DNA from: Chloroflexota bacterium
Lineage (GTDB): Bacteria; Chloroflexota; Dehalococcoidia; Lucifugimonadales; UBA3495
Assembly: GCA_022573285.1 (NCBI GenBank)
Contig: JACZUF010000012.1
Location: forward strand, 1 to 64,000
DNA length: 64,000 nt
Reading direction: 5' to 3'
The notes beneath the pieces are model-generated. The model searched no databases and had not been told where the DNA came from. It worked only from the letters and a program-made list of their open reading frames with translations. Made by a program: the position numbers and the translations under genes. This document shows, one piece after another, positions 1 through 64,000 of the stretch. How positions within the stretch are numbered: the first letter of the stretch is position 1; every line of letters starts with the position of its first letter.

Positions 1-1
1 C

Positions 2-202
2 TTTGCCAGCCGGGGCCAAAAGCTGATCTATTGGGGCCCCTTGAAGCCGCTGGAGAAGATGCTGCTCAGGACTCCGCTCGTGGGCTTGGCCTTCTTAGCG
101 TCCAATCTCTACCACAACGGGTACTGGTTAAAAACCAAGGGGCGCCGGCGCATCAAGGCTGCCCTGGAGACCGAGTGGGGCCAGCTCTTCCAGTCCTACT
201 AG
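2..202 (+). CDS. C-terminal fragment of an unrecognised protein (runs off the left edge)
   Basis: An open frame enters from the window edge and stops with TAG at 200-202, leaving 66 residues. The fragment has an aromatic, basic start (around KLIYWGPLKPLEKML), a hydrophobic patch (LVGLAFLASNLYHNGYW) and a basic end (KTKGRRRIKAALETEWGQL), and looks helical. I do not recognise the family and give no function. The stop lies 48 bases before ychF on the same strand, so the two could share a transcript. The start and most of the gene are outside the window. Confidence 0.6.
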   Translation, partial: FASRGQKLIYWGPLKPLEKMLLRTPLVGLAFLASNLYHNGYWLKTKGRRRIKAALETEWGQLFQSY

Positions 203-250
203 CCGGCTAACCGGTCAGGCAACCAAACTAACGAGGTTAACAATCCAGGT

Positions 251-1345
251 ATGGATATCGCAGTGATCGGACTGCCCCAGAGCGGCAAGTCCACGGTTTT
301 CAACGCCTTGACGGCAGGCCATTCCACGTCGACTGGCGCCGGCGGCGCGGGGCCCATGCAGGTCGGCGTGGTCAAAGTCATCGACCCCAGGCTGGCGGTT
401 TTGGACGGCATGTACCACCCCAAGAAGGTGGTGCACCCTGAGATAAAATACTGGGACCTGCCTCCCGTGGACCGGGACTCGGCTTCCGCCAACCAGATAC
501 TGAGCGGCCGCCAGCGGAACATCCTCCAGGGCGCCGATGCGCTGCTGTTGGTGGTACGGGCCTTTGACGACCCCGCCTTGCTCCATCCCATGGGCGGCGT
601 TGACCCCGGCCGCGACGTCAAGGTGATGCTGGAGGAACTGGCCCTGGCCGACCTTGAAGCCTTGGAACGTGCCGAGGCCCGCCTCAGCGACGGTCTTAAG
701 AAGGCCAAGCCGGCGGACCGGCCCGCCTTGGTTCCCCAGTTGGAGACGGTCCAAAAGGTACAGGCCGGTCTCGAAGGGGGCATCCCGGTGAAATCGCAGA
801 CCCTGACTCCGTCGGAGACCGCGGCCTTGGTGGATTTCCAGTTGCTGACCGCCAAACCCGTGATGATTGCGTTCAATACGGGGGAATCTGAGCCGACGCC
901 CACATTGGAAGGGCTGGGCATCTCAAATGAGGTGGCCGGCGGGCTGGGTGAGGTTGGCCTGTGCGCCAAGCTGGAAGAGGACCTGGCCATGATGGAACCC
1001 GGTGAAGCAGAGGAGTTCCGGGAGGCCATGGGCCTGGAGGAAGCGGCCGTGGAGCGGGTCAAGCAGGTGTGCTACAGCACCGTGGGCCTGGTGTCGTTCC
1101 TTACGGTGGGCGAAGACGAGGTCCGGGCCTGGCCGGTCCCCGCGGGCATCGTGGCCCAGATGGCTGCCGGCACGATCCACACCGACTTCACCCGTGGGTT
1201 CATCCGCGCCGAGGTCATCCCCTACGACGACCTAGTCCGCTGCGGCAGCTTGGCCCAGGGCCGCAAAGAGGGGGTCCTTCGTTCCGAGGGTAAGACCTAT
1301 CAGGTCCAAGACGGCGACGTAATCAACTTTCTAATCAACACCTAG
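251..1345 (+). CDS. ychF: YchF/OLA1-type P-loop ATPase
   Basis: This 364-residue protein is full length for YchF, a translation-associated TRAFAC-class NTPase of the Obg family that binds ribosomes and prefers ATP to GTP. The P-loop GLPQSGKST sits at residues 7-15. The usual NKxD base-recognition motif is replaced by FNTGE, in line with the NxxE form known for YchF proteins that favour ATP. The C-terminal 80 or so residues form the TGS-like domain and end in GDVINFLINT. ATG 251 gives the usual N-terminus (MDIAVIGLPQSGKS). The GNAT gene follows after 9 bases on the same strand, probably in the same transcript. Confidence 0.95.
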   Translation: MDIAVIGLPQSGKSTVFNALTAGHSTSTGAGGAGPMQVGVVKVIDPRLAVLDGMYHPKKVVHPEIKYWDLPPVDRDSASANQILSGRQRNILQGADALLLVVRAFDDPALLHPMGGVDPGRDVKVMLEELALADLEALERAEARLSDGLKKAKPADRPALVPQLETVQKVQAGLEGGIPVKSQTLTPSETAALVDFQLLTAKPVMIAFNTGESEPTPTLEGLGISNEVAGGLGEVGLCAKLEEDLAMMEPGEAEEFREAMGLEEAAVERVKQVCYSTVGLVSFLTVGEDEVRAWPVPAGIVAQMAAGTIHTDFTRGFIRAEVIPYDDLVRCGSLAQGRKEGVLRSEGKTYQVQDGDVINFLINT

Positions 1346-1354
1346 CAGACGACA

Positions 1355-1891
1355 ATGAGCGGGCAGGCCGAACTCAACATCAGGACCTTTGTTCCAACCG
1401 ATCTGGCCCAGGTGCGAGAGTTGTTCGCCAGCGGGCTCATGGAGTTCGCTGGCGACATGGAGCGCGAAATCCGCCGCTACGTCGACCATTCCCTGAACGA
1501 CGACCTGGCCGACATCCCGGGCCAATACTTGTCCCATCCCCGGGCCAATTTTTGGGTGGCCGAATCCAGCGGCCCTGCGGTTGGCATTGTGGGAATCGTT
1601 GGCATCCAGCCGAGGGAACTGGAGGAGGAGGCGGAGCTGCGGCGGATGAGCGTTTCATCCTCCGCCCGCCGGCAGGGGATCGGCCGCAGGTTGTTGGAGA
1701 TCACCGAGGGATTCTGCCGGGACAATGGTTACCGGCGGATTTTCTTGTCCTCGGCTGGTATCCTGCAGCCGGCCTTGGCGATGTACCGGAGATTCGGCTA
1801 CACGACCGTGAAAGAGGAGCCCTACGGAGACCCGCCCGCCCGGCCGATAACCATCCATCACTTGGTCAAAGAACTGGACGGGACCGCCTAA
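1355..1891 (+). CDS. GNAT-family N-acetyltransferase
   Basis: The 178 residues form one GNAT fold, predicted to transfer an acetyl group from acetyl-CoA to an unknown amine. The acetyl-CoA pyrophosphate-binding motif RRQGIG is at residues 105-110, preceded by the beta4 strand ELRRMSV. The later part (LAMYRRFGYTTVKEEPYG) is typical of the family's C-terminal half. The start is ATG 1355, 9 bases after ychF. The gene converges on the first solute-binding lipoprotein gene. The last 109 bases are repeated in decayed form at 3927-4036, beside the second lipoprotein gene. The substrate cannot be inferred. Confidence 0.88.
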   Translation: MSGQAELNIRTFVPTDLAQVRELFASGLMEFAGDMEREIRRYVDHSLNDDLADIPGQYLSHPRANFWVAESSGPAVGIVGIVGIQPRELEEEAELRRMSVSSSARRQGIGRRLLEITEGFCRDNGYRRIFLSSAGILQPALAMYRRFGYTTVKEEPYGDPPARPITIHHLVKELDGTA

Positions 1892-1915
1892 AACCTGGGT
1901 TCGGCAACATCGAAA

Positions 1916-1942
1916 AGCCCCCGGCAGATACTGCCGGGGGCT
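1916..1942 (-). terminator. Intrinsic terminator of the first lipoprotein gene
   Basis: A perfect 12-bp stem (AGCCCCCGGCAG with its complement, 3-base loop) is followed on the minus strand by TTTT. It lies 26 bases beyond the lipoprotein stop. It may also slow plus-strand transcription from the GNAT gene, although no T-run follows in that direction. Confidence 0.85.
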
Positions 1943-1968
1943 CATATTACTCGGTTTAGACCGATGGC

Positions 1969-3762
1969 CTACCGATGTTTGACGTACTCGAACCCAGTCG
2001 CGGTCCGGACGTCGCTGTAGTCGGCCGGGTCGAAATCTGGGTCCAGTCGTGGGCCTATGGGCCAGACGCCGTCGTGGACGTATATCGAGGATGCCATGGC
2101 GTTATCCCACATCCAGTTATAAAACTCGAGTTCCCCTGCCTGGATCTTCAACGGGTCAGTCTGCTTCGCCGCCCGGCCGAAGATCTCATCTATGATCGGG
2201 TGGTGTGTCCCGTAGCTATAGGTCGATGTTATCGGGTAGTTGGAGGCCCCGATGAGGGGAGTCAAGCGTACGCCAACGGTGAGGCAGGTGATGCCCTGGT
2301 ATTTCCGGGTGATCAACTCAGGCCGAATGGTCGCATAGGGAACGTTCTGGATCTTGACGTTGATGCCGATGGCTTCCCAGTACTGGGCAAGCGATTGACA
2401 GGTCTCAACCTCGGCGGGCGCCCCCCGGATGGCTGGGGTCAACGTGATGGTGAATCCATTGGGATAACCCGCGTCGGCCAACATCTGCTTGGCCAGTACC
2501 GGGTCGTACTCGTAGACCCAATCTGGGTTGGCTCTCGCTTCGTGGCCCATCCAGTCTCTCAGATACTGGGGCCGCCCGAACCCTAACAGAAGCGTGTCGA
2601 CGATGGTCTGGCGGTCGATGGCGATGTTCATCGCCTTCCGGACCATGACGGCGTCTTTCCATGCCTTAGAGTTTGTGTCCAAATCTGAGGACACCCAAGC
2701 CTGGTTAGGATCGTAGAACTCGTATTCGTTGCCGTCTCTGTCCAGGCCGTAGGTCTGACCGTACCAGTTTATCCCGGCCTGACCGGCGTTGGGTACGCCT
2801 TTGAGCACCGCGCCTTCCACGGCTTCAATCGTGATGATGGAGTCGAAGTCCATGGAGAAGTTGTCCAGATTGCCGGTCTGGAAACCGGCGACCCGGGCCG
2901 ACTCCTCCGGGATGGTCCAGAAGACCAACTCCTCGAAGTAGGGAGTCTGACGCCAGTGGTCTTGCACCGCGCTGAACTTCCAGAACTGGCCGCTGGCATG
3001 TTCCTCTATCTCCCAGGGTCCGGTGGAGGCGATGTCTACGCTCGCATCTTCGATCCCAAGCTCTTCAGACTGCTTCTTGCTGACGATCCAGGTGCTGACG
3101 CCGCCGCCATTGCGCAGGAACTCGAAAACCCGCGCGGACACCCATGGCTCGCCGGTAAAGACCTCAAAGGTGAGGTCATCGAGTATTGTGGTGGAGGCGT
3201 TGAGGTCCGCGTTCCCGTCGAAGCCGAAATACTGTCCAATGAACCCGGCGCGGGCGAGAAGGGCGCCTTCGTACCACTGTTCGTAGGAATAGACGACGTC
3301 CTCCGTAGTCAGCTCCCCATAACCCTTGTGGAACTGGATGCCAGGTTGGATATGCCAGGTCCAGGTCAGGAAGTCGTCGGATATGTCCCAAGATTCGGCT
3401 ACCATGGGGTTGGGCAAGAGATCCTCTCTAATGGTTACCAGGCCCTCGCCGATCGAACTGCTGAGGAATTGGATCCTGGGGCTCGAGGCCTGGCTCGGAT
3501 GACCCTGGAAGATGCCGGTCTCCCGCTGACCGATGTTGATGGTGCCTGACGGCGCAACCATTGCGGGCGCAGCGGTTGCTTGAGGCATTGCCGTGGGCGC
3601 CGCAGCCGCAGTTGCTTGAGGCCTTGCCGTGGGCGCAGCACTGCTAGCCCGTGGAGTCGCCGTTGCCGACGAACCGCAGGCGAACAGCAGAGCTACGAAT
3701 AAAAGAATGATTGCCTTGGGCCAATGCCTGAATAACTGGGACCTTGATATTGACTTTGGCAC
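1969..3762 (-). CDS. ABC transporter solute-binding lipoprotein, family 5 (copy 1)
   Basis: A 597-residue SBP_bac_5-type binding protein, the family that captures peptides, nickel or other small solutes for ABC importers. The N-terminus has a basic region, a hydrophobic core and a lipobox LLFAC with the lipidated Cys at 29, so the protein should be anchored outside the membrane. A Ala/Thr/Pro-rich linker to about residue 70 leads into the binding domain. Family signatures include WTWHIQPGIQFHKGYG near the first third and KQMLADAGYPNGF later. No permease or ATPase gene is adjacent, so the importer partner is unknown. The gene is a close paralogue of 4140-5960, and the duplication includes the promoter. 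A terminator follows at 1916-1942. Confidence 0.93.
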   Translation of the reverse strand: MPKSISRSQLFRHWPKAIILLFVALLFACGSSATATPRASSAAPTARPQATAAAAPTAMPQATAAPAMVAPSGTINIGQRETGIFQGHPSQASSPRIQFLSSSIGEGLVTIREDLLPNPMVAESWDISDDFLTWTWHIQPGIQFHKGYGELTTEDVVYSYEQWYEGALLARAGFIGQYFGFDGNADLNASTTILDDLTFEVFTGEPWVSARVFEFLRNGGGVSTWIVSKKQSEELGIEDASVDIASTGPWEIEEHASGQFWKFSAVQDHWRQTPYFEELVFWTIPEESARVAGFQTGNLDNFSMDFDSIITIEAVEGAVLKGVPNAGQAGINWYGQTYGLDRDGNEYEFYDPNQAWVSSDLDTNSKAWKDAVMVRKAMNIAIDRQTIVDTLLLGFGRPQYLRDWMGHEARANPDWVYEYDPVLAKQMLADAGYPNGFTITLTPAIRGAPAEVETCQSLAQYWEAIGINVKIQNVPYATIRPELITRKYQGITCLTVGVRLTPLIGASNYPITSTYSYGTHHPIIDEIFGRAAKQTDPLKIQAGELEFYNWMWDNAMASSIYVHDGVWPIGPRLDPDFDPADYSDVRTATGFEYVKHR

Positions 3763-3859
3763 GGTTCCATCTCCCGTTCTACGTTTTACGAATAAGGACG
3801 TTACAAATTCGAAATACCGCTATTTATGCAAAGACAGACCACGATGTTTGACATTGAAT

Positions 3860-3888
3860 TTTATATGTCACCGCAGGTAGCTTGTCAA
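3860..3888 (-). promoter_or_regulatory. Sigma70-type promoter of lipoprotein gene copy 1
   Basis: Reading the minus strand, TTGACA (3888-3883) and TATAAA (3865-3860) are 17 bases apart, a near-consensus promoter. The same boxes with the same spacing and similar flanks occur upstream of copy 2. The predicted start near 3853 would give a leader of about 90 bases, which is also conserved between the copies. Confidence 0.8.
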
Positions 3889-3926
3889 TCCGCCTACGAT
3901 GATAATGATGAGTGGGTAACATTATG

Positions 3927-4036
3927 GTACCGGAGGTTCGACGACGCGGCCGTGAAAGAGGACCCGTACGGAGACCCGCACCACCCGGCCGATAACCGTC
4001 CATCGCCTGGTCAAAGAGCTTCGCGGGGCCGCCTGG
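3927..4036 (+). pseudogene. Decayed duplicate of the GNAT acetyltransferase 3' end
   Basis: This stretch aligns with 1783-1891, the last 109 bases of the GNAT gene, over its whole length with scattered substitutions. A one-base insertion in the stretch matching the coding for DPPARP shifts the frame, and the TAA stop has become TGG. There is no start and no upstream part of the gene. It sits between the two lipoprotein genes exactly where the real GNAT tail sits relative to copy 1, so it marks the edge of the segmental duplication. Confidence 0.85.
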
Positions 4037-4057
4037 CACGGGCTACAGCAACCGAAA

Positions 4058-4091
4058 AAGAGAGCCCCGGCATTAATGCCGGGGCTCTCTT
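4058..4091 (-). terminator. Intrinsic terminator of the second lipoprotein gene
   Basis: A 17-bp uninterrupted palindrome centred at 4074/4075 with a GCCCCGGC core is followed on the minus strand by five T residues. It lies 48 bases past the copy 2 stop and corresponds in position to the copy 1 terminator. Confidence 0.88.
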
Positions 4092-4139
4092 GGTGATCTT
4101 ATCAGGGCCCCTGTGCCCCAGGTCTGATCTGATTGCTGC

Positions 4140-5960
4140 CTAACGGTGCTTGATGTACTCAAATCCCGAAGGTGTCCTGACCTCGCTGAATCCGTACGGA
4201 GTCCATTCCGGGTCCAATGCGGGGCCGATCGGCCAGAGGCCGTCGAAGGCGTAGAGGGCGAACGCCATCACGTTGTCGTACATCCAACCGTAGATCTCCT
4301 TCGTTTGCGCCTCGAGTTTTACCGGGTCTACCTGTAACAGAGCGGCGCTGATGTGCTCCTCCATCCACGGGTGCTCGGTCCCGTAGCTGAAGGTGGACTG
4401 CTTGACGTAGTTGGAAGCCCCGATGATGGGGTTCAACCGTGCGCCGACGGTGTGACAGGTGACGCCCTGGTACTGCCGGGTGATCAACGAAGGCCGGATG
4501 GTAGCGTAAGGGACGTTTTGTATCTTCACGCTGATGCCGATGTCTTCCCAGTACTGAGCAACCGCTTCACAGGCCTCGACCTCGGCGGGCGCCCCCCGGA
4601 TGGCCGGAGTCAACGTGATCGTGAATCCGTTGGGATAGCCGGCTTCAACCAGCAATTGTTTGGCCGCCTCCGGATCGTAGAGGAACACCCAGCGGGGATC
4701 GGCCTTGGCTTCGTGGCCCATCCAATCGCGCATATACAGGACATTCCCGAAACCGGACAGCAGCGTATCGACGATGGTCTGGCGGTCGATGGCGATGGAC
4801 ATAGCCCGCTTGACCTTCACGGCATTGGCCCATTCCACTGAATCAGGGTCTTCGTCGCAGGAGACCCAGGCGTTACTACAGTCTAGGGCCTCGTAGGGAT
4901 TGCCATCTTTATCGGTCCCGTAGGTCTGGCCATAGATGTTCAGGCCGGCCTGTCCGGCGTTTGCCCAGGCGACAACCTTGGAGCCCGGGACGGCATCCAC
5001 AGTGGGGAGGGTGTCGAAGGACATCTGGAAGGTATCCAGGTTGCCGGTCTGGAATCCAGCGACCCGGGCAGACTCTTCAGGAATGGTCCATAGTACAAAC
5101 TCCTCGAAGAAGGGGGTCTGCCGCCAGTGGTCCTGGACCGCCTTGAACCTCCAGAACTCGCCGCTGGAGAAATCATCGATCTCCCAAGGGCCGGTCATGG
5201 CGATGTCCTTGCTGGCCACTTCGGGGGTCAATTCTTCGGACTGTTTCTTGCTTACGATCGAAGTGCTGAGACCTCCCAGGCCGCGCATGAATTCGAACGC
5301 CCGCGCCGGGATCCAGGGTTCGCCGGTGTTTACTTCGACGGTGAAATCATCGATGACCGTCTGTGAGCCGCCCTTATTGCCAACCCAGTAGTCGCCGATA
5401 ATGCCGGCCCTGGCGTTGAGAGCGCCATCGTGATACTCCTTGAAGGAGTATAGGACGTCATCAATCGTCAATAATCCATAACCCTTGTGGAACTCGACGT
5501 CGTCCCGGATCTTCCAGGTCCAAACCAAGAAGTCGTCGGATATGCTCCAAGAGACAGCCAAGAACGGGGCGGGGGAAAAGTCCTCCATGATCGTGACCAT
5601 CGATTCACCCGCGGTGAGGGCCATGTACTGGTAACGTGGGCTGGAGATGAACCTTGGATGCCCCTCGAAAACGCCGGTTTCCTTTACACCATAGTTAATA
5701 GTGCCGGAGAACTTTACCGCGGGGGCCGGCGCTTTTGTGGCCTGAACCGCCGCGGTGGGTATGGGTGTGGGAGTGACTCCTCCGGCCACTGATGGAACTG
5801 ACGTAGGCCGCGGCACCGAAGTCGCCAAAGGCCCGCTGCTACTGGACACCGGAGTCGCCGTCGCCGAAGACCCACAGGCGAACAACAGGGCAACGAATAG
5901 CAGAACGACCGCCTTGGGCAGATGCCTGATTATCTGTGACCTTGATCTTGACTCTGGCAC
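4140..5960 (-). CDS. ABC transporter solute-binding lipoprotein, family 5 (copy 2)
   Basis: A 606-residue paralogue of the 1969-3762 product with the same layout: signal peptide with lipobox LLFAC (Cys 29), a Ser/Thr/Pro/Val-rich linker to about residue 80, then the SBP_bac_5 domain. Long blocks match copy 1, for example GFTITLTPAIRGAPAEVE and KIQNVPYATIRP, while other regions have diverged. That pattern suggests related but different ligands. The protein should be lipid-anchored on the outer face of the membrane and deliver solute to a permease encoded elsewhere. It has its own promoter and terminator, so the two copies are separate transcription units. The ligand is not predictable from sequence. 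Confidence 0.93.
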   Translation of the reverse strand: MPESRSRSQIIRHLPKAVVLLFVALLFACGSSATATPVSSSSGPLATSVPRPTSVPSVAGGVTPTPIPTAAVQATKAPAPAVKFSGTINYGVKETGVFEGHPRFISSPRYQYMALTAGESMVTIMEDFSPAPFLAVSWSISDDFLVWTWKIRDDVEFHKGYGLLTIDDVLYSFKEYHDGALNARAGIIGDYWVGNKGGSQTVIDDFTVEVNTGEPWIPARAFEFMRGLGGLSTSIVSKKQSEELTPEVASKDIAMTGPWEIDDFSSGEFWRFKAVQDHWRQTPFFEEFVLWTIPEESARVAGFQTGNLDTFQMSFDTLPTVDAVPGSKVVAWANAGQAGLNIYGQTYGTDKDGNPYEALDCSNAWVSCDEDPDSVEWANAVKVKRAMSIAIDRQTIVDTLLSGFGNVLYMRDWMGHEAKADPRWVFLYDPEAAKQLLVEAGYPNGFTITLTPAIRGAPAEVEACEAVAQYWEDIGISVKIQNVPYATIRPSLITRQYQGVTCHTVGARLNPIIGASNYVKQSTFSYGTEHPWMEEHISAALLQVDPVKLEAQTKEIYGWMYDNVMAFALYAFDGLWPIGPALDPEWTPYGFSEVRTPSGFEYIKHR

Positions 5961-6055
5961 GCTTTCTTCTCCCTTCCTACGTTTTACGAATAAGGACGTA
6001 TCTATTTCGAAATATCGCTTTATTCAAAGACACACGACTACATTTTACCTTGATG

Positions 6056-6084
6056 TTTATATGTCACCGTATCTAGCTTGTCAA
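6056..6084 (-). promoter_or_regulatory. Sigma70-type promoter of lipoprotein gene copy 2
   Basis: On the minus strand TTGACA (6084-6079), a 17-base spacer and TATAAA (6061-6056) repeat the arrangement seen at copy 1. Parts of the spacer (AGCTA and GGTGACA) and of the roughly 90-base leader are also shared, including an ACGTTTTACGAATAAGGACG block (plus-strand reading). Confidence 0.8.
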
Positions 6085-6207
6085 TACGACTTCAATGATA
6101 ATCATGAGCGTTTAAAATTATGATGACAGATAATATAGCTAGGGTAGTTCCCAGTGAAAACCCGATTATGGGGCTGATTTACCGGGGATGGCGGAGGGCC
6201 GCCGGGC

Positions 6208-6606
6208 CTAGAGAGGCTTGGCGAAGGACAGCTCGTGGGAATCGGGGTCGTCGATGTGGAAATAACGCTCGCCCCAAGAAGCGTCGGCCGGCTCGGTTGA
6301 TGGGGTGAGGCCCGCTTGGACCAGGCTCCGGTACAGGGCGTCGACGTCGTCAACGTGGAATATTAAACGCCCCCACCTTGTCTGGCGTCCCCACCTTGTC
6401 TGGGTGTCCTGGGGACCCGTGGCGCCCGGTGGGGCCAAAGTGAGGTTCAGAAAGCAGTCTCCCACCTTGAAGCTAGTGAATGAAGCCGAGCCGCCCCCAT
6501 AGAGGATCTCCAGGCCGACCTTGTCGCGGTAGAAGTCGACGGACCGGGCCATGTCGGCCACGGTCAGGGTTATGGCGCTGATGGACCGAACGTTCAACTT
6601 GGCCAT
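6208..6606 (-). CDS. VOC-superfamily (glyoxalase/bleomycin-resistance fold) protein
   Basis: A 132-residue protein with two vicinal-oxygen-chelate modules. The first (SAITLTVADMARSVDFYRDKVGL) starts with beta-alpha elements, and the second ends with WGERYFHIDDPDSHELSFAKPL, where Glu near the end is the usual metal ligand. Such proteins are metal-dependent isomerases, dioxygenases or resistance proteins; the substrate is unknown. Between the modules an 18-base tandem duplication (6371-6403) gives the repeat TRWGRQTRWGR. It keeps the frame but probably lengthens a loop. The gene stands alone, with the lipoprotein promoter upstream on one side and the SCO1664-like gene on the other. Confidence 0.85.
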   Translation of the reverse strand: MAKLNVRSISAITLTVADMARSVDFYRDKVGLEILYGGGSASFTSFKVGDCFLNLTLAPPGATGPQDTQTRWGRQTRWGRLIFHVDDVDALYRSLVQAGLTPSTEPADASWGERYFHIDDPDSHELSFAKPL

Positions 6607-6655
6607 CCCAGGTAATATGCTCGGATTTGGGGTCGGAGATGGTTGGGCGCGACGG

Positions 6656-7387
6656 CTATCCGCGGCGGCGGTTACGCCCGGGCAGGCCCGGAAACACCCG
6701 CTCTTCCAAGACCCAGTCCAGGCGGTGTTTGAGGGCGTCCACCTCTTCCTGGGGCAGGAGAGTCACCAACTCCTTCAGCAGGCTGGGCAGGGAGTCGGCG
6801 GGAGAGTCCAATTGCTCCCGGAGTTTGGTCAGCGATTTCAGTAAGTGCTGCGGGATCGGTTCGCTGCTAAAGTCCCAGATCACCGTGCGGACCTTCATGT
6901 CCGAATGGAAGGTCAGTCCGTGGTCGATACTCCAGATCTTGCCGCCGTTCCCCATCAGAAGATGATTGGCCTTGCGGTCGGTGCTGTTGGCCACCAGATC
7001 AAAGCAGGCGATGACCCGTAGCTGGTCGGCGCACCCTTCTTCCAGGGTGTAGTAATTCTGTTTTGGGTCGTGCTCGACGAACTGTTGCACCGAGCCGATC
7101 CCATAGGGGCCATCCCGGATGGTGGTGAAGGGGACGATGTCCCAACCCAATACCTCGCTCAGCAGATAGGCGGCGTACTCGCGTATATAGAGGGTGCCGC
7201 TGGGGAAGTCCCAAAGAGGGGCCTCTCCGTCCCGGGGTTTATAGATGGCCAGGCTCTCGTTGCCTTTCAGCTCAATATTGACCACAAAGGTGTAGTTGGA
7301 ACCCAGGGGGGCCAACTGATAGGAGACTATTTCGCCGTGGCGAATTATTTCGGTCGTCGTCGGCTCGTTAGTCAATTCGGCAGTCAA
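6656..7387 (-). CDS. SCO1664-family protein (PI3/4-kinase-like fold)
   Basis: The protein matches the SCO1664 family, distantly related to phosphatidylinositol 3/4-kinases and known mainly from Actinobacteria. Hallmarks are GEIVSYQLAPLGSNYTF, the lysine segment AIYKPRDGEAPLWDFPSGTL, REYAAYLLSEVLGWDIVP, and a putative catalytic/metal region FDLVANSTDRKANHLL followed by IWSIDHGLTF. The biochemical function is unproven. The open frame runs up to 7576 inside the DUF3090 gene with no ATG before the conserved part. I chose TTG 7387, just after the DUF3090 stop, giving 243 residues. The next TTG 12 bases on is an alternative. Its place directly after DUF3090 copies the actinobacterial gene order. 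Confidence 0.82.
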   Translation of the reverse strand: MTAELTNEPTTTEIIRHGEIVSYQLAPLGSNYTFVVNIELKGNESLAIYKPRDGEAPLWDFPSGTLYIREYAAYLLSEVLGWDIVPFTTIRDGPYGIGSVQQFVEHDPKQNYYTLEEGCADQLRVIACFDLVANSTDRKANHLLMGNGGKIWSIDHGLTFHSDMKVRTVIWDFSSEPIPQHLLKSLTKLREQLDSPADSLPSLLKELVTLLPQEEVDALKHRLDWVLEERVFPGLPGRNRRRG

Positions 7388-7419
7388 AAGGTCATTTCCG
7401 TCGGCTCCGGCATCCCAGT

Positions 7420-7992
7420 CTAGCCGGCCTCCAAGACGGTGTGCCCATTGGCCCTGGGACACGCGTGACCTTCCGGGTTTATGGGTTGTCCGCATAGGAA
7501 ACAAGTCGGCCTGCCGGCGGCGCAGATCTTTAACGCTTCCTCTCCCAGGACGCCCGCTTGAGCGGTGGTGATCCAAAAGCCCACCGATTCGGCATCGCCG
7601 GGTTCATCGCTCCGCGGGCTTTCGCCTTCTTCCTGATCCTCTGCCCCGCGCTCATGGGCCTGAAGGTAGAAGGCGTTGCTGCCCTGATCGTGGCTGAGCA
7701 GCATCTGACCGGCCTTGAAATCGACGGTCAATTCGCCCCCGGACCAAGTCCCTTCCCGGAGATCGCTTTCCTTGTCCCGGTCCTCCTGGGAAAGGCGGCC
7801 CACCATGTCTTTTAGGTAGACGCCCAATTGGAAGAGTTGTTCCTTCTCCATCCAGAGGGAACAGTAGGCCGCGCCCGAATGGACGTCCAAGCGGAACGTC
7901 CGGTGGCCGGGCTCTCCAAAGGTCATCGCCTCGATGCTGGAAACTGCGCCCAGGGGATATTTAACCTTGTTCGGCTCCATAATCGTTATCAT
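7420..7992 (-). CDS. DUF3090-family protein
   Basis: This 190-residue protein fits DUF3090. It has the early GEPGHRTFRLDVHSG...SLWMEKEQLFQLGVYL segment. The C-terminus carries a zinc-ribbon-like FLCGQPINPEGHACPRANGH, whose CxxC and later Cys/His could bind a metal. DUF3090 genes commonly sit next to SCO1664-type genes in Actinobacteria, and the same pair occurs here; the function is unknown. The start could be ATG 7992 or the in-frame ATG 7980. An acidic low-complexity insert (GAEDQEEGESPRSDEPGDAE) lies in the middle. The third gene of the actinobacterial cluster, a histidine phosphatase, is not present next to it. Confidence 0.85.
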   Translation of the reverse strand: MITIMEPNKVKYPLGAVSSIEAMTFGEPGHRTFRLDVHSGAAYCSLWMEKEQLFQLGVYLKDMVGRLSQEDRDKESDLREGTWSGGELTVDFKAGQMLLSHDQGSNAFYLQAHERGAEDQEEGESPRSDEPGDAESVGFWITTAQAGVLGEEALKICAAGRPTCFLCGQPINPEGHACPRANGHTVLEAG

Positions 7993-8066
7993 AGACGCCG
8001 TCGATTCGCTGTGGCAAGTGTGAAATACTGACGCAGATCATGGTTATTTCCTGAAGCCCAAGCCGC

Positions 8067-8097
8067 CGCTCTACCAGTTGGACCATCTGGTAGAGCG
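8067..8097. repeat. 11-bp inverted repeat in a divergent intergenic region
   Basis: CGCTCTACCAG and its exact complement are separated by 9 bases. The hairpin lies between the divergent DUF3090 (minus) and GlcG/HbpS-like (plus) genes and about 30 bases before a TATAAT box at 8127-8132. It could be an operator or an RNA structure in the DUF3090 leader. It also resembles a tRNA D-arm, but the rest of a tRNA is missing. Confidence 0.5.
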
Positions 8098-8126
8098 ACT
8101 GGAGTTTCCCGGCTTTGGTTTCTAGG

Positions 8127-8132
8127 TATAAT
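8127..8132 (+). promoter_or_regulatory. Probable -10 box (TATAAT) for the GlcG/HbpS-like gene
   Basis: A perfect TATAAT lies 56 bases before the start codon. The best -35 candidate 16 bases upstream (TTTCCC) is weak, so only the -10 is convincing. Confidence 0.45.
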
Positions 8133-8188
8133 CCTGCCAGCGAGAGGTCCAATTACACAAATAGCTGAAGAATCGAGGAGGAGTACCG

Positions 8189-8599
8189 ATGGCAGACGGA
8201 CTAAAGATGCAGCAGGTCCAGGCGGCCATGAAGGCCATGATGGACAAGGCCATGGAGAAGCCCAATGAGCCGGTGGCCATGGCCATCGTCGATGCGGCCG
8301 GCAACTTGGAAGCCTACGCGAAGATGGACAACCTGAGGATATTCAGCCGTCGCCACGCACAGCGGAAGGCTTACACCTCCGCGATCATGGGGGTCGATTC
8401 CGGGGCCCACGCCGAGCGGCTCCAGAGTCAGGGTAGGAATATCGCCGACCTGGGCGACCCCATGGTGACCCACGGTACCGGCGGTCTGGTAATCATGAAA
8501 GACGGCGTTATCCTGGGCGGTATCGGCGTCGGCGGCTATCCCAGCGGCCAGGCCGACGAGGACCTGTCGCGGGTGGGCCTGAACGCCATGAAGCTCTAG
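8189..8599 (+). CDS. GlcG/HbpS-like (DUF336) protein
   Basis: The 136 residues cover one complete domain of the GlcG/HbpS family, small alpha/beta proteins. Some members bind haem or cobalamin, and others belong to glycolate or diol utilisation loci. Conserved parts are VAMAIVDAAGNLEAYAKMD, the helix RHAQRKAYTSA and the C-terminal GGLVIMKDGVILGGIGVGG. There is no signal peptide, so it should be cytoplasmic. A strong ribosome site (GAGGAGG) 7 bases before ATG 8189 fixes the start. It stands alone, with the FTR gene converging on it. Its ligand is unknown. Confidence 0.88.
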   Translation: MADGLKMQQVQAAMKAMMDKAMEKPNEPVAMAIVDAAGNLEAYAKMDNLRIFSRRHAQRKAYTSAIMGVDSGAHAERLQSQGRNIADLGDPMVTHGTGGLVIMKDGVILGGIGVGGYPSGQADEDLSRVGLNAMKL

Positions 8600-8714
8600 G
8601 GACGCGTTAACGGCCCGCCCAGGCAATTGCCGATTCAGCAGGCGCCGACATCCTTCCCGCCGCCATATTACCCCCGGCAGCCGCGCAGGATAGCGATGCC
8701 AACGCTGATGCCGG

Positions 8715-9140
8715 TCAGGAGGGGCGGCTAATCCGCTCCTCTTCCCTTTCCTGCCCTTTGTCCCTGAGGGCCCGGCCCTTTTCTGGAATCTCGTCTTTCA
8801 CCAGACCGTATATCTTTCTGCCCTCGTGGTTTTCTGGAAGATACTCGGTTATCGGAAGTCCGTCCTTATTCACGAACAATAGGCAATGGCAATATTTGTA
8901 TATCTGCATGTCGTCGCAGGCGCAGATCCAGGTCCGGTGGGTGACTTCTTCTTTTTTGTCAGGGTAGAACCGGCAGGGACACAACGGCCGTCCGAGTTCG
9001 TCCACGTTCTTGGCCAGACCGAGGATGACCTGCTCGGTGACGCCTTCAACGGGAGAAACGGTGGTTCCGGATTTCTCGCAATATTTCTCAACGAAGACCC
9101 GCATTTTCCGGATTGATTGCTCACTCGGCATTTCTGGCAT
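8715..9140 (-). CDS. Ferredoxin:thioredoxin reductase catalytic subunit-like protein
   Basis: The protein carries the full cysteine pattern of the FTR catalytic subunit: CPC at 54-56, CAC at 73-75 and CHC at 84-86. In the known enzyme these hold a [4Fe-4S] cluster next to a redox-active disulfide. Electrons pass from ferredoxin to thioredoxin-type partners. It has 141 residues; the core is about 115, followed by a charged tail (KGRALRDKGQEREEERIS). No variable subunit, ferredoxin or thioredoxin gene is adjacent. Non-photosynthetic anaerobes and some Chloroflexota carry such stand-alone catalytic subunits. ATG 9140 is chosen; MPSEQS three codons later is an alternative. Confidence 0.9.
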   Translation of the reverse strand: MPEMPSEQSIRKMRVFVEKYCEKSGTTVSPVEGVTEQVILGLAKNVDELGRPLCPCRFYPDKKEEVTHRTWICACDDMQIYKYCHCLLFVNKDGLPITEYLPENHEGRKIYGLVKDEIPEKGRALRDKGQEREEERISRPS

Positions 9141-9250
9141 GTAGATATTCCCTCCGGCACTTGGGCCGTTAAATATTTAGGACTTTGGTTCGAGTTCCGG
9201 GGAAGCCAGCGCCCTTCGGCCTCTCCAGCCAGGTTATATTGATTAGATGT

Positions 9251-9280
9251 TGGCAGAGGCGGAGGGATTCGAACCTGCGA
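9251..9280 (-). other. tRNA 3'-tail-like remnant in a 464-bp gene-free stretch
   Basis: Between the FTR and comM genes (9141-9604) I see no convincing gene. On the minus strand it holds a T-loop-like GGTTCGAATC followed by about 15 bases and CCA, like the end of a tRNA. The T stem pairs poorly and no D-arm, anticodon arm or matching 5' acceptor strand lies upstream, so it is not a functional tRNA. Such tails are often left at integration sites. The same gap holds one copy of a 22-base repeat at 9400-9421. Confidence 0.4.
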
Positions 9281-9399
9281 TCGGGGGAAAACAGTCGTTT
9301 TTCACAGGGTGACCGTTTTTATTGAGCTAGTCAATCAAGCGCTGAATATTAAGGGCGCGGCGGGAGAAACTTTCCACGATTACACCTTCCACTAGACCA

Positions 9400-9421
9400 G
9401 TGTTTGAAACAATGTGGAAAG
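9400..9421 (+). repeat. 22-base direct repeat, left copy
   Basis: An exact 22-base match to 12529-12550 in the same orientation (core TTTGAAACAATGTGG). The two copies bracket comM, gene remnants and a luciferase-like gene, 3.1 kb in all. The flanks do not match. Confidence 0.6.
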
Positions 9422-9604
9422 CGTTAGTGGCACAGAGATGCATCGAAAATACCACCGGTCGGTCATTGCGGTATTCCGTTGGATCGTGGGTGTTAGGGTT
9501 GCTAGCCAGTGACGACGTGAACCGATAAACCATCATAACCACCACCCGTCCCGAATCGATACCGCCGGCGTGACAAGCGATCCGCGGTGGCTCTCTCGCG
9601 GTAG

Positions 9605-11131
9605 CTAGGACACCGCCGTCCTGGGCCTGTACTGTAGGGCCTCGGCCAGGTGGGCGATGTTGATGCCCTCCGCTCCCTCCAAGTCAGCGATGGTCCGGGA
9701 CACCTTGAGTATCCGGTGGAAAGCCCTGGCCGACAGATTGAGCCGCTGGGTGGCGGTCTGCAGCAGACCCTTGGCGCCATCGTCCAGTTGGCAGAACTTC
9801 CAGACCTCGGCGGGCCCCATCTCGGAGTTGCAGAAAAAGCCGCACTCCTCGAACCGCCGCCCTTGGATCTTCCTCGCCTCTTCCACCCTCAACCTGGGCT
9901 GGCTGGAATCTTCGGCCGGTTCCTCTTCCACCAGTTTCTCGTATTCCACCGGCGGCACCTCCACGAACACATCGACCCGGTCAAGCAGGGGGCCGCTGAT
10001 GCGCTTCTGATAACGGGCCACGGTGGAAGGCGAACAGGTACATTCTTTACTTGGGTGGGTGTGGAAGCCGCAGGGACAGGGGTTCATGGCGGCCACCAGC
10101 ATGAAGCTCGCCGGGTAGGTAACGCTGCCGCTGACCCGGCTGATGGTGACTACCTTGTCTTCCAACGGCTGGCGCAGGGACTCAAGGGCGGTGTGAGTGA
10201 ACTCGGGCAATTCGTCCAGGAAGAGCACACCCCGGTGGCTCATGGTAATCTCTCCGGGCCGCAGCGTCCGGCCTCCGCCTACCAGTCCCGCGTTCGAGAT
10301 GGTGTAATGGGGCGCCCGAAAAGGCCGCCGCAATACTAGGGGGTTGCCGGCGGGCAGGACCCCGTTGACGCTGTAGATCTTGGTCACTTCCAGGGCCTCT
10401 TGCTGGGCCATGCGGGGCAGGATCGACGGCAGGCACCGGGCGAGAAGGGTCTTTCCACTGCCCGGAGGGCCGTTGAATATCAGGTTGTGGAAACCGGCGG
10501 CGGCAACCTCCAACGCCCGCTTGGCGTGTTCTTGCCCCCGGACGTTGGCCAGGTCCATCTCGTATTGGCCGCCGGTGTCGTCCATGCTCTGCCACACGTT
10601 GTCGTCCAGCGGCGCTATCTCTTCCTCGAAGCGCAGGTGGTCGATCAGGTGTTTCAAACTGGAGACCGGATAGACCTGCATGTCCTCCACCAAAGATGCT
10701 TCGCCGGCGTCGGCGGTGGGGACAAAGACTGAGGTGTAGCCCTGGTCGCGTGCCACCGACACCATGGCCAAGATGCCTTTCGTGTGGCGCAGGGTCCCGT
10801 CCAGAGAAAGCTCTCCCAAGTACACAGCTCCGTCTGGGATCGAGTCGATCTGTCCCGAACTCAGCAGCATGCAAACGGCGATGGGCAGGTCGTAGGCCGG
10901 GCCTTCCTTCTTCAGGTCGGCTGGGGCCAGGTTCACGGTGATCCGGCGGAGGGGGAACTCGCAGCCGCTGTTGCGCAGGGCGGCCCGCACCCGTTCTTTG
11001 GCTTCCTGGACCGCGGCGTCGGGGAGTCCGACGATGTTAAAGACGGGTAAGCCCGGGGAGATATCCACTTCTACTTGGACGATGAACCCGTCCAGGCCGA
11101 TGACCGCACAGGTCTGGGCGTTGGCTAACAC
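9605..11131 (-). CDS. comM: YifB/ComM-family Mg-chelatase-like AAA+ ATPase
   Basis: A 508-residue protein with an N-terminal Lon-protease-like (ChlI) domain (about 1-170), an AAA+ core with Walker A GPPGSGKT near 221-228, and a C-terminal Mg-chelatase domain. ComM is a helicase that promotes branch migration during natural transformation in competent bacteria; many non-competent bacteria also carry it. The cysteine cluster CPCGF...ECTCSP after the core is typical of the family. The frame is open to 11164, but GTG 11131 is the better start. AAGGAG lies 8 bases upstream, and translation then begins MLANAQTCAVIGLDG, matching relatives. It is not in an obvious operon. Confidence 0.93.
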   Translation of the reverse strand: MLANAQTCAVIGLDGFIVQVEVDISPGLPVFNIVGLPDAAVQEAKERVRAALRNSGCEFPLRRITVNLAPADLKKEGPAYDLPIAVCMLLSSGQIDSIPDGAVYLGELSLDGTLRHTKGILAMVSVARDQGYTSVFVPTADAGEASLVEDMQVYPVSSLKHLIDHLRFEEEIAPLDDNVWQSMDDTGGQYEMDLANVRGQEHAKRALEVAAAGFHNLIFNGPPGSGKTLLARCLPSILPRMAQQEALEVTKIYSVNGVLPAGNPLVLRRPFRAPHYTISNAGLVGGGRTLRPGEITMSHRGVLFLDELPEFTHTALESLRQPLEDKVVTISRVSGSVTYPASFMLVAAMNPCPCGFHTHPSKECTCSPSTVARYQKRISGPLLDRVDVFVEVPPVEYEKLVEEEPAEDSSQPRLRVEEARKIQGRRFEECGFFCNSEMGPAEVWKFCQLDDGAKGLLQTATQRLNLSARAFHRILKVSRTIADLEGAEGINIAHLAEALQYRPRTAVS

Positions 11132-11235
11132 GGCAGCCGCTCCTTTGGCTCCGGCCAGGGGCAAAGTTGAGGAGCTTCTGGTGGTCTAGATGGGCCGGTT
11201 GCCGAAGTAACTGTAGGGGAGGAGCGGATACCCGC

Positions 11236-11316
11236 GCTACGGGCCGCTGACAGTGATCTGGTGGAGGCTGCTGCCGACGCAGTGACTCGAAGGCCGTGTG
11301 ATTGGACTCGGGCAAC
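11236..11316 (-). pseudogene. Fused scraps resembling the tails of the MBL (13747) and comM genes
   Basis: Positions 11236-11280 match 13746-13790, the last codons of the metallo-hydrolase gene, at about 37 of 45 bases and encode LHQITVSGP-stop against LYQITVSSP-stop. Positions 11279-11318 resemble a piece of comM (10174-10213 region, about 33 of 40), reading ELPESNHTAFESL against ELPEFTHTALESL, in another frame. Neither part has a start. The metallo-hydrolase match is the firmer of the two. Confidence 0.5.
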
Positions 11317-12369
11317 TCACGCAATGGCCGGCGGAAAAGGCCGGCTTGGAATCTCGCGGCGCAGTTCCGGCGCGATTTCGCTTTGGAACAACTCCAGCGT
11401 CGCACGGTGCTGCGCCCGGGTCAGGCCGGCCCCATCGGCGTTCAGGTTAAGCACCTCGTGCCCCAACTGCTCGTGATACCGAAGCACCTTCTCAATAATC
11501 TGTTGCGGGCTGCCGATCAATGCCGAGCTGCGCTCGATGGCATCCTCGAGCGAGTGGAACACCGGCGGGATACCCTGCCTACGAAACGCCGCCTGCCGGG
11601 CCTCGAAGACCGGGCGGTACGTCGAGATGGCGTCCTGGGAAGTCTTGGCGGCGTAGTATCCGGCTGTGCCCGCTCCAACCAAGGCGTCTACCGGATCGCG
11701 GCCGTGGTACACCCAGCGTTCCCGGTAGTAACGGACCAGCGCGGCGTAAGGCTCAATGGGATTGGTGACATTCGCCGAGAATAGCGGGTCTCCCCACTTG
11801 GCGGCCAGCTCCACCGACGCCTGGCTGGTCGCACTGCCGTGCCAGACGCGAATCGGTTGCTGCAACGGGCGAGGCCAGGTTTCCGCTTCATCTAAAGACG
11901 GGCGGAACTGGCCGGACCAGGTCACCTTGTCCTCCCGCCACAACCGGCGGAATAGCTCGTAACCCTCGCGGTTGCGCTCCCATTGGTCCTCCTCAGTGAC
12001 ATGGAATAGCTGGGCTTGGGCCGCGCCGTTGCCCTTGCCGATCATGAGTTCCAGCCGGCCTCCGCTGAGGTGGTCGAGCGTCGCGTAATCCTCGAATGCC
12101 CGCACCGGATCGAGCAGGCTCAATGTGGTCACCGTGGTGAATAGCCTGATGGTCGACGTCCGTGCGGCGATGTGGCTCAGGATGACCGGCGGCGACGACG
12201 AGAGGAAAGGCCGCTCATGCCGCTCCCCGACGCCGTACCCGTCGAAGCCCAGTTCCTCGGCGAGGACCGCGTTGTCCACCACCGAGCGCAAACGCTCGGT
12301 GGTGGAGGGCTGGATTCCGGTGACGGGGTCCGGGCCGTAGGGGATGAGGGTCATGGCCAGGAATTTCAT
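11317..12369 (-). CDS. LLM-class flavin-dependent oxidoreductase (luciferase-like), 1
   Basis: A 350-residue TIM-barrel protein of the bacterial luciferase superfamily, which uses FMN or F420 for monooxygenation or hydride transfer. Family features are AEELGFDGYGVGERH after the first strand, ARTSTIRLFTTVTTL, the helix VRAFEDYATLDHLSGGRLELMIGKG, and RPLQQPIRVWHGSATSQASVELAAKWGDPLF in the second half. The GRLELMIGKG segment contributes to cofactor binding in homologues. The substrate cannot be read from the sequence. ATG 12369 gives the usual short N-terminus, with GGGAGGTCCCGC just upstream as a ribosome site. It has no co-directional partner close enough to call an operon. Confidence 0.9.
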   Translation of the reverse strand: MKFLAMTLIPYGPDPVTGIQPSTTERLRSVVDNAVLAEELGFDGYGVGERHERPFLSSSPPVILSHIAARTSTIRLFTTVTTLSLLDPVRAFEDYATLDHLSGGRLELMIGKGNGAAQAQLFHVTEEDQWERNREGYELFRRLWREDKVTWSGQFRPSLDEAETWPRPLQQPIRVWHGSATSQASVELAAKWGDPLFSANVTNPIEPYAALVRYYRERWVYHGRDPVDALVGAGTAGYYAAKTSQDAISTYRPVFEARQAAFRRQGIPPVFHSLEDAIERSSALIGSPQQIIEKVLRYHEQLGHEVLNLNADGAGLTRAQHRATLELFQSEIAPELRREIPSRPFPPAIA

Positions 12370-12528
12370 GCGGGACCTCCCCTAGGTTCTGGTCGGAGCA
12401 TGATTATCACTAGTTACCGTGCGGTTGGACTAGCTGGTATCAGCAAGTCGAAGGATCAAAGGCTAGGTGACTGATGGCGGAAAATCAAGAAATGTTCGTG
12501 CGTGCACCGCCAACCCCTTTTTTGGCCG

Positions 12529-12550
12529 GTGTTTGAAACAATGTGGAAAG
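12529..12550 (+). repeat. 22-base direct repeat, right copy
   Basis: Exact copy of 9400-9421, lying 29 bases beyond the 3' end of the next minus-strand gene and about 160 bases before the luciferase-like gene. No inverted repeats or duplicated target sites are visible beside it. Confidence 0.6.
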
Positions 12551-12578
12551 AACTCGTAGCTTGCCTACAGTGCCGGCT

Positions 12579-13538
12579 CTACGAGCCAAGGATGCCTGGC
12601 AGTGACAGCTCGACTTCAAAGAGCACTCCCTGACGATCGCCCAAAAGCCTTTGGAGACCATCGGTTCGCACCGTAATATGGCGTCCAAGCCCGTAGGTGT
12701 CGAACGTGGCACCATATGGCCGCAGGCGGCGTTTCACCACCCTTTCTAAACGATGGCCTGCGTCTTCGGCTGTAGAGGCCACGGAAATGAACGGTGCGGC
12801 CTGCTCAAGAAAGTTAGTCCCAGTGCCGTGTTCGCTCCCATGATGAGTAATCTTGAGGACGTTCGTGGCTAGGTGAGGGGCGGTCGCTGGATCGGCAACC
12901 AGCGTATCTTCATAACGGATGTAGATATCCCCGGTCAGGAGGAAGCGGGCCTCACGGTAAGAAACCGACGCGACGATCGATTTGTATGCAGGGGTCGGCT
13001 TCCAACGGCCATCGGTGAACATGACCATCGTCGTGCCGCCCGGCCCCGGAAACTGCCCGAAGCCCTGAACGGCAACTTGTTGGATCACACCCGGCCCAAG
13101 AGCGCTAAGCCGGGCCTGGAGTGTGTCGGTTAACCAACTCCCCAGAGTCTCGCCGTTGTGGTAATAGACCGCTCCAGGCGCCAACACCTCCGACGCATCG
13201 TCCGCAAGCAGGGTCTCCAGGGCGTTGAGGTGGTCCACGTGAGGATGGGAAGCAAGTATGGCCATCAGCCGTATTCCACGGTCGGTCAGGTAGCCCCTTA
13301 GGGCCTGTCCCAAGGCCACATTCCTCTTCTTGACAGCTGACCCGCCATCGACAAGAATTGCGTCTTCCCCAAGGCGCAGGAGGATGGCCTCTCCCCCGCC
13401 CACGTTGAACGTGGTCATCTCCAACGCCTGTCCCCTGAAATCCCTCAAGACCGCGGCCGAGGGCTTTCTAATTTTGACGGCGCCGCCCGGAGTGTTCACG
13501 TAATATCTAAAAGAGCGTCGAGCCATGGGAAAGACCAA
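12579..13538 (-). CDS. Metallo-beta-lactamase-fold hydrolase (ComEC/Rec2 C-domain type)
   Basis: The protein has 319 residues with the metallo-beta-lactamase metal signature HPHVDH near residue 100 and a downstream HHGSEHG. It resembles the soluble hydrolase domain of ComEC/Rec2 DNA-uptake proteins rather than glyoxalase II. An early DGGSA and LLTGDI provide the other fold landmarks. There are no membrane segments, so it is a stand-alone hydrolase, perhaps a nuclease or phosphodiesterase. ATG 13538 and ATG 13526 are both possible starts; the second gives MARRSFRYYV. It stands alone between two gene-poor gaps. The substrate is not known. Confidence 0.85.
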   Translation of the reverse strand: MVFPMARRSFRYYVNTPGGAVKIRKPSAAVLRDFRGQALEMTTFNVGGGEAILLRLGEDAILVDGGSAVKKRNVALGQALRGYLTDRGIRLMAILASHPHVDHLNALETLLADDASEVLAPGAVYYHNGETLGSWLTDTLQARLSALGPGVIQQVAVQGFGQFPGPGGTTMVMFTDGRWKPTPAYKSIVASVSYREARFLLTGDIYIRYEDTLVADPATAPHLATNVLKITHHGSEHGTGTNFLEQAAPFISVASTAEDAGHRLERVVKRRLRPYGATFDTYGLGRHITVRTDGLQRLLGDRQGVLFEVELSLPGILGS

Positions 13539-13746
13539 ATGTTGGTTGATTACCGGATATTTTACACCAACAGAAAGAGTCGCTCCAAACGTGCATCCTA
13601 CGATACTACATCGTTGAGGGCTACATGTTTGCCGATCACGTGATAGATGGACGGGTGCTCAAGTTCTCAACCACCAGGTTTCTTCACCGGACCACAACGT
13701 CCACCGCTAATTTGGCCGTTGTCGAAAATGGTGCGGCGAGCCGCCG

Positions 13747-14571
13747 CTACGGGCTGCTGACCGTGATCTGGTAGAGATCGCTGGCGGCGCTTATGGGGCC
13801 GTTGAAGTGTTTCTTGGCGTCGTCGATCAGGGGCTGAGGGTCGGCATCGAAGGCCGAGTCTATGTGGGTAAGCACCAGTTCTGCGACCCCTGCCTGGGCG
13901 GCGGATCGGCCAGCGTCGCCAGATGTCGAATGGCCGTGGTTATTGGCGTATTGGGTTTCATCGTCGGTGCGGAACGCTTCGTGTATCAGCAACCGTGCGC
14001 CCTTGGATGCCTTGATCAACTCCGGGTTGAACCGGGTGTCTCCCGAGAACACCACCGACAGGCCGCCGGAGTCCACCCGCCAGCCCACGGCGCCGGAGAT
14101 GTGGTCGGCGGGGAAACAGGACGCGGTGGTGGTGGGCCCAAGACTAATCTGCTGACCCGGCGTCACGGCGTTCCAGCGCAACACCTGACGCCCGTCGCGG
14201 TTCTTGGCCCCGTCATTATCCACCTCGGCGAGGTTCAGGTGGTTGGAGGTGCACATCTTCTTCGCCCACTCCAGCGATTCCTCGGTGCTGTAGACGTCCA
14301 AGGGCGGGGCGTCCTGCCGCTCCAAGGCCCGGAGGAACTGGACGAATAACAGGCCCGACATGTGGTCGGGGTGATGGTGGGAGAGCAAGACCGTATCGAA
14401 GCTCTCAACTGGTATCCCCAGTTCTGAACCGCTGCGGGCCACCGAATTGCCGGAACTGGTGTCGATCAGGAGGCGGGTGCCGTCGTCGCAGTCGTAGACC
14501 ATGGCGGTATGGGCACGGTTGGTCGAGGTGCCGGAACCCGTGCCGAGAAAGCTGATCTTCATCTTGGGCAT
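13747..14571 (-). CDS. Metallo-beta-lactamase-fold hydrolase (RNase Z-like)
   Basis: A 274-residue MBL-fold protein. The N-terminus MKISFLGTGSGTSTNRAHTA and the motif LLSHHHPDHMSGL (HxHxDH) are like RNase Z/ElaC and arylsulfatase-type hydrolases. VVFSGDTRFNPELI and the late THIDSAF give further ligands. It lacks the usual RNase Z exosite arm, so a tRNA-processing role is doubtful. A decayed copy of its last codons lies at 11236-11280. The start is ATG 14571, or the ATG 9 bases later (MKISFLG). The bicupin gene begins upstream on the same strand and ends 46 bases away, so co-transcription is possible. Confidence 0.85.
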   Translation of the reverse strand: MPKMKISFLGTGSGTSTNRAHTAMVYDCDDGTRLLIDTSSGNSVARSGSELGIPVESFDTVLLSHHHPDHMSGLLFVQFLRALERQDAPPLDVYSTEESLEWAKKMCTSNHLNLAEVDNDGAKNRDGRQVLRWNAVTPGQQISLGPTTTASCFPADHISGAVGWRVDSGGLSVVFSGDTRFNPELIKASKGARLLIHEAFRTDDETQYANNHGHSTSGDAGRSAAQAGVAELVLTHIDSAFDADPQPLIDDAKKHFNGPISAASDLYQITVSSP

Positions 14572-14617
14572 CTGATCGTCTCCGGGGATCTAGAGAGCGT
14601 GGTGAATCATAGGAAGG

Positions 14618-15694
14618 CTACTGGTGGTCCTGGGGGTGGGCCTGCTCCCGGAGCAGACTCAGAGACTTCAGCACGGGGGTGTCGGTAAAGCTGAACAGGA
14701 CCGCCGGCTCGGTGGACGACGCGTTCACGTGCTCGTGATAGGTCCAGCCGGGCACGCAGAACACGTCCTTGGGCTCCCAGTCCATCTTCTGGCCGTGGAC
14801 CACCGAATGTCCCTGTCCCTGCACCACGTGATAGATGGTCCCGTTGGTGTGGCGGTGGGCCTTGGTCGTCTCGCCGGGCCGCAGCATCTGGATGTGACAG
14901 GCGATGGTGGGCATCACCGGCCCGCCGGTGTTGGGGTTGGTGTACTCCATCATCACGCCGTCGAAGGGGCTGCCGTCCACGTTTGGGGCCAGCCGCTGCA
15001 GCGCCGCCCAGGTCTGCTCCCAGGGATAGCGCATCAGGGGCGAATGGCTCTCCGTGGGGTTATCTTCCCAGGTGGGACGCAGGGTGCCCGCGCCGTACTT
15101 TGCCGAGGAGGAGTCGATGGGCTCGGTCACCGGCTGCACGTCCTCGGGGTAGGGCTCGTAGAAGACCGCCTCCAGCAGGTGGACCAATGGTATATCCAGG
15201 CCGTCCAGCCAGATGATTGGTTCGCCCGACTCGTTGCCGTGGTCGTGCCACGTCCAGTTGGGGGTCAGTATCAGGTCGCCGGGGGACATGGGGATTCGGT
15301 CCCCGTTGACCGTGGTGTACCCGCCGTCGCTATTGATGATGAAGCGCAGCGCCGACGGTGTGTGCCGGTGGGCCCTGGCCGCTTCTCCCGGCATGACGAT
15401 CTGCAGGCCCGAGAAGAGGCTGTTGGTGGTGGCTATCCGGTCCTTGATGCCGGGGTTTAGCAGCATCAACACCCGCCGCTCGGCGTCCTGGGTGCCGATC
15501 AACTCCCCGGCGCGGAGGGCCCTGGGTTCCAGGTCCTTCCACCGCCAGATGTAGGGCACGGCCTTGCTGGTGGGCTCGCTGACCAGGGCAGTTTCCTGTA
15601 CCAGCCATAAAGGCGCCAGGCCGAAGTCTTCCAACTCACGGTAGTAACTTTCCAGGACCTCGGGAGTTGCCGAAACACTGGAATTGGATAGCAT
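14618..15694 (-). CDS. Bicupin, gentisate 1,2-dioxygenase-like
   Basis: This 358-residue protein has two cupin barrels and resembles gentisate/1-hydroxy-2-naphthoate dioxygenases, which cleave aromatic rings with Fe(II). Metal-site segments are ARAHRHTPSALRFIIN (about 110-125) with NWTWHDHGN in the first barrel, and TTKAHRHTNGTIYHVVQ with WTYHEHVNA in the second. WLDGLDIPLVHLLEAVFYE between them is typical of this family. Known enzymes use only one barrel's metal; here both keep His-rich motifs. It should allow ring cleavage of a hydroxylated aromatic acid, but the exact substrate is unproven. ATG 15694 follows a plausible AGGGAGTAGG ribosome site. Confidence 0.87.
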   Translation of the reverse strand: MLSNSSVSATPEVLESYYRELEDFGLAPLWLVQETALVSEPTSKAVPYIWRWKDLEPRALRAGELIGTQDAERRVLMLLNPGIKDRIATTNSLFSGLQIVMPGEAARAHRHTPSALRFIINSDGGYTTVNGDRIPMSPGDLILTPNWTWHDHGNESGEPIIWLDGLDIPLVHLLEAVFYEPYPEDVQPVTEPIDSSSAKYGAGTLRPTWEDNPTESHSPLMRYPWEQTWAALQRLAPNVDGSPFDGVMMEYTNPNTGGPVMPTIACHIQMLRPGETTKAHRHTNGTIYHVVQGQGHSVVHGQKMDWEPKDVFCVPGWTYHEHVNASSTEPAVLFSFTDTPVLKSLSLLREQAHPQDHQ

Positions 15695-15800
15695 GGTCCT
15701 ACTCCCTGGGATGACTAATGAGAAGGGCAGGGTTGGCAGTTTGGTGAATCGTAATTATGGACCACGGCTATGTCAATGTTTTTAGCCGCGGCCTGTCCCT

Positions 15801-16451
15801 TCAGGCGCTGGTCCGGTTTTTCTCCCATTCGGCCAGGCGGGCTTCCAGCGAGTGTTGCCGCAGGGCCATGGTCAGGTCGCCCCGGGTGCGCTCCAAAACG
15901 CCGCGCATGGCGTCGGTGTTGTGTCGCAGGCCGCTGGTCACGCCTTCCGGAAAGTCGATGGTCACCAGGACGCTGAACATCTCGTCCATGATGTCCATGA
16001 ACTCTTGGCAGCCGTCCACGGCGTTGCGGCGCAGGGCGTCGAGGATGTAGCGGCGTAGCTCTCCGATGACCTCGGCCATGCCGTTGATATAGGCCGCCGC
16101 GTCCACCTTCAGATCGCTGATCGTGGGGATGTCGGCTCCCGAGATAACCGCCAGGGTGACGTTGGCCTCGGTGAACTCTTTACGGGCGTCATTCATGAAA
16201 CCGGCGTTGAATATCTGAGGGCTGCTCTCCCGGATGTGGTCCGCCTCTCGAAGCCTGGCTCCACCCTTGCCGATCAGCTCCCGTGCGTCATCGAAGTCAC
16301 CCCGGTGCACGGCCCGGATGGCGTTGGCGGAGAACCGGATCACTTCCCTGGAAACCGATAGGGCTTGTTCACGGTCGCGGTTCCGTTCGGTGAGCTCGTT
16401 GATGACGGCGGTCCCGATCTCGGAGAGGTGCGTGCTATAGCGGGATGGCAT
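15801..16451 (-). CDS. Translin-family protein
   Basis: A 216-residue all-helical protein of the translin family. Eukaryotic members bind RNA and single-stranded DNA; prokaryotic ones are poorly studied and often carry a misleading haloacid dehalogenase label. The most telling region is the end: VTIDFPEGVTSGLRHNTDAMRGVLERTRGDLTMAL. An early R-x-S-R-E-V-I-R-x-S-A-N-A-I-R-A-x-H-R helix also fits. The ATG at 16451 overlaps the last base of the thiE stop, indicating translational coupling with the thiE/fmdB cluster upstream. A role in RNA metabolism is inference only. Confidence 0.85.
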   Translation of the reverse strand: MPSRYSTHLSEIGTAVINELTERNRDREQALSVSREVIRFSANAIRAVHRGDFDDARELIGKGGARLREADHIRESSPQIFNAGFMNDARKEFTEANVTLAVISGADIPTISDLKVDAAAYINGMAEVIGELRRYILDALRRNAVDGCQEFMDIMDEMFSVLVTIDFPEGVTSGLRHNTDAMRGVLERTRGDLTMALRQHSLEARLAEWEKNRTSA

Positions 16452-17437
16452 TAAACTCGTCCTCCGGCGTCTTCAATTACTTTGACCAGTCGAGCGGCGG
16501 CGGCTTCCGGTTCGGTTGCAGAACCCACGGCGGCGGTGACGCAGATGGCGTCGGCCCCGGCCTCGATGACCGGCGCGGCGTTCTCGGCGTTGATTCCTCC
16601 GATGGCCACCAAGGGAGTTTGGGCGGTCTCACGGGCCAGACGCAACTGGTCGATTCCCTGGGGAGGGCGGCCGACGCCCTTGGTGTCGGTGTGGTAGATG
16701 GCCCCAAAGGCCACGTGATCGGCGCCCATCCGCTCTGATTCAAGCAATTCTTCCAATTCATGATTGGACCGGCCCAAGACCTGGTGGGGAGCCAGCACCC
16801 GCCGGGCCTCGTCGATGGGCAGGTCGGTCTGGCCCACGTGCAGACCCGCCGAGCCGACGATGGCGGCGACGTCGGCGTGGTCGTTGATTATGAGCGACGC
16901 CCCCGACTCTAAGCAGAGTTTCTGCAGGCTGCGGGCCAAGGGCAGAGACTCGCCCTTGTCGCGCATTTTGTCCCTTAGCTGCAACATGCGGGCCCCTCCC
17001 CGGATCGCCGCCTGGGCTATTTCCAACGGGTCCCGGCCGGCGGTGACCTGAGGGTCGATTATCACGTACAGGCCCCGCACCAGGTCCGCCTTTTCCCGGC
17101 GGACCGCCGACCCAAGCTGGCCGGTGAGGTCGTCCAGGATGCGGTTCACCCCCGCCACGGTCTCCCAGCCCAAGGGGTTGGCGGACGACGACTCTTGGAG
17201 AAGGGATAGCAGGTCTACCGCGATGGTGACCAGCTCCAGGGTCTCTTGGGCCGTGGTGGGCGGGCCGTCGTCGGTTTCGGCCATGGCGGAGGGCGCCGGC
17301 ATGGCCGGGATCATGTCCCGCAGGTTCTGCAGGGCCGGCGCGGGAGATTGGGCCGGCGGGACAAACCGGGAAGCGGCCTCGATACAGTGGAAGATCACCT
17401 GGTAGTGGCTTTGACTGGGGCCACCGGCGCGGGTCAA
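16451..17437 (-). CDS. thiE: Thiamine-phosphate synthase with an N-terminal extension
   Basis: Residues 120-328 are a complete ThiE TIM barrel that joins HMP-PP and the thiazole phosphate to make thiamine phosphate. Landmarks are GARMLQLRDKM, LIINDHADVA, GLHVGQTDLP, VAFGAIYHTDTKGVGRPPQG and VAIGGINAENAAPVIEAGADAI. Typical ThiE is about 210 residues, so about 115 extra residues precede it. These are helical with a Pro/Ala-rich stretch and match no domain I know. Translation from TTG 17437 overlaps the fmdB stop (TTGA), supporting the long form. A later start near the barrel (VRREKADL) cannot be excluded. It belongs to a four-gene minus-strand cluster. Confidence 0.88.
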   Translation of the reverse strand: MTRAGGPSQSHYQVIFHCIEAASRFVPPAQSPAPALQNLRDMIPAMPAPSAMAETDDGPPTTAQETLELVTIAVDLLSLLQESSSANPLGWETVAGVNRILDDLTGQLGSAVRREKADLVRGLYVIIDPQVTAGRDPLEIAQAAIRGGARMLQLRDKMRDKGESLPLARSLQKLCLESGASLIINDHADVAAIVGSAGLHVGQTDLPIDEARRVLAPHQVLGRSNHELEELLESERMGADHVAFGAIYHTDTKGVGRPPQGIDQLRLARETAQTPLVAIGGINAENAAPVIEAGADAICVTAAVGSATEPEAAAARLVKVIEDAGGRV

Positions 17438-17775
17438 AGGTCCAAGCCCTTGGGGGTTTCTCCCGAGCGGGCGGCGTCGATGTTGTCGCGGACCGACCGC
17501 GGCATCTCCATGCCGTATTTGGAGAAGGCCGCTTCCACCCCGCGTCCGATGTTCCGGGGGTCGCTGTAGTATTCGGGCGACCGGCGCTCACTGCCCGGCG
17601 CGAAGCTTTCGTGCACCGACGCCACCGTCTTCCCCATGGCGAAGGACGACATGCGGCGTTCCATGTCCTTGCTCTGGCAGTGGGAACAGACCGGCTCCAG
17701 CTCGCTGTTGATGGATTTCAAGAAGAAAGAGGACAGCTTGGTGCAGGCCTGGCAGCGGTATTCATATATCGGCAT
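17434..17775 (-). CDS. FmdB-family zinc-ribbon protein 1
   Basis: The FmdB signature MPIYEYRCQACTKLSSFF opens the protein, followed by the second Cys pair in EPVCSHCQSKDMERRMSSFA; together they form one zinc ribbon. The rest (to residue 113) is a variable charged tail. FmdB proteins are putative regulators first linked to formamidase loci; their roles are uncertain. ATG 17775 is chosen over the open frame up to 17817 because it starts exactly at the conserved MPIYEY and has GGAGGAGACC upstream. The stop overlaps the thiE start. A second FmdB gene lies 57 bases upstream, so the pair probably arose by tandem duplication. Confidence 0.88.
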   Translation of the reverse strand: MPIYEYRCQACTKLSSFFLKSINSELEPVCSHCQSKDMERRMSSFAMGKTVASVHESFAPGSERRSPEYYSDPRNIGRGVEAAFSKYGMEMPRSVRDNIDAARSGETPKGLDL

Positions 17776-17832
17776 TGGGAGGGTCTCCTCCGGAGGGCGG
17801 TCAGCCCCCGATTCCATCGGGGCGGTCAGGGG

Positions 17833-18147
17833 TTATGAGTCTTTGATCTCACGGCGTTCGCGTTCGAACTCCGGGGATGTCTGGCCGCCCATCTCCTTCT
17901 TGATCCTTCCCATATAGGAATCGATGCTGGCTGGGCTGTTCTCATCGATGTCGCTGGTCGTCTCCCGGCTGGGCGCCCAGTTGAGGCTGCCGCCCCAGGA
18001 CGGACGGAAGGAAAATTTGGAGATTAGGCGCTGTAGTTTGCTGCCTCCGCAGTGCTTACAGTCCGGCTGCTTGTCCTCGGTCCAGCTATAGACCAGGGCG
18101 GAGGTAATTTTTTGGCAGTCGCCGCAACGGTACTCGTAGAGAGGCAC
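17833..18147 (-). CDS. FmdB-family zinc-ribbon protein 2
   Basis: Starting at GTG 18147 the protein reads MPLYEYRCGDCQKITSAL, then KQPDCKHCGGSKLQRLISKFSF, giving the two CxxC pairs of an FmdB zinc ribbon. It has 104 residues with a charged, probably disordered tail (SPASIDSYMGRIKKEMGGQTSPEFERERREIK). The open frame continues upstream to 18477, but homology begins at the GTG. It is the first gene of the fmdB-fmdB-thiE-translin cluster. The 257 bases to polA on the other strand should hold both promoters. Function is unknown; zinc binding is predicted. Confidence 0.85.
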   Translation of the reverse strand: MPLYEYRCGDCQKITSALVYSWTEDKQPDCKHCGGSKLQRLISKFSFRPSWGGSLNWAPSRETTSDIDENSPASIDSYMGRIKKEMGGQTSPEFERERREIKDS

Positions 18148-18287
18148 GGTTAGTCCCAATTGGCCAGGTTTAGTTGCATCAGTGCACGGATGCCATTTTA
18201 GCATGAGCCAGCCTGACGTGGTCCTGCCGGCCCCATAAAACGCCGCCATTGACGCCTGCCGGGCGCGAGGACCAGGGTTGGCTAATG

Positions 18288-18293
18288 TATAAT
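18288..18293 (+). promoter_or_regulatory. Probable -10 box (TATAAT) of polA
   Basis: A perfect TATAAT preceded by TG lies 112 bases before polA. No good -35 is visible at 16-18 bases upstream, so this may be a TG-assisted promoter. Confidence 0.45.
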
Positions 18294-18351
18294 GCGGCCA
18301 CCAAAGCCGCCGGTTTTCCTGGTTTTTCCGGATGACGGCGAGCTCCGACCA

Positions 18352-18391
18352 GGAGTCGACCCCGACGCGTCGGGGGATGAAATCGGACCTG
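18352..18391 (+). repeat. Copy of a dispersed palindromic repeat in the polA leader
   Basis: The sequence GCTCCGACC...TCGACCCCGACG...GATGAAATCGGACCT recurs at 33588-33650. It includes a CCCCGACGCGTCGGGG self-complementary core and ends 14 bases before the polA ATG, so it would fold in the polA leader mRNA. Confidence 0.6.
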
Positions 18392-18404
18392 CCGAGGTGC
18401 CGAC

Positions 18405-21236
18405 ATGGCGGATGAAGAAGCCCGCACCCTGCCCCTCTTCGGCGACGACACGCCGGAAGCATCGGGTTCTCCGGCAACCCCGAAATCCCCAGGTTCCCCG
18501 GAAACCACAGACCGTCAACCCCTGTTGATGATCATGGACGGTCATGCCATGGTCCACCGGTCGTTCCGCGCCATCTCCACCCAGCGTCAACTGACCGTGA
18601 ACGCCACCGGCGAGGACGTGACCGGGGTCTACGGCTTCGCCAACGTGTTCCTGCGGGCGCTCAAGGAGTGGAACCCCGCCTACTGCGCCATCGCCTTCGA
18701 CACCCCAGCGCCCACCTTTCGCCACAAGCAGTTCGAGGCTTACAAGGCGCAGCGGGAGGCCACGCCCGAAGAACTTCGGCCCCAATTCGGCCGGGTGAAG
18801 CAACTCATGGAGTCCTTCGGAGTGCCGGTGTTCGAATTGGATGGCTGGGAGGCGGACGACGTCATCGGCACCCTCTCAGCCCAGGCAGAAAAGATGGGAC
18901 TGGACTCGGTTATCCTCACCGGCGACCGGGACACCTTCCAGTTGATCTCCCCCAGGGTGAAGGTGGACCTGGCCTCCGGTATCCAAGGCCGGAAGGTCTA
19001 CGGCGAAGCGGAGCTAGCCGACGACTATTCAGGTCTCACCGCCGCCCAACAACCCGATTTCAAGGCGTTACTAGGAGACAACTCTGACAACATTCCAGGC
19101 GTTCCCACGGTGGGAAAAGTAAGAGCTATCACTCTGCTCACCGAGTTCAACGACCTGGAGGGTATCTATGAGCACCTTGACAAGGTGGCCTGGCCTAGCG
19201 TGCAAAAAGCTCTGGCGGAGAACCAGGACCGGGCATTCTCCAACCGGGAACTGATGACCATCGACCGTAATAGCCCGGTGGAATTGGACCTGGAGAAGGC
19301 GAAGTTTGGGGAGTTCGACCGTAGCGCGGTGGTCGCGCTCATGACCGAGCTTGAGTTCTTCACGGTTATACCCCGCATCCCGGAGACCGGGACTCAGAGC
19401 TCGCCGGACGCGGCATCGACTCCCGTACAGGCCCCTGGCGAAGGCGCAGACTACACCGTGGTCCGGACCAAAGAACAATTGGACCAGATGTTGGCGGCGT
19501 TGCGCGAGGCCGGCAGCTTCTCCTTCGACACCGAAACCACGGGTCTGGACGCCGTGCAAGCAGGCCTGGTGGGCCTTAGTTTCTCCACCGCGCCCGCAGT
19601 GGCCTGGTACGTGCCGGTGGGCCATCAAGAGGGAGAGCAATTGCCGATGGAAGAGGTCTTGGCGGCGGTGCGCCCGCTGTTCGAGTCACCGGACATCAGC
19701 AAGTGCGCCCACAACGCTAACTACGATATGACGATATTGGCCGGCCACGGCATCGACTGCCAGGGCGTCGATTTCGACACCATGGTCGCCGCCCATCTCC
19801 TGAGCCGGGTGCAACTGGGACTCAAGAACCTGGCGCTGGACGTCCTGGGCCACGAGATGACGCCGATCACGGAGTTGATCGGCAAGGGCAGCAAGCAGCT
19901 TTCCTTCGACCAGGTCGGCATCGACCAGGCAGCGCCCTACGCCGCGGCCGACGCCGACATGACCGGGCGTCTCCGCCGGGCCTTCGAGGAGCCCATTGTT
20001 AGGGACGGTCTGGAATCACTAATGAACGACATGGAGATGCCCCTGGTTCCGGTGCTGGTCACCATGCAGCGGAACGGCATCAAGCTGGACTCCGCCGTGC
20101 TGCGTGAGATGTCTGAGGACCTGAGGCAGCAGATGTTCCAGGTGGAAGAAAGCCTCTACCTGTCCATCGGTCACACGGTCAACATAAACTCGCCCCTGCA
20201 ACTGAGCGACCTGCTATTCAAAGAGATCGGCCTGCCCAAGACCAAACGCACCAAGACCGGCTATTCCACCGACGCCAACTCCCTGGAGGGGCTGAAGGGC
20301 CTGCACCCGGTGGTGGACCAGATCTTGGAGTACCGTCAGGTGTCCAAACTCAAGTCGACCTACGTGGACGCCCTCCCCGACATGGTGAACCCGGCGACGG
20401 GCCGGGTCCACACCAGCTATAACCAGACGGGCTCGGCCACCGGGCGCATGTCCAGCAGCGACCCCAATCTGCAGAACATCCCCATCCGCACCGAGTTGGG
20501 ACGCCAGGTGAGACGGGCGTTCGTGGCCGAGGGCGCGCCGGACTGGCTGTTGTTCTCCGCCGACTACTCCCAGATCGAGCTGCGGGTGCTGGCCCACATA
20601 TCCCAAGACCCAGGCCTGCTGGAGGCCTTCCAGCGGGGCGAGGACATCCACGCCTCCACGGCCTCGCTGATGTTCGACGTTTCGGTCAACGAGGTGGACG
20701 CGGAGCAGCGGCGCATCGCCAAGGTGTTGAACTTCGGCGTGATCTACGGCCTCTCCGCCCACGGGATTTCCCAGCAGACCGGGTTCAGCAGGGAGGAAGG
20801 GGCCACGTTCATCGAGGCCTACTTCAATAAGTATCCCGGCATCAACGAATACCTGGAAAAGGTGAAGACAGAGGCCAGGACGAAGCAGTATGTGGAGACC
20901 CTGTTGGGACGCCGCCGCTACCTGCCCGATATCAACAGCTCCAATTTCAATGTCCGCGGCGGAGCGGAGCGGATGGCCATCAACATGCCGATTCAAGGCA
21001 CGGCGGCCGACATCATGAAGCTGGCCATGATCCGGGTGCAGAAGCGGTTGGACGAAGAGGGCCTGCGCACCAAGATGCTGCTGCAGGTGCACGACGAACT
21101 GGTCTTCGAGACGCCCAAGGAAGAGATGGACGCCCTGAAGGACTTGGTGTTCGACGAGATGCCCGCCGCCATGGACCTGACAGTAACCCTGAAGGTGGAC
21201 GCCAAGTGGGGCCTCACCTGGGGTGATATGGAGTAA
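18405..21236 (+). CDS. polA: DNA polymerase I
   Basis: A 943-residue three-domain polymerase for gap filling and primer removal. The 5' nuclease spans about 38-325, with metal-site segments WEADDVIGT and GDNSDNIPGVP (224-234). The proofreading domain (about 350-525) is intact: DTE at 375-377, HNANYD 436-441 and YAAADAD 512-518. The polymerase domain has motif A ADYSQIELRVLAHIS, motif B RRIAKVLNFGVIYG and motif C VHDELVFE. Phe in motif B predicts discrimination against dideoxynucleotides. A 36-residue Pro/Thr/Ser-rich extension precedes the nuclease and is probably disordered. ATG 18405 has GAGGTGCC upstream. The gene is monocistronic by spacing and strand. Confidence 0.97.
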   Translation: MADEEARTLPLFGDDTPEASGSPATPKSPGSPETTDRQPLLMIMDGHAMVHRSFRAISTQRQLTVNATGEDVTGVYGFANVFLRALKEWNPAYCAIAFDTPAPTFRHKQFEAYKAQREATPEELRPQFGRVKQLMESFGVPVFELDGWEADDVIGTLSAQAEKMGLDSVILTGDRDTFQLISPRVKVDLASGIQGRKVYGEAELADDYSGLTAAQQPDFKALLGDNSDNIPGVPTVGKVRAITLLTEFNDLEGIYEHLDKVAWPSVQKALAENQDRAFSNRELMTIDRNSPVELDLEKAKFGEFDRSAVVALMTELEFFTVIPRIPETGTQSSPDAASTPVQAPGEGADYTVVRTKEQLDQMLAALREAGSFSFDTETTGLDAVQAGLVGLSFSTAPAVAWYVPVGHQEGEQLPMEEVLAAVRPLFESPDISKCAHNANYDMTILAGHGIDCQGVDFDTMVAAHLLSRVQLGLKNLALDVLGHEMTPITELIGKGSKQLSFDQVGIDQAAPYAAADADMTGRLRRAFEEPIVRDGLESLMNDMEMPLVPVLVTMQRNGIKLDSAVLREMSEDLRQQMFQVEESLYLSIGHTVNINSPLQLSDLLFKEIGLPKTKRTKTGYSTDANSLEGLKGLHPVVDQILEYRQVSKLKSTYVDALPDMVNPATGRVHTSYNQTGSATGRMSSSDPNLQNIPIRTELGRQVRRAFVAEGAPDWLLFSADYSQIELRVLAHISQDPGLLEAFQRGEDIHASTASLMFDVSVNEVDAEQRRIAKVLNFGVIYGLSAHGISQQTGFSREEGATFIEAYFNKYPGINEYLEKVKTEARTKQYVETLLGRRRYLPDINSSNFNVRGGAERMAINMPIQGTAADIMKLAMIRVQKRLDEEGLRTKMLLQVHDELVFETPKEEMDALKDLVFDEMPAAMDLTVTLKVDAKWGLTWGDME

Positions 21237-21248
21237 GTCTACATTTAG

Positions 21249-21273
21249 TGGCACGTTTGATATATATGTGCCA
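21249..21273 (+). promoter_or_regulatory. Palindromic operator candidate of the vapBC-type module
   Basis: TGGCAC and GTGCCA are separated by 13 AT-rich bases and end 14 bases before the antitoxin ATG. A CATAAT -10-like box overlaps the right arm. This is the expected place for autoregulation by an AbrB-like antitoxin or toxin-antitoxin complex. Confidence 0.5.
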
Positions 21274-21287
21274 TAATTTATCTAGTT

Positions 21288-21551
21288 ATGGCAGAGCAGA
21301 AACATAAAGAAGTTAGGGTAGGGCCACAGGGCAGACTGGTAATTCCAGCAAGCATCCGGCGGGCTATGGGCATCGTTACTGGAGAGATTTTGTTGGCCAG
21401 GACGAAAGACGGGCAGTTGGTGTTGGAGAAGCCGAACCAGGTATTGGCACGTCTGAAAACGACGTTTGCGAATGTCCCTCCGGATGTCAGTTTGGCTGAT
21501 GAATTGATCGCCGAACGCCGGGAAGAAACCCAAAGAGAATCCGAAGAGTGA
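21288..21551 (+). CDS. vapB: AbrB/MazE-type antitoxin (VapB-like)
   Basis: An 87-residue protein with an N-terminal swapped-hairpin AbrB domain: VRVGPQGRLVIPASIRRAMGI at about 9-29, then GEILLARTKDGQLVLEKP. The acidic helical C-terminus (ADELIAERREETQRESEE) is the usual toxin-binding part. The last codons overlap the downstream PIN gene by 4 bases (GTGA), the classic antitoxin-toxin coupling. It is expected to bind the palindrome at 21249-21273 and repress the operon. The surrounding DNA is visibly poorer in G+C than polA, which suits a mobile module. VapB is a type assignment, not proof of function. Confidence 0.88.
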   Translation: MAEQKHKEVRVGPQGRLVIPASIRRAMGIVTGEILLARTKDGQLVLEKPNQVLARLKTTFANVPPDVSLADELIAERREETQRESEE

Positions 21552-21961
21552 GCCAGCAGGCTATCTTGGATGGCCCGTTGTCTTATGTATTGGATGCTTC
21601 AGCGCTTCTGGCATGGCTTCATGGAGAGCCAGGGCTGGAGATAGTTGAGGCTTCTTTAAACAGGTCCGTAATTTGCAGCGTGAACTGGGCCGAGGTTCTC
21701 CAAAAAATCATTACTCGCGGTATCCAGGAGCCGGAAGATGTGGGTGGAGACTTGGAGTATCTGGGGTTAGTCGTCATCCCATTTACTGCCGATGACGCCA
21801 TGACGGCGGCGAAGATTTGGTCCCCTGGCCGGCATGCTGGGTTGTCCCTCGGAGACCGGGCCTGCTTGAGCTTGGCGCAAAGACTAAGATTGCCTGCTCT
21901 TACCGCGGACCGGGTGTGGGGCACCTTGGGTCTGGATATCGACGTGCGGTTGATTCGGTGA
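21548..21961 (+). CDS. vapC: PIN-domain toxin (VapC-like)
   Basis: A 137-residue PIN-domain protein, predicted Mg-dependent ribonuclease. Acidic active-site residues are visible in order: Asp in YVLDASALLAW near residue 16, Glu in SVNWAEVLQ near 50, and Asp in LSLGDRACLSLA and LTADRVW later. That is the full PIN set. GTG 21548 is the start, overlapping the antitoxin stop. Family toxins cleave tRNA or rRNA when freed from antitoxin; the target here is unknown. No other toxin-antitoxin genes are nearby. Confidence 0.88.
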   Translation: MSQQAILDGPLSYVLDASALLAWLHGEPGLEIVEASLNRSVICSVNWAEVLQKIITRGIQEPEDVGGDLEYLGLVVIPFTADDAMTAAKIWSPGRHAGLSLGDRACLSLAQRLRLPALTADRVWGTLGLDIDVRLIR

Positions 21962-22035
21962 AGTATGATCGGTGGATGACCTGAATGTAGGGTCCGCGCT
22001 CCGAATTTAGAATGCCCCTAGAAATGAGGCCTTAA

Positions 22036-22923
22036 TTGGAACTATTCCGCAGTTTTATCTTTGTGCCCGGCAACCGGGCGAATATGTTGGAACGGGCCCG
22101 CTCGTTCAAAGCCGACGTCATCATGGTTGACCTGGAGGACTCGGTGCCTCCCGGTGAGAAGGCTGCCGCCAGGGACCTGGCCAAGGAATGGGTGCCCACC
22201 CTGCGGCGCGAGGGCCAGAAGGTCATGGTCCGGGTGAACTCCCTGGATACCGGCCTGACCCGCCCGGAGTTGGAGGCCGTCGTCTCCCCCGACCTCTACG
22301 GCATCAGCCTGGGCAAGGTCGAGTCCACCTGGAACATCCGGGACGTGGACCGGATATTGAGTGCGATCGAGCCCCTGGCCGGCGTGGAACCGGGCTCGAT
22401 CAAGATCGTTGCTTGGGTCGAAACCGCCAGCGCGCTGGTGGACGCCAGGGACATCGGGGCCGCCTCGCCCCGGGTCGCCGCATTGGCCTTTGGGGCCGAG
22501 GATTTCACCAACGACATGGGCATTGAGCGCTCGGACACCGGTGAGGAGGTCCAGGTGCCCCGGTCTTTGGTCCCGGTGGCGGCCAGGGCAGCCAACGTGG
22601 CGTCCCTGGACTCGCCCTTCGTTCGATTCCAGGACCCCGACGGACTGCGGGCCGACGCCAAACGGTCCCGTCAGATGGGGTACACCGGCAAGTTCGCCAT
22701 TCATCCCTCCCAGATTGACATAATCAATGAAACCTTCAGCCCGTCGCCCGAAGAGACCGCCTACGCCCGGCAGATAATGGACGCCTGGGAACAGGCCGAA
22801 GCCGAAGGCCGTGGGTCCCTGGCCATGGATGGCCGCATGGTAGATGTGCCGGTGGTGAAACGGGCCCAGAACCTGTTGGCTTTCTCGGACGCCATCGAAG
22901 CCATCGAGGCCGGGAGGCGCTAG
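22036..22923 (+). CDS. HpcH/HpaI aldolase-family CoA-ester lyase (CitE-like)
   Basis: This 295-residue TIM-barrel protein belongs to the CitE/malyl-CoA lyase group, which cleaves malyl-, citramalyl- or methylmalyl-CoA-type esters using Mg2+. Typical segments are RSFIFVPGNRANMLERA, the metal-region VDLEDSVPPGEK, an Arg in VMVRVNS, WVETASALVDA and FGAEDFTNDMGI, and late GKFAIHPSQIDIIN. The start is TTG 22036 with GAGG 8 bases upstream; there is no better ATG. FolB follows after 20 bases in the same direction, probably co-transcribed without an evident metabolic link. The exact CoA ester is undetermined. Confidence 0.9.
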   Translation: MELFRSFIFVPGNRANMLERARSFKADVIMVDLEDSVPPGEKAAARDLAKEWVPTLRREGQKVMVRVNSLDTGLTRPELEAVVSPDLYGISLGKVESTWNIRDVDRILSAIEPLAGVEPGSIKIVAWVETASALVDARDIGAASPRVAALAFGAEDFTNDMGIERSDTGEEVQVPRSLVPVAARAANVASLDSPFVRFQDPDGLRADAKRSRQMGYTGKFAIHPSQIDIINETFSPSPEETAYARQIMDAWEQAEAEGRGSLAMDGRMVDVPVVKRAQNLLAFSDAIEAIEAGRR

Positions 22924-22943
22924 GCGCTGGGCGCCGTTTTCTT

Positions 22944-23330
22944 ATGAACAGCCCTTTCCCCCAGCCTGACCGCATTATCCTTGAGGGTATGCGCTTCTAC
23001 GGTTTCCATGGCGTCAACCCCGAAGAGCGGGCGCTGGGGCAGGAGTACCTGGTCGACCTCACCGTGGAGATGGACCTCGGCCGCGCCGGTCAATCGGACC
23101 GCTTGGAAGACACCATCAGCTACGCCCGCATCTACCGAGCCGTCAGAGATGTGATGGAGGGCGAACCCCGCAACCTGCTGGAGGCCGCCGCCCAGTCCAT
23201 CGTCGACCGGGTGCTGTCGGATTTCCCCGTGGACGCGGTGAGCGTCCGGGTGAAGAAACCCCATCCGCCCATCCGCGGGTCGATCATCGAGTCTGCCACG
23301 GTCGAGATATTTCGCCGCCGAAAGGACTGA
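22944..23330 (+). CDS. folB: Dihydroneopterin aldolase
   Basis: A 128-residue FolB, close to the family's usual 120. It splits dihydroneopterin to 6-hydroxymethyl-dihydropterin in folate synthesis. Recognisable parts are IILEGMRFYGFHGVNPEERALGQ (with the conserved Glu for pterin binding), ISYARIYRAV, NLLEAAAQSIVDRVL, and VRVKKPHPPIRG with the catalytic-site Lys. FolK and FolP are encoded at 40.8-42.2 kb, so the folate pathway genes are scattered. The PPOX gene follows after 10 bases. Confidence 0.94.
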   Translation: MNSPFPQPDRIILEGMRFYGFHGVNPEERALGQEYLVDLTVEMDLGRAGQSDRLEDTISYARIYRAVRDVMEGEPRNLLEAAAQSIVDRVLSDFPVDAVSVRVKKPHPPIRGSIIESATVEIFRRRKD

Positions 23331-23340
23331 CGGGAGGACT

Positions 23341-23907
23341 ATGTTGAGAGTCCATGACTATCACCCAGGCAACCGGCATTTGCAGGACAAGTTCGGCACC
23401 CGCAAGCTGGCCGACCGCCTGACCGCACGGGTAACCGAGACCATAAGTCCCGAAGGACGGAAGATCATAGAAGAGGCAAGCATGTTCTTCCTGGCGACCT
23501 GCGACGACCGGGGCCTGCCCACCTGTTCCTACAAGGGCGGAGACCCCGGCTTTGTCCGGGTGGTGGACGACCGGACCATCGCCTTCCCCAACTACGACGG
23601 AAACGGAAAATACCAGTCCATGGGCAATCTGCTGCAGAACCCCAACGTCGGCATCCTGTTCGTCGACTTCGAGGGCCAGCAGCGGCTCCGGCTCCAGGGC
23701 GTGGCGTCCATCGACGAGAACGACCCGTTGGTGGCCGAGTACCATGAGGCCCAGTTCATCGTGCGGGTGCGGGTGACCGAGGCGTACAAGAACTGCCCGC
23801 GCTACATCCACAAACTAAAGTTGGTCGAGCCGTCGGAATACGTGCCCCAGGCCGGCCGTGAGACGCCCCAACTGGAATGGAAGAGCAGCCCTGACCTACA
23901 GGATTAA
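23341..23907 (+). CDS. Pyridoxamine 5'-phosphate oxidase-like FMN-binding protein
   Basis: The 188 residues form a PPOX-type split barrel. Segments such as EEASMFFLATCDDRGLPTCSYKGGDPGFVRVVDDRTIAFPNYDGN and GNLLQNPNVGILFVDF are typical of the putative FMN or F420-binding PPOX group rather than true PdxH. The late RVTEAYKNCPRYIHK fits the same group. The function is probably a flavin-dependent reductase. GGGAGG lies 5 bases before ATG 23341. It is the last gene of the run begun by the CitE-like gene. Confidence 0.87.
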   Translation: MLRVHDYHPGNRHLQDKFGTRKLADRLTARVTETISPEGRKIIEEASMFFLATCDDRGLPTCSYKGGDPGFVRVVDDRTIAFPNYDGNGKYQSMGNLLQNPNVGILFVDFEGQQRLRLQGVASIDENDPLVAEYHEAQFIVRVRVTEAYKNCPRYIHKLKLVEPSEYVPQAGRETPQLEWKSSPDLQD

Positions 23908-23945
23908 CCGGAAAAACACACTTGGGCCGACACAACCTCACCGGC

Positions 23946-24085
23946 GTAGGGGCAGGTTTGTAACCTGCCCTGTTCTGCGTGGTTCACACCAGGAGTAGGG
24001 TGCGATTCCCCTCTGGTTGTGACAACATTTCGGTTCTTGGACATCGCCATAAATGCGGCAGGGCGGGTTGGAAACCCGCCCCTAC
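23946..24085. mobile_element. MITE-like element, 140 bp with inverted ends
   Basis: The ends GTAGGGGCAGGTTTGTAACC and, from the other side, GTAGGGGCGGGTTTCCAACC are inverted repeats of about 27 bases, each also self-complementary. The interior has no open frame of note. A solo end of the same family lies at 29432-29460. It fills most of the gap between the PPOX and cupin genes and probably depends on a transposase elsewhere. Confidence 0.65.
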
Positions 24086-24205
24086 GATGATTCATCACCT
24101 TCCAACCTGATCTTTGCGAACCGGCTGTAAAACGAAAAGGCCTGGAACCAGTCTCCGGGGCTTTTGGGTCCGTGGTTCAAAGAGGTGGGTCCAGGGTAGG
24201 TTTGA

Positions 24206-24565
24206 TTAATCGGCGGCGGTGATGGTGATGTGGGACATGTACGAGTCCGCCTTGGCGCCGTGCCAATGGTTCTCGCCCTCCAGGATGTGGACCACGTCTC
24301 CCACGGTGATCTCCCGTTCCTCATTCTCGTTGGCCACCATGCCGATGCCGGAAGTCACCACCAGGATCTGATCGCTCTTGTGGACGTGCCAGCCCGTGGT
24401 GGCGCCGCGCTCGAAATTCACGATGCTGCTGTTGAAGTGCTTGCTGGCGCCCTCGGGCAGTATGGGCTGCCTGGTGCGCTTGACGTCGCCGCCGGTCCAG
24501 CCGGGAATCGGAGTGGCGGTGGCGATGGGGACGGTTTCAACCTCGGCGATTCGGATGACTTTCAT
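24206..24565 (-). CDS. Small single-domain cupin
   Basis: A 119-residue cupin barrel. Motif 1 is GATTGWHVHKSDQILVVTSG and motif 2 is ITVGDVVHILEGENHWHGA, together supplying His/Glu ligands for a metal. Such small cupins include quercetinase-like and unknown enzymes, often found in catabolic loci; no substrate can be assigned. It begins at ATG 24565 (MKVIRIAEVETVP) with CTGGAGGAT upstream. It stands alone between the MITE and rpmB. Confidence 0.85.
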   Translation of the reverse strand: MKVIRIAEVETVPIATATPIPGWTGGDVKRTRQPILPEGASKHFNSSIVNFERGATTGWHVHKSDQILVVTSGIGMVANENEEREITVGDVVHILEGENHWHGAKADSYMSHITITAAD

Positions 24566-24808
24566 AAATCCTCCAGGGTCTGGATGCTTTCCAGAGGGGA
24601 TAATACACCTCTATCCAAGAGTAGAGTACAGCCGATGTTTTTGGAGTACCAGGTTCTGTGGAAACCCGCCTGCGGCGGCGCCTGAGGCTGCGGAGGCGGT
24701 TGTTTGGGCGTGGGCTTTGTGTTAATCTGAGGGTCGTCCAACGAAACACATATTGGAAATTTTGCCGTCTGGCGGCGAGCCCAGCCGGCAGCGAACGAGT
24801 CGATAAAG

Positions 24809-25015
24809 ATGCGCTGTGAGATCTGTTTAAAAGCCGGGATGAGCGGCAACAACGTAAGCCACTCCAACCGCCACACCAAGACCCGGTTCAAGGCCAACGT
24901 CCACAAGCAAACCCTGGTCCGCGACGGTAGGTCGGTCAAGGTCAAGATCTGCAGCCGCTGCCTGCGCTCCCTGCACAAGTCCAAAAAGGTCCAAAAAGTC
25001 TTCGCGGCCCTCTAG
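24809..25015 (+). CDS. rpmB: 50S ribosomal protein L28
   Basis: The 68-residue protein carries L28 hallmarks: MRCEICLKAGMSGNNVSHSN, the basic HTKTRFKANVHKQTL segment and KICSRCLRSLHKSKKV. Four Cys (two CxxC pairs, positions 3/6 and about 49/52) make this the zinc-binding form. Length is close to the usual 60-80. A strong bidirectional terminator follows. Rpe converges from the other strand. Confidence 0.95.
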   Translation: MRCEICLKAGMSGNNVSHSNRHTKTRFKANVHKQTLVRDGRSVKVKICSRCLRSLHKSKKVQKVFAAL

Positions 25016-25039
25016 CCAGCAAAGACCAGAAAAACAAAA

Positions 25040-25065
25040 AGGCCCCGGAATAAACTCCGGGGCTT
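25040..25065. terminator. Bidirectional terminator between rpmB and rpe
   Basis: The stem AGGCCCCGGA/TCCGGGGCTT has a 6-base loop. On the plus side TTATTATTTT follows; on the minus side TTTTTGTTTTT continues from the stem. It serves the converging rpmB and rpe genes. Confidence 0.85.
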
Positions 25066-25121
25066 ATTATTTTCCCAAAAAAGCCGACCGCTGAAAGCTG
25101 ATGGCTGATGGCTGTCAGCTG

Positions 25122-25799
25122 TCAGCCCAAGATACACCCCCGCATTCCTTTCATGGCTTCCGGAATGCTCTGCCGGTCGTTGAAGATGGCCGAGCCGGCC
25201 ACCAAGATGGTCGCGCCGGCCTTTACCGAGTCTTGAGCGGTCCAATCAGCCTTCACTCCGCCGTCCACTTCGATCTGGGCACTGTACTCCGCCTGGTCGA
25301 TTATGGCCTTTAGCCGGCGTATTTTGTCCAGGCTCTGGGGGATAAATGACTGGCCCGATGCGCCGGGGTTCACCGACATCACCATCACCATGTCGAGGAG
25401 GGGCAGCACCTCTTCCACCGCGCTTATCGAGGTGCCCGGATTGATGGCCACGCCGACTTGGTTGCCCCGGTCCTTGATGCGGGAGACGGTCCGGTGCAGG
25501 TGACTGCAGGCCTCGGCATGGACCAAAATCTGATCGGTCTCCACCTTGGCGAAGGTGGACAGCAGGTTTTCCGGTTCCTGGATCATCAGGTGGATGTTCA
25601 GCGGGACATCGGTATTGGCCCGGATGGCGTCCACCACCACCTCGCCGAAGGATATGGCGGGCACAAAAACTCCGTCCATGACGTCCACGTGAATCAGGTC
25701 GGCCCCGGCTTCGGTAACCTCCCTGACCTGGCGTCCCAGGTCGGCGAAGTCGGCGGACAACACCGACGGGGCGATCAGCACCTTGGCCTTAGAAACCAT
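25122..25799 (-). CDS. rpe: Ribulose-phosphate 3-epimerase
   Basis: A 225-residue TIM barrel that interconverts ribulose-5-P and xylulose-5-P in the pentose phosphate pathway. Signature segments are LIAPSVLSADFADLG, LIHVDVMDGVFVPAISFG (metal His and Asp), NIHLMIQEP, MVMSVNPGASGQSFIP and EVDGGVKADWTAQDSVKAGATILVAGSAIF. ATG 25799 is preferred to TTG 25808: GGAGG lies 9 bases before it. The start overlaps the argH stop by 11 bases, so the two are translationally coupled. Confidence 0.95.
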   Translation of the reverse strand: MVSKAKVLIAPSVLSADFADLGRQVREVTEAGADLIHVDVMDGVFVPAISFGEVVVDAIRANTDVPLNIHLMIQEPENLLSTFAKVETDQILVHAEACSHLHRTVSRIKDRGNQVGVAINPGTSISAVEEVLPLLDMVMVMSVNPGASGQSFIPQSLDKIRRLKAIIDQAEYSAQIEVDGGVKADWTAQDSVKAGATILVAGSAIFNDRQSIPEAMKGMRGCILG

Positions 25800-27138
25800 C
25801 TCCCGCAACCTCCAGTATCTTTCTCGCCTCTTCCAAAGCGGCGGCCACCCGGCCCGGTGCGGTGCCTCCGGGGTTGTCCCGGGCCGCGGCGGACGACTCG
25901 GCGGTGATGTCGTAGACGTCCCTCTCGAAGTGGTCCGAGAACTTCTTGTACTCCTCCAACGGCAGGTCCTGGAGACCGACGTTCCGGTCGTCGCAGTGCT
26001 GGGAAAGCTCCCGCATGATCCCGTGGGCCTCCCGAAACGGCATCCCCTTGCCCACCAGGTAGTCGGCCAAGTCGGTGGCCAGCATCTGACTCTCTCCGGC
26101 CAGACCCGACACCCGCTCCTCGTTCAACTTCATGCCGGGCAGCATGGCCTGGAAGACTTCCAGGGTCGTTGTAAGCGTGTCCGCGGCGTCGAAGAAGCCC
26201 TCCTTGTCCTCCTGCAGGTCCCGGTTATAGGTCAGGGGCAGGCCCTTCAGCATGGTCAGCATCCCCATCAGGTCGCCGTAGACCCGGCCCGTCTTGCCCC
26301 GGGCCAGTTCGGCGAAGTCGGGGTTCCGTTTCTGGGGCATGATACTGCTGCCGGTGGTGAACTCGTCCGCCAGCCGGATGAACCCGAACTCGCTGCTGGA
26401 CCAGAGGACCAGTTCCTCGGACATCCGGGAGAAATGCATCATGCAGACCGAGGCCGCCGCCAGGAACTCCACCACGAAGTCCCGGTCGGATACGGCGTCC
26501 ATGCTGTTTTGGCTGATCCGGCTGAAGCCCAGTTCCGCCGCCAGGAACTCCCGGTCGGTTTGGTAGGCCACCCCGGCCAGGGCGCCGCTGCCCAGGGGCA
26601 TCACGTCGGTCCGTCGGTGGCAGTCCTGGAAGCGGCCGATGTCCCGCTGGAACATCTCGAAATAGGCCAGCATGTGGTGGGCGAACAGGACCGGCTGGGC
26701 CCGCTGCAGGTGGGTGTAGCCGGGCATCACCACGTTCTGGTGGCGGCCCGCCAATTCCAACAAAGCACTCTGGACGCCCCGCAGTCCCTTGGCAATCTCG
26801 GACATGACCTCTTTGGCGTAGAGCCGCAGGTCCACGGCCACCTGGTCGTTCCTGGAACGCGCCGTGTGCAGCCTTCCCGCCGCCGCTCCGATGAGCTGGT
26901 GCAGGCGGCTCTCGATGTTCATGTGCAGGTCTTCCAGGGCCGGGTCCCAGGGGAATTTTTCTTCCCTTATCTCCCTTTCTATCGTCTCCAGGCCCTGGGT
27001 GATCTGGGCGGCGTCATCCTTGGAGATGATGTCCTGCTTGGCCAGCATCTTGGCGTGGGCCACCGACCCGGCGATGTCCTGGTGGTACAGGCGCCGGTCG
27101 TAACCGATGGACACGGTATATCTGCTGAAATCGGTCAT
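25789..27138 (-). CDS. argH: Argininosuccinate lyase
   Basis: The last arginine-pathway enzyme, splitting argininosuccinate to arginine and fumarate. The fumarase-superfamily signature GSSIMPQKRNPD carries the catalytic Ser loop. HTARSRNDQVAVDLRLY and VVMPGYTHLQRAQPVLFAHH are also conserved. ATG 27138 gives 449 residues starting MTDFSRYTVSIGYDRRLY. Most family members begin about 15 residues earlier with a WGGRF segment; the open frame extends upstream but does not encode it. No clear ribosome site precedes 27138, and a TATAGT lies about 10 bases upstream, so a leaderless message is possible. Rpe follows with an 11-base overlap. Confidence 0.93.
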   Translation of the reverse strand: MTDFSRYTVSIGYDRRLYHQDIAGSVAHAKMLAKQDIISKDDAAQITQGLETIEREIREEKFPWDPALEDLHMNIESRLHQLIGAAAGRLHTARSRNDQVAVDLRLYAKEVMSEIAKGLRGVQSALLELAGRHQNVVMPGYTHLQRAQPVLFAHHMLAYFEMFQRDIGRFQDCHRRTDVMPLGSGALAGVAYQTDREFLAAELGFSRISQNSMDAVSDRDFVVEFLAAASVCMMHFSRMSEELVLWSSSEFGFIRLADEFTTGSSIMPQKRNPDFAELARGKTGRVYGDLMGMLTMLKGLPLTYNRDLQEDKEGFFDAADTLTTTLEVFQAMLPGMKLNEERVSGLAGESQMLATDLADYLVGKGMPFREAHGIMRELSQHCDDRNVGLQDLPLEEYKKFSDHFERDVYDITAESSAAARDNPGGTAPGRVAAALEEARKILEVAGDGF

Positions 27139-27258
27139 GCTATAGAGACTATAAACCCACGGGTGGCCCGGCTCAAGGAATAGCCTCCACCGCCCTGTGC
27201 TAAAATTTTCCAGCATGAGCACAGTTCAGTTTCCTAAGACCCGCTAAGAGGTGCCGAT

Positions 27259-27612
27259 ATGACCAGCCTGAACCAGGAGAAATGCGAGGCCTGCCGCCGC
27301 GACTCGCCCAGCGTTACCGATGAAGAGGTGGCCCAGTTGAAACCGGAGCTGCCCGACTGGGAGATGATTAACGAAGACGACATCCCCAAGTTGGACCGGG
27401 TCTTCAAGTTCAAGAATTTCCAGCAGGCACTGGACTTCACCAACCAGTTGGGCAACCTGGCCGAGGAGCAGGGACACCACCCCCGGCTGACCACCGAATG
27501 GGGCCGGGTCCAGGTGACCTGGTGGACCCACAAGATTCGGAACCTGCACCGCAACGACTTCGTCATGGCGGCCAAGTCGGACCAGGTCTACCAAGCCATC
27601 CCCCAGGAGTAG
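27259..27612 (+). CDS. Pterin-4a-carbinolamine dehydratase
   Basis: A 117-residue PCD/DCoH-type protein that dehydrates the 4a-hydroxy-pterin formed by aromatic amino acid hydroxylases. The conserved active-site run EEQGHHPRLTTEWGRVQVTWWTH holds the paired His of the family, and FKFKNFQQALDFTNQLGNLAEE precedes it. No pterin-dependent hydroxylase gene is adjacent. The F420-type oxidoreductase follows with only 2 bases between, so they form a unit, perhaps in pterin or deazaflavin chemistry. Confidence 0.92.
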   Translation: MTSLNQEKCEACRRDSPSVTDEEVAQLKPELPDWEMINEDDIPKLDRVFKFKNFQQALDFTNQLGNLAEEQGHHPRLTTEWGRVQVTWWTHKIRNLHRNDFVMAAKSDQVYQAIPQE

Positions 27613-27614
27613 CG

Positions 27615-28634
27615 ATGCGAGTGAACTACACGCTCTCCACAAAAAACCTGGTTTCGGTGGCCGCCGAGGCCGCCTGGGCCGAGTCCATGGGCTACGACTC
27701 GGTGTCCAGCAACGAGACCGCCCACGACTCGTTCCTGCCCCTGGCCCTGGCCGCCACTTCCACCAACCGGGTCACTCTTGAAACCAAGGTGGCCATCGCC
27801 TTTCCCCGCTCTCCCATGACGACCGCCTACTTGGCGCGGGACCTTCAGGACCTGTCCAAGGGCCGGTTCCGGCTGGGACTCGGCACCCAGGTCAAGGGAC
27901 ACATCGAGCGGCGCTTCTCCACAAAATGGGAGGCGCCGGGGCCGCGTTTGAGGGAGTACGTCCAATCGCTGCGGGCAATCTGGGACAGTTGGGCCACCGG
28001 CGAGAAACTGGATTACCAGGGCAAGAGCTACCAGTTCTCTTTGATGACCCCCTTCTTCGATCCCGGCCCCAGCGAGTACCCGCCGCCCGAGGTCTTCACC
28101 GCTGCGGTGAACGCCTACAACTGCCAGGTGGCCGGCGAGGTCTCGGACGGGTTGATGCTGCACAGCCTGACCTCGCCCGAGTACGTGCGGCAGGTGGTGC
28201 GTCCCGGCTTGGAGAAGGGCGCCGCGAAGGCCGGCAGAGACAGCAGTTCGTTGAAAATCACCGGCGGCGGCTTCATCATTACCGGACCGGACCGTTCCAG
28301 CATCCGCGCCGCCCAGGCCGACGTGCGCCGCCGCATCGCCTTCTACGCCTCCACCCGCACCTACCACCCGGTGCTGGAGGCCCATGGGTTCCAGGAGATC
28401 GGCCAGCAGCTTCACGAGATGTCTCTGAAGGGCGAGTGGGCCGAGATGGGCGAGTTGGTCAGCGACGAGATGCTGGACGCCTTCTGCGTCTCCGGCGAAT
28501 ACGACGAGATAGCCGACAAGTTTTTCGGCCGCTACGGCGGCCTGTTGGACGAGGTGAGCTTCACCGTCCACAGCCAAGACCCGCCCGAAGAAGCGCAAAT
28601 GAGGAAGATGGTCCGCCGGTTGCAGGAGCTTTAG
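27615..28634 (+). CDS. LLM-class F420-dependent oxidoreductase (MSMEG_2256-like), 2
   Basis: This luciferase-like TIM-barrel protein resembles the probable F420-dependent MSMEG_2256 group. Segments SMGYDSVSSNETAHDSFLPL, LGLGTQVKGHIERRF, LREYVQSLRAIWDSW and FSLMTPFFDPGP match that group. The open frame runs from 27498, but ATG 27615 is chosen: it has AGGAGTAGCG upstream, sits 2 bases after the pterin dehydratase stop and starts with conserved MRVNYTLS. It has 339 residues. The substrate is unknown. Use of F420 is family inference; no cofactor-biosynthesis gene is in the window. Confidence 0.88.
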   Translation: MRVNYTLSTKNLVSVAAEAAWAESMGYDSVSSNETAHDSFLPLALAATSTNRVTLETKVAIAFPRSPMTTAYLARDLQDLSKGRFRLGLGTQVKGHIERRFSTKWEAPGPRLREYVQSLRAIWDSWATGEKLDYQGKSYQFSLMTPFFDPGPSEYPPPEVFTAAVNAYNCQVAGEVSDGLMLHSLTSPEYVRQVVRPGLEKGAAKAGRDSSSLKITGGGFIITGPDRSSIRAAQADVRRRIAFYASTRTYHPVLEAHGFQEIGQQLHEMSLKGEWAEMGELVSDEMLDAFCVSGEYDEIADKFFGRYGGLLDEVSFTVHSQDPPEEAQMRKMVRRLQEL

Positions 28635-28661
28635 ACACTAGAACAATGACGGGACGTGCGG

Positions 28662-29396
28662 ATGGCGGACGCAGTGGCGGCCTCCGGCCCCTTCAAAAGG
28701 GGCAACGAGACCGGACTGACCTATGACCTGAAATGGGCGGCCTGGGAGTGGCTCTACCACGAGGCCGGCTGCCGGGTCATCGGGCTGGAGGTCAAACTGG
28801 AAGGGCCGGGCGGACGCATCGTGGACCTGGCGGCGGTGGGGCCCCAGAACACTTTCTACATCGTCGAGGTCAAGTCCAGCAAGCCGGACTTCTCCCGGGA
28901 CGACCACACCGCCGGCGATTTCTCGGAGTTGCAGGGACGTGAGGGCGCCGTCGCGGGCCGCACCGAACTGGCCAAAGAGACGCTGCGCCAGGCGTTGGAC
29001 TACGCTAAACAGACCGATCCCGAGGCTTGGCGGGAGGTACCGGCGTTCAAGCAGGCCCTGACCGACTACCGCCGGGTGGCCGGGAAGGAAGGGGCCTACC
29101 ACAGCCGCGTCGCGTCATTCAGCACCAAGTTCCACGATCCCAAATTCATGGGCATCGCCGACTTCCACTACCTGATCGCCCCCAAGGGCGTGGTCGCCCG
29201 CAACAGCCTGCCGCCCCAGTGGGGCCTGCTGGACGAGACCGCTGCGGTCTCTCTCCCAGCGCCCCGCAAAGACGTCCGGAAGAACGCGGGCATCGTCTCC
29301 AATTTTCTGAGGGCCATCGCCCGGAGCAACACAACGTCGATGATGCGCTCCCAGGGGATGGCTTTTTACAAGGGTGAATCCCAGTCATTGCGTTAA
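28662..29396 (+). CDS. PD-(D/E)XK-fold nuclease-like protein (MmcB-like)
   Basis: The 244-residue product contains a likely PD-(D/E)XK nuclease core: GGRIVDLAAVGPQ followed by FYIVEVKSSKPDF, giving the D-x(n)-ExK catalytic pair at about residues 54-75. The VKSSKPDFSRDD continuation resembles MmcB-type DNA-repair nucleases, but the protein is longer, with a basic helical C-terminus (LPAPRKDVRKNAGIVSNFLRAIARSN). GTG 28656 lies two codons upstream; ATG 28662 is preferred. The gene is 27 bases after the F420-type gene on the same strand. Repair or host-defence nuclease is inference. Confidence 0.75.
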   Translation: MADAVAASGPFKRGNETGLTYDLKWAAWEWLYHEAGCRVIGLEVKLEGPGGRIVDLAAVGPQNTFYIVEVKSSKPDFSRDDHTAGDFSELQGREGAVAGRTELAKETLRQALDYAKQTDPEAWREVPAFKQALTDYRRVAGKEGAYHSRVASFSTKFHDPKFMGIADFHYLIAPKGVVARNSLPPQWGLLDETAAVSLPAPRKDVRKNAGIVSNFLRAIARSNTTSMMRSQGMAFYKGESQSLR

Positions 29397-29431
29397 GTGG
29401 CGGTTCGACAGCTTAAGCTCGGTTGATGCGG

Positions 29432-29525
29432 GTAGGGGCGGGTTTTAAACCCGCCCTTACGTCATTTGAAACACGGCCGCGATGAGGAGCGGGAGTTTCT
29501 GGATTCCAGCCTTCGCTGGAATGAC
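29432..29525. repeat. Two short palindromic repeats between genes
   Basis: At 29432-29460 lies a lone end of the GTAGGGGC family seen at 23946-24085 (arms GGGCGGGTTT/AAACCCGCCC). At 29501-29525 there is a second hairpin, TTCCAGC-CTTC-GCTGGAA, of a different repeat type. Both lie between the converging nuclease and PIG-L genes and may help end transcription. Confidence 0.6.
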
Positions 29526-29554
29526 AAGAGGGCGCTGGCTCTGACAAGAACACC

Positions 29555-30298
29555 CTAGGTGTGGAGCAGCTGCCACTCCAGAGAGCCTAGGTTGAAGGTG
29601 ATGCGCCGGAAGCCCTCGGCGTAGTCCAGGCCGGTGAGTTCTTTGTGGCCGCCGGAGTGCCTCTTGACCCGTTCCAGCCGTTCTTCCCGGGTTGAGGACA
29701 TCTGGCTGGCGTGGGCGCCCAGGGAGTCGACCTTTACGTCCAGATAGCGTGAGATATCAACAAAAACGTCGGGGTCCTCGCTGCCCCAGAGCAAGGCCTG
29801 TTCCACCCGGTGGGGTTCCAGTCCTTCCTCGGTGATCTGCTCCGGGAAGTGCTGGTAGCTCCAGGCATAGGTGAACGCGGCGTCCAGGGCAACCTGTCCG
29901 CTCTTGCGGTGGTCGCGGTGGGTGTGGGTGGTGCTGCGGTAGGGGTCGATGCAAAGGAGAAGGTCCGGCTTGAACCGGCGTATCTCCCGGGTCACCTGAC
30001 TGCGGAACAGTTCCGTGTCCTCCAGTCCGCCGTCGGGGTGGCCGAGAAAGACCACGTCGGTGATTCCGACCAGGCCAGAGGCATTTCGCTGCTCAACCTG
30101 TCTGGTGGCGGCCAGCCGCTCTGGGGACATCTCCCGGTCTTTGGTGCCCTTGTTGCCGTTGGTGCACATCACCACCGACGCCACGGTCCCCGATTCCTTG
30201 ACCCATTTGGCCAGCGCTCCGCCGCACCCTCCTTCGCAATCGTCCGGATGGGGCGTCACCGCCATGACCCTCTTGGGCGCTGTTTTTAATACTTCCAT
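29555..30298 (-). CDS. PIG-L (LmbE)-family deacetylase
   Basis: A 247-residue zinc-dependent N-deacetylase of the LmbE/PIG-L type. The metal site is visible as HPDDCEGG near residue 17 and HTHRDHRKSG near 127. Relatives remove N-acetyl groups from glucosaminyl lipids, mycothiol or bacillithiol precursors and antibiotics. No thiol-synthesis genes are nearby, so the substrate is unknown. It has no signal peptide. ATG 30298 fits the usual start. The gene stands alone. Confidence 0.9.
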   Translation of the reverse strand: MEVLKTAPKRVMAVTPHPDDCEGGCGGALAKWVKESGTVASVVMCTNGNKGTKDREMSPERLAATRQVEQRNASGLVGITDVVFLGHPDGGLEDTELFRSQVTREIRRFKPDLLLCIDPYRSTTHTHRDHRKSGQVALDAAFTYAWSYQHFPEQITEEGLEPHRVEQALLWGSEDPDVFVDISRYLDVKVDSLGAHASQMSSTREERLERVKRHSGGHKELTGLDYAEGFRRITFNLGSLEWQLLHT

Positions 30299-30456
30299 TC
30301 AGGTCTCGGTGTTCTCCCCCCAGTGAATTAATCATGATTGCGGGTCACGTCTTGGGCTTGGCCCGTCAGCCATTATAAGGATTTCGAAGGCAATCGCGTA
30401 CGGAAAACGGGCAAACTTTCTGGGGAGCAACGAAGATGAAAACGCGGCTGGGCCGC

Positions 30457-31074
30457 TTAGCCGCTGGGGAGGGTTTTTGAGAGGCCCAGAGGGGTGGCGG
30501 CGTAGCGGCCGGAGCGGCCGGGGATGCGTTCCAGCCAGCCGAACTTGGAGCGGGCGGCGTTGCGCAGGGTCTGGGTGAAATTGCCCGGCCTGCGCCATCC
30601 GGCCAAATCGAAGAGCCAGCCCAGGCCGTCGGCATTCACACCGTCAACCCCAAAATGGCGGCTGGCGCCCTCGGCGGCCACCACGACCCGGCGCATGTCG
30701 CCCAGGGGGTTGGCCTCACGGCAGAAGGCCATGAAGCCCTTCCGACCGTCTTCAGAGAAGAACTCTGGAGGCATCTCGGTTGTCGCTTGCCCATTGCCCT
30801 TGGCGCCGGCTTTGGACGGCCCGGGGGGCTCCTGGCTGGCGGTACGGGCCGGCGCGGCGGGTCCCGGCGTCAACGTCGCAGCAGACCCGGCTACGCTGGT
30901 ACTTTTTTCCGCGGTCGCGCCGGCCGGATTCCCATAATCGGCGGAAGGCGCCTGCATCAGGTCCCGGGGCAGGTCCCGCAGCACCATGCCCACAACCTCG
31001 TGCAGCACCTCGGACTCTTCGGACTCGAAGGTGATCTGCGTATTGTTGGGGAGAGATATGGATACTTTTACCAT
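30457..31074 (-). CDS. Unrecognised three-part protein
   Basis: This 205-residue product does not match a family I know. It has an N-terminal beta-rich segment (VKVSISLPNNTQITFES), an acidic helix with VLHEVVGMVLRDLP, then about 55 residues rich in Ala, Pro, Thr and Gly that look disordered. The C-terminal 85 residues (from about 115) look like a small winged-helix-type domain: GLGWLFDLAGWRRPGNFTQTLRNAARSKFGWL, then GRYAATPLG. ATG 31074 is chosen; an upstream frame to 31131 lacks support. It lies 154 bases upstream of the uvrC 3' end. DNA binding is a guess. Confidence 0.7.
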   Translation of the reverse strand: MVKVSISLPNNTQITFESEESEVLHEVVGMVLRDLPRDLMQAPSADYGNPAGATAEKSTSVAGSAATLTPGPAAPARTASQEPPGPSKAGAKGNGQATTEMPPEFFSEDGRKGFMAFCREANPLGDMRRVVVAAEGASRHFGVDGVNADGLGWLFDLAGWRRPGNFTQTLRNAARSKFGWLERIPGRSGRYAATPLGLSKTLPSG

Positions 31075-31227
31075 GTTTACACTTAAGCCGCGGGTGGCCT
31101 GGGATACCCATTGCCGGACGTGGGAGTACATAGTACATCACGGTTTGCTTGGAGGCAACCAGGCATCGGGTATAAGTGTATCACCGAGGGTGGACCAGGC
31201 GTGGACCGGGCATGCCGGGTGGCGAAG

Positions 31228-33093
31228 TTAAATGGTCTGTTTCAGTCTGATGGCCAGGGACCGGGTCATGCCGGGGACCGATGCCAATTCGTCCACCGCC
31301 GCTTCCCGGATACCCTTCAGGGTACCGAAGCGGCGCATTAGCATCCGCTTGCGCTTGGGCCCGATGCCGGTGACATTGTCGATGGGGGACCGCAGGCTGC
31401 TCTTGCTGCGCAGGTTCCGGTGGTAGGTGATGGCGAACCGGTGGGCCTCATCGCGGATCCGCTGCACCAGGTAGAGGGCCTGGGAATCCCGGGGCAGGAC
31501 GATGGGCTCCGGCGTATGGGGGACGAACAACTCCTCGTTCTCCTTGGCCAACGACGCCAGGGGGACATCGTCCAACCCCAACTCCAAGAACACCTCCAAG
31601 GCCGCGGATAGCTGTCCCTTGCCGCCGTCGATCAACACCAGGTCTGGGACCACACCGAAGCTGTCGACCCCGGCTCCTTGGCCCTCGCCCCGCTTCTCGG
31701 CGGCCCGTGCGGACGCCAGGCGCTTGAACCGGCGGCGGAGCACTTCACGCATGCTCTCGAAATCATCGACCCCGTCCACGGTTTTGATCTTGAAACGGCG
31801 GTAGTGGGCCGGTTTGGGTTTGCCGTCCTCGAACACCGCCATGCTGGCCACGGTGTTGCTTCCCTGGATGTGGGATATGTCGTAGCACTCTATGCGGCGC
31901 AACGGCAGAGGCAGGCTCAATTCCTCCTCCAGATCGGAAAGGGCCTGCTGGATGATATCGCTGTTGTCCAGCCACGTGATGCGGTGCTGGGCCAGGCCCT
32001 GGCGGGCGTTGTCGGCGACGGTCTGGACCAACTGTTTGTGGATACCACGCTGAGGACACACCAGCCGCACGGCGCCGCCCCGCAACTGGCGCAGCCATTG
32101 GGTGATGGTTTCCCCGTCCTCCGGCTTGTGCTGGACCATTATCCTGGGGGGCACCACCAGGGCCGCCGTCTGGTAGAACTGTTTGACGAACTGCCCCATC
32201 ACCAATGCCTCGGAGTCGTCCTGTGTGCCCTCCATGAAGAAGTGGTCCCGGCCGATCAGCTTGCCCTTCCGGATGAAGAAGACCTCAACCCAGGTCTCGT
32301 TGCTGCCCTGGGCCAGGGCGATCACGTCCATGTCGCTGACCGGGTTGGAGTCGACCTTGATCCGCTGTTCCTCGACCACTTTCTCGACGGCCTTCAACCT
32401 GTCCCGCAGGACCGCGGCCCGCTCGAACTCCAGGCTCTCCGATGCCAGGTCCATGTTGGCCTTCAGGTCGTCGGTCACCGCCGCGGTGTCGCCCTCCATG
32501 AACATGACAACCTGGCCGATGACCTTGGCGTAGTCCTCTTTGCTGGCGTAGCCGGTGCAGGGGGCCACGCAGCGGTTGATGTAGTACTCCAGGCAGGGGC
32601 GGGCGTCGTTGCCGGTGATGTTCTTGGTGCAAGAGCGGTAGGGGAACAGCCGCTTGACCAGGTCCATGGTCTTGCGCACCGTGCCCGCCGTGGCGAAGGG
32701 TCCGAAATAGCGGGCCCCGTCCTTGGCCACCCGCCGGGTGATGTAAACCCGGGGGAATTCCTCGCTCAGGTCAATCTTGAGGTAGGGGTAGGTCTTGTCG
32801 TCTTTCAGCCGGGCGTTGTAGCGGGGTTTATACCGCTTGATCAGGGTGTTCTCCAGTATCAGTGCCTCGGCCTCAGAGTCGGTGACGATGTACTCGAAGT
32901 CGTGGAGGTGCCCCATCATGCGCCGAATCTTGTTGGGCAGGTTGCTGGGCGAACCGAAGTAGGACCGGAGACGGTTGCGGAGAACGCTGGCCTTGCCGAC
33001 GTACAATACGGTGCCCCGAGGGTCCTTCATCAAGTAGACTCCGGGCCTTTCGGGGGTCGCCAGCAAGCGTTGTTCCACCAGCGGTAGAGGCAT
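31228..33093 (-). CDS. uvrC: UvrABC excinuclease subunit C
   Basis: A 621-residue UvrC that makes both incisions beside UV and bulky lesions. Domains in order: GIY-YIG nuclease (PGVYLMKDPRGTVLYVGKA, about 13-95), a Cys-rich stretch (RSCTKN...CLEYYINRCVAPCTGY), the UVR helix pair (LASESLEFERAAVLRDRL), the RNase H-like nuclease (CYDISHIQGSNTVAS, VLIDGGKGQLSAAL) and a C-terminal helix-hairpin-helix. All are complete. ATG 33093 is the natural start. It lies 5 bases after the tail-anchored protein gene on the same strand, so the two are probably co-transcribed. Confidence 0.97.
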   Translation of the reverse strand: MPLPLVEQRLLATPERPGVYLMKDPRGTVLYVGKASVLRNRLRSYFGSPSNLPNKIRRMMGHLHDFEYIVTDSEAEALILENTLIKRYKPRYNARLKDDKTYPYLKIDLSEEFPRVYITRRVAKDGARYFGPFATAGTVRKTMDLVKRLFPYRSCTKNITGNDARPCLEYYINRCVAPCTGYASKEDYAKVIGQVVMFMEGDTAAVTDDLKANMDLASESLEFERAAVLRDRLKAVEKVVEEQRIKVDSNPVSDMDVIALAQGSNETWVEVFFIRKGKLIGRDHFFMEGTQDDSEALVMGQFVKQFYQTAALVVPPRIMVQHKPEDGETITQWLRQLRGGAVRLVCPQRGIHKQLVQTVADNARQGLAQHRITWLDNSDIIQQALSDLEEELSLPLPLRRIECYDISHIQGSNTVASMAVFEDGKPKPAHYRRFKIKTVDGVDDFESMREVLRRRFKRLASARAAEKRGEGQGAGVDSFGVVPDLVLIDGGKGQLSAALEVFLELGLDDVPLASLAKENEELFVPHTPEPIVLPRDSQALYLVQRIRDEAHRFAITYHRNLRSKSSLRSPIDNVTGIGPKRKRMLMRRFGTLKGIREAAVDELASVPGMTRSLAIRLKQTI

Positions 33094-33098
33094 GTGGT

Positions 33099-33536
33099 CT
33101 AGAGGACTATTCCCAGGACTATGAGGGCGGCGAGGATTGCTCCGGTAAGGACCATTATGCGCCGGAACTCCGCGCCGACGTAGAGATAGGCCGCCGGGCG
33201 CTCTCCCCGGAGCCGGCCCTGGCCCTGCCCCGCAAATTCGCCGCGGGGTGTCCGGGCTACCGGGGACGGCCGCGATGCGCGGGGGGTTGCGGGCACGTCG
33301 CTGACCGGAACCGCTGGGACTCCAGTGGCTCCAATGGCTTCCGGCGCTTCCGGGGCTTCAGGGGCTTCCAACTCGGCGTCCTCGACGCCGGCCGGCACGG
33401 CGACAGCTTCTTCAGCATCGGAATCCGCGACTCTTCGGGCGGTGGAGGGGATGCCGCTGGGTCCCTTCTGAGTCCTCTTGCGCTTGCGGTTCAGTTGTGC
33501 CTGCCGGGATGCGGTCCGGCGACCTTTACCCGCCAT
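33099..33536 (-). CDS. Tail-anchored membrane protein, unknown function
   Basis: A 145-residue protein with a strongly basic N-terminus (AGKGRRTASRQAQLNRKRKR), a long Ala/Pro/Glu-rich disordered middle with EAPEAPEAPEA repeats, and one transmembrane helix at the very end (IMVLTGAILAALIVLGIVL). That layout suggests a C-terminally anchored protein with its basic part in the cytoplasm, able to touch nucleic acid. I do not recognise a family. It sits 5 bases before uvrC, and the coupling may be simply transcriptional. Confidence 0.7.
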   Translation of the reverse strand: MAGKGRRTASRQAQLNRKRKRTQKGPSGIPSTARRVADSDAEEAVAVPAGVEDAELEAPEAPEAPEAIGATGVPAVPVSDVPATPRASRPSPVARTPRGEFAGQGQGRLRGERPAAYLYVGAEFRRIMVLTGAILAALIVLGIVL

Positions 33537-33587
33537 TAGAGAGTTCCTCCTGAGGAGGGTGGATTATTATCTTATTCAGGCTGGCCG

Positions 33588-33650
33588 GGGCTCCGACCGC
33601 AGGTCGACCCCGACGTCCCGATTCCATCGGGAGAGGATGAAATCGGACCT
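33588..33650 (-). repeat. Second copy of the polA-leader repeat
   Basis: This copy holds GCTCCGACC..AGGTCGACCCCGACG and GATGAAATCGGACCT as at 18352-18391, with an inserted CCCGATTCCATCGGG hairpin. It lies 52 bases upstream of the tail-anchored gene, opposite in orientation relative to gene direction. A related GACGTCCCGAT..ATCGGGAG part occurs inside the repeat at 60866-60983. Confidence 0.6.
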
Positions 33651-33816
33651 GTGGGTCAGTCTCCCGGCAGCCAATTAACTATATCAGCAATCCGCAAAAA
33701 AGGGCAGTCCGCAGACACGGAATTACCGGCTTATGCGCCGCTGCCGCCGTGCCGGGCTGCCCTGATTGCTACCGGGTTGGTACCAGTTGTTGGAAACGGG
33801 GACCGAATGTTAAAGA

Positions 33817-34764
33817 TCAGGCCCTGGGGTGGCTCTTCGCGTACTCTTTCTGCACGTAGCCGTTGGTCAGGTGGGTGTACACCTGAGTAGTGGAGATGCT
33901 GGAGTGGCCCAACAGTTCCTGCACGTGCCGGAGGGAGGCCCCGTTCTGCAGCAGGTGGGTGGCGAAGCTGTGCCGCAGGGTGTGAGGCGTGATGTTCTGG
34001 GTGATGCCCGCCTTTTGGGCGTAGGTCTTCAGGATGGTCCAGACCCATTGGCGGGTCAGGCGTTCGCCCCGGTGGTTGACGAACAACGACTGCTCTGATC
34101 GGCGGTGCCCCAGTAGCGCTATCCGGGTCTGTTTCAGGTAACGCCTGAGCTCTTCCAGGGCTTTGGGATACAGATGGACGATGCGCTCTTTGGAGCCCTT
34201 GCCCATGCAACGGATGTAGGACTCGGACAGGTCCAGGTCCTGAATGTTCAGGGATACAAGCTCGCCGACCCGGAGGCCGGTGGCGTACAGCAGTTCCATG
34301 ATAACGGCGTCGCGTTGCCCTTCATTGGTGCCGGATTTGTAGGCTGTGTCCAGCAGATTGGACACGTCCTCTTCGGGCAGGAACTTGGGCAGGGTGCGGC
34401 CGACCCGGGGGGAGCCCAGGGACTCGGTGGGGTCTTCGGTGATGATGCTGTTCTCCGACAGGAAGCCGAAGAAGGATTTGATGGAGGCGACCTTCCGGGC
34501 GGTGGTGGCGTCGCGGTAACCCTTGCGGACCCTCAGGTCCTCGATGTACTTGTTGAGGATGTTGATGTCCACCGTGGACCAGATGAAGCCGCCATTGGGT
34601 GACCCGTTAAGAGAGTCGTTGCCGTTTCCATTGCCGCCATTGGTGGTGTTCTGGAGGAAATCCCAGAACTGTCCCAAGTCGTTGCGGTAGGCGTCCGAGG
34701 TGTTGCGGGAGAAGCCCTTTTCGACGATGAGGTGCTGGAGAAAAGAAGAAATAGTGCGGTCCAT
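33817..34764 (-). CDS. xer: Tyrosine recombinase, XerC/XerD type
   Basis: A 315-residue site-specific recombinase. The catalytic set is complete: Arg in TGLRVGE, Lys in GKGSKER, HTLRHSFATH (His and Arg), GHSSIS, and the nucleophile Tyr in TTQVYTHL. The N-terminal SAM-like domain contains an Asn/Gly-rich insert (GGNGNGNDSLNGSPNGG) at about residues 43-59, unusual for Xer. ATG 34764 is chosen because AAGGA lies 9 bases upstream. Length and sequence fit chromosome-dimer resolution, although an element integrase cannot be fully excluded. It is not next to mobile genes. Confidence 0.9.
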   Translation of the reverse strand: MDRTISSFLQHLIVEKGFSRNTSDAYRNDLGQFWDFLQNTTNGGNGNGNDSLNGSPNGGFIWSTVDINILNKYIEDLRVRKGYRDATTARKVASIKSFFGFLSENSIITEDPTESLGSPRVGRTLPKFLPEEDVSNLLDTAYKSGTNEGQRDAVIMELLYATGLRVGELVSLNIQDLDLSESYIRCMGKGSKERIVHLYPKALEELRRYLKQTRIALLGHRRSEQSLFVNHRGERLTRQWVWTILKTYAQKAGITQNITPHTLRHSFATHLLQNGASLRHVQELLGHSSISTTQVYTHLTNGYVQKEYAKSHPRA

Positions 34765-34911
34765 GTTCCAAAATCCTTTCGCCCCCGGCGTAATAAGTGA
34801 TGAGAAGGCATCAAAAGACACCGACCCAATAATATGTTCACCCTAGCACAGCCGTCCCAAAGGTAATTCACTAAACATAAGCGGAGAAATGCAGGTTTTT
34901 GTATAAATGAT

Positions 34912-34938
34912 AAGGCGGTTCGTACAACGAGCCGCCTT
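34912..34938. terminator. Terminator-like hairpin after the thiolase-like gene
   Basis: A 12-bp stem (AAGGCGG...CCGCCTT, one G-U pair) with a 3-base loop lies 46 bases beyond the thiolase-like stop. The T-tract is poor (TTATCATTT on the minus strand), so termination may be partial. Confidence 0.6.
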
Positions 34939-34983
34939 GAAATATGCAGGAAGTGTATCCGGGGGCTTACCTACACACTGGGC

Positions 34984-36150
34984 TTACCCGGTTGCCAACA
35001 CCACCGTCCCAGTCGAAGACAACGAGCCGCCGGTGCCGTTGACGATGGCCATCTTGGCGTTCTGGCTGGGGTCCCGCCTGCTCTTCACCTGCCGGTCTCC
35101 TGCCTCGCCTCTCAGTTGCCGGACCGCCTCCACCAACAGAAAGCTGCCGTACATGCCGGGGTGGGTGTAGGACAGGCCGCCGCCGCTGGTGTTCAAAGAG
35201 AAGTCACCGCCGGGAGCGGTACGTTGATTGGCGACGAAGTCCGCGGCCTCTCCCGGCGCGCAGAACCCCAGGCTCTCCAGGGTCACCATCACCGTATAGG
35301 TGAATGAGTCGTAGATCATGGTCAGGTCCAGGTCATCGTGGGTGACGCCGGCCTGTTGCATGGACAGCGGTCCGGACCTACGGGCCCAGGTGGAGGTGTA
35401 ATCGGGCATCTGACTCACGATATTGTGGTCGTGTCCTTCGCCGGCGCCCAACACCCAGACCGGCTCCTTCTTGAGGCTTCTGGCCCGCTCGGCGGTGGTC
35501 ACGATGATGGCCGCCCCGGAGTCGGTGACCAGGCAGCAGTCGAAAAGGTGAAAGGGCCAGGACACCCAGCGGGAGTCGTGGTACTCGTCGAAGCTCATGG
35601 TGGTGTCGTGCATCATGGCCTTGGGGTTCAGGTTGGCCCATTTGCGGGTGGCCACGGCGATCTCGGCCATGCCCTGGCGGGTGCGTTCTTCCCCGAATTG
35701 GTGCATATACCGTGTGCAAGCCAGAGAATAGTTGACGGGAGCGCCGATGATTCCGTAGGGCGCTTCGTACTGGGCAAAGGGCAGGTTTCCGTCGCCGGGA
35801 AACCGGGCCCTGGCCGAGCGTCCTGCCTGTCCGTGGGTGATCAGCGCCACCTCGCAGTAACCGGCGCGGATGGCCGCCATGGCGTGGGCCACGTGGATCA
35901 CGAAAGACGACCCACCGACGGTTGTACTGTCGGTGAACGTCGGGTTGATGCCCATATACTCGGCTGTGACCAGCGTGGAACCCCCGGCGGTCAGGAGGCC
36001 GTCAACGTCGCTCCTGGAGAGACCGGCATCCTCCAGCGCGTTGTGGGCCGCCTCCGCGTGATGCTGCAGAGAAGATTTGTCCGGGACATTGCCCATAACG
36101 TCCGATTCGGCCACGCCTACGATGGCGATATCCCGCTGTCCTGTGGTCAT
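34984..36150 (-). CDS. Thiolase-like protein lacking the active-site cysteine
   Basis: The 388 residues have the thiolase fold of the SCP-x/lipid-transfer type acetyl-CoA acetyltransferases (start RDIAIVGVAESDVMG, late GGGLSYTHPGMYGSFLLVEA). At the usual nucleophile site (normally a C-G-S/A segment) it reads TVGGSSFVIHVAHA with no Cys. The C-terminal CxG is replaced by NGTGGSL. The His of the THP motif is kept. It may therefore not do classic thiolysis; such members often work with a DUF35 zinc-ribbon partner, which is not encoded here. ATG 36150 has GAGG 10 bases upstream. Confidence 0.87.
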   Translation of the reverse strand: MTTGQRDIAIVGVAESDVMGNVPDKSSLQHHAEAAHNALEDAGLSRSDVDGLLTAGGSTLVTAEYMGINPTFTDSTTVGGSSFVIHVAHAMAAIRAGYCEVALITHGQAGRSARARFPGDGNLPFAQYEAPYGIIGAPVNYSLACTRYMHQFGEERTRQGMAEIAVATRKWANLNPKAMMHDTTMSFDEYHDSRWVSWPFHLFDCCLVTDSGAAIIVTTAERARSLKKEPVWVLGAGEGHDHNIVSQMPDYTSTWARRSGPLSMQQAGVTHDDLDLTMIYDSFTYTVMVTLESLGFCAPGEAADFVANQRTAPGGDFSLNTSGGGLSYTHPGMYGSFLLVEAVRQLRGEAGDRQVKSRRDPSQNAKMAIVNGTGGSLSSTGTVVLATG

Positions 36151-36349
36151 TAAATGATCCTCGCTTGCTGCCTGTGGCGGGCCGGCCACGCTGAAACCCA
36201 ACCGATGTTACAACACCGGTGGGGACATCACAACACCGCTGCACCGGCGCCGGAAATTTTAGAGGAAATGATAGTTTTTATCATGATAGAATGGTGCTGG
36301 GACGCCCGAATGGCCTACCTGGCAGGCGTCCTGCCGTTCTGAGGTGCAT

Positions 36350-36913
36350 ATGGCCAGCAATTTCTGGATGATGATAAACAACGAGGAGAACTTCCGCATC
36401 ACCCGGGGCCGGGGGTTCACTCTTCTAGGTCTTAAGGCCCAACACCGGCGCAAGGTGCAGCGGATCTCCGAAGGGGACCGGGTGCTCCTCTACATCTCCC
36501 ACCTTCGCCGGTTCGCGGCCACCGCAACCGCGATGTCTTCGTTCTATGAAGGCGAGGAGCCGATCTGGGTCAACGAGGGGAGTACGGGATTTCCCTACCA
36601 TATAAAGTTGAAACCCGGCGTGATCTTGGACGACCACCAGTTCATCGACGCCAACCTGCTGGCCCCGCGTCTGGAATACGTGAAGCGGTGGAACCCCGAG
36701 GACTGGTACATGGCCTTTCAGGGCAATCTTCATCTGCTGCCCAAGAACGACTTCACATTGATCGAAGAAGAGATGAAGAAGATCCACTTTGGCAAGGGGT
36801 ACGTCCCGGCGGACTTCACGCCGGCCCTTGGCAATCAACGCCGCCGGCGTTCCGGAGGCCGGAGGAATAGACCGGCCCGCGCCGAGCAGGGCCAGCCGAC
36901 CCCGAATGCCTAG
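36350..36913 (+). CDS. EVE-domain protein
   Basis: A 187-residue protein with an N-terminal EVE (PUA-like) domain, the fold that reads modified bases in DNA or RNA. The opening ASNFWMMINNEENFRITRGRGFTLLGLKAQHRRKVQRISEGDRVLLYIS and the later FPYHIKLKPGVILDD fit the family. A basic tail (NQRRRRSGGRRNRPARAEQG) may bind nucleic acid. ATG 36350 is preferred over GTG 36344, with GAGGTGC upstream. It overlaps the end of queG by 4 bases, tail to tail. A role in recognising tRNA modification is tempting beside queG but is inference. Confidence 0.85.
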   Translation: MASNFWMMINNEENFRITRGRGFTLLGLKAQHRRKVQRISEGDRVLLYISHLRRFAATATAMSSFYEGEEPIWVNEGSTGFPYHIKLKPGVILDDHQFIDANLLAPRLEYVKRWNPEDWYMAFQGNLHLLPKNDFTLIEEEMKKIHFGKGYVPADFTPALGNQRRRRSGGRRNRPARAEQGQPTPNA

Positions 36914-38094
36914 GGGGCGAGTTCCGGTTCGCCGCCAAGCCCTTCTTTGCCAAGAAATCTTTGGCGGGATTCCAGGAGCGCCGCGTTTATCTCTTCCTGG
37001 ACGTAAGGGTCTGATTCAGATTTCAACGACCGCTTCAAGGATTTGATTGCTTCAGGTGTAGCGATCTGACCCAGGGCCCAGGCGGCGTGGCCGCGCACCA
37101 ACGGTTCGACGGTCTCGAGGGCGGAAACCAGCGCCGGCACCCCTGCTTCGTCCCGGTTGTTTCCCAGCGCCACGCAGGCGTTCTTCTGCAGGCCGACGCG
37201 TTTGGCCCGCATGATTGAAGTGCCCTGGAACCGCCTTCGGAACTCCTCTTCGGTCAGGGCCAATATCTCCGCCAGATCAAGCTGTCCCGACGGGCCCACG
37301 GCTTCTGCCGCAGGAATGGGCTGGAGCGGCAGGTCTGCCTTGCGGTTGACCGGGCACACGTCCTGGCAGATGTCGCATCCGAAGATCCAATCGCCGATTA
37401 GCGGCCTCATCTCCAAGGGAATCACTCCCCGGTTCTCGATGGTCTGGTAGGAGATGCAACGGGCGTTGTCCACGACGAAGGGGGCGACGATGGCGCCGGT
37501 GGGGCAGTCGACGATACAGCGGACGCAGGTCCCGCAGGTCTTCTTCAAGGGCGGGTCCGGTTCCAACTCCAGGTCGGTCACCACCTGTCCCAGCAACACC
37601 CAGGAACCGTGGGACTGGGTGAGGATGTTGGTGCTTTTGCCGAACCAGCCCAACCCGGACCGGGCCGCTGCCGCGCGGTCCAGCATTGGGCCGTCGTCCA
37701 CGTACCACCGGGCGGCCACTGGGGTTTCCAGACTCTCTTCCAGGCCGCGGACAAAGGACTTCATCCGCCGCTTCATGGTGCGGTGATAGTCCTTGACCCG
37801 GGCGTAACGGGCCACTTTGCCCTTGCCGGGTCCGGGTGCCTCTGTGCCGTCCGGACCTAGGTAACTGAGCCCCAGACAGATGATGGAGCGGGCGCCGGGG
37901 AGGAGTTCTTGCGGGTCTGCACCGCGCCGGACTCGGGACTCGGTGAACCATGGGAGGCCATCCATCTGCCCGGCTTTGATCCGGGCGAGGGCGGCTTCCC
38001 GGTCTTCGGCGAACTCATCGGCCCCGGTGATTCGCACCAAGTCGAACCCGCATTGAATGGCGTAACTGGTAATGTGGCTTTTTAGGTCTTGCAT
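36910..38094 (-). CDS. queG: Epoxyqueuosine reductase with HEAT-like tail
   Basis: QueG reduces epoxyqueuosine to queuosine in tRNA, using cobalamin and two [4Fe-4S] clusters. The cluster ligands are in CGTCVRCIVDCPTGAI and CDICQDVCPVN. The cobalamin/active-site half contains WYVDDGPMLDRAAAARSGLGWFGKSTNIL. After about residue 300, HEAT-like repeats (LVRGHAAWALGQIATPEAIKSL) form the known C-terminal part. I start at ATG 38094 (MQDLKSHITSYAIQCGFDLVRIT), which fits relatives; ATG 38130 is also open. Further upstream the frame runs into a repeat and is unlikely to be coding. The EVE gene overlaps its end. Confidence 0.92.
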   Translation of the reverse strand: MQDLKSHITSYAIQCGFDLVRITGADEFAEDREAALARIKAGQMDGLPWFTESRVRRGADPQELLPGARSIICLGLSYLGPDGTEAPGPGKGKVARYARVKDYHRTMKRRMKSFVRGLEESLETPVAARWYVDDGPMLDRAAAARSGLGWFGKSTNILTQSHGSWVLLGQVVTDLELEPDPPLKKTCGTCVRCIVDCPTGAIVAPFVVDNARCISYQTIENRGVIPLEMRPLIGDWIFGCDICQDVCPVNRKADLPLQPIPAAEAVGPSGQLDLAEILALTEEEFRRRFQGTSIMRAKRVGLQKNACVALGNNRDEAGVPALVSALETVEPLVRGHAAWALGQIATPEAIKSLKRSLKSESDPYVQEEINAALLESRQRFLGKEGLGGEPELAP

Positions 38095-38195
38095 TGCGTC
38101 CGGTAGGTGGTTTTTCACTGGAGATGGCATTGAGTTGATGTCCAATATAAGCCTACCCCGCTCCACTGTCACCCTCGGGCCTGGCCGCAGTATAG

Positions 38196-38283
38196 AAATC
38201 CCCCTAACCCCCTTTGCGAAAGGGGGAATATTGGTCAAAGGAGAAACGAGCCCCCCTTTCGTAAAGGGGGGTTGGGGGGATTT
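38196..38283. mobile_element. Palindromic MITE-like element upstream of queG
   Basis: About 88 bases flanked by inverted ends AATCCCCCTAACCCCCTTT and AAAGGGGGGTTGGGGGGATT; each end also folds on itself (CCCCCTTT-gcg-AAAGGGGG). The interior is short and non-coding. This is a common type of dispersed repeat. It lies about 66-100 bases upstream of queG and could affect its expression. Confidence 0.65.
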
Positions 38284-38346
38284 TAGCTGCTCGCCGGCTA
38301 CCGCCTCCTCGGAATGACAGTTGGCGGGACTGACGGACGCGCCTTC

Positions 38347-38865
38347 CTAGATGTTCTCGGACTGGAAGCGTCCTTGGTACCCTCGGCTGGCGGCGGTCTC
38401 CATGCGGAAGAAGACCAGTTGCATCAGCCGGGCGTCGCGCTGCACGCGGTATCCGTCCGGATGGTAGACCACCAGCAGGGCCTGGGAACGCCCCCGGTAC
38501 CCGGCGTCCCAGACTGCGGTGTGGACCCCGGCGCCGCTGCGGAGCAGGCTGGAACGGGGCCGGCCCAGGGCCATGATGTCCAGCGGCAGGTTGACCACCT
38601 CATTGAACGTGACCAGGAATGGACCGGCTCCCAACTGCAGCCAGCCTTCGGGTCCGAAATCCATTGGCTGGGTCTCCGACAACACCCGGCTGGCGTCCTC
38701 GGCTCCGACGGCCCCAGGGGTCGTCAACCGGGCAACCCCTTGGAGAGTCAGGTCGAATCCGTTGGGCTGGAGTTGGGTCTCAAGGGACAAGTAGTGTTCC
38801 AACAGCGGTGGAGACCCTTCGATCAGGTGGCCGATGGAATCGCGGTCCAGGGGTGTACCCGGCAT
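38347..38865 (-). CDS. dUTPase/dCTP deaminase-fold protein
   Basis: A 172-residue protein of the dUTPase/dCTP-deaminase fold. GRPRSSLLRSG matches the Arg-Ser-Ser motif, HTAVWDAGYRG matches motif 3 with its Asp and Gly, and RDARLMQLVFF gives the late strand. It also ends with YQGRFQSENI, like the flexible tail of dUTPases. The likely reaction is dUTP to dUMP plus PPi, keeping uracil out of DNA, but deaminase activity cannot be excluded. ATG 38865 is preferred with AGGATGAG just upstream; the frame continues to 38889. Confidence 0.82.
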   Translation of the reverse strand: MPGTPLDRDSIGHLIEGSPPLLEHYLSLETQLQPNGFDLTLQGVARLTTPGAVGAEDASRVLSETQPMDFGPEGWLQLGAGPFLVTFNEVVNLPLDIMALGRPRSSLLRSGAGVHTAVWDAGYRGRSQALLVVYHPDGYRVQRDARLMQLVFFRMETAASRGYQGRFQSENI

Positions 38866-38988
38866 TTTCTCATCCTGATATTCAGGCAATGTTCAGGCCC
38901 GGCCAAAAATCAGGCCCGGCCGGCCACTTTGGTGCGATCGGTGGCTGGTCCGGGCCGGTATTCGCCTGGTCTGGGTTGTTGTTCAGGT

Positions 38989-40614
38989 CTAGTCGTGCAT
39001 GAAGTCCTGGATGTCCGCGGGCAGGGGAACGAACTTCGGAATCTCAGTGATAATTGCCTGGGTGGTCATCATCATGCCGGCGATGCTTCCCGCATTCTCC
39101 AGGGCCGACCTGGTGACCTTCACCGGGTCGATGATTCCCGCTTCAATCAGGTGGCAATACTCGCCGCGGTCGGCGTCGAAGCCCCAGTCGCCCTCTCCGT
39201 TGCGCACGCCTTCCAGGATCACCTGACCCTCGTGGCCGGCGTTCTCGGCGATGAGCATCAGCGGTGCGCTAAGGGCTTTGCGGACCATCCGCAAACCCAA
39301 GGCTTGTTCGGCTTCAAGGGTTTTTTCCAGGTCATCCAACACGTGTCCGGCCCGCACCAATGCGACTCCGCCGCCGGGGACGATGCCCTCTTCGATGGCG
39401 GCCCTTGTCGAGGAAAGGGCGTCTTCAGCCCGGGACTTGCGCTCGTTGATCTCGGGCTCGGTGGCGCCGCCGATCTTGAGCACCGCCACGCCGCCCACCA
39501 AGGCGGCCATGCGCTCTTGGAGTTTTTCGCGGTCGTAGTCGGAGGTGGTCTCTTCTATCTGGACCCGCAGTTGTTCCAGCCGGTCCTTGATGGCCTGGTC
39601 GTCGCCATGGCCCTCAATGATGGTGGAATCGTCTTTATTGGCGACCAGCCGCCGGGCCGTCCCAAGCAGGGGAATCGCGGCGTCTTCGACCTTCAGGCCC
39701 CGGTCGGCGCTGATCACCGTGCCTCCGGTGACGATGGCGATATCTTCCAACAATGCCTTGCGGCGCTCTCCGAAGCCGGGGGCCTTGATGGCCACGCAAT
39801 CGATGGTCCCGCGCAGCTTGTTGGCCACCAGGGTGGCCAGGGCCTCTCCATCGACATCCTCGGCGATGATCACCAGGGAGCGTTTTCCCGCTTGGAGCAA
39901 CTGCTCCATGATGCCCACGACATCGTTGGGGGCGCTGATCTTCTGGTCAGTGATCAAGAACATGGGATCGTCGATGGCCACTTCCATCCGCTGGGTGTCG
40001 CTGACGAAATGGGGGGATAGATAACCGCGGTCAACGCGGACGCCTTCCACGAACTCCAATTCGTCGGCGAGGGACTTGGACTCTTCGATGGTGACCACGC
40101 CGTCCCGGCCCACCTTGTCGAGGGCATCGGCCAGCAACTCGGCTATGGGTTCTTCGTGGGCCGAAAGGGCGGCAACCCTGGAGATCTGCTCCCGGCCCTC
40201 CACGGGGATGGCCATGGACTTTAACTCGGCCGTCACGGCGGCTACCGCCTGGTCCACTCCTTCCCGGATGCCGAGTCCGTTGGCGCCGGACGCCACGTTC
40301 ATGAAGCCGTTGCGGACGATGGACTGGGCCAGGACCACCGAGGTGGTGGTGCCGTCGCCAACCGCGTCGTTGGTCTTGGAGGCTGCCTCCTTGACCAGTT
40401 GGGCTCCCAGGTTCTCGTAGGGCTCGGGGAGCTCCACCTCTTTGGCGATGGTGACGCCGTCGCTGCAGACGACGGGCAGGCCGAACATGCGGCTGAGCAG
40501 CACGTTGCGGCCGCTGGGACCGAGGGTCAGTCCGACCACCCGCTTAAGTTCATCCACGCCGCGCATTAGGCTGGCGCGGGCATCCTCGTCGAATGTCAGT
40601 TGCTTGTCCGCCAT
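38989..40614 (-). CDS. groEL: Chaperonin GroEL (Cpn60), without adjacent groES
   Basis: A 541-residue GroEL with intact nucleotide loops (LGPSGRNVLLS, VGDGTTTSVVLAQ) and APGFGERRKALLEDIAI in the apical part, then EGIVPGGGVAL. It should assemble into the double-ring folding machine. Several points are unusual: no groES lies next door, and the C-terminus is PADIQDFMHD rather than the common Gly-Gly-Met tail. Equatorial substitutions also make it look divergent, perhaps a second paralogue. A sigma70-like promoter precedes it and no CIRCE element is visible. ATG 40614 has GAGGAGACGTC upstream. Confidence 0.95.
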   Translation of the reverse strand: MADKQLTFDEDARASLMRGVDELKRVVGLTLGPSGRNVLLSRMFGLPVVCSDGVTIAKEVELPEPYENLGAQLVKEAASKTNDAVGDGTTTSVVLAQSIVRNGFMNVASGANGLGIREGVDQAVAAVTAELKSMAIPVEGREQISRVAALSAHEEPIAELLADALDKVGRDGVVTIEESKSLADELEFVEGVRVDRGYLSPHFVSDTQRMEVAIDDPMFLITDQKISAPNDVVGIMEQLLQAGKRSLVIIAEDVDGEALATLVANKLRGTIDCVAIKAPGFGERRKALLEDIAIVTGGTVISADRGLKVEDAAIPLLGTARRLVANKDDSTIIEGHGDDQAIKDRLEQLRVQIEETTSDYDREKLQERMAALVGGVAVLKIGGATEPEINERKSRAEDALSSTRAAIEEGIVPGGGVALVRAGHVLDDLEKTLEAEQALGLRMVRKALSAPLMLIAENAGHEGQVILEGVRNGEGDWGFDADRGEYCHLIEAGIIDPVKVTRSALENAGSIAGMMMTTQAIITEIPKFVPLPADIQDFMHD

Positions 40615-40716
40615 GACGTCTCCTCGCTCTTCTAAACTGCCGTCGCCGCGATATGCCGGCGGCGCAGACGGTTTTCGACGTTTACAGTTTGGAGGAATGT
40701 TATTCCGCCGACTAAA

Positions 40717-40745
40717 AATATGCGTCAGATGGGCGCGATTGTCAA
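40717..40745 (-). promoter_or_regulatory. Sigma70-type promoter of groEL
   Basis: On the minus strand TTGACA (40745-40740), 17 bases, then CATATT (40722-40717). The leader of about 100 bases contains a CGCCG/CGGCG hairpin and no TTAGCACTC inverted repeat, so HrcA/CIRCE control is not apparent. Confidence 0.6.
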
Positions 40746-40797
40746 CCGGACGTGCCGACTGCTAATCCATTTCAGGCACGAACGGGCCCCATTTGAA

Positions 40798-41307
40798 TTA
40801 GGCCAGCGGTTTGACACCCTCCAAACCGTCCACCCGACCGGCCAACTGAGCGATGGTTAAGCCGATGACGGGGTGCACCGAGTCGGGGGCCAATTCGGCC
40901 AACGGGACCAGCGCGAAGGCCCTAAGGTGCAGGCTGGCGTGGGGGATGTGCAAGTCCGGCTCGTCCACCACCTGGTCTCCATAGAGCAGGATATCCACGT
41001 CTATGAGCCGAGGGCCAAGGTGGGGACCGGGTTTCCTTCCCAATTCCCGCTCCACGCCTTTTACGCGGTCCAATAGCTGTTGCGGGGTAAGGGTGGTTGA
41101 GATCTCGGCCACTATATTGAAGAAGTCGGGTTGTCCGGTCAGGCCCCACGGGGCGGTTTGGTAGATGCCGGAGGTCCGTAGCACCGATAGCTCCGGCCCG
41201 GCGTTCAGAGCCTTGACGGCTTGGGCCAGGTTTTCCTGCCGGTCGCCCAGGTTGGCGCCCAGTCCCAGGTAGACGCCGAGTCGCCGGCAGGCGGTCTTAT
41301 CGCTCAA
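40798..41307 (-). CDS. folK: HPPK, 6-hydroxymethyl-dihydropterin pyrophosphokinase
   Basis: HPPK moves pyrophosphate from ATP to the pterin before FolP acts. The protein shows YLGLGANLGDRQENL, TSGIYQTAPWG, FFNIVAEISTTL, the metal-site run GPRLIDVDILLYGD, and LHIPHASLHLRAFALVPLAEL, all expected. TTG 41307 is chosen, overlapping the folP stop as TTGA, for 169 residues; TTG 41334 is also open. Relatives are about 160. The folP-folK overlap implies coupled translation. Confidence 0.92.
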   Translation of the reverse strand: MSDKTACRRLGVYLGLGANLGDRQENLAQAVKALNAGPELSVLRTSGIYQTAPWGLTGQPDFFNIVAEISTTLTPQQLLDRVKGVERELGRKPGPHLGPRLIDVDILLYGDQVVDEPDLHIPHASLHLRAFALVPLAELAPDSVHPVIGLTIAQLAGRVDGLEGVKPLA

Positions 41308-42170
41308 CTGGCCGTCCAGCCCTCGGGCCTCCAACCTCGGACCACGGCGTCGGCGACCCGGCAGACCCGGACCATCTCCTTAACGTCGTGGACCCGCACG
41401 ATGTCCGCGCCGCCGGCGATGGCCAGAGTCACCGTGGCCGCCGTGCCCTCAACCAGCTGGCCGGGGGGCAGGTCCAGGAGCAGGCCCAGCGTGGACTTAC
41501 GGGACGTGCCCACCAGCATGGGACAACCGATGGTCTTGAGACGGTCCAGTCCGGCCAATACTGCCAGGTTGTGGTCCGGGGTTTTTCCGAAGCCGATGCC
41601 GGGGTCGATGATGATGTTCTCCTTCGGAACTCCCGCCTCAAGGGCCGTTGCGACGCTGCCCTGCAGACTGGATATCACGTCCGGCAGCAGGTCCCGGTAC
41701 TCCGTGCCCTGTTGGTTGTGCATCAAGACCAAGCCGGCCCCGGTGTCGGCCGCCACTTGGGCTAACTCGGGTTCGGCTTTCAGGCCCCAGATGTCGTTGA
41801 TGATCACGGCGCCGGCGTCAACGGCGCGGCGGGCCACCGCCGCCTTGTAGGTGTCCACGCTGATGGGGAGCTTCACCCGCTCCGCCACGGCTTCAAGGGC
41901 CGGAATCAGCCTTTGTAGTTCCTCTTCCAGGGAGACCTGTTGATGACCGGGACGGGTGGACTCGGCGCCGATGTCCAGGATATCCGCACCCTCGTCTTGA
42001 AACCGCAGGGCCAGGTCCACCGCGGCGGCGACGTCGCCGCCCAGGCCGTCCCCGGAAAATGAGTCGGGGGTGACGTTGATGATGCCCATCACGTAGGTGC
42101 GGGCCCCCCAGGCCAACGTGTCACCGTTGGCGACGGTCAACCCAGTGATGGGGGTCTGCAATTGAGGCAT
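41304..42170 (-). CDS. folP: Dihydropteroate synthase
   Basis: A 288-residue DHPS that joins the pterin pyrophosphate to p-aminobenzoate; the target of sulfonamides. Signatures are VMGIINVTPDSFSGDG, ADILDIGAESTRPGHQ, ISVDTYKAAVARRAV, IINDIWGLK, IIIDPGIGFGKTPDHNLAVL and VGTSRKSTLG. TRPG keeps the usual order of the sulfonamide-binding loop. ATG 42170 is the natural start. FolK follows with a 4-base overlap, while folB lies 18 kb away. Confidence 0.95.
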   Translation of the reverse strand: MPQLQTPITGLTVANGDTLAWGARTYVMGIINVTPDSFSGDGLGGDVAAAVDLALRFQDEGADILDIGAESTRPGHQQVSLEEELQRLIPALEAVAERVKLPISVDTYKAAVARRAVDAGAVIINDIWGLKAEPELAQVAADTGAGLVLMHNQQGTEYRDLLPDVISSLQGSVATALEAGVPKENIIIDPGIGFGKTPDHNLAVLAGLDRLKTIGCPMLVGTSRKSTLGLLLDLPPGQLVEGTAATVTLAIAGGADIVRVHDVKEMVRVCRVADAVVRGWRPEGWTAS

Positions 42171-42299
42171 GGCCTGGAAACTCCGGTATTATTGAGGGGG
42201 TTGGCCGGTATGGCTGGGTGGGTGGAGCGATGCGAATCAGCGCCAGGTAAACGCCTCGGCACGGCACCATTTTATCACTCTGGGGCATGCCCAGACTCC

Positions 42300-42329
42300 T
42301 TGCTCCTCGTTCGGCGCGTCTGCTACGAT
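42300..42329 (+). promoter_or_regulatory. Candidate promoter of the acyl-CoA carboxylase gene
   Basis: TTGCTC, 18 bases, and TGCTACGAT (extended -10) lie about 100 bases before the start codon, in the divergent folP/carboxylase region. A similar TGCTACAAT precedes gltX. Confidence 0.45.
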
Positions 42330-42431
42330 GAATCTTGTTTAAGCGTGCCTAAATTGCGACGTATCCTCGCCAAATCGACCTCGAGATTCGTCCTTTGATG
42401 ATTGGGACCATGCAACCCGGCGGGAGGTGCT

Positions 42432-43997
42432 GTGACGGCGGAAAAACGGAAGATCGACGAGAAGATTGAAGCCCTGGACGCCATGCGCCAGAAGGCACAT
42501 AAGGGCGGCGGGCAGGACCGGATTGACCAGCAACACAGCAGGGGTAAACTGACCGCCCGCGAGCGGCTGAACCTGCTCATGGACGAGGGGACGTTCGAAG
42601 AACTGGATTCCTTTGTCACCCACCGGTCCACCGAATTCGGCATGGCCGACCGTAAGGTGCTGGGCGACGCGGTCGTCACCGGCTACGGCCAGGTGGAGGG
42701 CCGCCAGGTCTTCGCCTTTGCCCAGGACTTCACCGTGATGGGCGGCTCGCTGTCGGAGGCCGTCAGCCAGAAGATCTGCAAGATATTGGACCTGGCGGTC
42801 AAGGCCGGTTGCCCCGTGGTCGGGTTCAACGACTCGGGCGGGGCCCGCATCCAGGAAGGGGTCTTGAGCCTGGCAGCCTACGGCGACATCTTTCTGCGCA
42901 ACACCATGTACTCAGGGGTCATCCCCCAGATTTCGGTGATCGTCGGTCCCGCGGCCGGAGGCGCGGTCTACTCCCCAGCCATCACCGATTTCGTCTTCAT
43001 GGTCAAGGGCACCGGCCAGATGTACATCACCGGACCCGATGTCATCAAGGCGGTGACCGGCGAAGAGGTGACCCACGAGGAACTGGGCGGCGCGGCAACC
43101 CATGCCACCCGCAGCGGCGTGGCCCAGTTCGTCTACGAGACCGAAGAAGAGTGCATCAACGAGGTGCGGCACCTGCTTAGCTTCCTCCCCAGCAACAACC
43201 TGGAGGACAGCCCCCACGAGCCCACGGACGATCCGGCGGCCCGAATAGAACCCGACCTGCGTTACCTGGTCCCCGACGACGTCAACCGCCCCTACGACAT
43301 GCGGGAGATCATCTACAAGATCGTCGATGATGAAGAGTTCATGGAGGTCCACCAGAACTTCGCCCCCAACGTGGTGGTGGGCTTTTCCCGCATGAACGGG
43401 CGCTCGGTGGGCCTGGTGGGCAACCAACCTGAGTATCTGGCCGGAGTCCTGGACATCGACGCCTCGACCAAGGCGGCACGGTTCATCCGGTTCTGCGACT
43501 GCTTCAACATACCCATCGTGACCCTGGTGGATGTGCCCGGGTTCATGCCCGGCGTGGACCAGGAATACGGCGGGATCATCCGCCACGGCGCCAAGCTGAT
43601 CTTCGCCTATGCCGAAGCCACGGTGCCCAAGATTGCGGTCATCATCCGCAAGGCCTACGGCGGGGCCTATATCGTGATGAGCAGCAAGCACCTGCGTTCG
43701 GACATCAACCTGGCCTGGCCTTCGGCGGAGATCGCGGTCATGGGGGCGGAAGGCGCGGTGAACATAATCTACCGGGACGAGATCGCCAAGGCCAAGAACC
43801 AGGACAAGAAGCGTCAAAAACTCATCGACGAATATAAAGAGCAATTCAACACGCCCTACATCGCCGCCAGCCGCGGGTACTTGGACGACGTGATTGATCC
43901 GGCGGAGACCCGGGTGCAGATTATCAAAGCGCTGGAGATGCTTCAAAACAAGCGGGACAGCCTTCCCGCCAAGAAGCACGGCAACATCCCCCTGTAA
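42432..43997 (+). CDS. Acyl-CoA carboxylase, carboxyltransferase (beta) subunit
   Basis: This crotonase-fold carboxyltransferase moves CO2 from carboxybiotin to acetyl-, propionyl- or a similar acyl-CoA. Its 521 residues, the N-domain oxyanion Gly pair in FNDSGGARIQEGV, VIVGPAAGGAVYSPAITDF, and the C-domain VDVPGFMPGVDQEYGGIIRHGAK and IRKAYGGAYIVMSSKHL place it with PccB/methylmalonyl decarboxylase alpha types. The biotin carboxylase and carrier are not next to it. GTG 42432 is preferred with GGAGGTGCT upstream; TTG 42402 is in frame. It could serve propionyl-CoA metabolism or fatty acid synthesis. Confidence 0.93.
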   Translation: MTAEKRKIDEKIEALDAMRQKAHKGGGQDRIDQQHSRGKLTARERLNLLMDEGTFEELDSFVTHRSTEFGMADRKVLGDAVVTGYGQVEGRQVFAFAQDFTVMGGSLSEAVSQKICKILDLAVKAGCPVVGFNDSGGARIQEGVLSLAAYGDIFLRNTMYSGVIPQISVIVGPAAGGAVYSPAITDFVFMVKGTGQMYITGPDVIKAVTGEEVTHEELGGAATHATRSGVAQFVYETEEECINEVRHLLSFLPSNNLEDSPHEPTDDPAARIEPDLRYLVPDDVNRPYDMREIIYKIVDDEEFMEVHQNFAPNVVVGFSRMNGRSVGLVGNQPEYLAGVLDIDASTKAARFIRFCDCFNIPIVTLVDVPGFMPGVDQEYGGIIRHGAKLIFAYAEATVPKIAVIIRKAYGGAYIVMSSKHLRSDINLAWPSAEIAVMGAEGAVNIIYRDEIAKAKNQDKKRQKLIDEYKEQFNTPYIAASRGYLDDVIDPAETRVQIIKALEMLQNKRDSLPAKKHGNIPL

Positions 43998-44118
43998 CGC
44001 TTCCATTCGCAGAGCAAGGTCCGGCAGAAAAGAACTGACCGAAGCCCCGGCACCAACCGCAGAACTTTGTATTAGAATAGGCGGGCCCCTGCCTATTCGG
44101 AATCACTAGGAGACATTC

Positions 44119-45141
44119 ATGGAGTTCGGCGTTTTCTACCAGCTCCCATGCGCGGTAGACCAAACTCCCGCCGCCCGGTTCCAGGACACCATCGCCCAAT
44201 GCCAACTGGCCGACGAACTGGGCTTCGACGCCGCCTGGCTGGCGGAGCTGCACTTCAATCCCCGGTTCTCGGTGATGTCGGCCCCGATGATGATCGCGTC
44301 GGCCATTGCCCTGACCACCAAACGCATCCGCATCGGCAACGCAGTCAACCTGCTGCCCCTGCACCAACCGGTGCGGCTGGCGGAGGAAGCGGCGACCCTG
44401 GACGTGTTGTCCAACGGCCGGGCCATCTTCGGCGTGGGCCGGGGCGCCATGCCCAGCCACTTCCAGGGCTACGGCATCGACCAGGAAGAGGGACGGGACC
44501 GCTTCTTGGAGGCCCTGGAGTTGGTGCTGGGCTTGTGGGAACAAGAGGACTTCACCTACCAGGGGAAGTACTACCAGGCCCATGGGTATACGGTGACGCC
44601 GAGACCGGTGCAGCGGCCTCACCCCCCGGTGTACGTGGCCGCCAACAGCGCCGACACCTTTGGCATCGTCGGGTCCCTGGGTCACAACATCCTGGTCGCG
44701 CCCACCATAGTGACCACGGAAGGGGCCCTGGCCGGGCTGGCCTCCTACCGGGCGGAACTGGCCGAGAACGGCCACGATGCCGCCAAAATCAAGGTCAACG
44801 TCAACGTGCCCATGCACGTGGCCGCCGACGAGAAGGAAGCCAAGGCCGCTTTTACAACGACCATCGACAACTACCTGGGAACGCTCCGGGACATCGGCGC
44901 GTCCGGGGGTTCCAGCCGGGGCTCCAGCCGGGCTTTTAGCCTGACCGCCGAGAGCGTCATGGAAGAGTTTGCCGCCGTGGGAACCCCGGACCAGGTGGCC
45001 GCCAAACTGGAAAAGTTCCAAGAGATGTACGGGCCGCAGGAATTCATGTGCTGGTTCAACATCGGCGGAATGCTGCCCCACGCCGAGGTCGAAAGCTCCA
45101 TGCGGCTATTCGCCGAAGAGGTCATGCCCCGCTTTCAGTAG
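44119..45141 (+). CDS. LLM-class flavin-dependent oxidoreductase (luciferase-like), 3
   Basis: A 340-residue luciferase-superfamily TIM barrel. Segments are ADELGFDAAWLAELHFNPRFSV near the start, RIRIGNAVNLLPLHQPVRLAEEAATLDVLSNGRAIFGVGRG, and FTYQGKYYQAHGYTVTPRPVQRPHPPVYVAA. The flavin is FMN or F420 by family, and the substrate is unknown. A Gly/Ser-rich short repeat (GGSSRGSSRAF) interrupts the later part. AGGAGACATTC precedes ATG 44119. It is the third such enzyme in the window and is not close in sequence to the other two, so the three are old paralogues rather than recent copies. Confidence 0.92.
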   Translation: MEFGVFYQLPCAVDQTPAARFQDTIAQCQLADELGFDAAWLAELHFNPRFSVMSAPMMIASAIALTTKRIRIGNAVNLLPLHQPVRLAEEAATLDVLSNGRAIFGVGRGAMPSHFQGYGIDQEEGRDRFLEALELVLGLWEQEDFTYQGKYYQAHGYTVTPRPVQRPHPPVYVAANSADTFGIVGSLGHNILVAPTIVTTEGALAGLASYRAELAENGHDAAKIKVNVNVPMHVAADEKEAKAAFTTTIDNYLGTLRDIGASGGSSRGSSRAFSLTAESVMEEFAAVGTPDQVAAKLEKFQEMYGPQEFMCWFNIGGMLPHAEVESSMRLFAEEVMPRFQ

Positions 45142-45184
45142 TTTAGCCGGTCCCGGAGTCCCGGCAGCCGTGAGGTGAACGACC

Positions 45185-46564
45185 ATGAGCTCATCCGAGT
45201 CGCTGTTCGAGCATGGCAGGAAAGTCCAAGCGGAGCGCGACGCACCGCTTGCGGAGCGGATGCGGCCCCGGACCTTCGACGAGTTCGTGGGCCAAGAGCA
45301 GATAGTCGACCCCGGCCGGGTTCTGTTGAAGTCCATCGCCGCCGGGCGTCTGCCCTCCATCATCCTCTGGGGACCGCCGGGCACCGGCAAGACCACCCTG
45401 GCGCGGTTGGTGGCCGCAGCCACTCAGGCCGACTTTCAACCGGTCAGCGCCGTCACATCGGGAGTGGCCGACCTGCGGCGCATCGTGAGCGAAGCCCGGG
45501 ACCGCAAGGGGATGCACCAACAGTCCACCATCCTCTTTGTGGACGAGCTTCACCGGTTCAACAAGGCCCAACAGGACGTCATCCTGCCCCACGTGGAGGA
45601 CGGCACCATCACCTTCATCGGCGCCACCACCGAGAACCCGTCCTTCGAGGTCATCGCCCCCCTGCTGTCCCGCTGCCGGGTGTTCGCCCTTCAGAGCCTG
45701 ACCCCGGACCAGACGGCGGCCATCGTAAACCGGGCCCTGGCTGACCAGGTGAGGGGTCTGGGCCCTTTGAATGCGACGTTGGCCGGCGACGCCATGGACC
45801 ATCTGGTGAACATTGCCAACGGCGACGCCCGGATCGCCCTGAACGCCGTGGAGACGGCGGCCTACGCCTGCTCCGCCGACGCCGGCTGGGACCGCATCAT
45901 CGACCTGGACACCATCTCCGATGCCCTGCAAAGGCGCTCTCCGCTGTACGACAAATCGGGGGAGAGCCACTATGACACCATCTCGGCGTTCATCAAATCG
46001 GTCCGGGGGTCGTCGCCCGACGGGGCCCTCTACTGGTTGGCCCGGATGATTGAATCTGGGGAGGACCCGTTATTCATCGCCCGCCGCCTGGTGATCCTGG
46101 CCTCCGAGGACATCGGGCTGGCCGAGCCCCAAGCGCTGCCGGTGGCGATGGCAGCCCAGCAGGCGGTCCATTTTCTGGGCATGCCCGAGGGGCGCATACC
46201 CCTGGCTGAGGCGACGGTCTACCTGGCCACCGCGCCCAAGAGCAACTCGGCCTACGCGGCGCTGAACGAGGCCATGCGGGACGTGCGGGAGCAGGCCAAC
46301 GAGCCGGTGCCCCTGCACCTCCGCAACGCCGTCACCGGGATGATGAAGGACATGGGATACGGCAAAGACTACAAGTATTCCCACGACTTCCAAGGCCATT
46401 TCGCCGAGCAGGAATATCTGCCGCCGTCCCTGAAAGGACGGCGCTACTATCAGCCCAGCGAAGAAGGGGCGGAGCAGGAGATCGGCCGGCGGCTCAGGCG
46501 CTGGTGGGGCGGCGAAACGGACGGGAGCGATAATGGGAACGACGACCGGGGCCAGGACGGCTAG
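45185..46564 (+). CDS. rarA: Replication-associated recombination protein A (RarA/MgsA)
   Basis: A 459-residue AAA+ clamp-loader-like ATPase that acts at stalled replication forks. Key parts are MRPRTFDEFVGQEQIVDPG, Walker A GPPGTGKTT, Walker B LFVDELHRFNKAQQD, sensor GATTENPSFEVIAPLLSRCRVF, and the tetramer-forming C-terminus with YDTISAFIKSVRGSSPDGALYWLARMIESGEDPLFIARRL. All are present. ATG 45185 with GTGAGGTGAAC upstream. Its stop overlaps the arrestin-like gene's stop on the other strand. Confidence 0.95.
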   Translation: MSSSESLFEHGRKVQAERDAPLAERMRPRTFDEFVGQEQIVDPGRVLLKSIAAGRLPSIILWGPPGTGKTTLARLVAAATQADFQPVSAVTSGVADLRRIVSEARDRKGMHQQSTILFVDELHRFNKAQQDVILPHVEDGTITFIGATTENPSFEVIAPLLSRCRVFALQSLTPDQTAAIVNRALADQVRGLGPLNATLAGDAMDHLVNIANGDARIALNAVETAAYACSADAGWDRIIDLDTISDALQRRSPLYDKSGESHYDTISAFIKSVRGSSPDGALYWLARMIESGEDPLFIARRLVILASEDIGLAEPQALPVAMAAQQAVHFLGMPEGRIPLAEATVYLATAPKSNSAYAALNEAMRDVREQANEPVPLHLRNAVTGMMKDMGYGKDYKYSHDFQGHFAEQEYLPPSLKGRRYYQPSEEGAEQEIGRRLRRWWGGETDGSDNGNDDRGQDG

Positions 46565-47436
46565 GTCGAGGTGAACACATGGACTTCCCGCTCCACGCAG
46601 AAGCCATCCGGTGATTGGTCAGTGTCCACCACCGCCTTAATACGCCACGAGACCGTGGTGTGCCCGCTCTTCACCGTCGGCAGGATCCGGTTGGGCACGG
46701 GCACGCTGAAGGCCCAGACGTAAGGCCTGGCCGTGGTCAACTGCACGTCGCTTTCCAGAGAGACCCGTTCGCGGAGCGACTCCGCCTGGCGGTCCCCCGC
46801 TGATTCGACGGTGTGCAATTCGATGCGGACGTCCCGTGCCTGGTAGGTGCTGTTCATCCGAGCCCGGAGTTCACCCTCCAGGAATCCGCCGGCGCCGACC
46901 ACGTCATTGACCAGGACCATGGCCAGGATACATCCGCTGAAGGACGCCTCGGCGGTTAGGTCCGCCGCGCTGCGTCCGGTCTGGACCACCGGAGGGGTAA
47001 GCACGGTTATTTCCCGCGACTTGGTTACCGGGTTGCCCTTCTCCGTCTCCAACCGGCCGGTCAGTTCCCAAGACACCTGCGTTACCGAGCCGTAGACGGT
47101 GGGAGGGGCCTCGGCGGGGATCTGGAACCTCGCGTACCTGATGACCGGCTCGGAGTCGGTTAATTCAGTGTCAGCGATGAACGATTGGACCAGCGGTTGG
47201 GACAAACCGGAGCGGATCTCCAGCCTTCCCTCCCCGCCGTCCGCCGAGGATTCCCTTTCCCACCATTGCTCGGTGCAGACCAATTCCACCTGGCCGGTCC
47301 TGATCGTGACTCCCTTTTTCGGCCTTATCGTGATCTGGACATCAATTGTGCCGCCGGGCTGAAAAGACCCGCCGGTTGTTTCGATTTCGATCTCCGCCGT
47401 GGGTTGGCGGAACCAAGAAAAAATACGTTCTAGAAC
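46561..47436 (-). CDS. Arrestin/Spo0M-like protein with a non-standard start
   Basis: The protein reads LERIFSWFRQPTAEIEIE, then GSFQPGGTIDVQITIRPK and VELVCTEQWWERE, the pattern of Spo0M/arrestin-like beta-sandwich proteins, probably a protein-binding scaffold. The last 230 residues form the second sandwich. The only ordinary start in frame before this is GTG 47289, which would cut the first sandwich. A very strong ribosome site (GGAGGTGA, 47448-47441) lies exactly where translation should begin, and the codon 7 bases beyond its GGAGG is GTT (47436). There is no ATG, GTG or TTG in frame between the upstream stop and 47289. I annotate from the GTT; a start-codon mutation or sequence error is possible. 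Confidence 0.65.
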   Translation of the reverse strand, partial: VLERIFSWFRQPTAEIEIETTGGSFQPGGTIDVQITIRPKKGVTIRTGQVELVCTEQWWERESSADGGEGRLEIRSGLSQPLVQSFIADTELTDSEPVIRYARFQIPAEAPPTVYGSVTQVSWELTGRLETEKGNPVTKSREITVLTPPVVQTGRSAADLTAEASFSGCILAMVLVNDVVGAGGFLEGELRARMNSTYQARDVRIELHTVESAGDRQAESLRERVSLESDVQLTTARPYVWAFSVPVPNRILPTVKSGHTTVSWRIKAVVDTDQSPDGFCVEREVHVFTST

Positions 47437-47560
47437 CTGGTCACCTCCATTTGCGTTGTCAATGCGTCAGCGCGTCGGTCGCTTGTTCCATGACGGGCCG
47501 CGCATCTCAGAGAATGTTAATGGCGAATCGCGGCGTAGGCAACCCGCCTGGTAAGTCCAT

Positions 47561-48052
47561 TCATGTGGATTCCTGATTTGACGAGAGATTGGCCACCGTT
47601 GCGCCGGTCACGCCGGCCAACTCTTCAGGCGCAATCATGATCTCTTGGCCCCATACGCCGACGCCGACACCCAGCACCTCTTCGTCCATCAGACAGGCAT
47701 CGACGAAAGTCCGAAATCCGGGCGGCTGCCAATGAAAGGGCGGGATCGAGCCGATGGCATAACCCGTGACCTCAATCACCTTGTCCGGCGCGGCCAGTCT
47801 GATGTCCCGGGAACCGATGGCCCGTTTCAGGTTACCGGAGATGGCGTTCTTGTCGCCGCCCAGCATGACCAGCACGTGCTCGCCCTCGCCCGTTTCGAAC
47901 AACAGCGTCTTAACCATCTGGGACTCATTGTAGCCCAGCGCCTGGGCGACGTTGGCCGCCCCCTTACCGGTTTCCGGAGGAAAACTCAACCTCTGATAAG
48001 GGACGTTGCGGCCGTCCAGGAACATGTGGGCCGGAAGGTTGGTTCTAATCAA
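47561..48052 (-). CDS. YbaK/EbsC-family aminoacyl-tRNA deacylase
   Basis: A 163-residue YbaK-fold protein; the family removes mischarged amino acids from tRNA (for example Cys- or Ala-tRNAPro). Recognisable parts are NVAQALGYNESQMVKTLLFETG, VMLGGDKNAISGNLKRAIG with its central Lys, VTGYAIGSIPPFHW and MDEEVLGVGVGVWGQEIMIAPEELAGVTGATVA. TTG 48052 has AGGACC upstream; ATG 48025 is an alternative. The start lies in a 16-base tandem repeat. It follows the microprotein gene closely, so both may be expressed with the isochorismatase-like gene. Confidence 0.87.
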   Translation of the reverse strand: MIRTNLPAHMFLDGRNVPYQRLSFPPETGKGAANVAQALGYNESQMVKTLLFETGEGEHVLVMLGGDKNAISGNLKRAIGSRDIRLAAPDKVIEVTGYAIGSIPPFHWQPPGFRTFVDACLMDEEVLGVGVGVWGQEIMIAPEELAGVTGATVANLSSNQEST

Positions 48053-48068
48053 GGTTGGTCCTAATCAA
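48037..48068. repeat. Two-copy 16-base tandem repeat at the YbaK start
   Basis: Two units of GGTTGGTYCTAATCAA lie end to end. They cover the candidate TTG start of the YbaK-like gene and the stop of the microprotein gene, so copy number could alter the overlap and ribosome site. Confidence 0.65.
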
Positions 48069-48192
48069 AGACGTGGTCCCGTAAAAAAGCGTAGACCACG
48101 TGGCCCACGGAAATGGCTAGGGCGGCGACGGCTACATACAGGGTGCGCAATTGCAACCGGCGCGGCCGCTCTTCCGGAGGCAGGCCGGCCAA
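48061..48192 (-). CDS. Small membrane protein of 43 residues
   Basis: TTG 48192 follows the TAG of the isochorismatase-like gene without a gap and opens a 43-codon frame to TAG 48061. It has a Pro/Arg-rich cytoplasmic part (MAGLPPEERPRRLQLR), one transmembrane helix (TLYVAVAALAISVGHVVYAF) and a short charged tail (LRDHVFD). The composition is clearly protein-like, and translational coupling to the preceding gene would explain the lack of a separate ribosome site. I know no family. It would be missed by length cut-offs. Confidence 0.55.
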   Translation of the reverse strand: MAGLPPEERPRRLQLRTLYVAVAALAISVGHVVYAFLRDHVFD

Positions 48193-48783
48193 CTACAAGG
48201 CTCCCAGGGCGCGAATAACATCGTCCGACCCGACTACCTCCGCCTGCCGGGGAAAGATGCGCTGGGTCAAGAAATCGTGGACTTCGGTGTCCGAGTCGGA
48301 GCAGCAGTCCTCGACCACGAACAGGTTGTAGTCCAAGTCGGCCCCGTAGCGGACCGTCGATAGGACGACACCGCTGGTAGCGTAGCCGAAGATCACCAGG
48401 TCCCGGATGTCGTTGGCCCGCAGCGCCACGTCCAGCCCGGTGCCGTAGAGGGCGTTCACCCGGTGCTTGCCCACCACCACCTCGCCCTCTTGGGGTTTGA
48501 CCGCCGGGTGGATAACGTCCATGGGGTCTGGGACGGCGGTCTGGCCGGAAGACTTGCGCTGGCTGAAGGTCTTGTTCCGTCGGCCGATCTCCGGATAGCC
48601 GGGCCGGAACACGGTGGCGCAGTAGCACACCATCGCCCCGGCCTTCCGGGCGGCGGCCTGCACTGCGGCGGCCTTCTCCACCACGCCGCGGCCGGTGGCG
48701 TGGGGCAGTGTGTTCATAATGTCCGCGTAGAAGTCGGCGATGAGCACCGCCGTATGTCCGCGTTCCAGAGTGACATCAGGCAT
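48193..48783 (-). CDS. Isochorismatase-fold protein without the usual Cys
   Basis: A 196-residue isochorismatase-family (cysteine hydrolase) protein. Asp in AVLIADFYADI and Lys in VVVGKHRVNALYGTGL fit two of the three catalytic residues. The nucleophile position, usually Cys in a T-x-x-C-V segment, reads FGYATSGVVLSTVR with Gly there. Other proteins with this ATSGVVLST variant exist in the family, and their activity is unclear. VVEDCCSDSDTEVHDFL is also typical. ATG 48783. It is followed directly by the microprotein gene. Confidence 0.87.
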   Translation of the reverse strand: MPDVTLERGHTAVLIADFYADIMNTLPHATGRGVVEKAAAVQAAARKAGAMVCYCATVFRPGYPEIGRRNKTFSQRKSSGQTAVPDPMDVIHPAVKPQEGEVVVGKHRVNALYGTGLDVALRANDIRDLVIFGYATSGVVLSTVRYGADLDYNLFVVEDCCSDSDTEVHDFLTQRIFPRQAEVVGSDDVIRALGAL

Positions 48784-48826
48784 GCGTCAACCCGCGGCCT
48801 GTGTGATGCTAGGCATCGATTGGCCC

Positions 48827-49876
48827 TTAGGACCGAAGTTCCCTGACGACCTTGGAGGTGCGGGACAGGGCTTCTTCCACGTCCTCGCCGGAGATGTGCC
48901 GGTGGGTCACCATGCGGACGGACCGTTCGCCGGGGTAGGAGACCAGCACCTCGGCTTCGGTCATGGCCTTGATGAAGTCCTGGGGCTTGGCCACCTGGTC
49001 ATCGATATCGAAGATGACGATGTTGGTCTGGATGCTGTCGGCGTCCACCTTGATGCCGTCGATGTTGGCCAGCCCCTGGGCCAGGCGGCGGGCGTTCTGA
49101 TGGTCTTCGGCCAGGCGGTCCACCATGGAGTCCAGGGCCACCAGTCCGGCGGCGGCCAGCACCCCGGCCTGGCGCATGCCGCCCCCCACCATCTTGCGCC
49201 ACTTGTGGGCCTCTTTGATGAAGTCCTTGGAGCCCACGATCACCGAGCCCACCGGACAGCTAAGGGCCTTGGAGAGGCAAAAACTGACGTCGTCCACGTC
49301 GCGGGTCAGTTCTTCGGCGGGGACTTCCAGGGCCACGGCGGCGTTGAAGATGCGCGCGCCGTCCAGGTGCACCGCCACGCCGGCTTGGTGGGCCACGTCG
49401 CAGACGGCCTTGGTGTCGGCGGGGGTCATCACCATGCCGCTGCACCGGTTATGGGTGTTCTCCAGGCAGACCATGGTGGTGGTTGGGAAATGGGGGTTGC
49501 CCTTGGGGCGGATGGCGCGGGCCACGTCTGCGGGGTTGATGCCGCCCTGGGCGTCGTTGGGCACCAGGCGGGTCTGGGCGCCGGCCAGCGCGGCCTGTCC
49601 CCCGCTTTCGTTCCAGAACATGTGGGCCTGGTCTCCCATGATTATCTCGTCGCCCCGGCGGCAGTAGGCCAAGGTGGCGATGAGGTTGCTCATGGTGCCG
49701 CTGGCGGTCAGCAGGCCTGCTTCCTTGCCCAGCATGGCGGCGGCCCGTTCCTGAAGTTCGTTGACGGACGGGTCCTCGCCGAAAACGTCGTCGCCCACCT
49801 CGGCTTCGGCCATGGCCCGGCGCATCTCGTCGGTGGGTTTGGTGACTGTGTCGCTGCGCAGGTCGATCGATGCCAT
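48827..49876 (-). CDS. ltaE: Low-specificity L-threonine aldolase
   Basis: A 349-residue PLP enzyme of fold type I, cleaving threonine or allo-threonine to glycine and acetaldehyde. Segments are [81 protein letters not shown] and the Lys-bearing [18 protein letters not shown]. Complete for the family. ATG 49876 is preferred over the open frame to 50002: AAGGAG lies 8 bases upstream and the conserved N-terminus begins there. The 338-base gap before the divergent hydrolase gene holds repeats. Confidence 0.94.
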
Positions 49877-49989
49877 TCTGGCGGCTCCTTCTGGCTGACT
49901 GTTTGGTGCCTGTGAAGGCAGTCGTAGTCCGCGTCGAAAAACTATCCGGTATTCTAGCAGGATTACATCTGCAACACTAACGGAAAAGT

Positions 49990-50014
49990 AGGGGCACGGC
50001 ATTGCCGTGCCCCT
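49990..50014. repeat. 12-bp perfect inverted repeat
   Basis: AGGGGCACGGCA and its complement are separated by one base. It lies in the 338-base gap between two divergent genes (threonine aldolase and the hydrolase), so it is REP-like rather than a terminator. Confidence 0.6.
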
Positions 50015-50026
50015 ATGGCACTTTCG

Positions 50027-50120
50027 TAATTCTGACGAGGCGTCAGCCGGCGAAGAATCCCTTTGCCACTACGGATTCCACTCGCGGAGCGACGAGACCC
50101 TCCGTGGCCTCAGGGTGACC
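50027..50120. repeat. Degenerate copy of the TGTCATTCTGAG-type repeat
   Basis: It holds ATTCTGAC...GCCGGCGAAGAATC and GAGACCCTCCG...CTCAGGGTGAC in the same order as the better copies at 57791-57883 and 60866-60983, with many substitutions. It sits in the divergent gap before the hydrolase gene. Confidence 0.5.
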
Positions 50121-50214
50121 GGTGCGGTTCAAAGCGCCACTTTGTGGCCTCCCTTTCTTGCCAAAGGGCGGGCGTTTACCTAAGATGGAGGTACCCGGCC
50201 TAGGAGCAGTTGCC

Positions 50215-50853
50215 TTGCGTCAAAGCGCCGTTTCCTTCCAAACCGAGGGACTTTCTTTCGAGGGCGTCATGGTCCAACCCGACGATGGTTCCGGGCCCTG
50301 GCCCGGCGTGGTCATCTGTCATCCCCACCCGCTCCACGGCGGCAACATGGACAACAACGTGGTCTTGGCCCTGGCTTTGGGTCTGGCCGAAGAGGGTTTC
50401 GTCACCCTGCGGTTCAACTTCCGGGGCGTGGGCGGCAGCGAGGGCGAACACACCGAGGGTGAAAAAGAGTTCCAGGAAGTGCTGGGCGCCCTGGACCTGG
50501 TCAAGGCTTGGCCTGACACCAACGCCAAGACCGGCCTGGCCGGGTACTCCTTCGGCACGTCGGTGATCCTGGGCCACAGCGAATTGTACGGCGAGGCCGA
50601 CGCCATCGCCCTGGTGTCCCCGCCCTTCCGGGCAGTGGAGGGAACACCCCTCAAGGACTCCAAGGTGCCGGCCTTGATCGTCACCGGAGACCGTGACAAG
50701 TTGGTGGACTCGACCCAACTGGACGCCGAGTTAGCCGGTTTCAGCCACTCTCCTCAGTTCAAGCTCTTCGACGGCGGGGACCATTTCTGGTATGGACAGG
50801 AAGCCCGGTTGGTGCCGGAAGTCGGCCGGTTCTTCACCGAGCATCTAAAATAG
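50215..50853 (+). CDS. Alpha/beta-hydrolase (dienelactone-hydrolase-like)
   Basis: A 212-residue alpha/beta hydrolase. VVICHPHPLHGGNMDNN supplies the oxyanion region, TLRFNFRGVGGSEGEH the following turn, and LAGYSFGTSVIL holds the nucleophile Ser in G-x-S-x-G. Asp in VTGDRDKLVD and His in FDGGDHFWYG complete the triad. Members resemble the YsgA/dienelactone type; substrate unknown. TTG 50215 has TAGGAG 8 bases upstream; ATG 50185 and the frame to 50122 are also open. LspA follows 45 bases later on the same strand. Confidence 0.88.
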   Translation: MRQSAVSFQTEGLSFEGVMVQPDDGSGPWPGVVICHPHPLHGGNMDNNVVLALALGLAEEGFVTLRFNFRGVGGSEGEHTEGEKEFQEVLGALDLVKAWPDTNAKTGLAGYSFGTSVILGHSELYGEADAIALVSPPFRAVEGTPLKDSKVPALIVTGDRDKLVDSTQLDAELAGFSHSPQFKLFDGGDHFWYGQEARLVPEVGRFFTEHLK

Positions 50854-50898
50854 CCCCGGCAATCGAAGCAGTCCCGTGGCGGACCCGGAGACCCTAAC

Positions 50899-51528
50899 GT
50901 GAGCGCCGACACCCCACGCACCCCCATCTACAAAGACTTTGTCCTAATCCAACTGGCTATCCTCGTCTTTGTCATCGACCAGTTCAGTAAATTCCTGGTG
51001 CGGGACCAGTTGTTGTACCGCGAGTCATTCCCCGCCACCGGTTTCTTCCGCTTCACCCACACCTTCAACACCGGCAGCGCTTTCGGCATCTTTCGGGACC
51101 AGAACACCCCTTTGATCCTGGTCTCCTTCATCGGCATCGCCATCCTGATCTGGATCTACCGCAGCCAGCGGGTCCCCACCGGTCTCTTGCGGCTGAGCCT
51201 TGGTTTGCAGATCGGAGGTGCCGTGGGCAATCTTCTGGACCGGTTGCGGTTGGGCCACGTGACCGACTTCGTAGATGTGGGTGATTGGCCGGTCTTTAAC
51301 GTGGCCGACGCGTCGATAATCACCGGCCTGGTCATCCTGGCCTGGATCTTCCTGGTCGCCGACCAAGGCGGCTCCAAGGCCTCGGACCCCGCTGGACCCG
51401 CAGGCGGCTACGGCTGGTGCCCGGTCTGCGATGGTGAGATGCGTTCGGTGATGGACGGCTGGAGCTGCTCTACCTGCGGGGTGAAAGAGCGGACGGTGGA
51501 AGAAGGTGCGGGGGACCGGGCGCTTTGA
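50899..51528 (+). CDS. lspA: Lipoprotein signal peptidase with a C-terminal zinc-ribbon
   Basis: SPase II cuts prolipoproteins after lipid addition; the lipobox proteins at 2-6 kb are natural substrates. The core is complete: four hydrophobic segments, NTGSAFGIF, GAVGNLLDRLRLGHVTDFVDV and FNVADASI, the last two holding the aspartates of the catalytic dyad. The core ends near residue 157, where most relatives stop. The remaining 50 residues carry a cytosolic zinc-ribbon: WCPVCDGEM...WSCSTCGVKE, two CxxC pairs. The start is GTG 50899. The stop overlaps the rluD-like start by 4 bases (TTGA), so the two are coupled. Confidence 0.92.
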   Translation: MSADTPRTPIYKDFVLIQLAILVFVIDQFSKFLVRDQLLYRESFPATGFFRFTHTFNTGSAFGIFRDQNTPLILVSFIGIAILIWIYRSQRVPTGLLRLSLGLQIGGAVGNLLDRLRLGHVTDFVDVGDWPVFNVADASIITGLVILAWIFLVADQGGSKASDPAGPAGGYGWCPVCDGEMRSVMDGWSCSTCGVKERTVEEGAGDRAL

Positions 51529-52460
51529 CCTCTGAATCGGCCCTTCACGAATTCTGGGAATTCCGGGTAGCGGTGGGCGAGTCCCGCCTGGACCAGTATT
51601 TGGCCGGGCTGGACACCGGGCTTACCCGCAGCAGACTGCAGCGGCTGATCGCCGATGGGCAGGTGTCGGTCAACGGTGGACCGGCCAAACCGTCTCAAAA
51701 GGTGAGGGCCGGCGACCGGGTCACCCTGTCCGTGCCTCCGCCACGGCCGTCGGGACTGGTGGCCCAAGACATCCCCGTCACCGTGGTCTACCAAGACCAA
51801 GACCTGGTGGTCATCGACAAACCCGCCGGCCTGGCCGTGCACCCCGGACCGGGACACCCCGACCGGACCCTGGTCAACGCGCTGCTGGCCATGTGCCCCG
51901 ATATCCAGGGTATCGGCGGCGAGATCCGGCCGGGCATCGTACACCGCCTGGACAAGGACACCTCGGGACTGATGATGGTGGCCAAGACCCATCAGGCCCA
52001 CAACAACCTTTCCGACCAGATCAAGGCACGCCAGGTCACCAAGGGCTATCTGGCTTTGGTCGAAGGCGTGCCCGCGCCCTCCCAGGGAAAGGTGGACGCT
52101 CCGGTGGGGCGCCATCCCCGCCGCCGAACTCGCATGGCCGTGGTGGTGGGCGGCAAAGAGGCCCGCACCAGCTATAAACTGCGGGAAAAGTTCCAGGATC
52201 ACAGCCCGCCTGGGTACAGTCTGATCGAACTTTACCTGGAGACGGGCCGGACCCATCAGATCAGGGTGCATATGGCCCACATCGGCCACCCTCTGGTGGG
52301 CGACACCACCTACGGACATGCAAGCACCTTGGTCGATCGCCATTTCCTCCACGCCTTCCACCTGGCGTTCAAACACCCGGTTAACGGCGAACCGTTGGAG
52401 TTCCAGACCGGCCTGCCGTCCGACCTGACCCCGGCCATAGACGCGCTCCGCGGGGTCTAG
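51525..52460 (+). CDS. rluD: RluD/RluC-family 23S rRNA pseudouridine synthase
   Basis: A 311-residue pseudouridine synthase with an N-terminal S4 RNA-binding domain (RLDQYLAGLDTGLTRSRLQRLI...GQVSVNG) and the catalytic domain with HRLDKDTSGLMMVAK, where Asp is the nucleophile. ETGRTHQIRVHMAHIGHPLVGD is the other conserved run. It should modify helix 69 or similar 23S sites. TTG 51525 overlaps the lspA stop. GltX begins 105 bases later. Family members differ in target, so the exact uridine is uncertain. Confidence 0.93.
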   Translation: MTSESALHEFWEFRVAVGESRLDQYLAGLDTGLTRSRLQRLIADGQVSVNGGPAKPSQKVRAGDRVTLSVPPPRPSGLVAQDIPVTVVYQDQDLVVIDKPAGLAVHPGPGHPDRTLVNALLAMCPDIQGIGGEIRPGIVHRLDKDTSGLMMVAKTHQAHNNLSDQIKARQVTKGYLALVEGVPAPSQGKVDAPVGRHPRRRTRMAVVVGGKEARTSYKLREKFQDHSPPGYSLIELYLETGRTHQIRVHMAHIGHPLVGDTTYGHASTLVDRHFLHAFHLAFKHPVNGEPLEFQTGLPSDLTPAIDALRGV

Positions 52461-52519
52461 CCGGGCCCCTGATTTCTCCCAAGTTCCGTGCCTGATAGCC
52501 CAGGTTTGGGCATGAATCA

Positions 52520-52528
52520 TGCTACAAT
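52520..52528 (+). promoter_or_regulatory. Extended -10 promoter of gltX
   Basis: TGCTACAAT fits an extended -10; no good -35 is visible. It lies 37 bases before the start codon and resembles the element before the acyl-CoA carboxylase gene. Confidence 0.5.
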
Positions 52529-52564
52529 ATTGCCTGCCCTTATATATTCCGCTGGAGAATCAAC

Positions 52565-54040
<1,476 letters not shown>

Positions 54041-54073
54041 CCGGCCCCCGATCAGTCACAGGATGACACAAGA

Positions 54074-55765
54074 ATGACACAGGCTGAAACCTCGGTTGAC
54101 TTCATACGCAGCATAGTCGCCGATGACAACAGGTCCGGGAAGTTCGACGGCCGGGTGGTCACCCGGTTCCCGCCGGAGCCCAACGGCTATCTCCACATCG
54201 GTCACGCCAAGTCGATCTGCCTGAATTTCGGGTTGGCCGCCGAATACGGCGGCGTATGCCACCTGCGCTTCGACGACACCAACCCCACCCGGGAAGAGGT
54301 CGAGTACGTCCGATCCATCCAGGAGGACGTCCGCTGGCTGGGTTGGGGCTGGGGCCAGAACCTCTTCTATGCCTCGGACTATTTTGGCCAGCTATACGGA
54401 TACGCCGTCAAACTGATCGAGAAGGGCAAGGCGTACGTCTGCGACCTGACCTCCGATGAGATAAGGGAGTACCGGGGAACTCTGACCGAGCCCGGCAAGG
54501 AAAGCCCCTACCGCAACCGGTCCGTCGTGGAGAACCTGGACCTGTTCCGGCGCATGCGGGAGGGCGAGTTCGATGAGGGCGCCCATGTGCTCCGGGCCAA
54601 GATAGATATGGCTGCGCCCAACCTGAACCTGCGCGACCCGGTGCTCTACCGCATACTGAAAGAGACTCACCACCGCACCGGGGATGAATGGCCGATCTAT
54701 CCGATGTACGACTTCGCCCACGGCCAGTCGGACTCCATAGAGGGCGTCACCCATTCGGTGTGTACCCTGGAGTTCGAGGACCACCGTCCCCTCTACGACT
54801 GGTTCCTGGATGAGCTGGAGATCTACCACTCCCAGCAGATCGAATTTGCGAGGTTGAACCTGACCCACACGGTGCTCAGCAAACGCCGGTTGGTCGAACT
54901 GGTGGATGGCGGACACGTGAACGGTTGGGACGACCCGCGCATGCCGACCATCTCGGGACTGCGCCGCCGGGGCTACACTCCCGAGGCCGTCCGGGAGTTC
55001 TGCGACCGCATAGGCGTGGCCCGGCGGGACAACACCGTGGACATCGCACTACTGGAGCACACCCTGAGGGACGACCTGAACAAACGGTCGCCCAGGGTTA
55101 TGGGCGTGTTGGACCCGCTGAAGGTGGTGATTGAGAACTACCCCGAAGGTAAGACTGAAGAGATCGTCTCGGTGAACAACCCGGAAGACATGAGCATGGG
55201 GGAGAGGACCATCCCGTTTTCCGGGACCGTGTATATCGAAAAGGACGACTTTCGCGAGGAACCTCCGCCCAAGTTCTACCGCCTATCGCCGGGCCGGGAG
55301 ATACGCCTCAAGGACGCCTACTACATCACCTGCACCGGCGTGGTGAAGGACGAGGCCACCGGGGAGATAATCGAACTGCGCTGCACCTACGACCCCGAGA
55401 CCCATGGCGGGACCTCATCCGACGGCAGGAAGGTACGGGGGACTTCCCATTGGGTGTCGGCCGAACATGCGGTGGACGCCGAAGTGCGTATCTACGACCA
55501 CCTGTTCTCTAAAGAGGACCCCGACGACGTGGAAGACGGCGGGGACTTTAAGGACAACCTGAACCCTGAATCATTGGTGGTCTTGAAGTCGTGCAAGCTG
55601 GAACCGGGTATGGACAAGGCAAAACCTGGGGATCGGTTTCAGTTCTTGCGTCAGGGTTATTTCTGCGTCGACCCGGACTCCACGCCCGAGGCCCCGGTCT
55701 TCAACCGGACGGTGGCGCTGAGAGACACGTGGTCCCGGATGGATAAGGCGCGCGGCCGGGTCTAG
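54074..55765 (+). CDS. glnS: Glutaminyl-tRNA synthetase
   Basis: A 563-residue Gln[18 protein letters not shown] (about 32-47) and VLSKRRL are the class I motifs, [15 protein letters not shown] and [15 protein letters not shown] are family-specific, and the C-terminal beta-barrel anticodon domain is complete ([22 protein letters not shown] and on). Many bacteria lack GlnRS and make Gln-tRNA by transamidation; here charging is direct. GltX and GlnRS side by side is uncommon. GlnRS in bacteria is thought to have entered from eukaryotes and spread by transfer. Confidence 0.96.
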
Positions 55766-56625
55766 AAGCCCGCGTTTTGATAGGCCTCTTTAATCAGCTG
55801 GGTCAACACCGAAGATTGGCTTTCGATATCGCCGGAATAGAGTTTCACCCGAAATCGGCCTTGCTTGTACTCCAATTCCTCAAGGCCCGCTGTTCTGATT
55901 AGATTGTGTATTTCGTCGGTTTCTTCTAATCGAGGTTCAAAGCGAATAAAATCTCTCTTTGGCCGCAGTTTTATAAAGGTGGTCGAAACTCCGTTCTTCG
56001 CCAGGCCGATGTAGAACTTGTTGTACTTCGGCCCAATCGCTGGGTCGAGATTATGTATGAGTTCCAACAAATCATCAGCCATCGTGAGGGTAGTGGGTGA
56101 ACCTTTCCTTTCTACCCACCAGGCTCTGTCCGTTAGTTCGCGTATCTCCTCGTCATCTTCCTCAAGGCCCAAAGAGACTTGGTCGAGGACCGTGGTAAAG
56201 TCCAACGAGACCTGTTGTTCCAATTTGAGGGCTTTCATCTGTATCGCGACGAGCGGTATGGTCCCATTAAAAAGACTTATGACGTTCAGAAATCGACTTG
56301 TGATATCCTCTGCAATAATTACTGCGGTATGTTCGTACTGGGGGTAGCGTTTCCGTTCAATGTCCCAATATTCAATCGTTCGGATAATATGACTCTCATC
56401 CGTCGGTCCAAGCTGTATTTCGACCTCGTATCGGCGAAGCTCCTCTTCGTGTTGAAAGAGCAGGTCTAGTCGGCCTGCGCGAGGTTGAGTACGTTCTCTG
56501 TCTTTAAGAATCAGATCTCCAAGACCCAAAAGCGACGGGTCCTCAGCTATCCGGTCTTGCACCCATTTCTCGTTTAGTTCTGGGTGGTTTTTCAGTGATA
56601 CTTTTTCAAATTTTACGTATTCCAC
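55762..56625 (-). CDS. Putative PD-(D/E)XK-fold protein, probably transferred
   Basis: A 287-residue protein with a likely nuclease fold: [24 protein letters not shown] (D-x(n)-E-x-Q, about 50-75), followed by [52 protein letters not shown]. The same blocks recur in widespread uncharacterised proteins, some linked to restriction-like loci. The usual Lys of ExK is Gln here, so catalysis is not certain. By eye its G+C is about 45-50%, well below neighbours, suggesting recent gain. It overlaps the end of glnS by 4 bases, tail to tail. The C-terminal half is of unknown function. Confidence 0.72.
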
Positions 56626-56676
56626 GGTGCAATACTCCCCAGAGTGAGTTCATTGTAGGTCCAGTAAACGGTAGAC

Positions 56677-57723
56677 CTAGACCGAAATGAGGTTCCTGGT
56701 TCCGATTCGGTAGATCTGTAGCCGGTGGCGCAGGCTGTCGGCGACGTAGAGCCGGCCCTGCCCGTCCAGCTTAACCGCCGTGGGACCCCAGAAATACTTC
56801 TCCACTCCAGCGGATATCTCCCGGTCCCGGCGGCCCGGCGGGTCTAACTCCGGTTCCAGGTCCGCTTCTTTCCGTAACCGCCCTTCCTCTAGGTTGGCGT
56901 CGAAGTAGTCGGCCGCCCATTTGGAGTCCACCGACTCTCCCCGGAGGGACGCCAGGAGGCTCCCGTCGGAGCCCAGGACCTTCACCCGCTCATTGCCCCA
57001 ATCGGCGACGTAGATGTTGCCTTCCCCGTCCACTGCCAGACCGGCCGGCCGGTGGATGGCGTCGCCTTCGGGAAGCCCGCAAAATTCCTCGATCAACCTG
57101 CCGGTGGTGTCGTAGCGCTGGATGCGGTCGTTGCCCCAGTCGGAGATATAAACGTCCCCGGCCCCGGCCCCGGTATTGACCAGGGCCAGGCCCCAGGGCC
57201 CTTCGAACTGGCCGGGCCCGGAACCCCGTTGGCCCCAGGCGGAGATGAACTCCCCGTCACGGGTGAACTTCTGCACCCGGTGGTTGCCGCTGTCGGTCAG
57301 GTACAGGTTGTCTTCGGCGTCGAAGGCCAGACTGGAGGGATACTCAAGCTGCCCGTCGCCGGAGCCCTTCTCGCCCCATTTTCCCAGGTATTCCCCATCC
57401 TTGGTGAATATGGTGATCCGCTGCAGGCCCTCGTCGGCGACGTAGACCCGGTCTTGGCTGTCGATGGCGATCGAACTGGGCCACCAGAATTCTCCGTCCC
57501 CGGTGCCGCCGGTGCCGAACTCCCCCAGGAAATCCTCGTCCAAGGTGCACATCGAGACCCGCTTGGAGGGCAGCCGGATCGGCGTTTCGGGACCCGCCCG
57601 GTTCAGAACATAAATAATGCCCTGGGAGTTTATCGCCAGGTCCACCGGGTTGGTGAACCCCCGGCCGGTGCCGGCCAGGAAACCGATGGTGTGGCTATAT
57701 GTGAAGGTCTTGGTGGTGGTCAT
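56677..57723 (-). CDS. NHL-repeat beta-propeller protein
   Basis: The 348 residues contain about six NHL repeats, each with a PxxLAxDxxGNxYVAD-like strand; examples are WWPSSIAIDSQDRVYVADEG, YPSSLAFDAEDNLYLTDSGN and HRPAGLAVDGEGNIYVADWG. They should fold as a six-bladed propeller. An insert of about 45 charged residues (SKWAADYFDANLEEGRLRK) precedes the last blade. No signal peptide is seen. Such proteins bind ligands or partners; a lactonase role is possible but the metal residues cannot be picked out. ATG 57723. Confidence 0.87.
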   Translation of the reverse strand: MTTTKTFTYSHTIGFLAGTGRGFTNPVDLAINSQGIIYVLNRAGPETPIRLPSKRVSMCTLDEDFLGEFGTGGTGDGEFWWPSSIAIDSQDRVYVADEGLQRITIFTKDGEYLGKWGEKGSGDGQLEYPSSLAFDAEDNLYLTDSGNHRVQKFTRDGEFISAWGQRGSGPGQFEGPWGLALVNTGAGAGDVYISDWGNDRIQRYDTTGRLIEEFCGLPEGDAIHRPAGLAVDGEGNIYVADWGNERVKVLGSDGSLLASLRGESVDSKWAADYFDANLEEGRLRKEADLEPELDPPGRRDREISAGVEKYFWGPTAVKLDGQGRLYVADSLRHRLQIYRIGTRNLISV

Positions 57724-57790
57724 TTAAGGCTCGCTAAGTTAGTTTGCAGGAACCGCGGGTTCGGGTGCGGGATAACTGGCGTGTGCCCCT

Positions 57791-57883
57791 TGTCATTCTG
57801 AGGCGGAAGCCGAAGAATCTCTTTTTGCGGTGAAGCCCCGTTCCACCATAGCAACGAGACCCTTCGCTTCACTCAAGGTGACA
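57791..57883. repeat. Dispersed repeat with inverted ends (TGTCATTCTGAG family)
   Basis: About 93 bases: TGTCATTCTGAG at one end and CTCAAGGTGACA at the other (9 of 12 complementary). GAAGAATCTCTTTTTGCGG and GAGACCCTTCGCTTCACTC lie inside. A close relative with a 30-base insert is at 60866-60983 and a degraded one at 50027-50120. Confidence 0.65.
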
Positions 57884-57935
57884 GAATTTCGGTCTTTGCC
57901 GCCGGGAGGACCCGCCGTCGGCAGGAGCATGGCCC

Positions 57936-59339
57936 TTAGGCCATCTGGTATTCGCGGGTGGCCAGGATCACCTGCAGCAGTTCCACGACCCGCTGCTCGG
58001 AGCAGGGCACGGCGTCTTCGGGAGTGAAGCTAACCTCTCCCCAATTGGCGGCGAACTCAACCAGCCGCTGGCGGGTGCCCTCCGACACCTGGAGACCGCC
58101 GGCCAACATAAGACAGGCGTCCACCAACTCTTCCGGCTGGTAGGTGTCCTGGCGGTCCTTGAGCCGCTGAATCATTGCTTGGACCCCAGGCTGCCGGGCG
58201 TCGCCGATGATCAGGGCAGCGGAGTTCACCCGCTCCACCAGGGTGCCGGTGTCCACCCACTCAGTGCCGGTGTGCCAACCCTCCACGGTGGGAGGATTCA
58301 GGATCTCCTGGCCCATGAAATTGGCGTCGTTGGACAGGTTCGTGATGTCCCATTGGGGCGTCTGGTAGCTGCCGGCCAGCTTTGCGGTGCCCACCACCAA
58401 CTCGGTTGGGCTCTTGATCCTGGAGTACCAAACGTCTTCCGACTTGAAATAATCGGAGAGGAAGAGGGCCCGCAACACCGAACGGATATCGCCGTTGGAC
58501 TTCCGGAACTCCTCTGCCAGGAATCCGATGGCCTCCTCATTGGGTGTGTCGGACACGAAGAAGTTGTAAAGCTTTCCGGCGATGAACCAACTGGTGGCTG
58601 GGTGCATGGCGATGATGTCGATGATGTCTTCGCCGTTGAAGTTGCCGGTCTGGCCCAGGAACCTCTTCTCGGTCTCGTCGTGGTCTTCGGGCCGGTACTC
58701 GAATTGCCAGTCGATGCGGCCCGAGGGCCAGATGGAATCCCTGGCTGCCCGGACGCTCATATATTCCTGGTTGGCGATGGTCCAGCCGGTGAAGGCCCTG
58801 GCGCAGCTCTTAACGTCGTCTTCGGTGTAGTTGCCGATGCCCATGGAGAAGAGCTCCAGCAACTCCCGTCCGTAGTTCTCGTTGGGGGCGTCCTTGTGGT
58901 TGTCCTTGTTGTCCAGCCAGAAGACCATGGCCGGGTCTCTGGACAGTTCCATCAATATGTTGTGGAAGGACCCCAGTCCGTGGCGGCGGAAGGTGTCGGT
59001 CTGGTTGAACACGCCCTTGGCATGGTTCAACTTGCCGTAGGCGGTGGCGAAGAGCCCGTGCCAGAACAGGGCGATCTTTTCCTCCAAGGGCCGCTTGGAG
59101 TTGATCATCTTGTACATCCAATAGGACTGGGCGCTCTCGAAGTACATCACGCTGTTCTGGTCGGTGTGGTACCGGCGGACCAGATCATCGTTCCATTCAG
59201 GAGCGTCTTCGGGATGGAGCAACTCCTCCAGGGTGGCCTCGTATCCCTTGGCCTGGTACTCTTCCAACTCCTGAAGGGTGGCGCCGAAGCCGGCCCTCCG
59301 CAGCAGGTGGGCCATTAGCCCAAGTCCGTTGTCTACCAT
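57936..59339 (-). CDS. DUF1800-family protein
   Basis: A 467-residue DUF1800 protein. It starts with LMAHLLRRAGFGATLQELEEY and holds KIALFWHGLFATA, NYGRELLELFSMGIGNYTEDDVKSCARAFTGWTI and LRALFLSDYFKSEDVWYSRIKSPTELVVG, all family signatures. The function is unknown; the family is often beside DUF1501 sulfatase-like genes in bacteria with surface processes. DUF1501 is not here. No signal peptide is evident. ATG 59339. The promoter should lie in the 654-base gap upstream. Confidence 0.88.
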   Translation of the reverse strand: MVDNGLGLMAHLLRRAGFGATLQELEEYQAKGYEATLEELLHPEDAPEWNDDLVRRYHTDQNSVMYFESAQSYWMYKMINSKRPLEEKIALFWHGLFATAYGKLNHAKGVFNQTDTFRRHGLGSFHNILMELSRDPAMVFWLDNKDNHKDAPNENYGRELLELFSMGIGNYTEDDVKSCARAFTGWTIANQEYMSVRAARDSIWPSGRIDWQFEYRPEDHDETEKRFLGQTGNFNGEDIIDIIAMHPATSWFIAGKLYNFFVSDTPNEEAIGFLAEEFRKSNGDIRSVLRALFLSDYFKSEDVWYSRIKSPTELVVGTAKLAGSYQTPQWDITNLSNDANFMGQEILNPPTVEGWHTGTEWVDTGTLVERVNSAALIIGDARQPGVQAMIQRLKDRQDTYQPEELVDACLMLAGGLQVSEGTRQRLVEFAANWGEVSFTPEDAVPCSEQRVVELLQVILATREYQMA

Positions 59340-59590
59340 ATTTCGGCCTCCCAGAAAACGGTCACGGACCGGTTAATCAATGGTTTAATCAGCGGTCGTG
59401 CGACCGGGTAAGTAATGATGAGCAATATCGAGTTTGAGGTAGTATAGCACCTCTAAAATTGGCCAAACCAGGGGCCACCTTTACAATGGTTAGTAAACAT
59501 AAATTAGGCTAGCCAGTCACGAACTTGACCATTACCTTAAAAAAGTTTAATATTCCTTCGAATACTGACAAGAAATTCATGGATTCCGCC

Positions 59591-59619
59591 TTGACAGGCC
59601 GCGTTTCCTTTACATTAAT
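59591..59619 (+). promoter_or_regulatory. Promoter in front of a gene-less transcription unit
   Basis: TTGACA (59591-59596), 17 bases, ATTAAT (59614-59619). The -35 is perfect and the -10 is modest (4 of 6). No gene starts within 370 bases, but a strong terminator lies 65 bases downstream. Confidence 0.45.
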
Positions 59620-59625
59620 GTGCTA

Positions 59626-59725
59626 ATGGGTCAACGGGAGAGAGTGGGGCGGGGTGGTGTGACGTTGCCCGACACAGGCTCTAGCCGGTGGCCGAGGTTT
59701 TCGGACCGCCGGCTTTTCTTGTTTT
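59626..59725 (+). ncRNA. Candidate small RNA or leader, about 100 nt
   Basis: Between the promoter at 59591 and the terminator ending at 59725 lies a G-rich stretch (GGGAGAGAG...GTGTGACG...CCCGACACAGGCTCT) that can form nested stems (GAGAG/CTCT; TGT/ACA). A 36-codon frame from ATG 59626 crosses the terminator and looks unlike protein. No riboswitch class could be recognised. The rest of the 59340-59993 gap holds a GAGGAGGT site without a start codon (near 59738) and a CCGGCC-ACT-GGCCGG hairpin (59769-59783). I see no gene in it. Confidence 0.4.
59684..59725 (+). terminator. Strong intrinsic terminator with no upstream gene
   Basis: A 12-bp stem with one bulged base (GCCGGTGGCCGA / TCGG-A-CCGCCGGC) and loop GGTTT is followed by TTTTCTTGTTTT. 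It is a textbook terminator on the plus strand, 270 bases before the next plus-strand gene. Confidence 0.85.
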
Positions 59726-59993
59726 AAGAAGAAGATCGAGGAGGTAAAAAGGCTAAACGAAAAAGCGGCCGGCCACTGGCCGGGTCAAGAGAAACACATC
59801 TAGAACGTACCCGTCAGAAGCAATACCGATAGATCGTTTCCACGGACAAGAGCACTATTCTCTCTCTAATTAAAAATCTCTGACGAGACTCACGGTTCAA
59901 CTTCGGCATTTGTTTAATAACGACCACAGGTGGTGACGATATCGGGCGGGGCGGAACGTTCAATAATAATTGAATGAGGGTTTGGGTGTAGCG

Positions 59994-60824
59994 ATGATGT
60001 CGACATCGGTAAAGATCATCAGTGATGGGGTCATCAAGTTGGACGGCGGGTCCATGTTCGGCCAGGTGCCAAAGGTTGCCTGGGAGAACACCGTTGTCAC
60101 GGACCGAAAGAACCGGATGACCCTGGGGTTGAATTGTTTGTTGCTGCAAGTAAGCGGACACAACGTGCTTGTGGACACCGGGATCGGCACCAAAGAAGTC
60201 GATCAAGATAAAGAGAATCTCGGGTTGGTCCCCAGCCGTCTGTTGAAGGGCTTAAAGGGTGTGGGCCTCACTCCCAAGGATATCAGCGCGGTGGTTCTTT
60301 CCCATCTGCATTTTGACCATTCGGGCGGCTGCACCCGGCTGGACCGGGCCGGCAACCTGGTGCCCACTTTCCCCAAGGCCAAATATTACGTCCAGGCCAA
60401 GTGTTGGGAGGAGGCCTGCAACCCCAACGAGCGTTGTAATGGCGTGCACCGCTCCGAGAATTTCCTGCCCATCGAGGAGCGGGGTCAACTGGAATTGCTG
60501 GACGGTGATACCGAGATCATGCCCGGCCTAAATGTGATTGTCACCGACGGCCACGCCCTGGGCCACCAGATGGTCATGTTCAACCACGGCGGCGAGCGGG
60601 TGGTGTTCCTTGGGGACATCGTTCCCACGCCCCATCACCTCAACCTGGTCGCCATCTCCGCCTTTGACAGTTCTCCCGAGGTCACTCTGGAGGCGAAGCG
60701 GGACCTGTTGAACCAGGCCGAGCGCCAGGGCTGGCTTTTGGTCTTCTCCCACGGCCACGATATTAAGGCAGGATATCTGGAGCGCCGCGGCGAGATGGGT
60801 TATCTCAGGCCCGTCGAGCTTTAA
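59994..60824 (+). CDS. Metallo-beta-lactamase-fold hydrolase (quorum-quenching/AHL-lactonase-like)
   Basis: A 276-residue MBL-fold protein. VVLSHLHFDHSGG holds the HxHxDH metal motif, DGHALGHQMVMF and VFLGDIVPTPHHLNL give the later His and Asp, and VFSHGHDI the last His. The NTVVTDRKNRMTLGLNCLLLQ...VLVDTGIG opening is typical of the lactonase-like group. The substrate is unknown. ATG 59994 is chosen (ATGATG, so 59997 is equal); TTG 59970 is in frame. It may be expressed by readthrough from the small-RNA-like unit or from its own promoter in the AT-rich stretch around 59870-59970. Confidence 0.88.
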   Translation: MMSTSVKIISDGVIKLDGGSMFGQVPKVAWENTVVTDRKNRMTLGLNCLLLQVSGHNVLVDTGIGTKEVDQDKENLGLVPSRLLKGLKGVGLTPKDISAVVLSHLHFDHSGGCTRLDRAGNLVPTFPKAKYYVQAKCWEEACNPNERCNGVHRSENFLPIEERGQLELLDGDTEIMPGLNVIVTDGHALGHQMVMFNHGGERVVFLGDIVPTPHHLNLVAISAFDSSPEVTLEAKRDLLNQAERQGWLLVFSHGHDIKAGYLERRGEMGYLRPVEL

Positions 60825-60865
60825 GCGAAATCGATAGCCGGCTCTGAAAACCGATCTGCTCCATC

Positions 60866-60983
60866 TGTCATTCAGAGGAGCGCTCCCGACGTCCCGATCG
60901 GTATCGGGAGGAAAGAATCTCTTTTTGCGGTGAAGCCTTGTCCCATCCAAGCAAAGAGACCCTTCGCTTCACTCAGGGTGACA
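60866..60983. repeat. Dispersed repeat with insert (TGTCATTCTGAG family)
   Basis: Ends TGTCATTCAGAG and CTCAGGGTGACA frame the same interior as at 57791-57883 (AAAGAATCTCTTTTTGCGG; GAGACCCTTCGCTTCACTC). After the left end an extra segment with GACGTCCCGATCGGTATCGGG appears, the same module as in the 33588-33650 repeat. It lies between two convergent genes. Confidence 0.65.
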
Positions 60984-61051
60984 TTATTACTGGGTGGACG
61001 AGGATAGGTCGGGTAAAGTTGCCGCCACGGTTGGTCTAATATGGGACCCAG

Positions 61052-62434
61052 CTAGACGACTTCGCCCGTAACCCGGTCTTCATCCAGGGCAGTCAATCGG
61101 GTGTCCGTTATGATGTTGCCCAAGTCCCGGTCGCTCTGTGCCCGCACCCGTAGGTAATTGTCGGTAAGTCCGCTCCAGACCCCGCCGGATTCATGGCGTT
61201 TGGCCGGCTCCCAAAGCACGGGCCTGGTCTGGCCCAACACCCCCTGGCGAAACTCCCTGGCCGCCGCCGCCGCCAATTCCAGCATCTCCCCGGTCCGCTC
61301 CCGTTTCTTGGCGTCCTCCACTTGCCCGCTCAGATGGGCCGCCGATGTCCCCGGTCTGATGGAGTAGGGGAAAACGTGCAGGTCGCTGAAGCCCACTGAC
61401 GCGGCGAAGCTGTAGCTCTCGGCAAACTCCCTGGCGCCCTCGCCGGGAAAACCCACGATGACATCGGTGGTTATTCCAGCGTCGGGTACCTTCTCCCGCA
61501 CCAATTCCACCGTCTCCGCGAACCGGGCGGTGTCATAGCGCCGGCGCATGGAACGCAATATCGTATTGCTGCCGCTCTGCAGAGGGATGTGAAAGTGGGG
61601 GCAGAGGCGGGGGTCCTGCCACAGCTCCAATAATTCGGTCGTGATCTCCTGGGCTTGGAGCGAGGACACCCTGAGCCGGTCGATGGACGTTTCGGCCAAG
61701 ACCCGTTTCACCAGGTCCCGAAGATTGGTGTTTGGCAGATCGAAGCCGTAGGTGCCCAGTTGGGTGCCGGTCAACACCGCCTCCCGGCATCCAACCCGGC
61801 CGTTGATCTCGGCGATGATCTCCTCGGGCGGGATGCTCCGTTCCCGGCCCCTCACTTTGGGCACGATGCAGTAGGCGCAGACCTGGTCGCAGCCCTCCTG
61901 AATCTTCACCATAGCCCGGCTTCGCCCTACAGCCTCAGGCCGGTTTTCTACGGAGAAGGGTTCCTCAATCTTTAATTCGGCGGCGACCGTGGCAACCAAT
62001 TCTTCTTTCTGCTGGTTGTCCAGGACCAGGGAGACTTCATTCATCGCGGAGAGGTCTTCCCGGGCCCTCTGGGCGTAGCAGCCGGTGGCCACCACCAGGG
62101 CATCCGGGTTGGCGCGGCGGGCGCGGCGCAGGTACTGGCGGGCCTTGGCGTCGGAGGTGGCGGTCACGGTGCAGGAATTCAGCACCACCACGTCGGCCTG
62201 GGCGGCGGACCTGACCACGGTGAACCCAGCCTGTTGAAACTGCCGGGCCAAGACCTGGCTATCCGCCTGGTTCAATTTGCAGCCGTGGGTGTGGATGGCG
62301 ACCGTTGGGCCGTTGCCGTTGCCGTTCACGGCGTTTTCATTAGCCGCCGCCACCAGATTAATCCGTTCCACCGGGCCGTTCACGGCGTTTTCATTAGCCG
62401 CCATCACCAGATTAATCCGTTCCACCTGAACCAT
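61052..62434 (-). CDS. mtaB: tRNA t6A37 methylthiotransferase (MtaB-type)
   Basis: A radical-SAM methylthiotransferase that converts t6A37 to ms2t6A. The UPF0004 domain carries HTHGCKLNQADSQ, LNSCTVTATSDAKARQ and ATGCYAQ (three cluster Cys), the radical-SAM loop is GCDQVCAYCIVPKVRG (CxxxCxxC), and FHIPLQSGSNTILRSMRRRY and VGFPGE follow; the TRAM-like end closes it. ATG 62434 is chosen over the open frame to 62701, which overlaps the next gene. This gives 460 residues with a 35-residue N-terminal extension built of two copies of an 18-residue unit (VERINLV-AANENAVNG), encoded by a 54-base tandem repeat. Confidence 0.92.
   Translation of the reverse strand: MVQVERINLVMAANENAVNGPVERINLVAAANENAVNGNGNGPTVAIHTHGCKLNQADSQVLARQFQQAGFTVVRSAAQADVVVLNSCTVTATSDAKARQYLRRARRANPDALVVATGCYAQRAREDLSAMNEVSLVLDNQQKEELVATVAAELKIEEPFSVENRPEAVGRSRAMVKIQEGCDQVCAYCIVPKVRGRERSIPPEEIIAEINGRVGCREAVLTGTQLGTYGFDLPNTNLRDLVKRVLAETSIDRLRVSSLQAQEITTELLELWQDPRLCPHFHIPLQSGSNTILRSMRRRYDTARFAETVELVREKVPDAGITTDVIVGFPGEGAREFAESYSFAASVGFSDLHVFPYSIRPGTSAAHLSGQVEDAKKRERTGEMLELAAAAAREFRQGVLGQTRPVLWEPAKRHESGGVWSGLTDNYLRVRAQSDRDLGNIITDTRLTALDEDRVTGEVV
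62321..62428. repeat. 54-base tandem repeat inside mtaB
   Basis: Two in-frame units (62321-62374 and 62375-62428) are nearly identical and encode the N-terminal repeat of MtaB. The second also overlaps the end of the PaREP1-like gene. Period 54 keeps the frame, so copy-number change would be tolerated. Confidence 0.85.
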
Positions 62435-62900
62435 TGTCCATCTCTTCCAGTTCGTCGGGTTCTTCCGGTTCTTGCAATTCAACCGGGACTGGTTCGGGAG
62501 GCAGGTCGCCTCCGGGAGCCAGGTCCCAGAGCCGCTCGACGGCCCCGGTGACATCCTCCAGGGTCGCCACCAGATGGTCGGCCCTGATCCGGGACTCGCG
62601 TACCCGCTCTGCGGTGTCGCCGAAGGACGCAAGCTTGGTGAAAGCTTCCCGGATCCGCCGGTCCCGGTTTTCTTGGCCCAACTCGTGGGCGTAGTCCTCA
62701 ACGGCTTTCAGACCGTCCAACTCCCGGCCCCGGCCAAGGGCCACGCCCTTCACCGCCAGCGTCAGGCTGCCCCACAGCAGTTCTTCGCAACGGCCCCAGC
62801 GGCCGCCGCGTATCTCATCCATAGCGTCTCGCAGCAAACGGAGGCTCTGGCCCCGGTAGCGCACCATGCGGGCTTCGTCTTTCTTGGTTAGTTTGAGCAT
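62412..62900 (-). CDS. PaREP1/HEPN-like helical protein
   Basis: A 162-residue helical protein. LLRDAMDEIRGGRWGRCEELLWGSLTLAVKGVALGRGREL resembles the E-K-x-W-G-A-x-x-x-x-V-K helix of archaeal PaREP1/PaREP8 proteins, a HEPN-related group, with Glu-Leu-Leu-Trp-Gly at about 38-42. The acidic Pro-rich tail (PPEPVPVELQEPEEPDELEE) is disordered. Some HEPN proteins are nucleases, but no R-x4-6-H site is obvious here. ATG 62900 is chosen; its end overlaps the mtaB start by 23 bases, so they are coupled. Confidence 0.65.
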   Translation of the reverse strand: MLKLTKKDEARMVRYRGQSLRLLRDAMDEIRGGRWGRCEELLWGSLTLAVKGVALGRGRELDGLKAVEDYAHELGQENRDRRIREAFTKLASFGDTAERVRESRIRADHLVATLEDVTGAVERLWDLAPGGDLPPEPVPVELQEPEEPDELEEMDNGSGGTD

Positions 62901-63042
62901 AACTTCGAATACGATTTTACCACCGCGCCCGGCTAAAGAACCTGAACATGGCAAACTCGGTTGCCAAATGTGGACTCCAATGGCACCATTAGTCACTGCC
63001 GCAGCCCTGCCCAGGGACCACGCCGGCCAGGAGAACAAAACC

Positions 63043-64000
63043 GTGACCACAGATTCCTTTCGATTTGTCGGCTATCCCGTGCGGGTCCATGCCGGAACGG
63101 ACGCCATCAGCAGGCTGGCGGACGAAGTTGACCGGCTCAGAGCCCGGCGGATTCTGGTGGTCTGCGGGAAGTCCGTGGCCACCAAGACCAACCTGGTGGA
63201 CCGGGTGAAAGACGCACTGGGTGAGCGGGTGGCCGGGGTGTTTTCCGGCGGGAAGACCGGCTCGCCGGTGACCTCGGTGATGGAGGGCGTCGCCGCGGCA
63301 CGGGACGTCGATGCGGACGGCATCGTGGCCGTGGGCGGAGGCAGCGCCGTGGTCACCGCCCGGGGCATCACCATCCTGCTGGCCGAGAAGGGCACCGCCC
63401 AGGAGCTGTGCACCCAATATCCGGCGGGAAAGCCGCCGGTCAGCCCCCGGTTGATGGCCCCAAAGATTCCCAACTTTATCGTCCTTACAACGGCTACAAC
63501 TGCCGTAACCCGCGCCGGCACCGCGCTCATCGACCCGGAATCGGGCCACCGGCTGGAGTTGTTCGACCCCAAGACCCGCCCCGCCGCGGTGATCTGGGAC
63601 GACCAAGCCCTGCTGACGGCCTCGCCCTGGCTCTGCTTGAACGCCAGCGCATCCTGCTTTACGGGAGTGGCTGGGGCCCTGCAGCGCACGGGCCTTAATC
63701 CCCTGGCGGAAAGCGACCTCCTGGAGGCCCTGCGGCTGCTGAAACACAATCTGCCATTGGTGAACTCTAATCCGGAAGACCCTGAGGTCCGCATAAATCT
63801 ATGCGCGGCGGCCTTCCTCTACAACCGGGCCACCGACGCCGGGGCCGGAGGCAGCGCCCTGGGAGTGGTCACTGCCCTGGCCCACTCGTTGGACACCCGT
63901 TACCCCGAATGCGGCCACGGCGACGCCTACTCAATCCTGACCGCGCCCGGCATGCGCTTCAACTTGGAGGCCAACACCGCCGGACAGGCCCGGTTCGCCG
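63043..64000 (+). CDS. Iron-containing alcohol dehydrogenase / maleylacetate reductase-like, truncated at the window end
   Basis: The frame is open to the last base, giving about 319 residues of a class III (iron) alcohol dehydrogenase-type protein. VCGKSVATKTNLV and the dinucleotide-binding VAVGGGSAVVTARG are typical, as are the LTTATTAVTRAG segment and the late HSLDTRYPECGHGDAYSILT with possible metal His. GTG 63043 has AGGAG 9 bases upstream. An in-frame ATG at 62980 would add 21 residues. The Fe or Zn site lies partly beyond the edge. Maleylacetate reductase and hydroxyacid dehydrogenase are both possible; aromatic catabolism would fit the bicupin at 14.6 kb, but the distance is large. 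Confidence 0.85.
   Translation, partial: MTTDSFRFVGYPVRVHAGTDAISRLADEVDRLRARRILVVCGKSVATKTNLVDRVKDALGERVAGVFSGGKTGSPVTSVMEGVAAARDVDADGIVAVGGGSAVVTARGITILLAEKGTAQELCTQYPAGKPPVSPRLMAPKIPNFIVLTTATTAVTRAGTALIDPESGHRLELFDPKTRPAAVIWDDQALLTASPWLCLNASASCFTGVAGALQRTGLNPLAESDLLEALRLLKHNLPLVNSNPEDPEVRINLCAAAFLYNRATDAGAGGSALGVVTALAHSLDTRYPECGHGDAYSILTAPGMRFNLEANTAGQARFA

Follow-up and report, generated by a model that had tools for sequence, protein, structure and literature searches.

A probable birth-and-death array of family-5 solute-binding lipoprotein genes with flank-gene duplication scars in a marine Chloroflexota genus

Here we report a comparative analysis of two neighbouring solute-binding lipoprotein genes in a Chloroflexota bacterium, which in our assessment (probability roughly 0.8) belong to a birth-and-death array, in which orphan family-5 lipoprotein genes lying between a GNAT acetyltransferase gene and a glyoxalase gene underwent tandem duplication followed by exchange or deletion between copies. 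The array shows the features by which birth-and-death evolution is recognized, namely variable copy number, orthologues across species, and decayed copies. An earlier note on this DNA had proposed a comparison with related genomes for single-copy versions; within this SAR202-like genus the GNAT-glyoxalase interval carries 2-6 tandem copies, and at 13 of 15 more distant loci, from other genera of the family, the glyoxalase gene follows closely after the GNAT gene without any binding-protein gene. The locus is a clear case of such an array. Its scars, derived from flanking genes, serve as datable markers of duplication events, and they reveal that tandem duplicates of simple appearance can combine old domains with new control regions, a caution for anyone who infers new function from the divergence of paralogues. 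It is also a case in which an array of uptake proteins has been growing at one fixed position, in a marine lineage that is abundant, has few cultivated members, and is known for the expansion of paralogous families.

The analyzed window covers the initial 64 kb of a contig of 66 kb in a draft metagenome bin (81 contigs, 5% contamination), whose genome is labelled G000 and whose two array genes, copy 1 and copy 2, are labelled G000_1 and G000_2. The same locus was taken from congeneric genomes, whose deposits are labelled as SAR202 or Dehalococcoidia bacteria, and every compared genome is a draft metagenome assembly. The left flank consists of a YchF-type GTPase gene (251-1345, plus strand) and the intact GNAT gene (1355-1891, plus strand; Pfam PF00583, 55.7 bits), whose orthologue adjoins YchF in 8 of the 9 same-genus genomes having the locus; in G007 no GNAT gene lies between YchF and the array (locus L055, 1698-1834). 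Copy 1 (1969-3762, minus strand) and copy 2 (4140-5960, minus strand) encode proteins of 597 and 606 aa, respectively, and the array is closed on the right by a glyoxalase-family gene (6208-6606, minus strand; PF00903, 62.5 bits). In the array of G003 (locus L054), two binding-protein copies (2373-3118 and 5402-5740) have decayed and contain internal stops. Beyond the array, the window has an SCO1664-family gene (6656-7576), the first 60 codons of which lie in a separate frame or contain stops in several relatives.

The spacer between the two lipoprotein genes carries a copy of the end of the GNAT gene. By repeat search, end-to-end alignment, and comparison of tails, this scar (3927-4036, plus strand) was traced to the GNAT tail at 1783-1891 (plus strand), with which it aligns in two segments: 1783-1835 corresponds to 3927-3979 (87% identical), and, past an inserted base at 3980, 1836-1889 corresponds to 3981-4034 (83% identical). 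These results bear out the 110-base, frameshifted copy of the GNAT end that had been noted at the 3' side of copy 2. Over the coding tail, 88 of 106 aligned bases are identical (83%). Judged by its sequence, the scar is an unconstrained relic, because the differences are evenly spread over the codon positions (27/35, 30/35, and 31/36 identical) and the stop codon is lost, the TAA of GNAT being TGG in the scar. A tblastn search with the GNAT protein as query recovered the fragment (E=1e-5), and a blastn comparison of the whole spacer with the GNAT locus gave 3e-28. A GC-rich, terminator-like hairpin, read in the sequence and assigned to no strand, comes after the GNAT end in both units, at 1917-1941 in the interval between GNAT and copy 1 and at 4061-4090, where it was copied along with the GNAT tail; the two align with each other. 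By identity the scar is nearest to the GNAT gene of its own genome (83%, versus at most 75%), closer than any orthologue, although a GNAT-tail tree including the scar, based on a stretch too short to resolve, gave a sister relation to its own GNAT neither support nor rejection (AU p=0.25).

The similarity extends well beyond the scar, as window self-alignment matched 1783-3926 with 3927-6122 collinearly from end to end, in abutting units, the GNAT fragment and the upstream regions extending together with the lipoprotein genes. The DNA upstream of copy 1 (3763-3926, minus strand; -35 box TTGACA at 3883-3888 and -10 box TATAAA at 3860-3865, spaced by 17 bases) and that upstream of copy 2 (5961-6122, minus strand; -35 box at 6079-6084, -10 box at 6056-6061) are identical at 130 of 162 positions (80%). 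Orthologous upstream regions in other species have only 40-49% identity, so constraint does not explain the 80% in the window, and the likeness of these regions, already remarked in the earlier note, reflects recent shared descent. A promoter of the TTGACA/TATAAA type occurs in 23 of 25 array copies. The upstream likeness ends at 6122, which pairs with 3926, the final base 5' of the scar; therefore the units abut exactly. The previously proposed extent of 1782-6090 captured the duplication region and fell about 30 bases short at its end, for which 6122 is the better position. At the duplication junction (3926/3927, located by end-to-end alignment, no strand), the upstream region of copy 1 is joined to the GNAT tail, and at most about 3 bases (ATG) are shared there.

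Exact collinearity of abutting units with one junction is what would be expected from the one-step tandem duplication of a 2.2-kb unit that the earlier note proposed, comprising the GNAT tail, the lipoprotein gene, and its promoter, with the binding domains diverging quickly thereafter. The upstream regions agree with this, the window pair being sisters (99/97) in a tree of the 5' region (promoter plus signal-peptide DNA). A pair made in a single step should also consist of mutual closest relatives of the same age as the scar, but the gene bodies are neither. In protein trees, copy 1 is sister to G003_4 with support of 100/99, and copy 2 groups with G002_1 and G003_2 (99/97 in the tree with outgroups; 85/78 for the mature part alone, where a wider clade supported at 100/99 contains this group along with a G007 gene); the gene order in the window is swapped relative to G003, and a species tree from three flanking proteins was poorly resolved. 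Forcing the window bodies together cost 304 log-likelihood units (AU p=2e-58). The trees thus identify the two window genes as old paralogues with separate orthologues elsewhere.

Silent sites point in the same direction. At fourfold-degenerate sites the two bodies are identical at 85 of 171 positions (50%; dS about 1.1), far fewer than in the scar (88/106; p=1e-8) or the upstream region (130/162; p=7e-9), while scar and upstream region do not differ from each other (p=0.63), which argues that the scar and the control region are recent and the bodies old, with different histories and ages. Adaptive amino-acid change cannot yield such silent divergence, and dN/dS over the bodies is 0.27 by the NG86 method, a rough value near saturation, so the genes have been under purifying selection on average. 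Positive selection across the whole body is contradicted by the same rough value. With bodies older than the scar and in different clades, the 2.2-kb unit is not the product of a single duplication, the bodies having probably been exchanged afterwards, and we regard the one-step history as highly improbable. What stands of the segmental duplication is a tandem event with one end inside GNAT, at which the lipoprotein genes themselves were not born; the suggested order, new ligand specificity under old regulation, is reversed, since the bodies are old and the shared promoter and signal-peptide region is new.

Parts of the 5' region were also analyzed separately. For the window copies, orthologous groupings of the whole region were rejected (p=0.0007 and 6e-5), and in its noncoding part alone the window pair remained sisters (100/99), with a weak pairing in G008 (73/66). 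The first 50 codons alone strongly supported the G008 pair and rejected a placement of copy 2 with its orthologues (p=0.0008), but gave the window pair neither support nor rejection (p=0.32). In copy 2, the switch from young to old similarity lies at about codons 20-40.

The same architecture recurs in two other species, where the scars come from the opposite flank, with 51 bases of the glyoxalase coding tail in G001 and about 228 bases in G008. Junction scars in three species can thus be traced to the end of the GNAT gene or of the glyoxalase gene. The scars were mapped prior to making the 5' region tree. Good support for a pairing of two genes from one genome was obtained in that tree for G000_1/2, G001_5/6, and G008_2/3 only; a flank-gene scar lies between neighbours in only those 3 of 16 adjacent pairs, for which the chance of coincidence is 1/560. 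In the body tree none of the three pairs are sisters (AU p=2e-58, 2e-7, and 2e-6, respectively), and for their 5' regions the body-type groupings were rejected with p from 0.009 to 2e-12. In each of these species, the two genes flanking the scar have a common promoter and signal-peptide region but not a common mature domain. In the G008 scar (locus L057), one part matches the intact glyoxalase gene almost perfectly and the remainder less closely, which suggests a recent conversion between relic and gene.

Spacers in most species measure about 370-400 bases, a similarity that hints at an ancient GNAT tail in all of them; this was ruled out, as the tail was not found in the spacers of other species, apart from short hairpin-sized matches. 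If the GNAT tail had been part of an ancient duplication, and gene conversion had since homogenized the promoters and preserved the tail, these spacer lengths would be accounted for, as would a possible conversion tract inside the bodies (about 2250-2435, p about 0.01). This history is quite improbable in view of that restricted occurrence, of the close identity of an unconstrained scar to its own GNAT, and of the likeness ending exactly at the junction. An assembly artefact could be suspected in a draft bin of this contamination level and fragmentation, but the collapse or duplication of contigs would leave almost identical copies, whereas the units differ by about 20-50% at silent and noncoding sites and the scar by 17%, and architecture of the same kind occurs in eight other assemblies; an artefact is scarcely credible.

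The birth-and-death history that we favour would begin with a tandem duplication covering an array unit and ending inside the GNAT gene. The copies would then have undergone homologous exchange, or a deletion between them, with one crossover lying within or close to the conserved stretch that encodes the signal peptide (about codons 20-40), a natural site for crossing over. The resulting pair would have old, dissimilar mature domains but a promoter and signal peptide of recent common origin. One duplication and two deletions, the simplest path found, would suffice for the window; in G001 and G008, duplication of the last unit, with an endpoint inside the glyoxalase gene, and then a single deletion joining adjacent copies within the signal-peptide sequence would give the observed state. 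These steps are inferred, and their number and order may have differed. Alternatively, replication may have switched template during a single repair event, leaving the 5' end of one copy for that of a second, continuing into the flanking gene, and then returning. The spacer would then be a mosaic of the array's two outer flanks, and in each of the three species one event could account for the scar, the unaltered bodies, and the common promoter and signal peptide; the near lack of shared bases at the window junction also fits. We nevertheless regard template switching as doubtful, since the window requires three switches and duplication with deletion is the commoner route in arrays. More tentatively, the locus may be a standing site of shuffling, where repeated flank-ending duplications and signal-peptide crossovers recombine mature domains with shared promoter and secretion headers; if so, which we think possible but unlikely, the ligand range would change while expression stays fixed.

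Both window proteins belong to the SBP_bac_5 family (PF00496), with 180.5 bits for copy 1 and 177.8 bits for copy 2 against a gathering cut-off of 32.4. An AlphaFold model of copy 2 (pLDDT 73.6, pTM 0.71) matched DppA, AapF, OppA, and NikA chains in a fold search (E 1e-25 to 1e-31, TM by target up to 0.82), consistent with a predicted family-5 binding-protein fold. In NCBIfam, the cut-offs of the named ligand families Opp4A, DppA, GsiB, and NikA were not reached (best 85.7 bits versus 650), and searches of NCBIfam, PDB sequences, and folds returned the family only, with no ligand found. A lipobox signal peptide (LLFVALLFAC-GSS) can be read in nearly all array copies, LFAC being the lipobox of copy 1, and by its cysteine the array proteins are predicted lipoproteins.

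No permease gene was found on the window's contig. Outside the array, the closest paralogues in the genome (about 50% identical) are on contig C13, where two further tandem family-5 binding-protein genes adjoin an ATPase gene and two permease genes (locus L062). Each array copy would be expressed from a sigma-70-type promoter of its own, and its product would be an anchored lipoprotein that delivers a small ligand to an Opp/Dpp-type permease whose genes lie elsewhere, the C13 permease being the likeliest candidate. By analogy with DppA1-A5 and OppA1-A5, the array proteins may be orphan binding lipoproteins that share a C13-like permease.

In Pseudomonas aeruginosa, the family-5 binding proteins DppA1-DppA5 serve one permease, DppBCDF, with overlapping ligands (PMC4206461); their function was shown by experiment, whereas that of the array is inferred only, and the window proteins score far below the DppA cut-off. 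The tandem peptide-binding proteins OppA1-OppA3 of Borrelia burgdorferi, which together with OppA4/5 share permeases, resemble the array in being tandem genes of duplication origin with a promoter per copy (PMC5736914). The Borrelia genes, however, are in the opp locus, whereas the array lies away from any permease gene and has more copy-number variation as well as flank-gene scars in its spacers. The two SAR202 papers searched, PMC6946804 among them, mention no binding-protein array; the expansions of enolase, FMNO, and dioxygenase families described there (PMC6946804) share the lineage and the theme of paralogue expansion, but are ancient families of catabolic enzymes, unlike the binding-protein array. 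A binding protein from another genus (G023, locus L048) branches within the array clade although it lies away from the GNAT/glyoxalase site, possibly by transfer. Elsewhere in the window, a 76-base repeat occurs in two copies (57813-57888 and 60913-60988) that are 87% identical.
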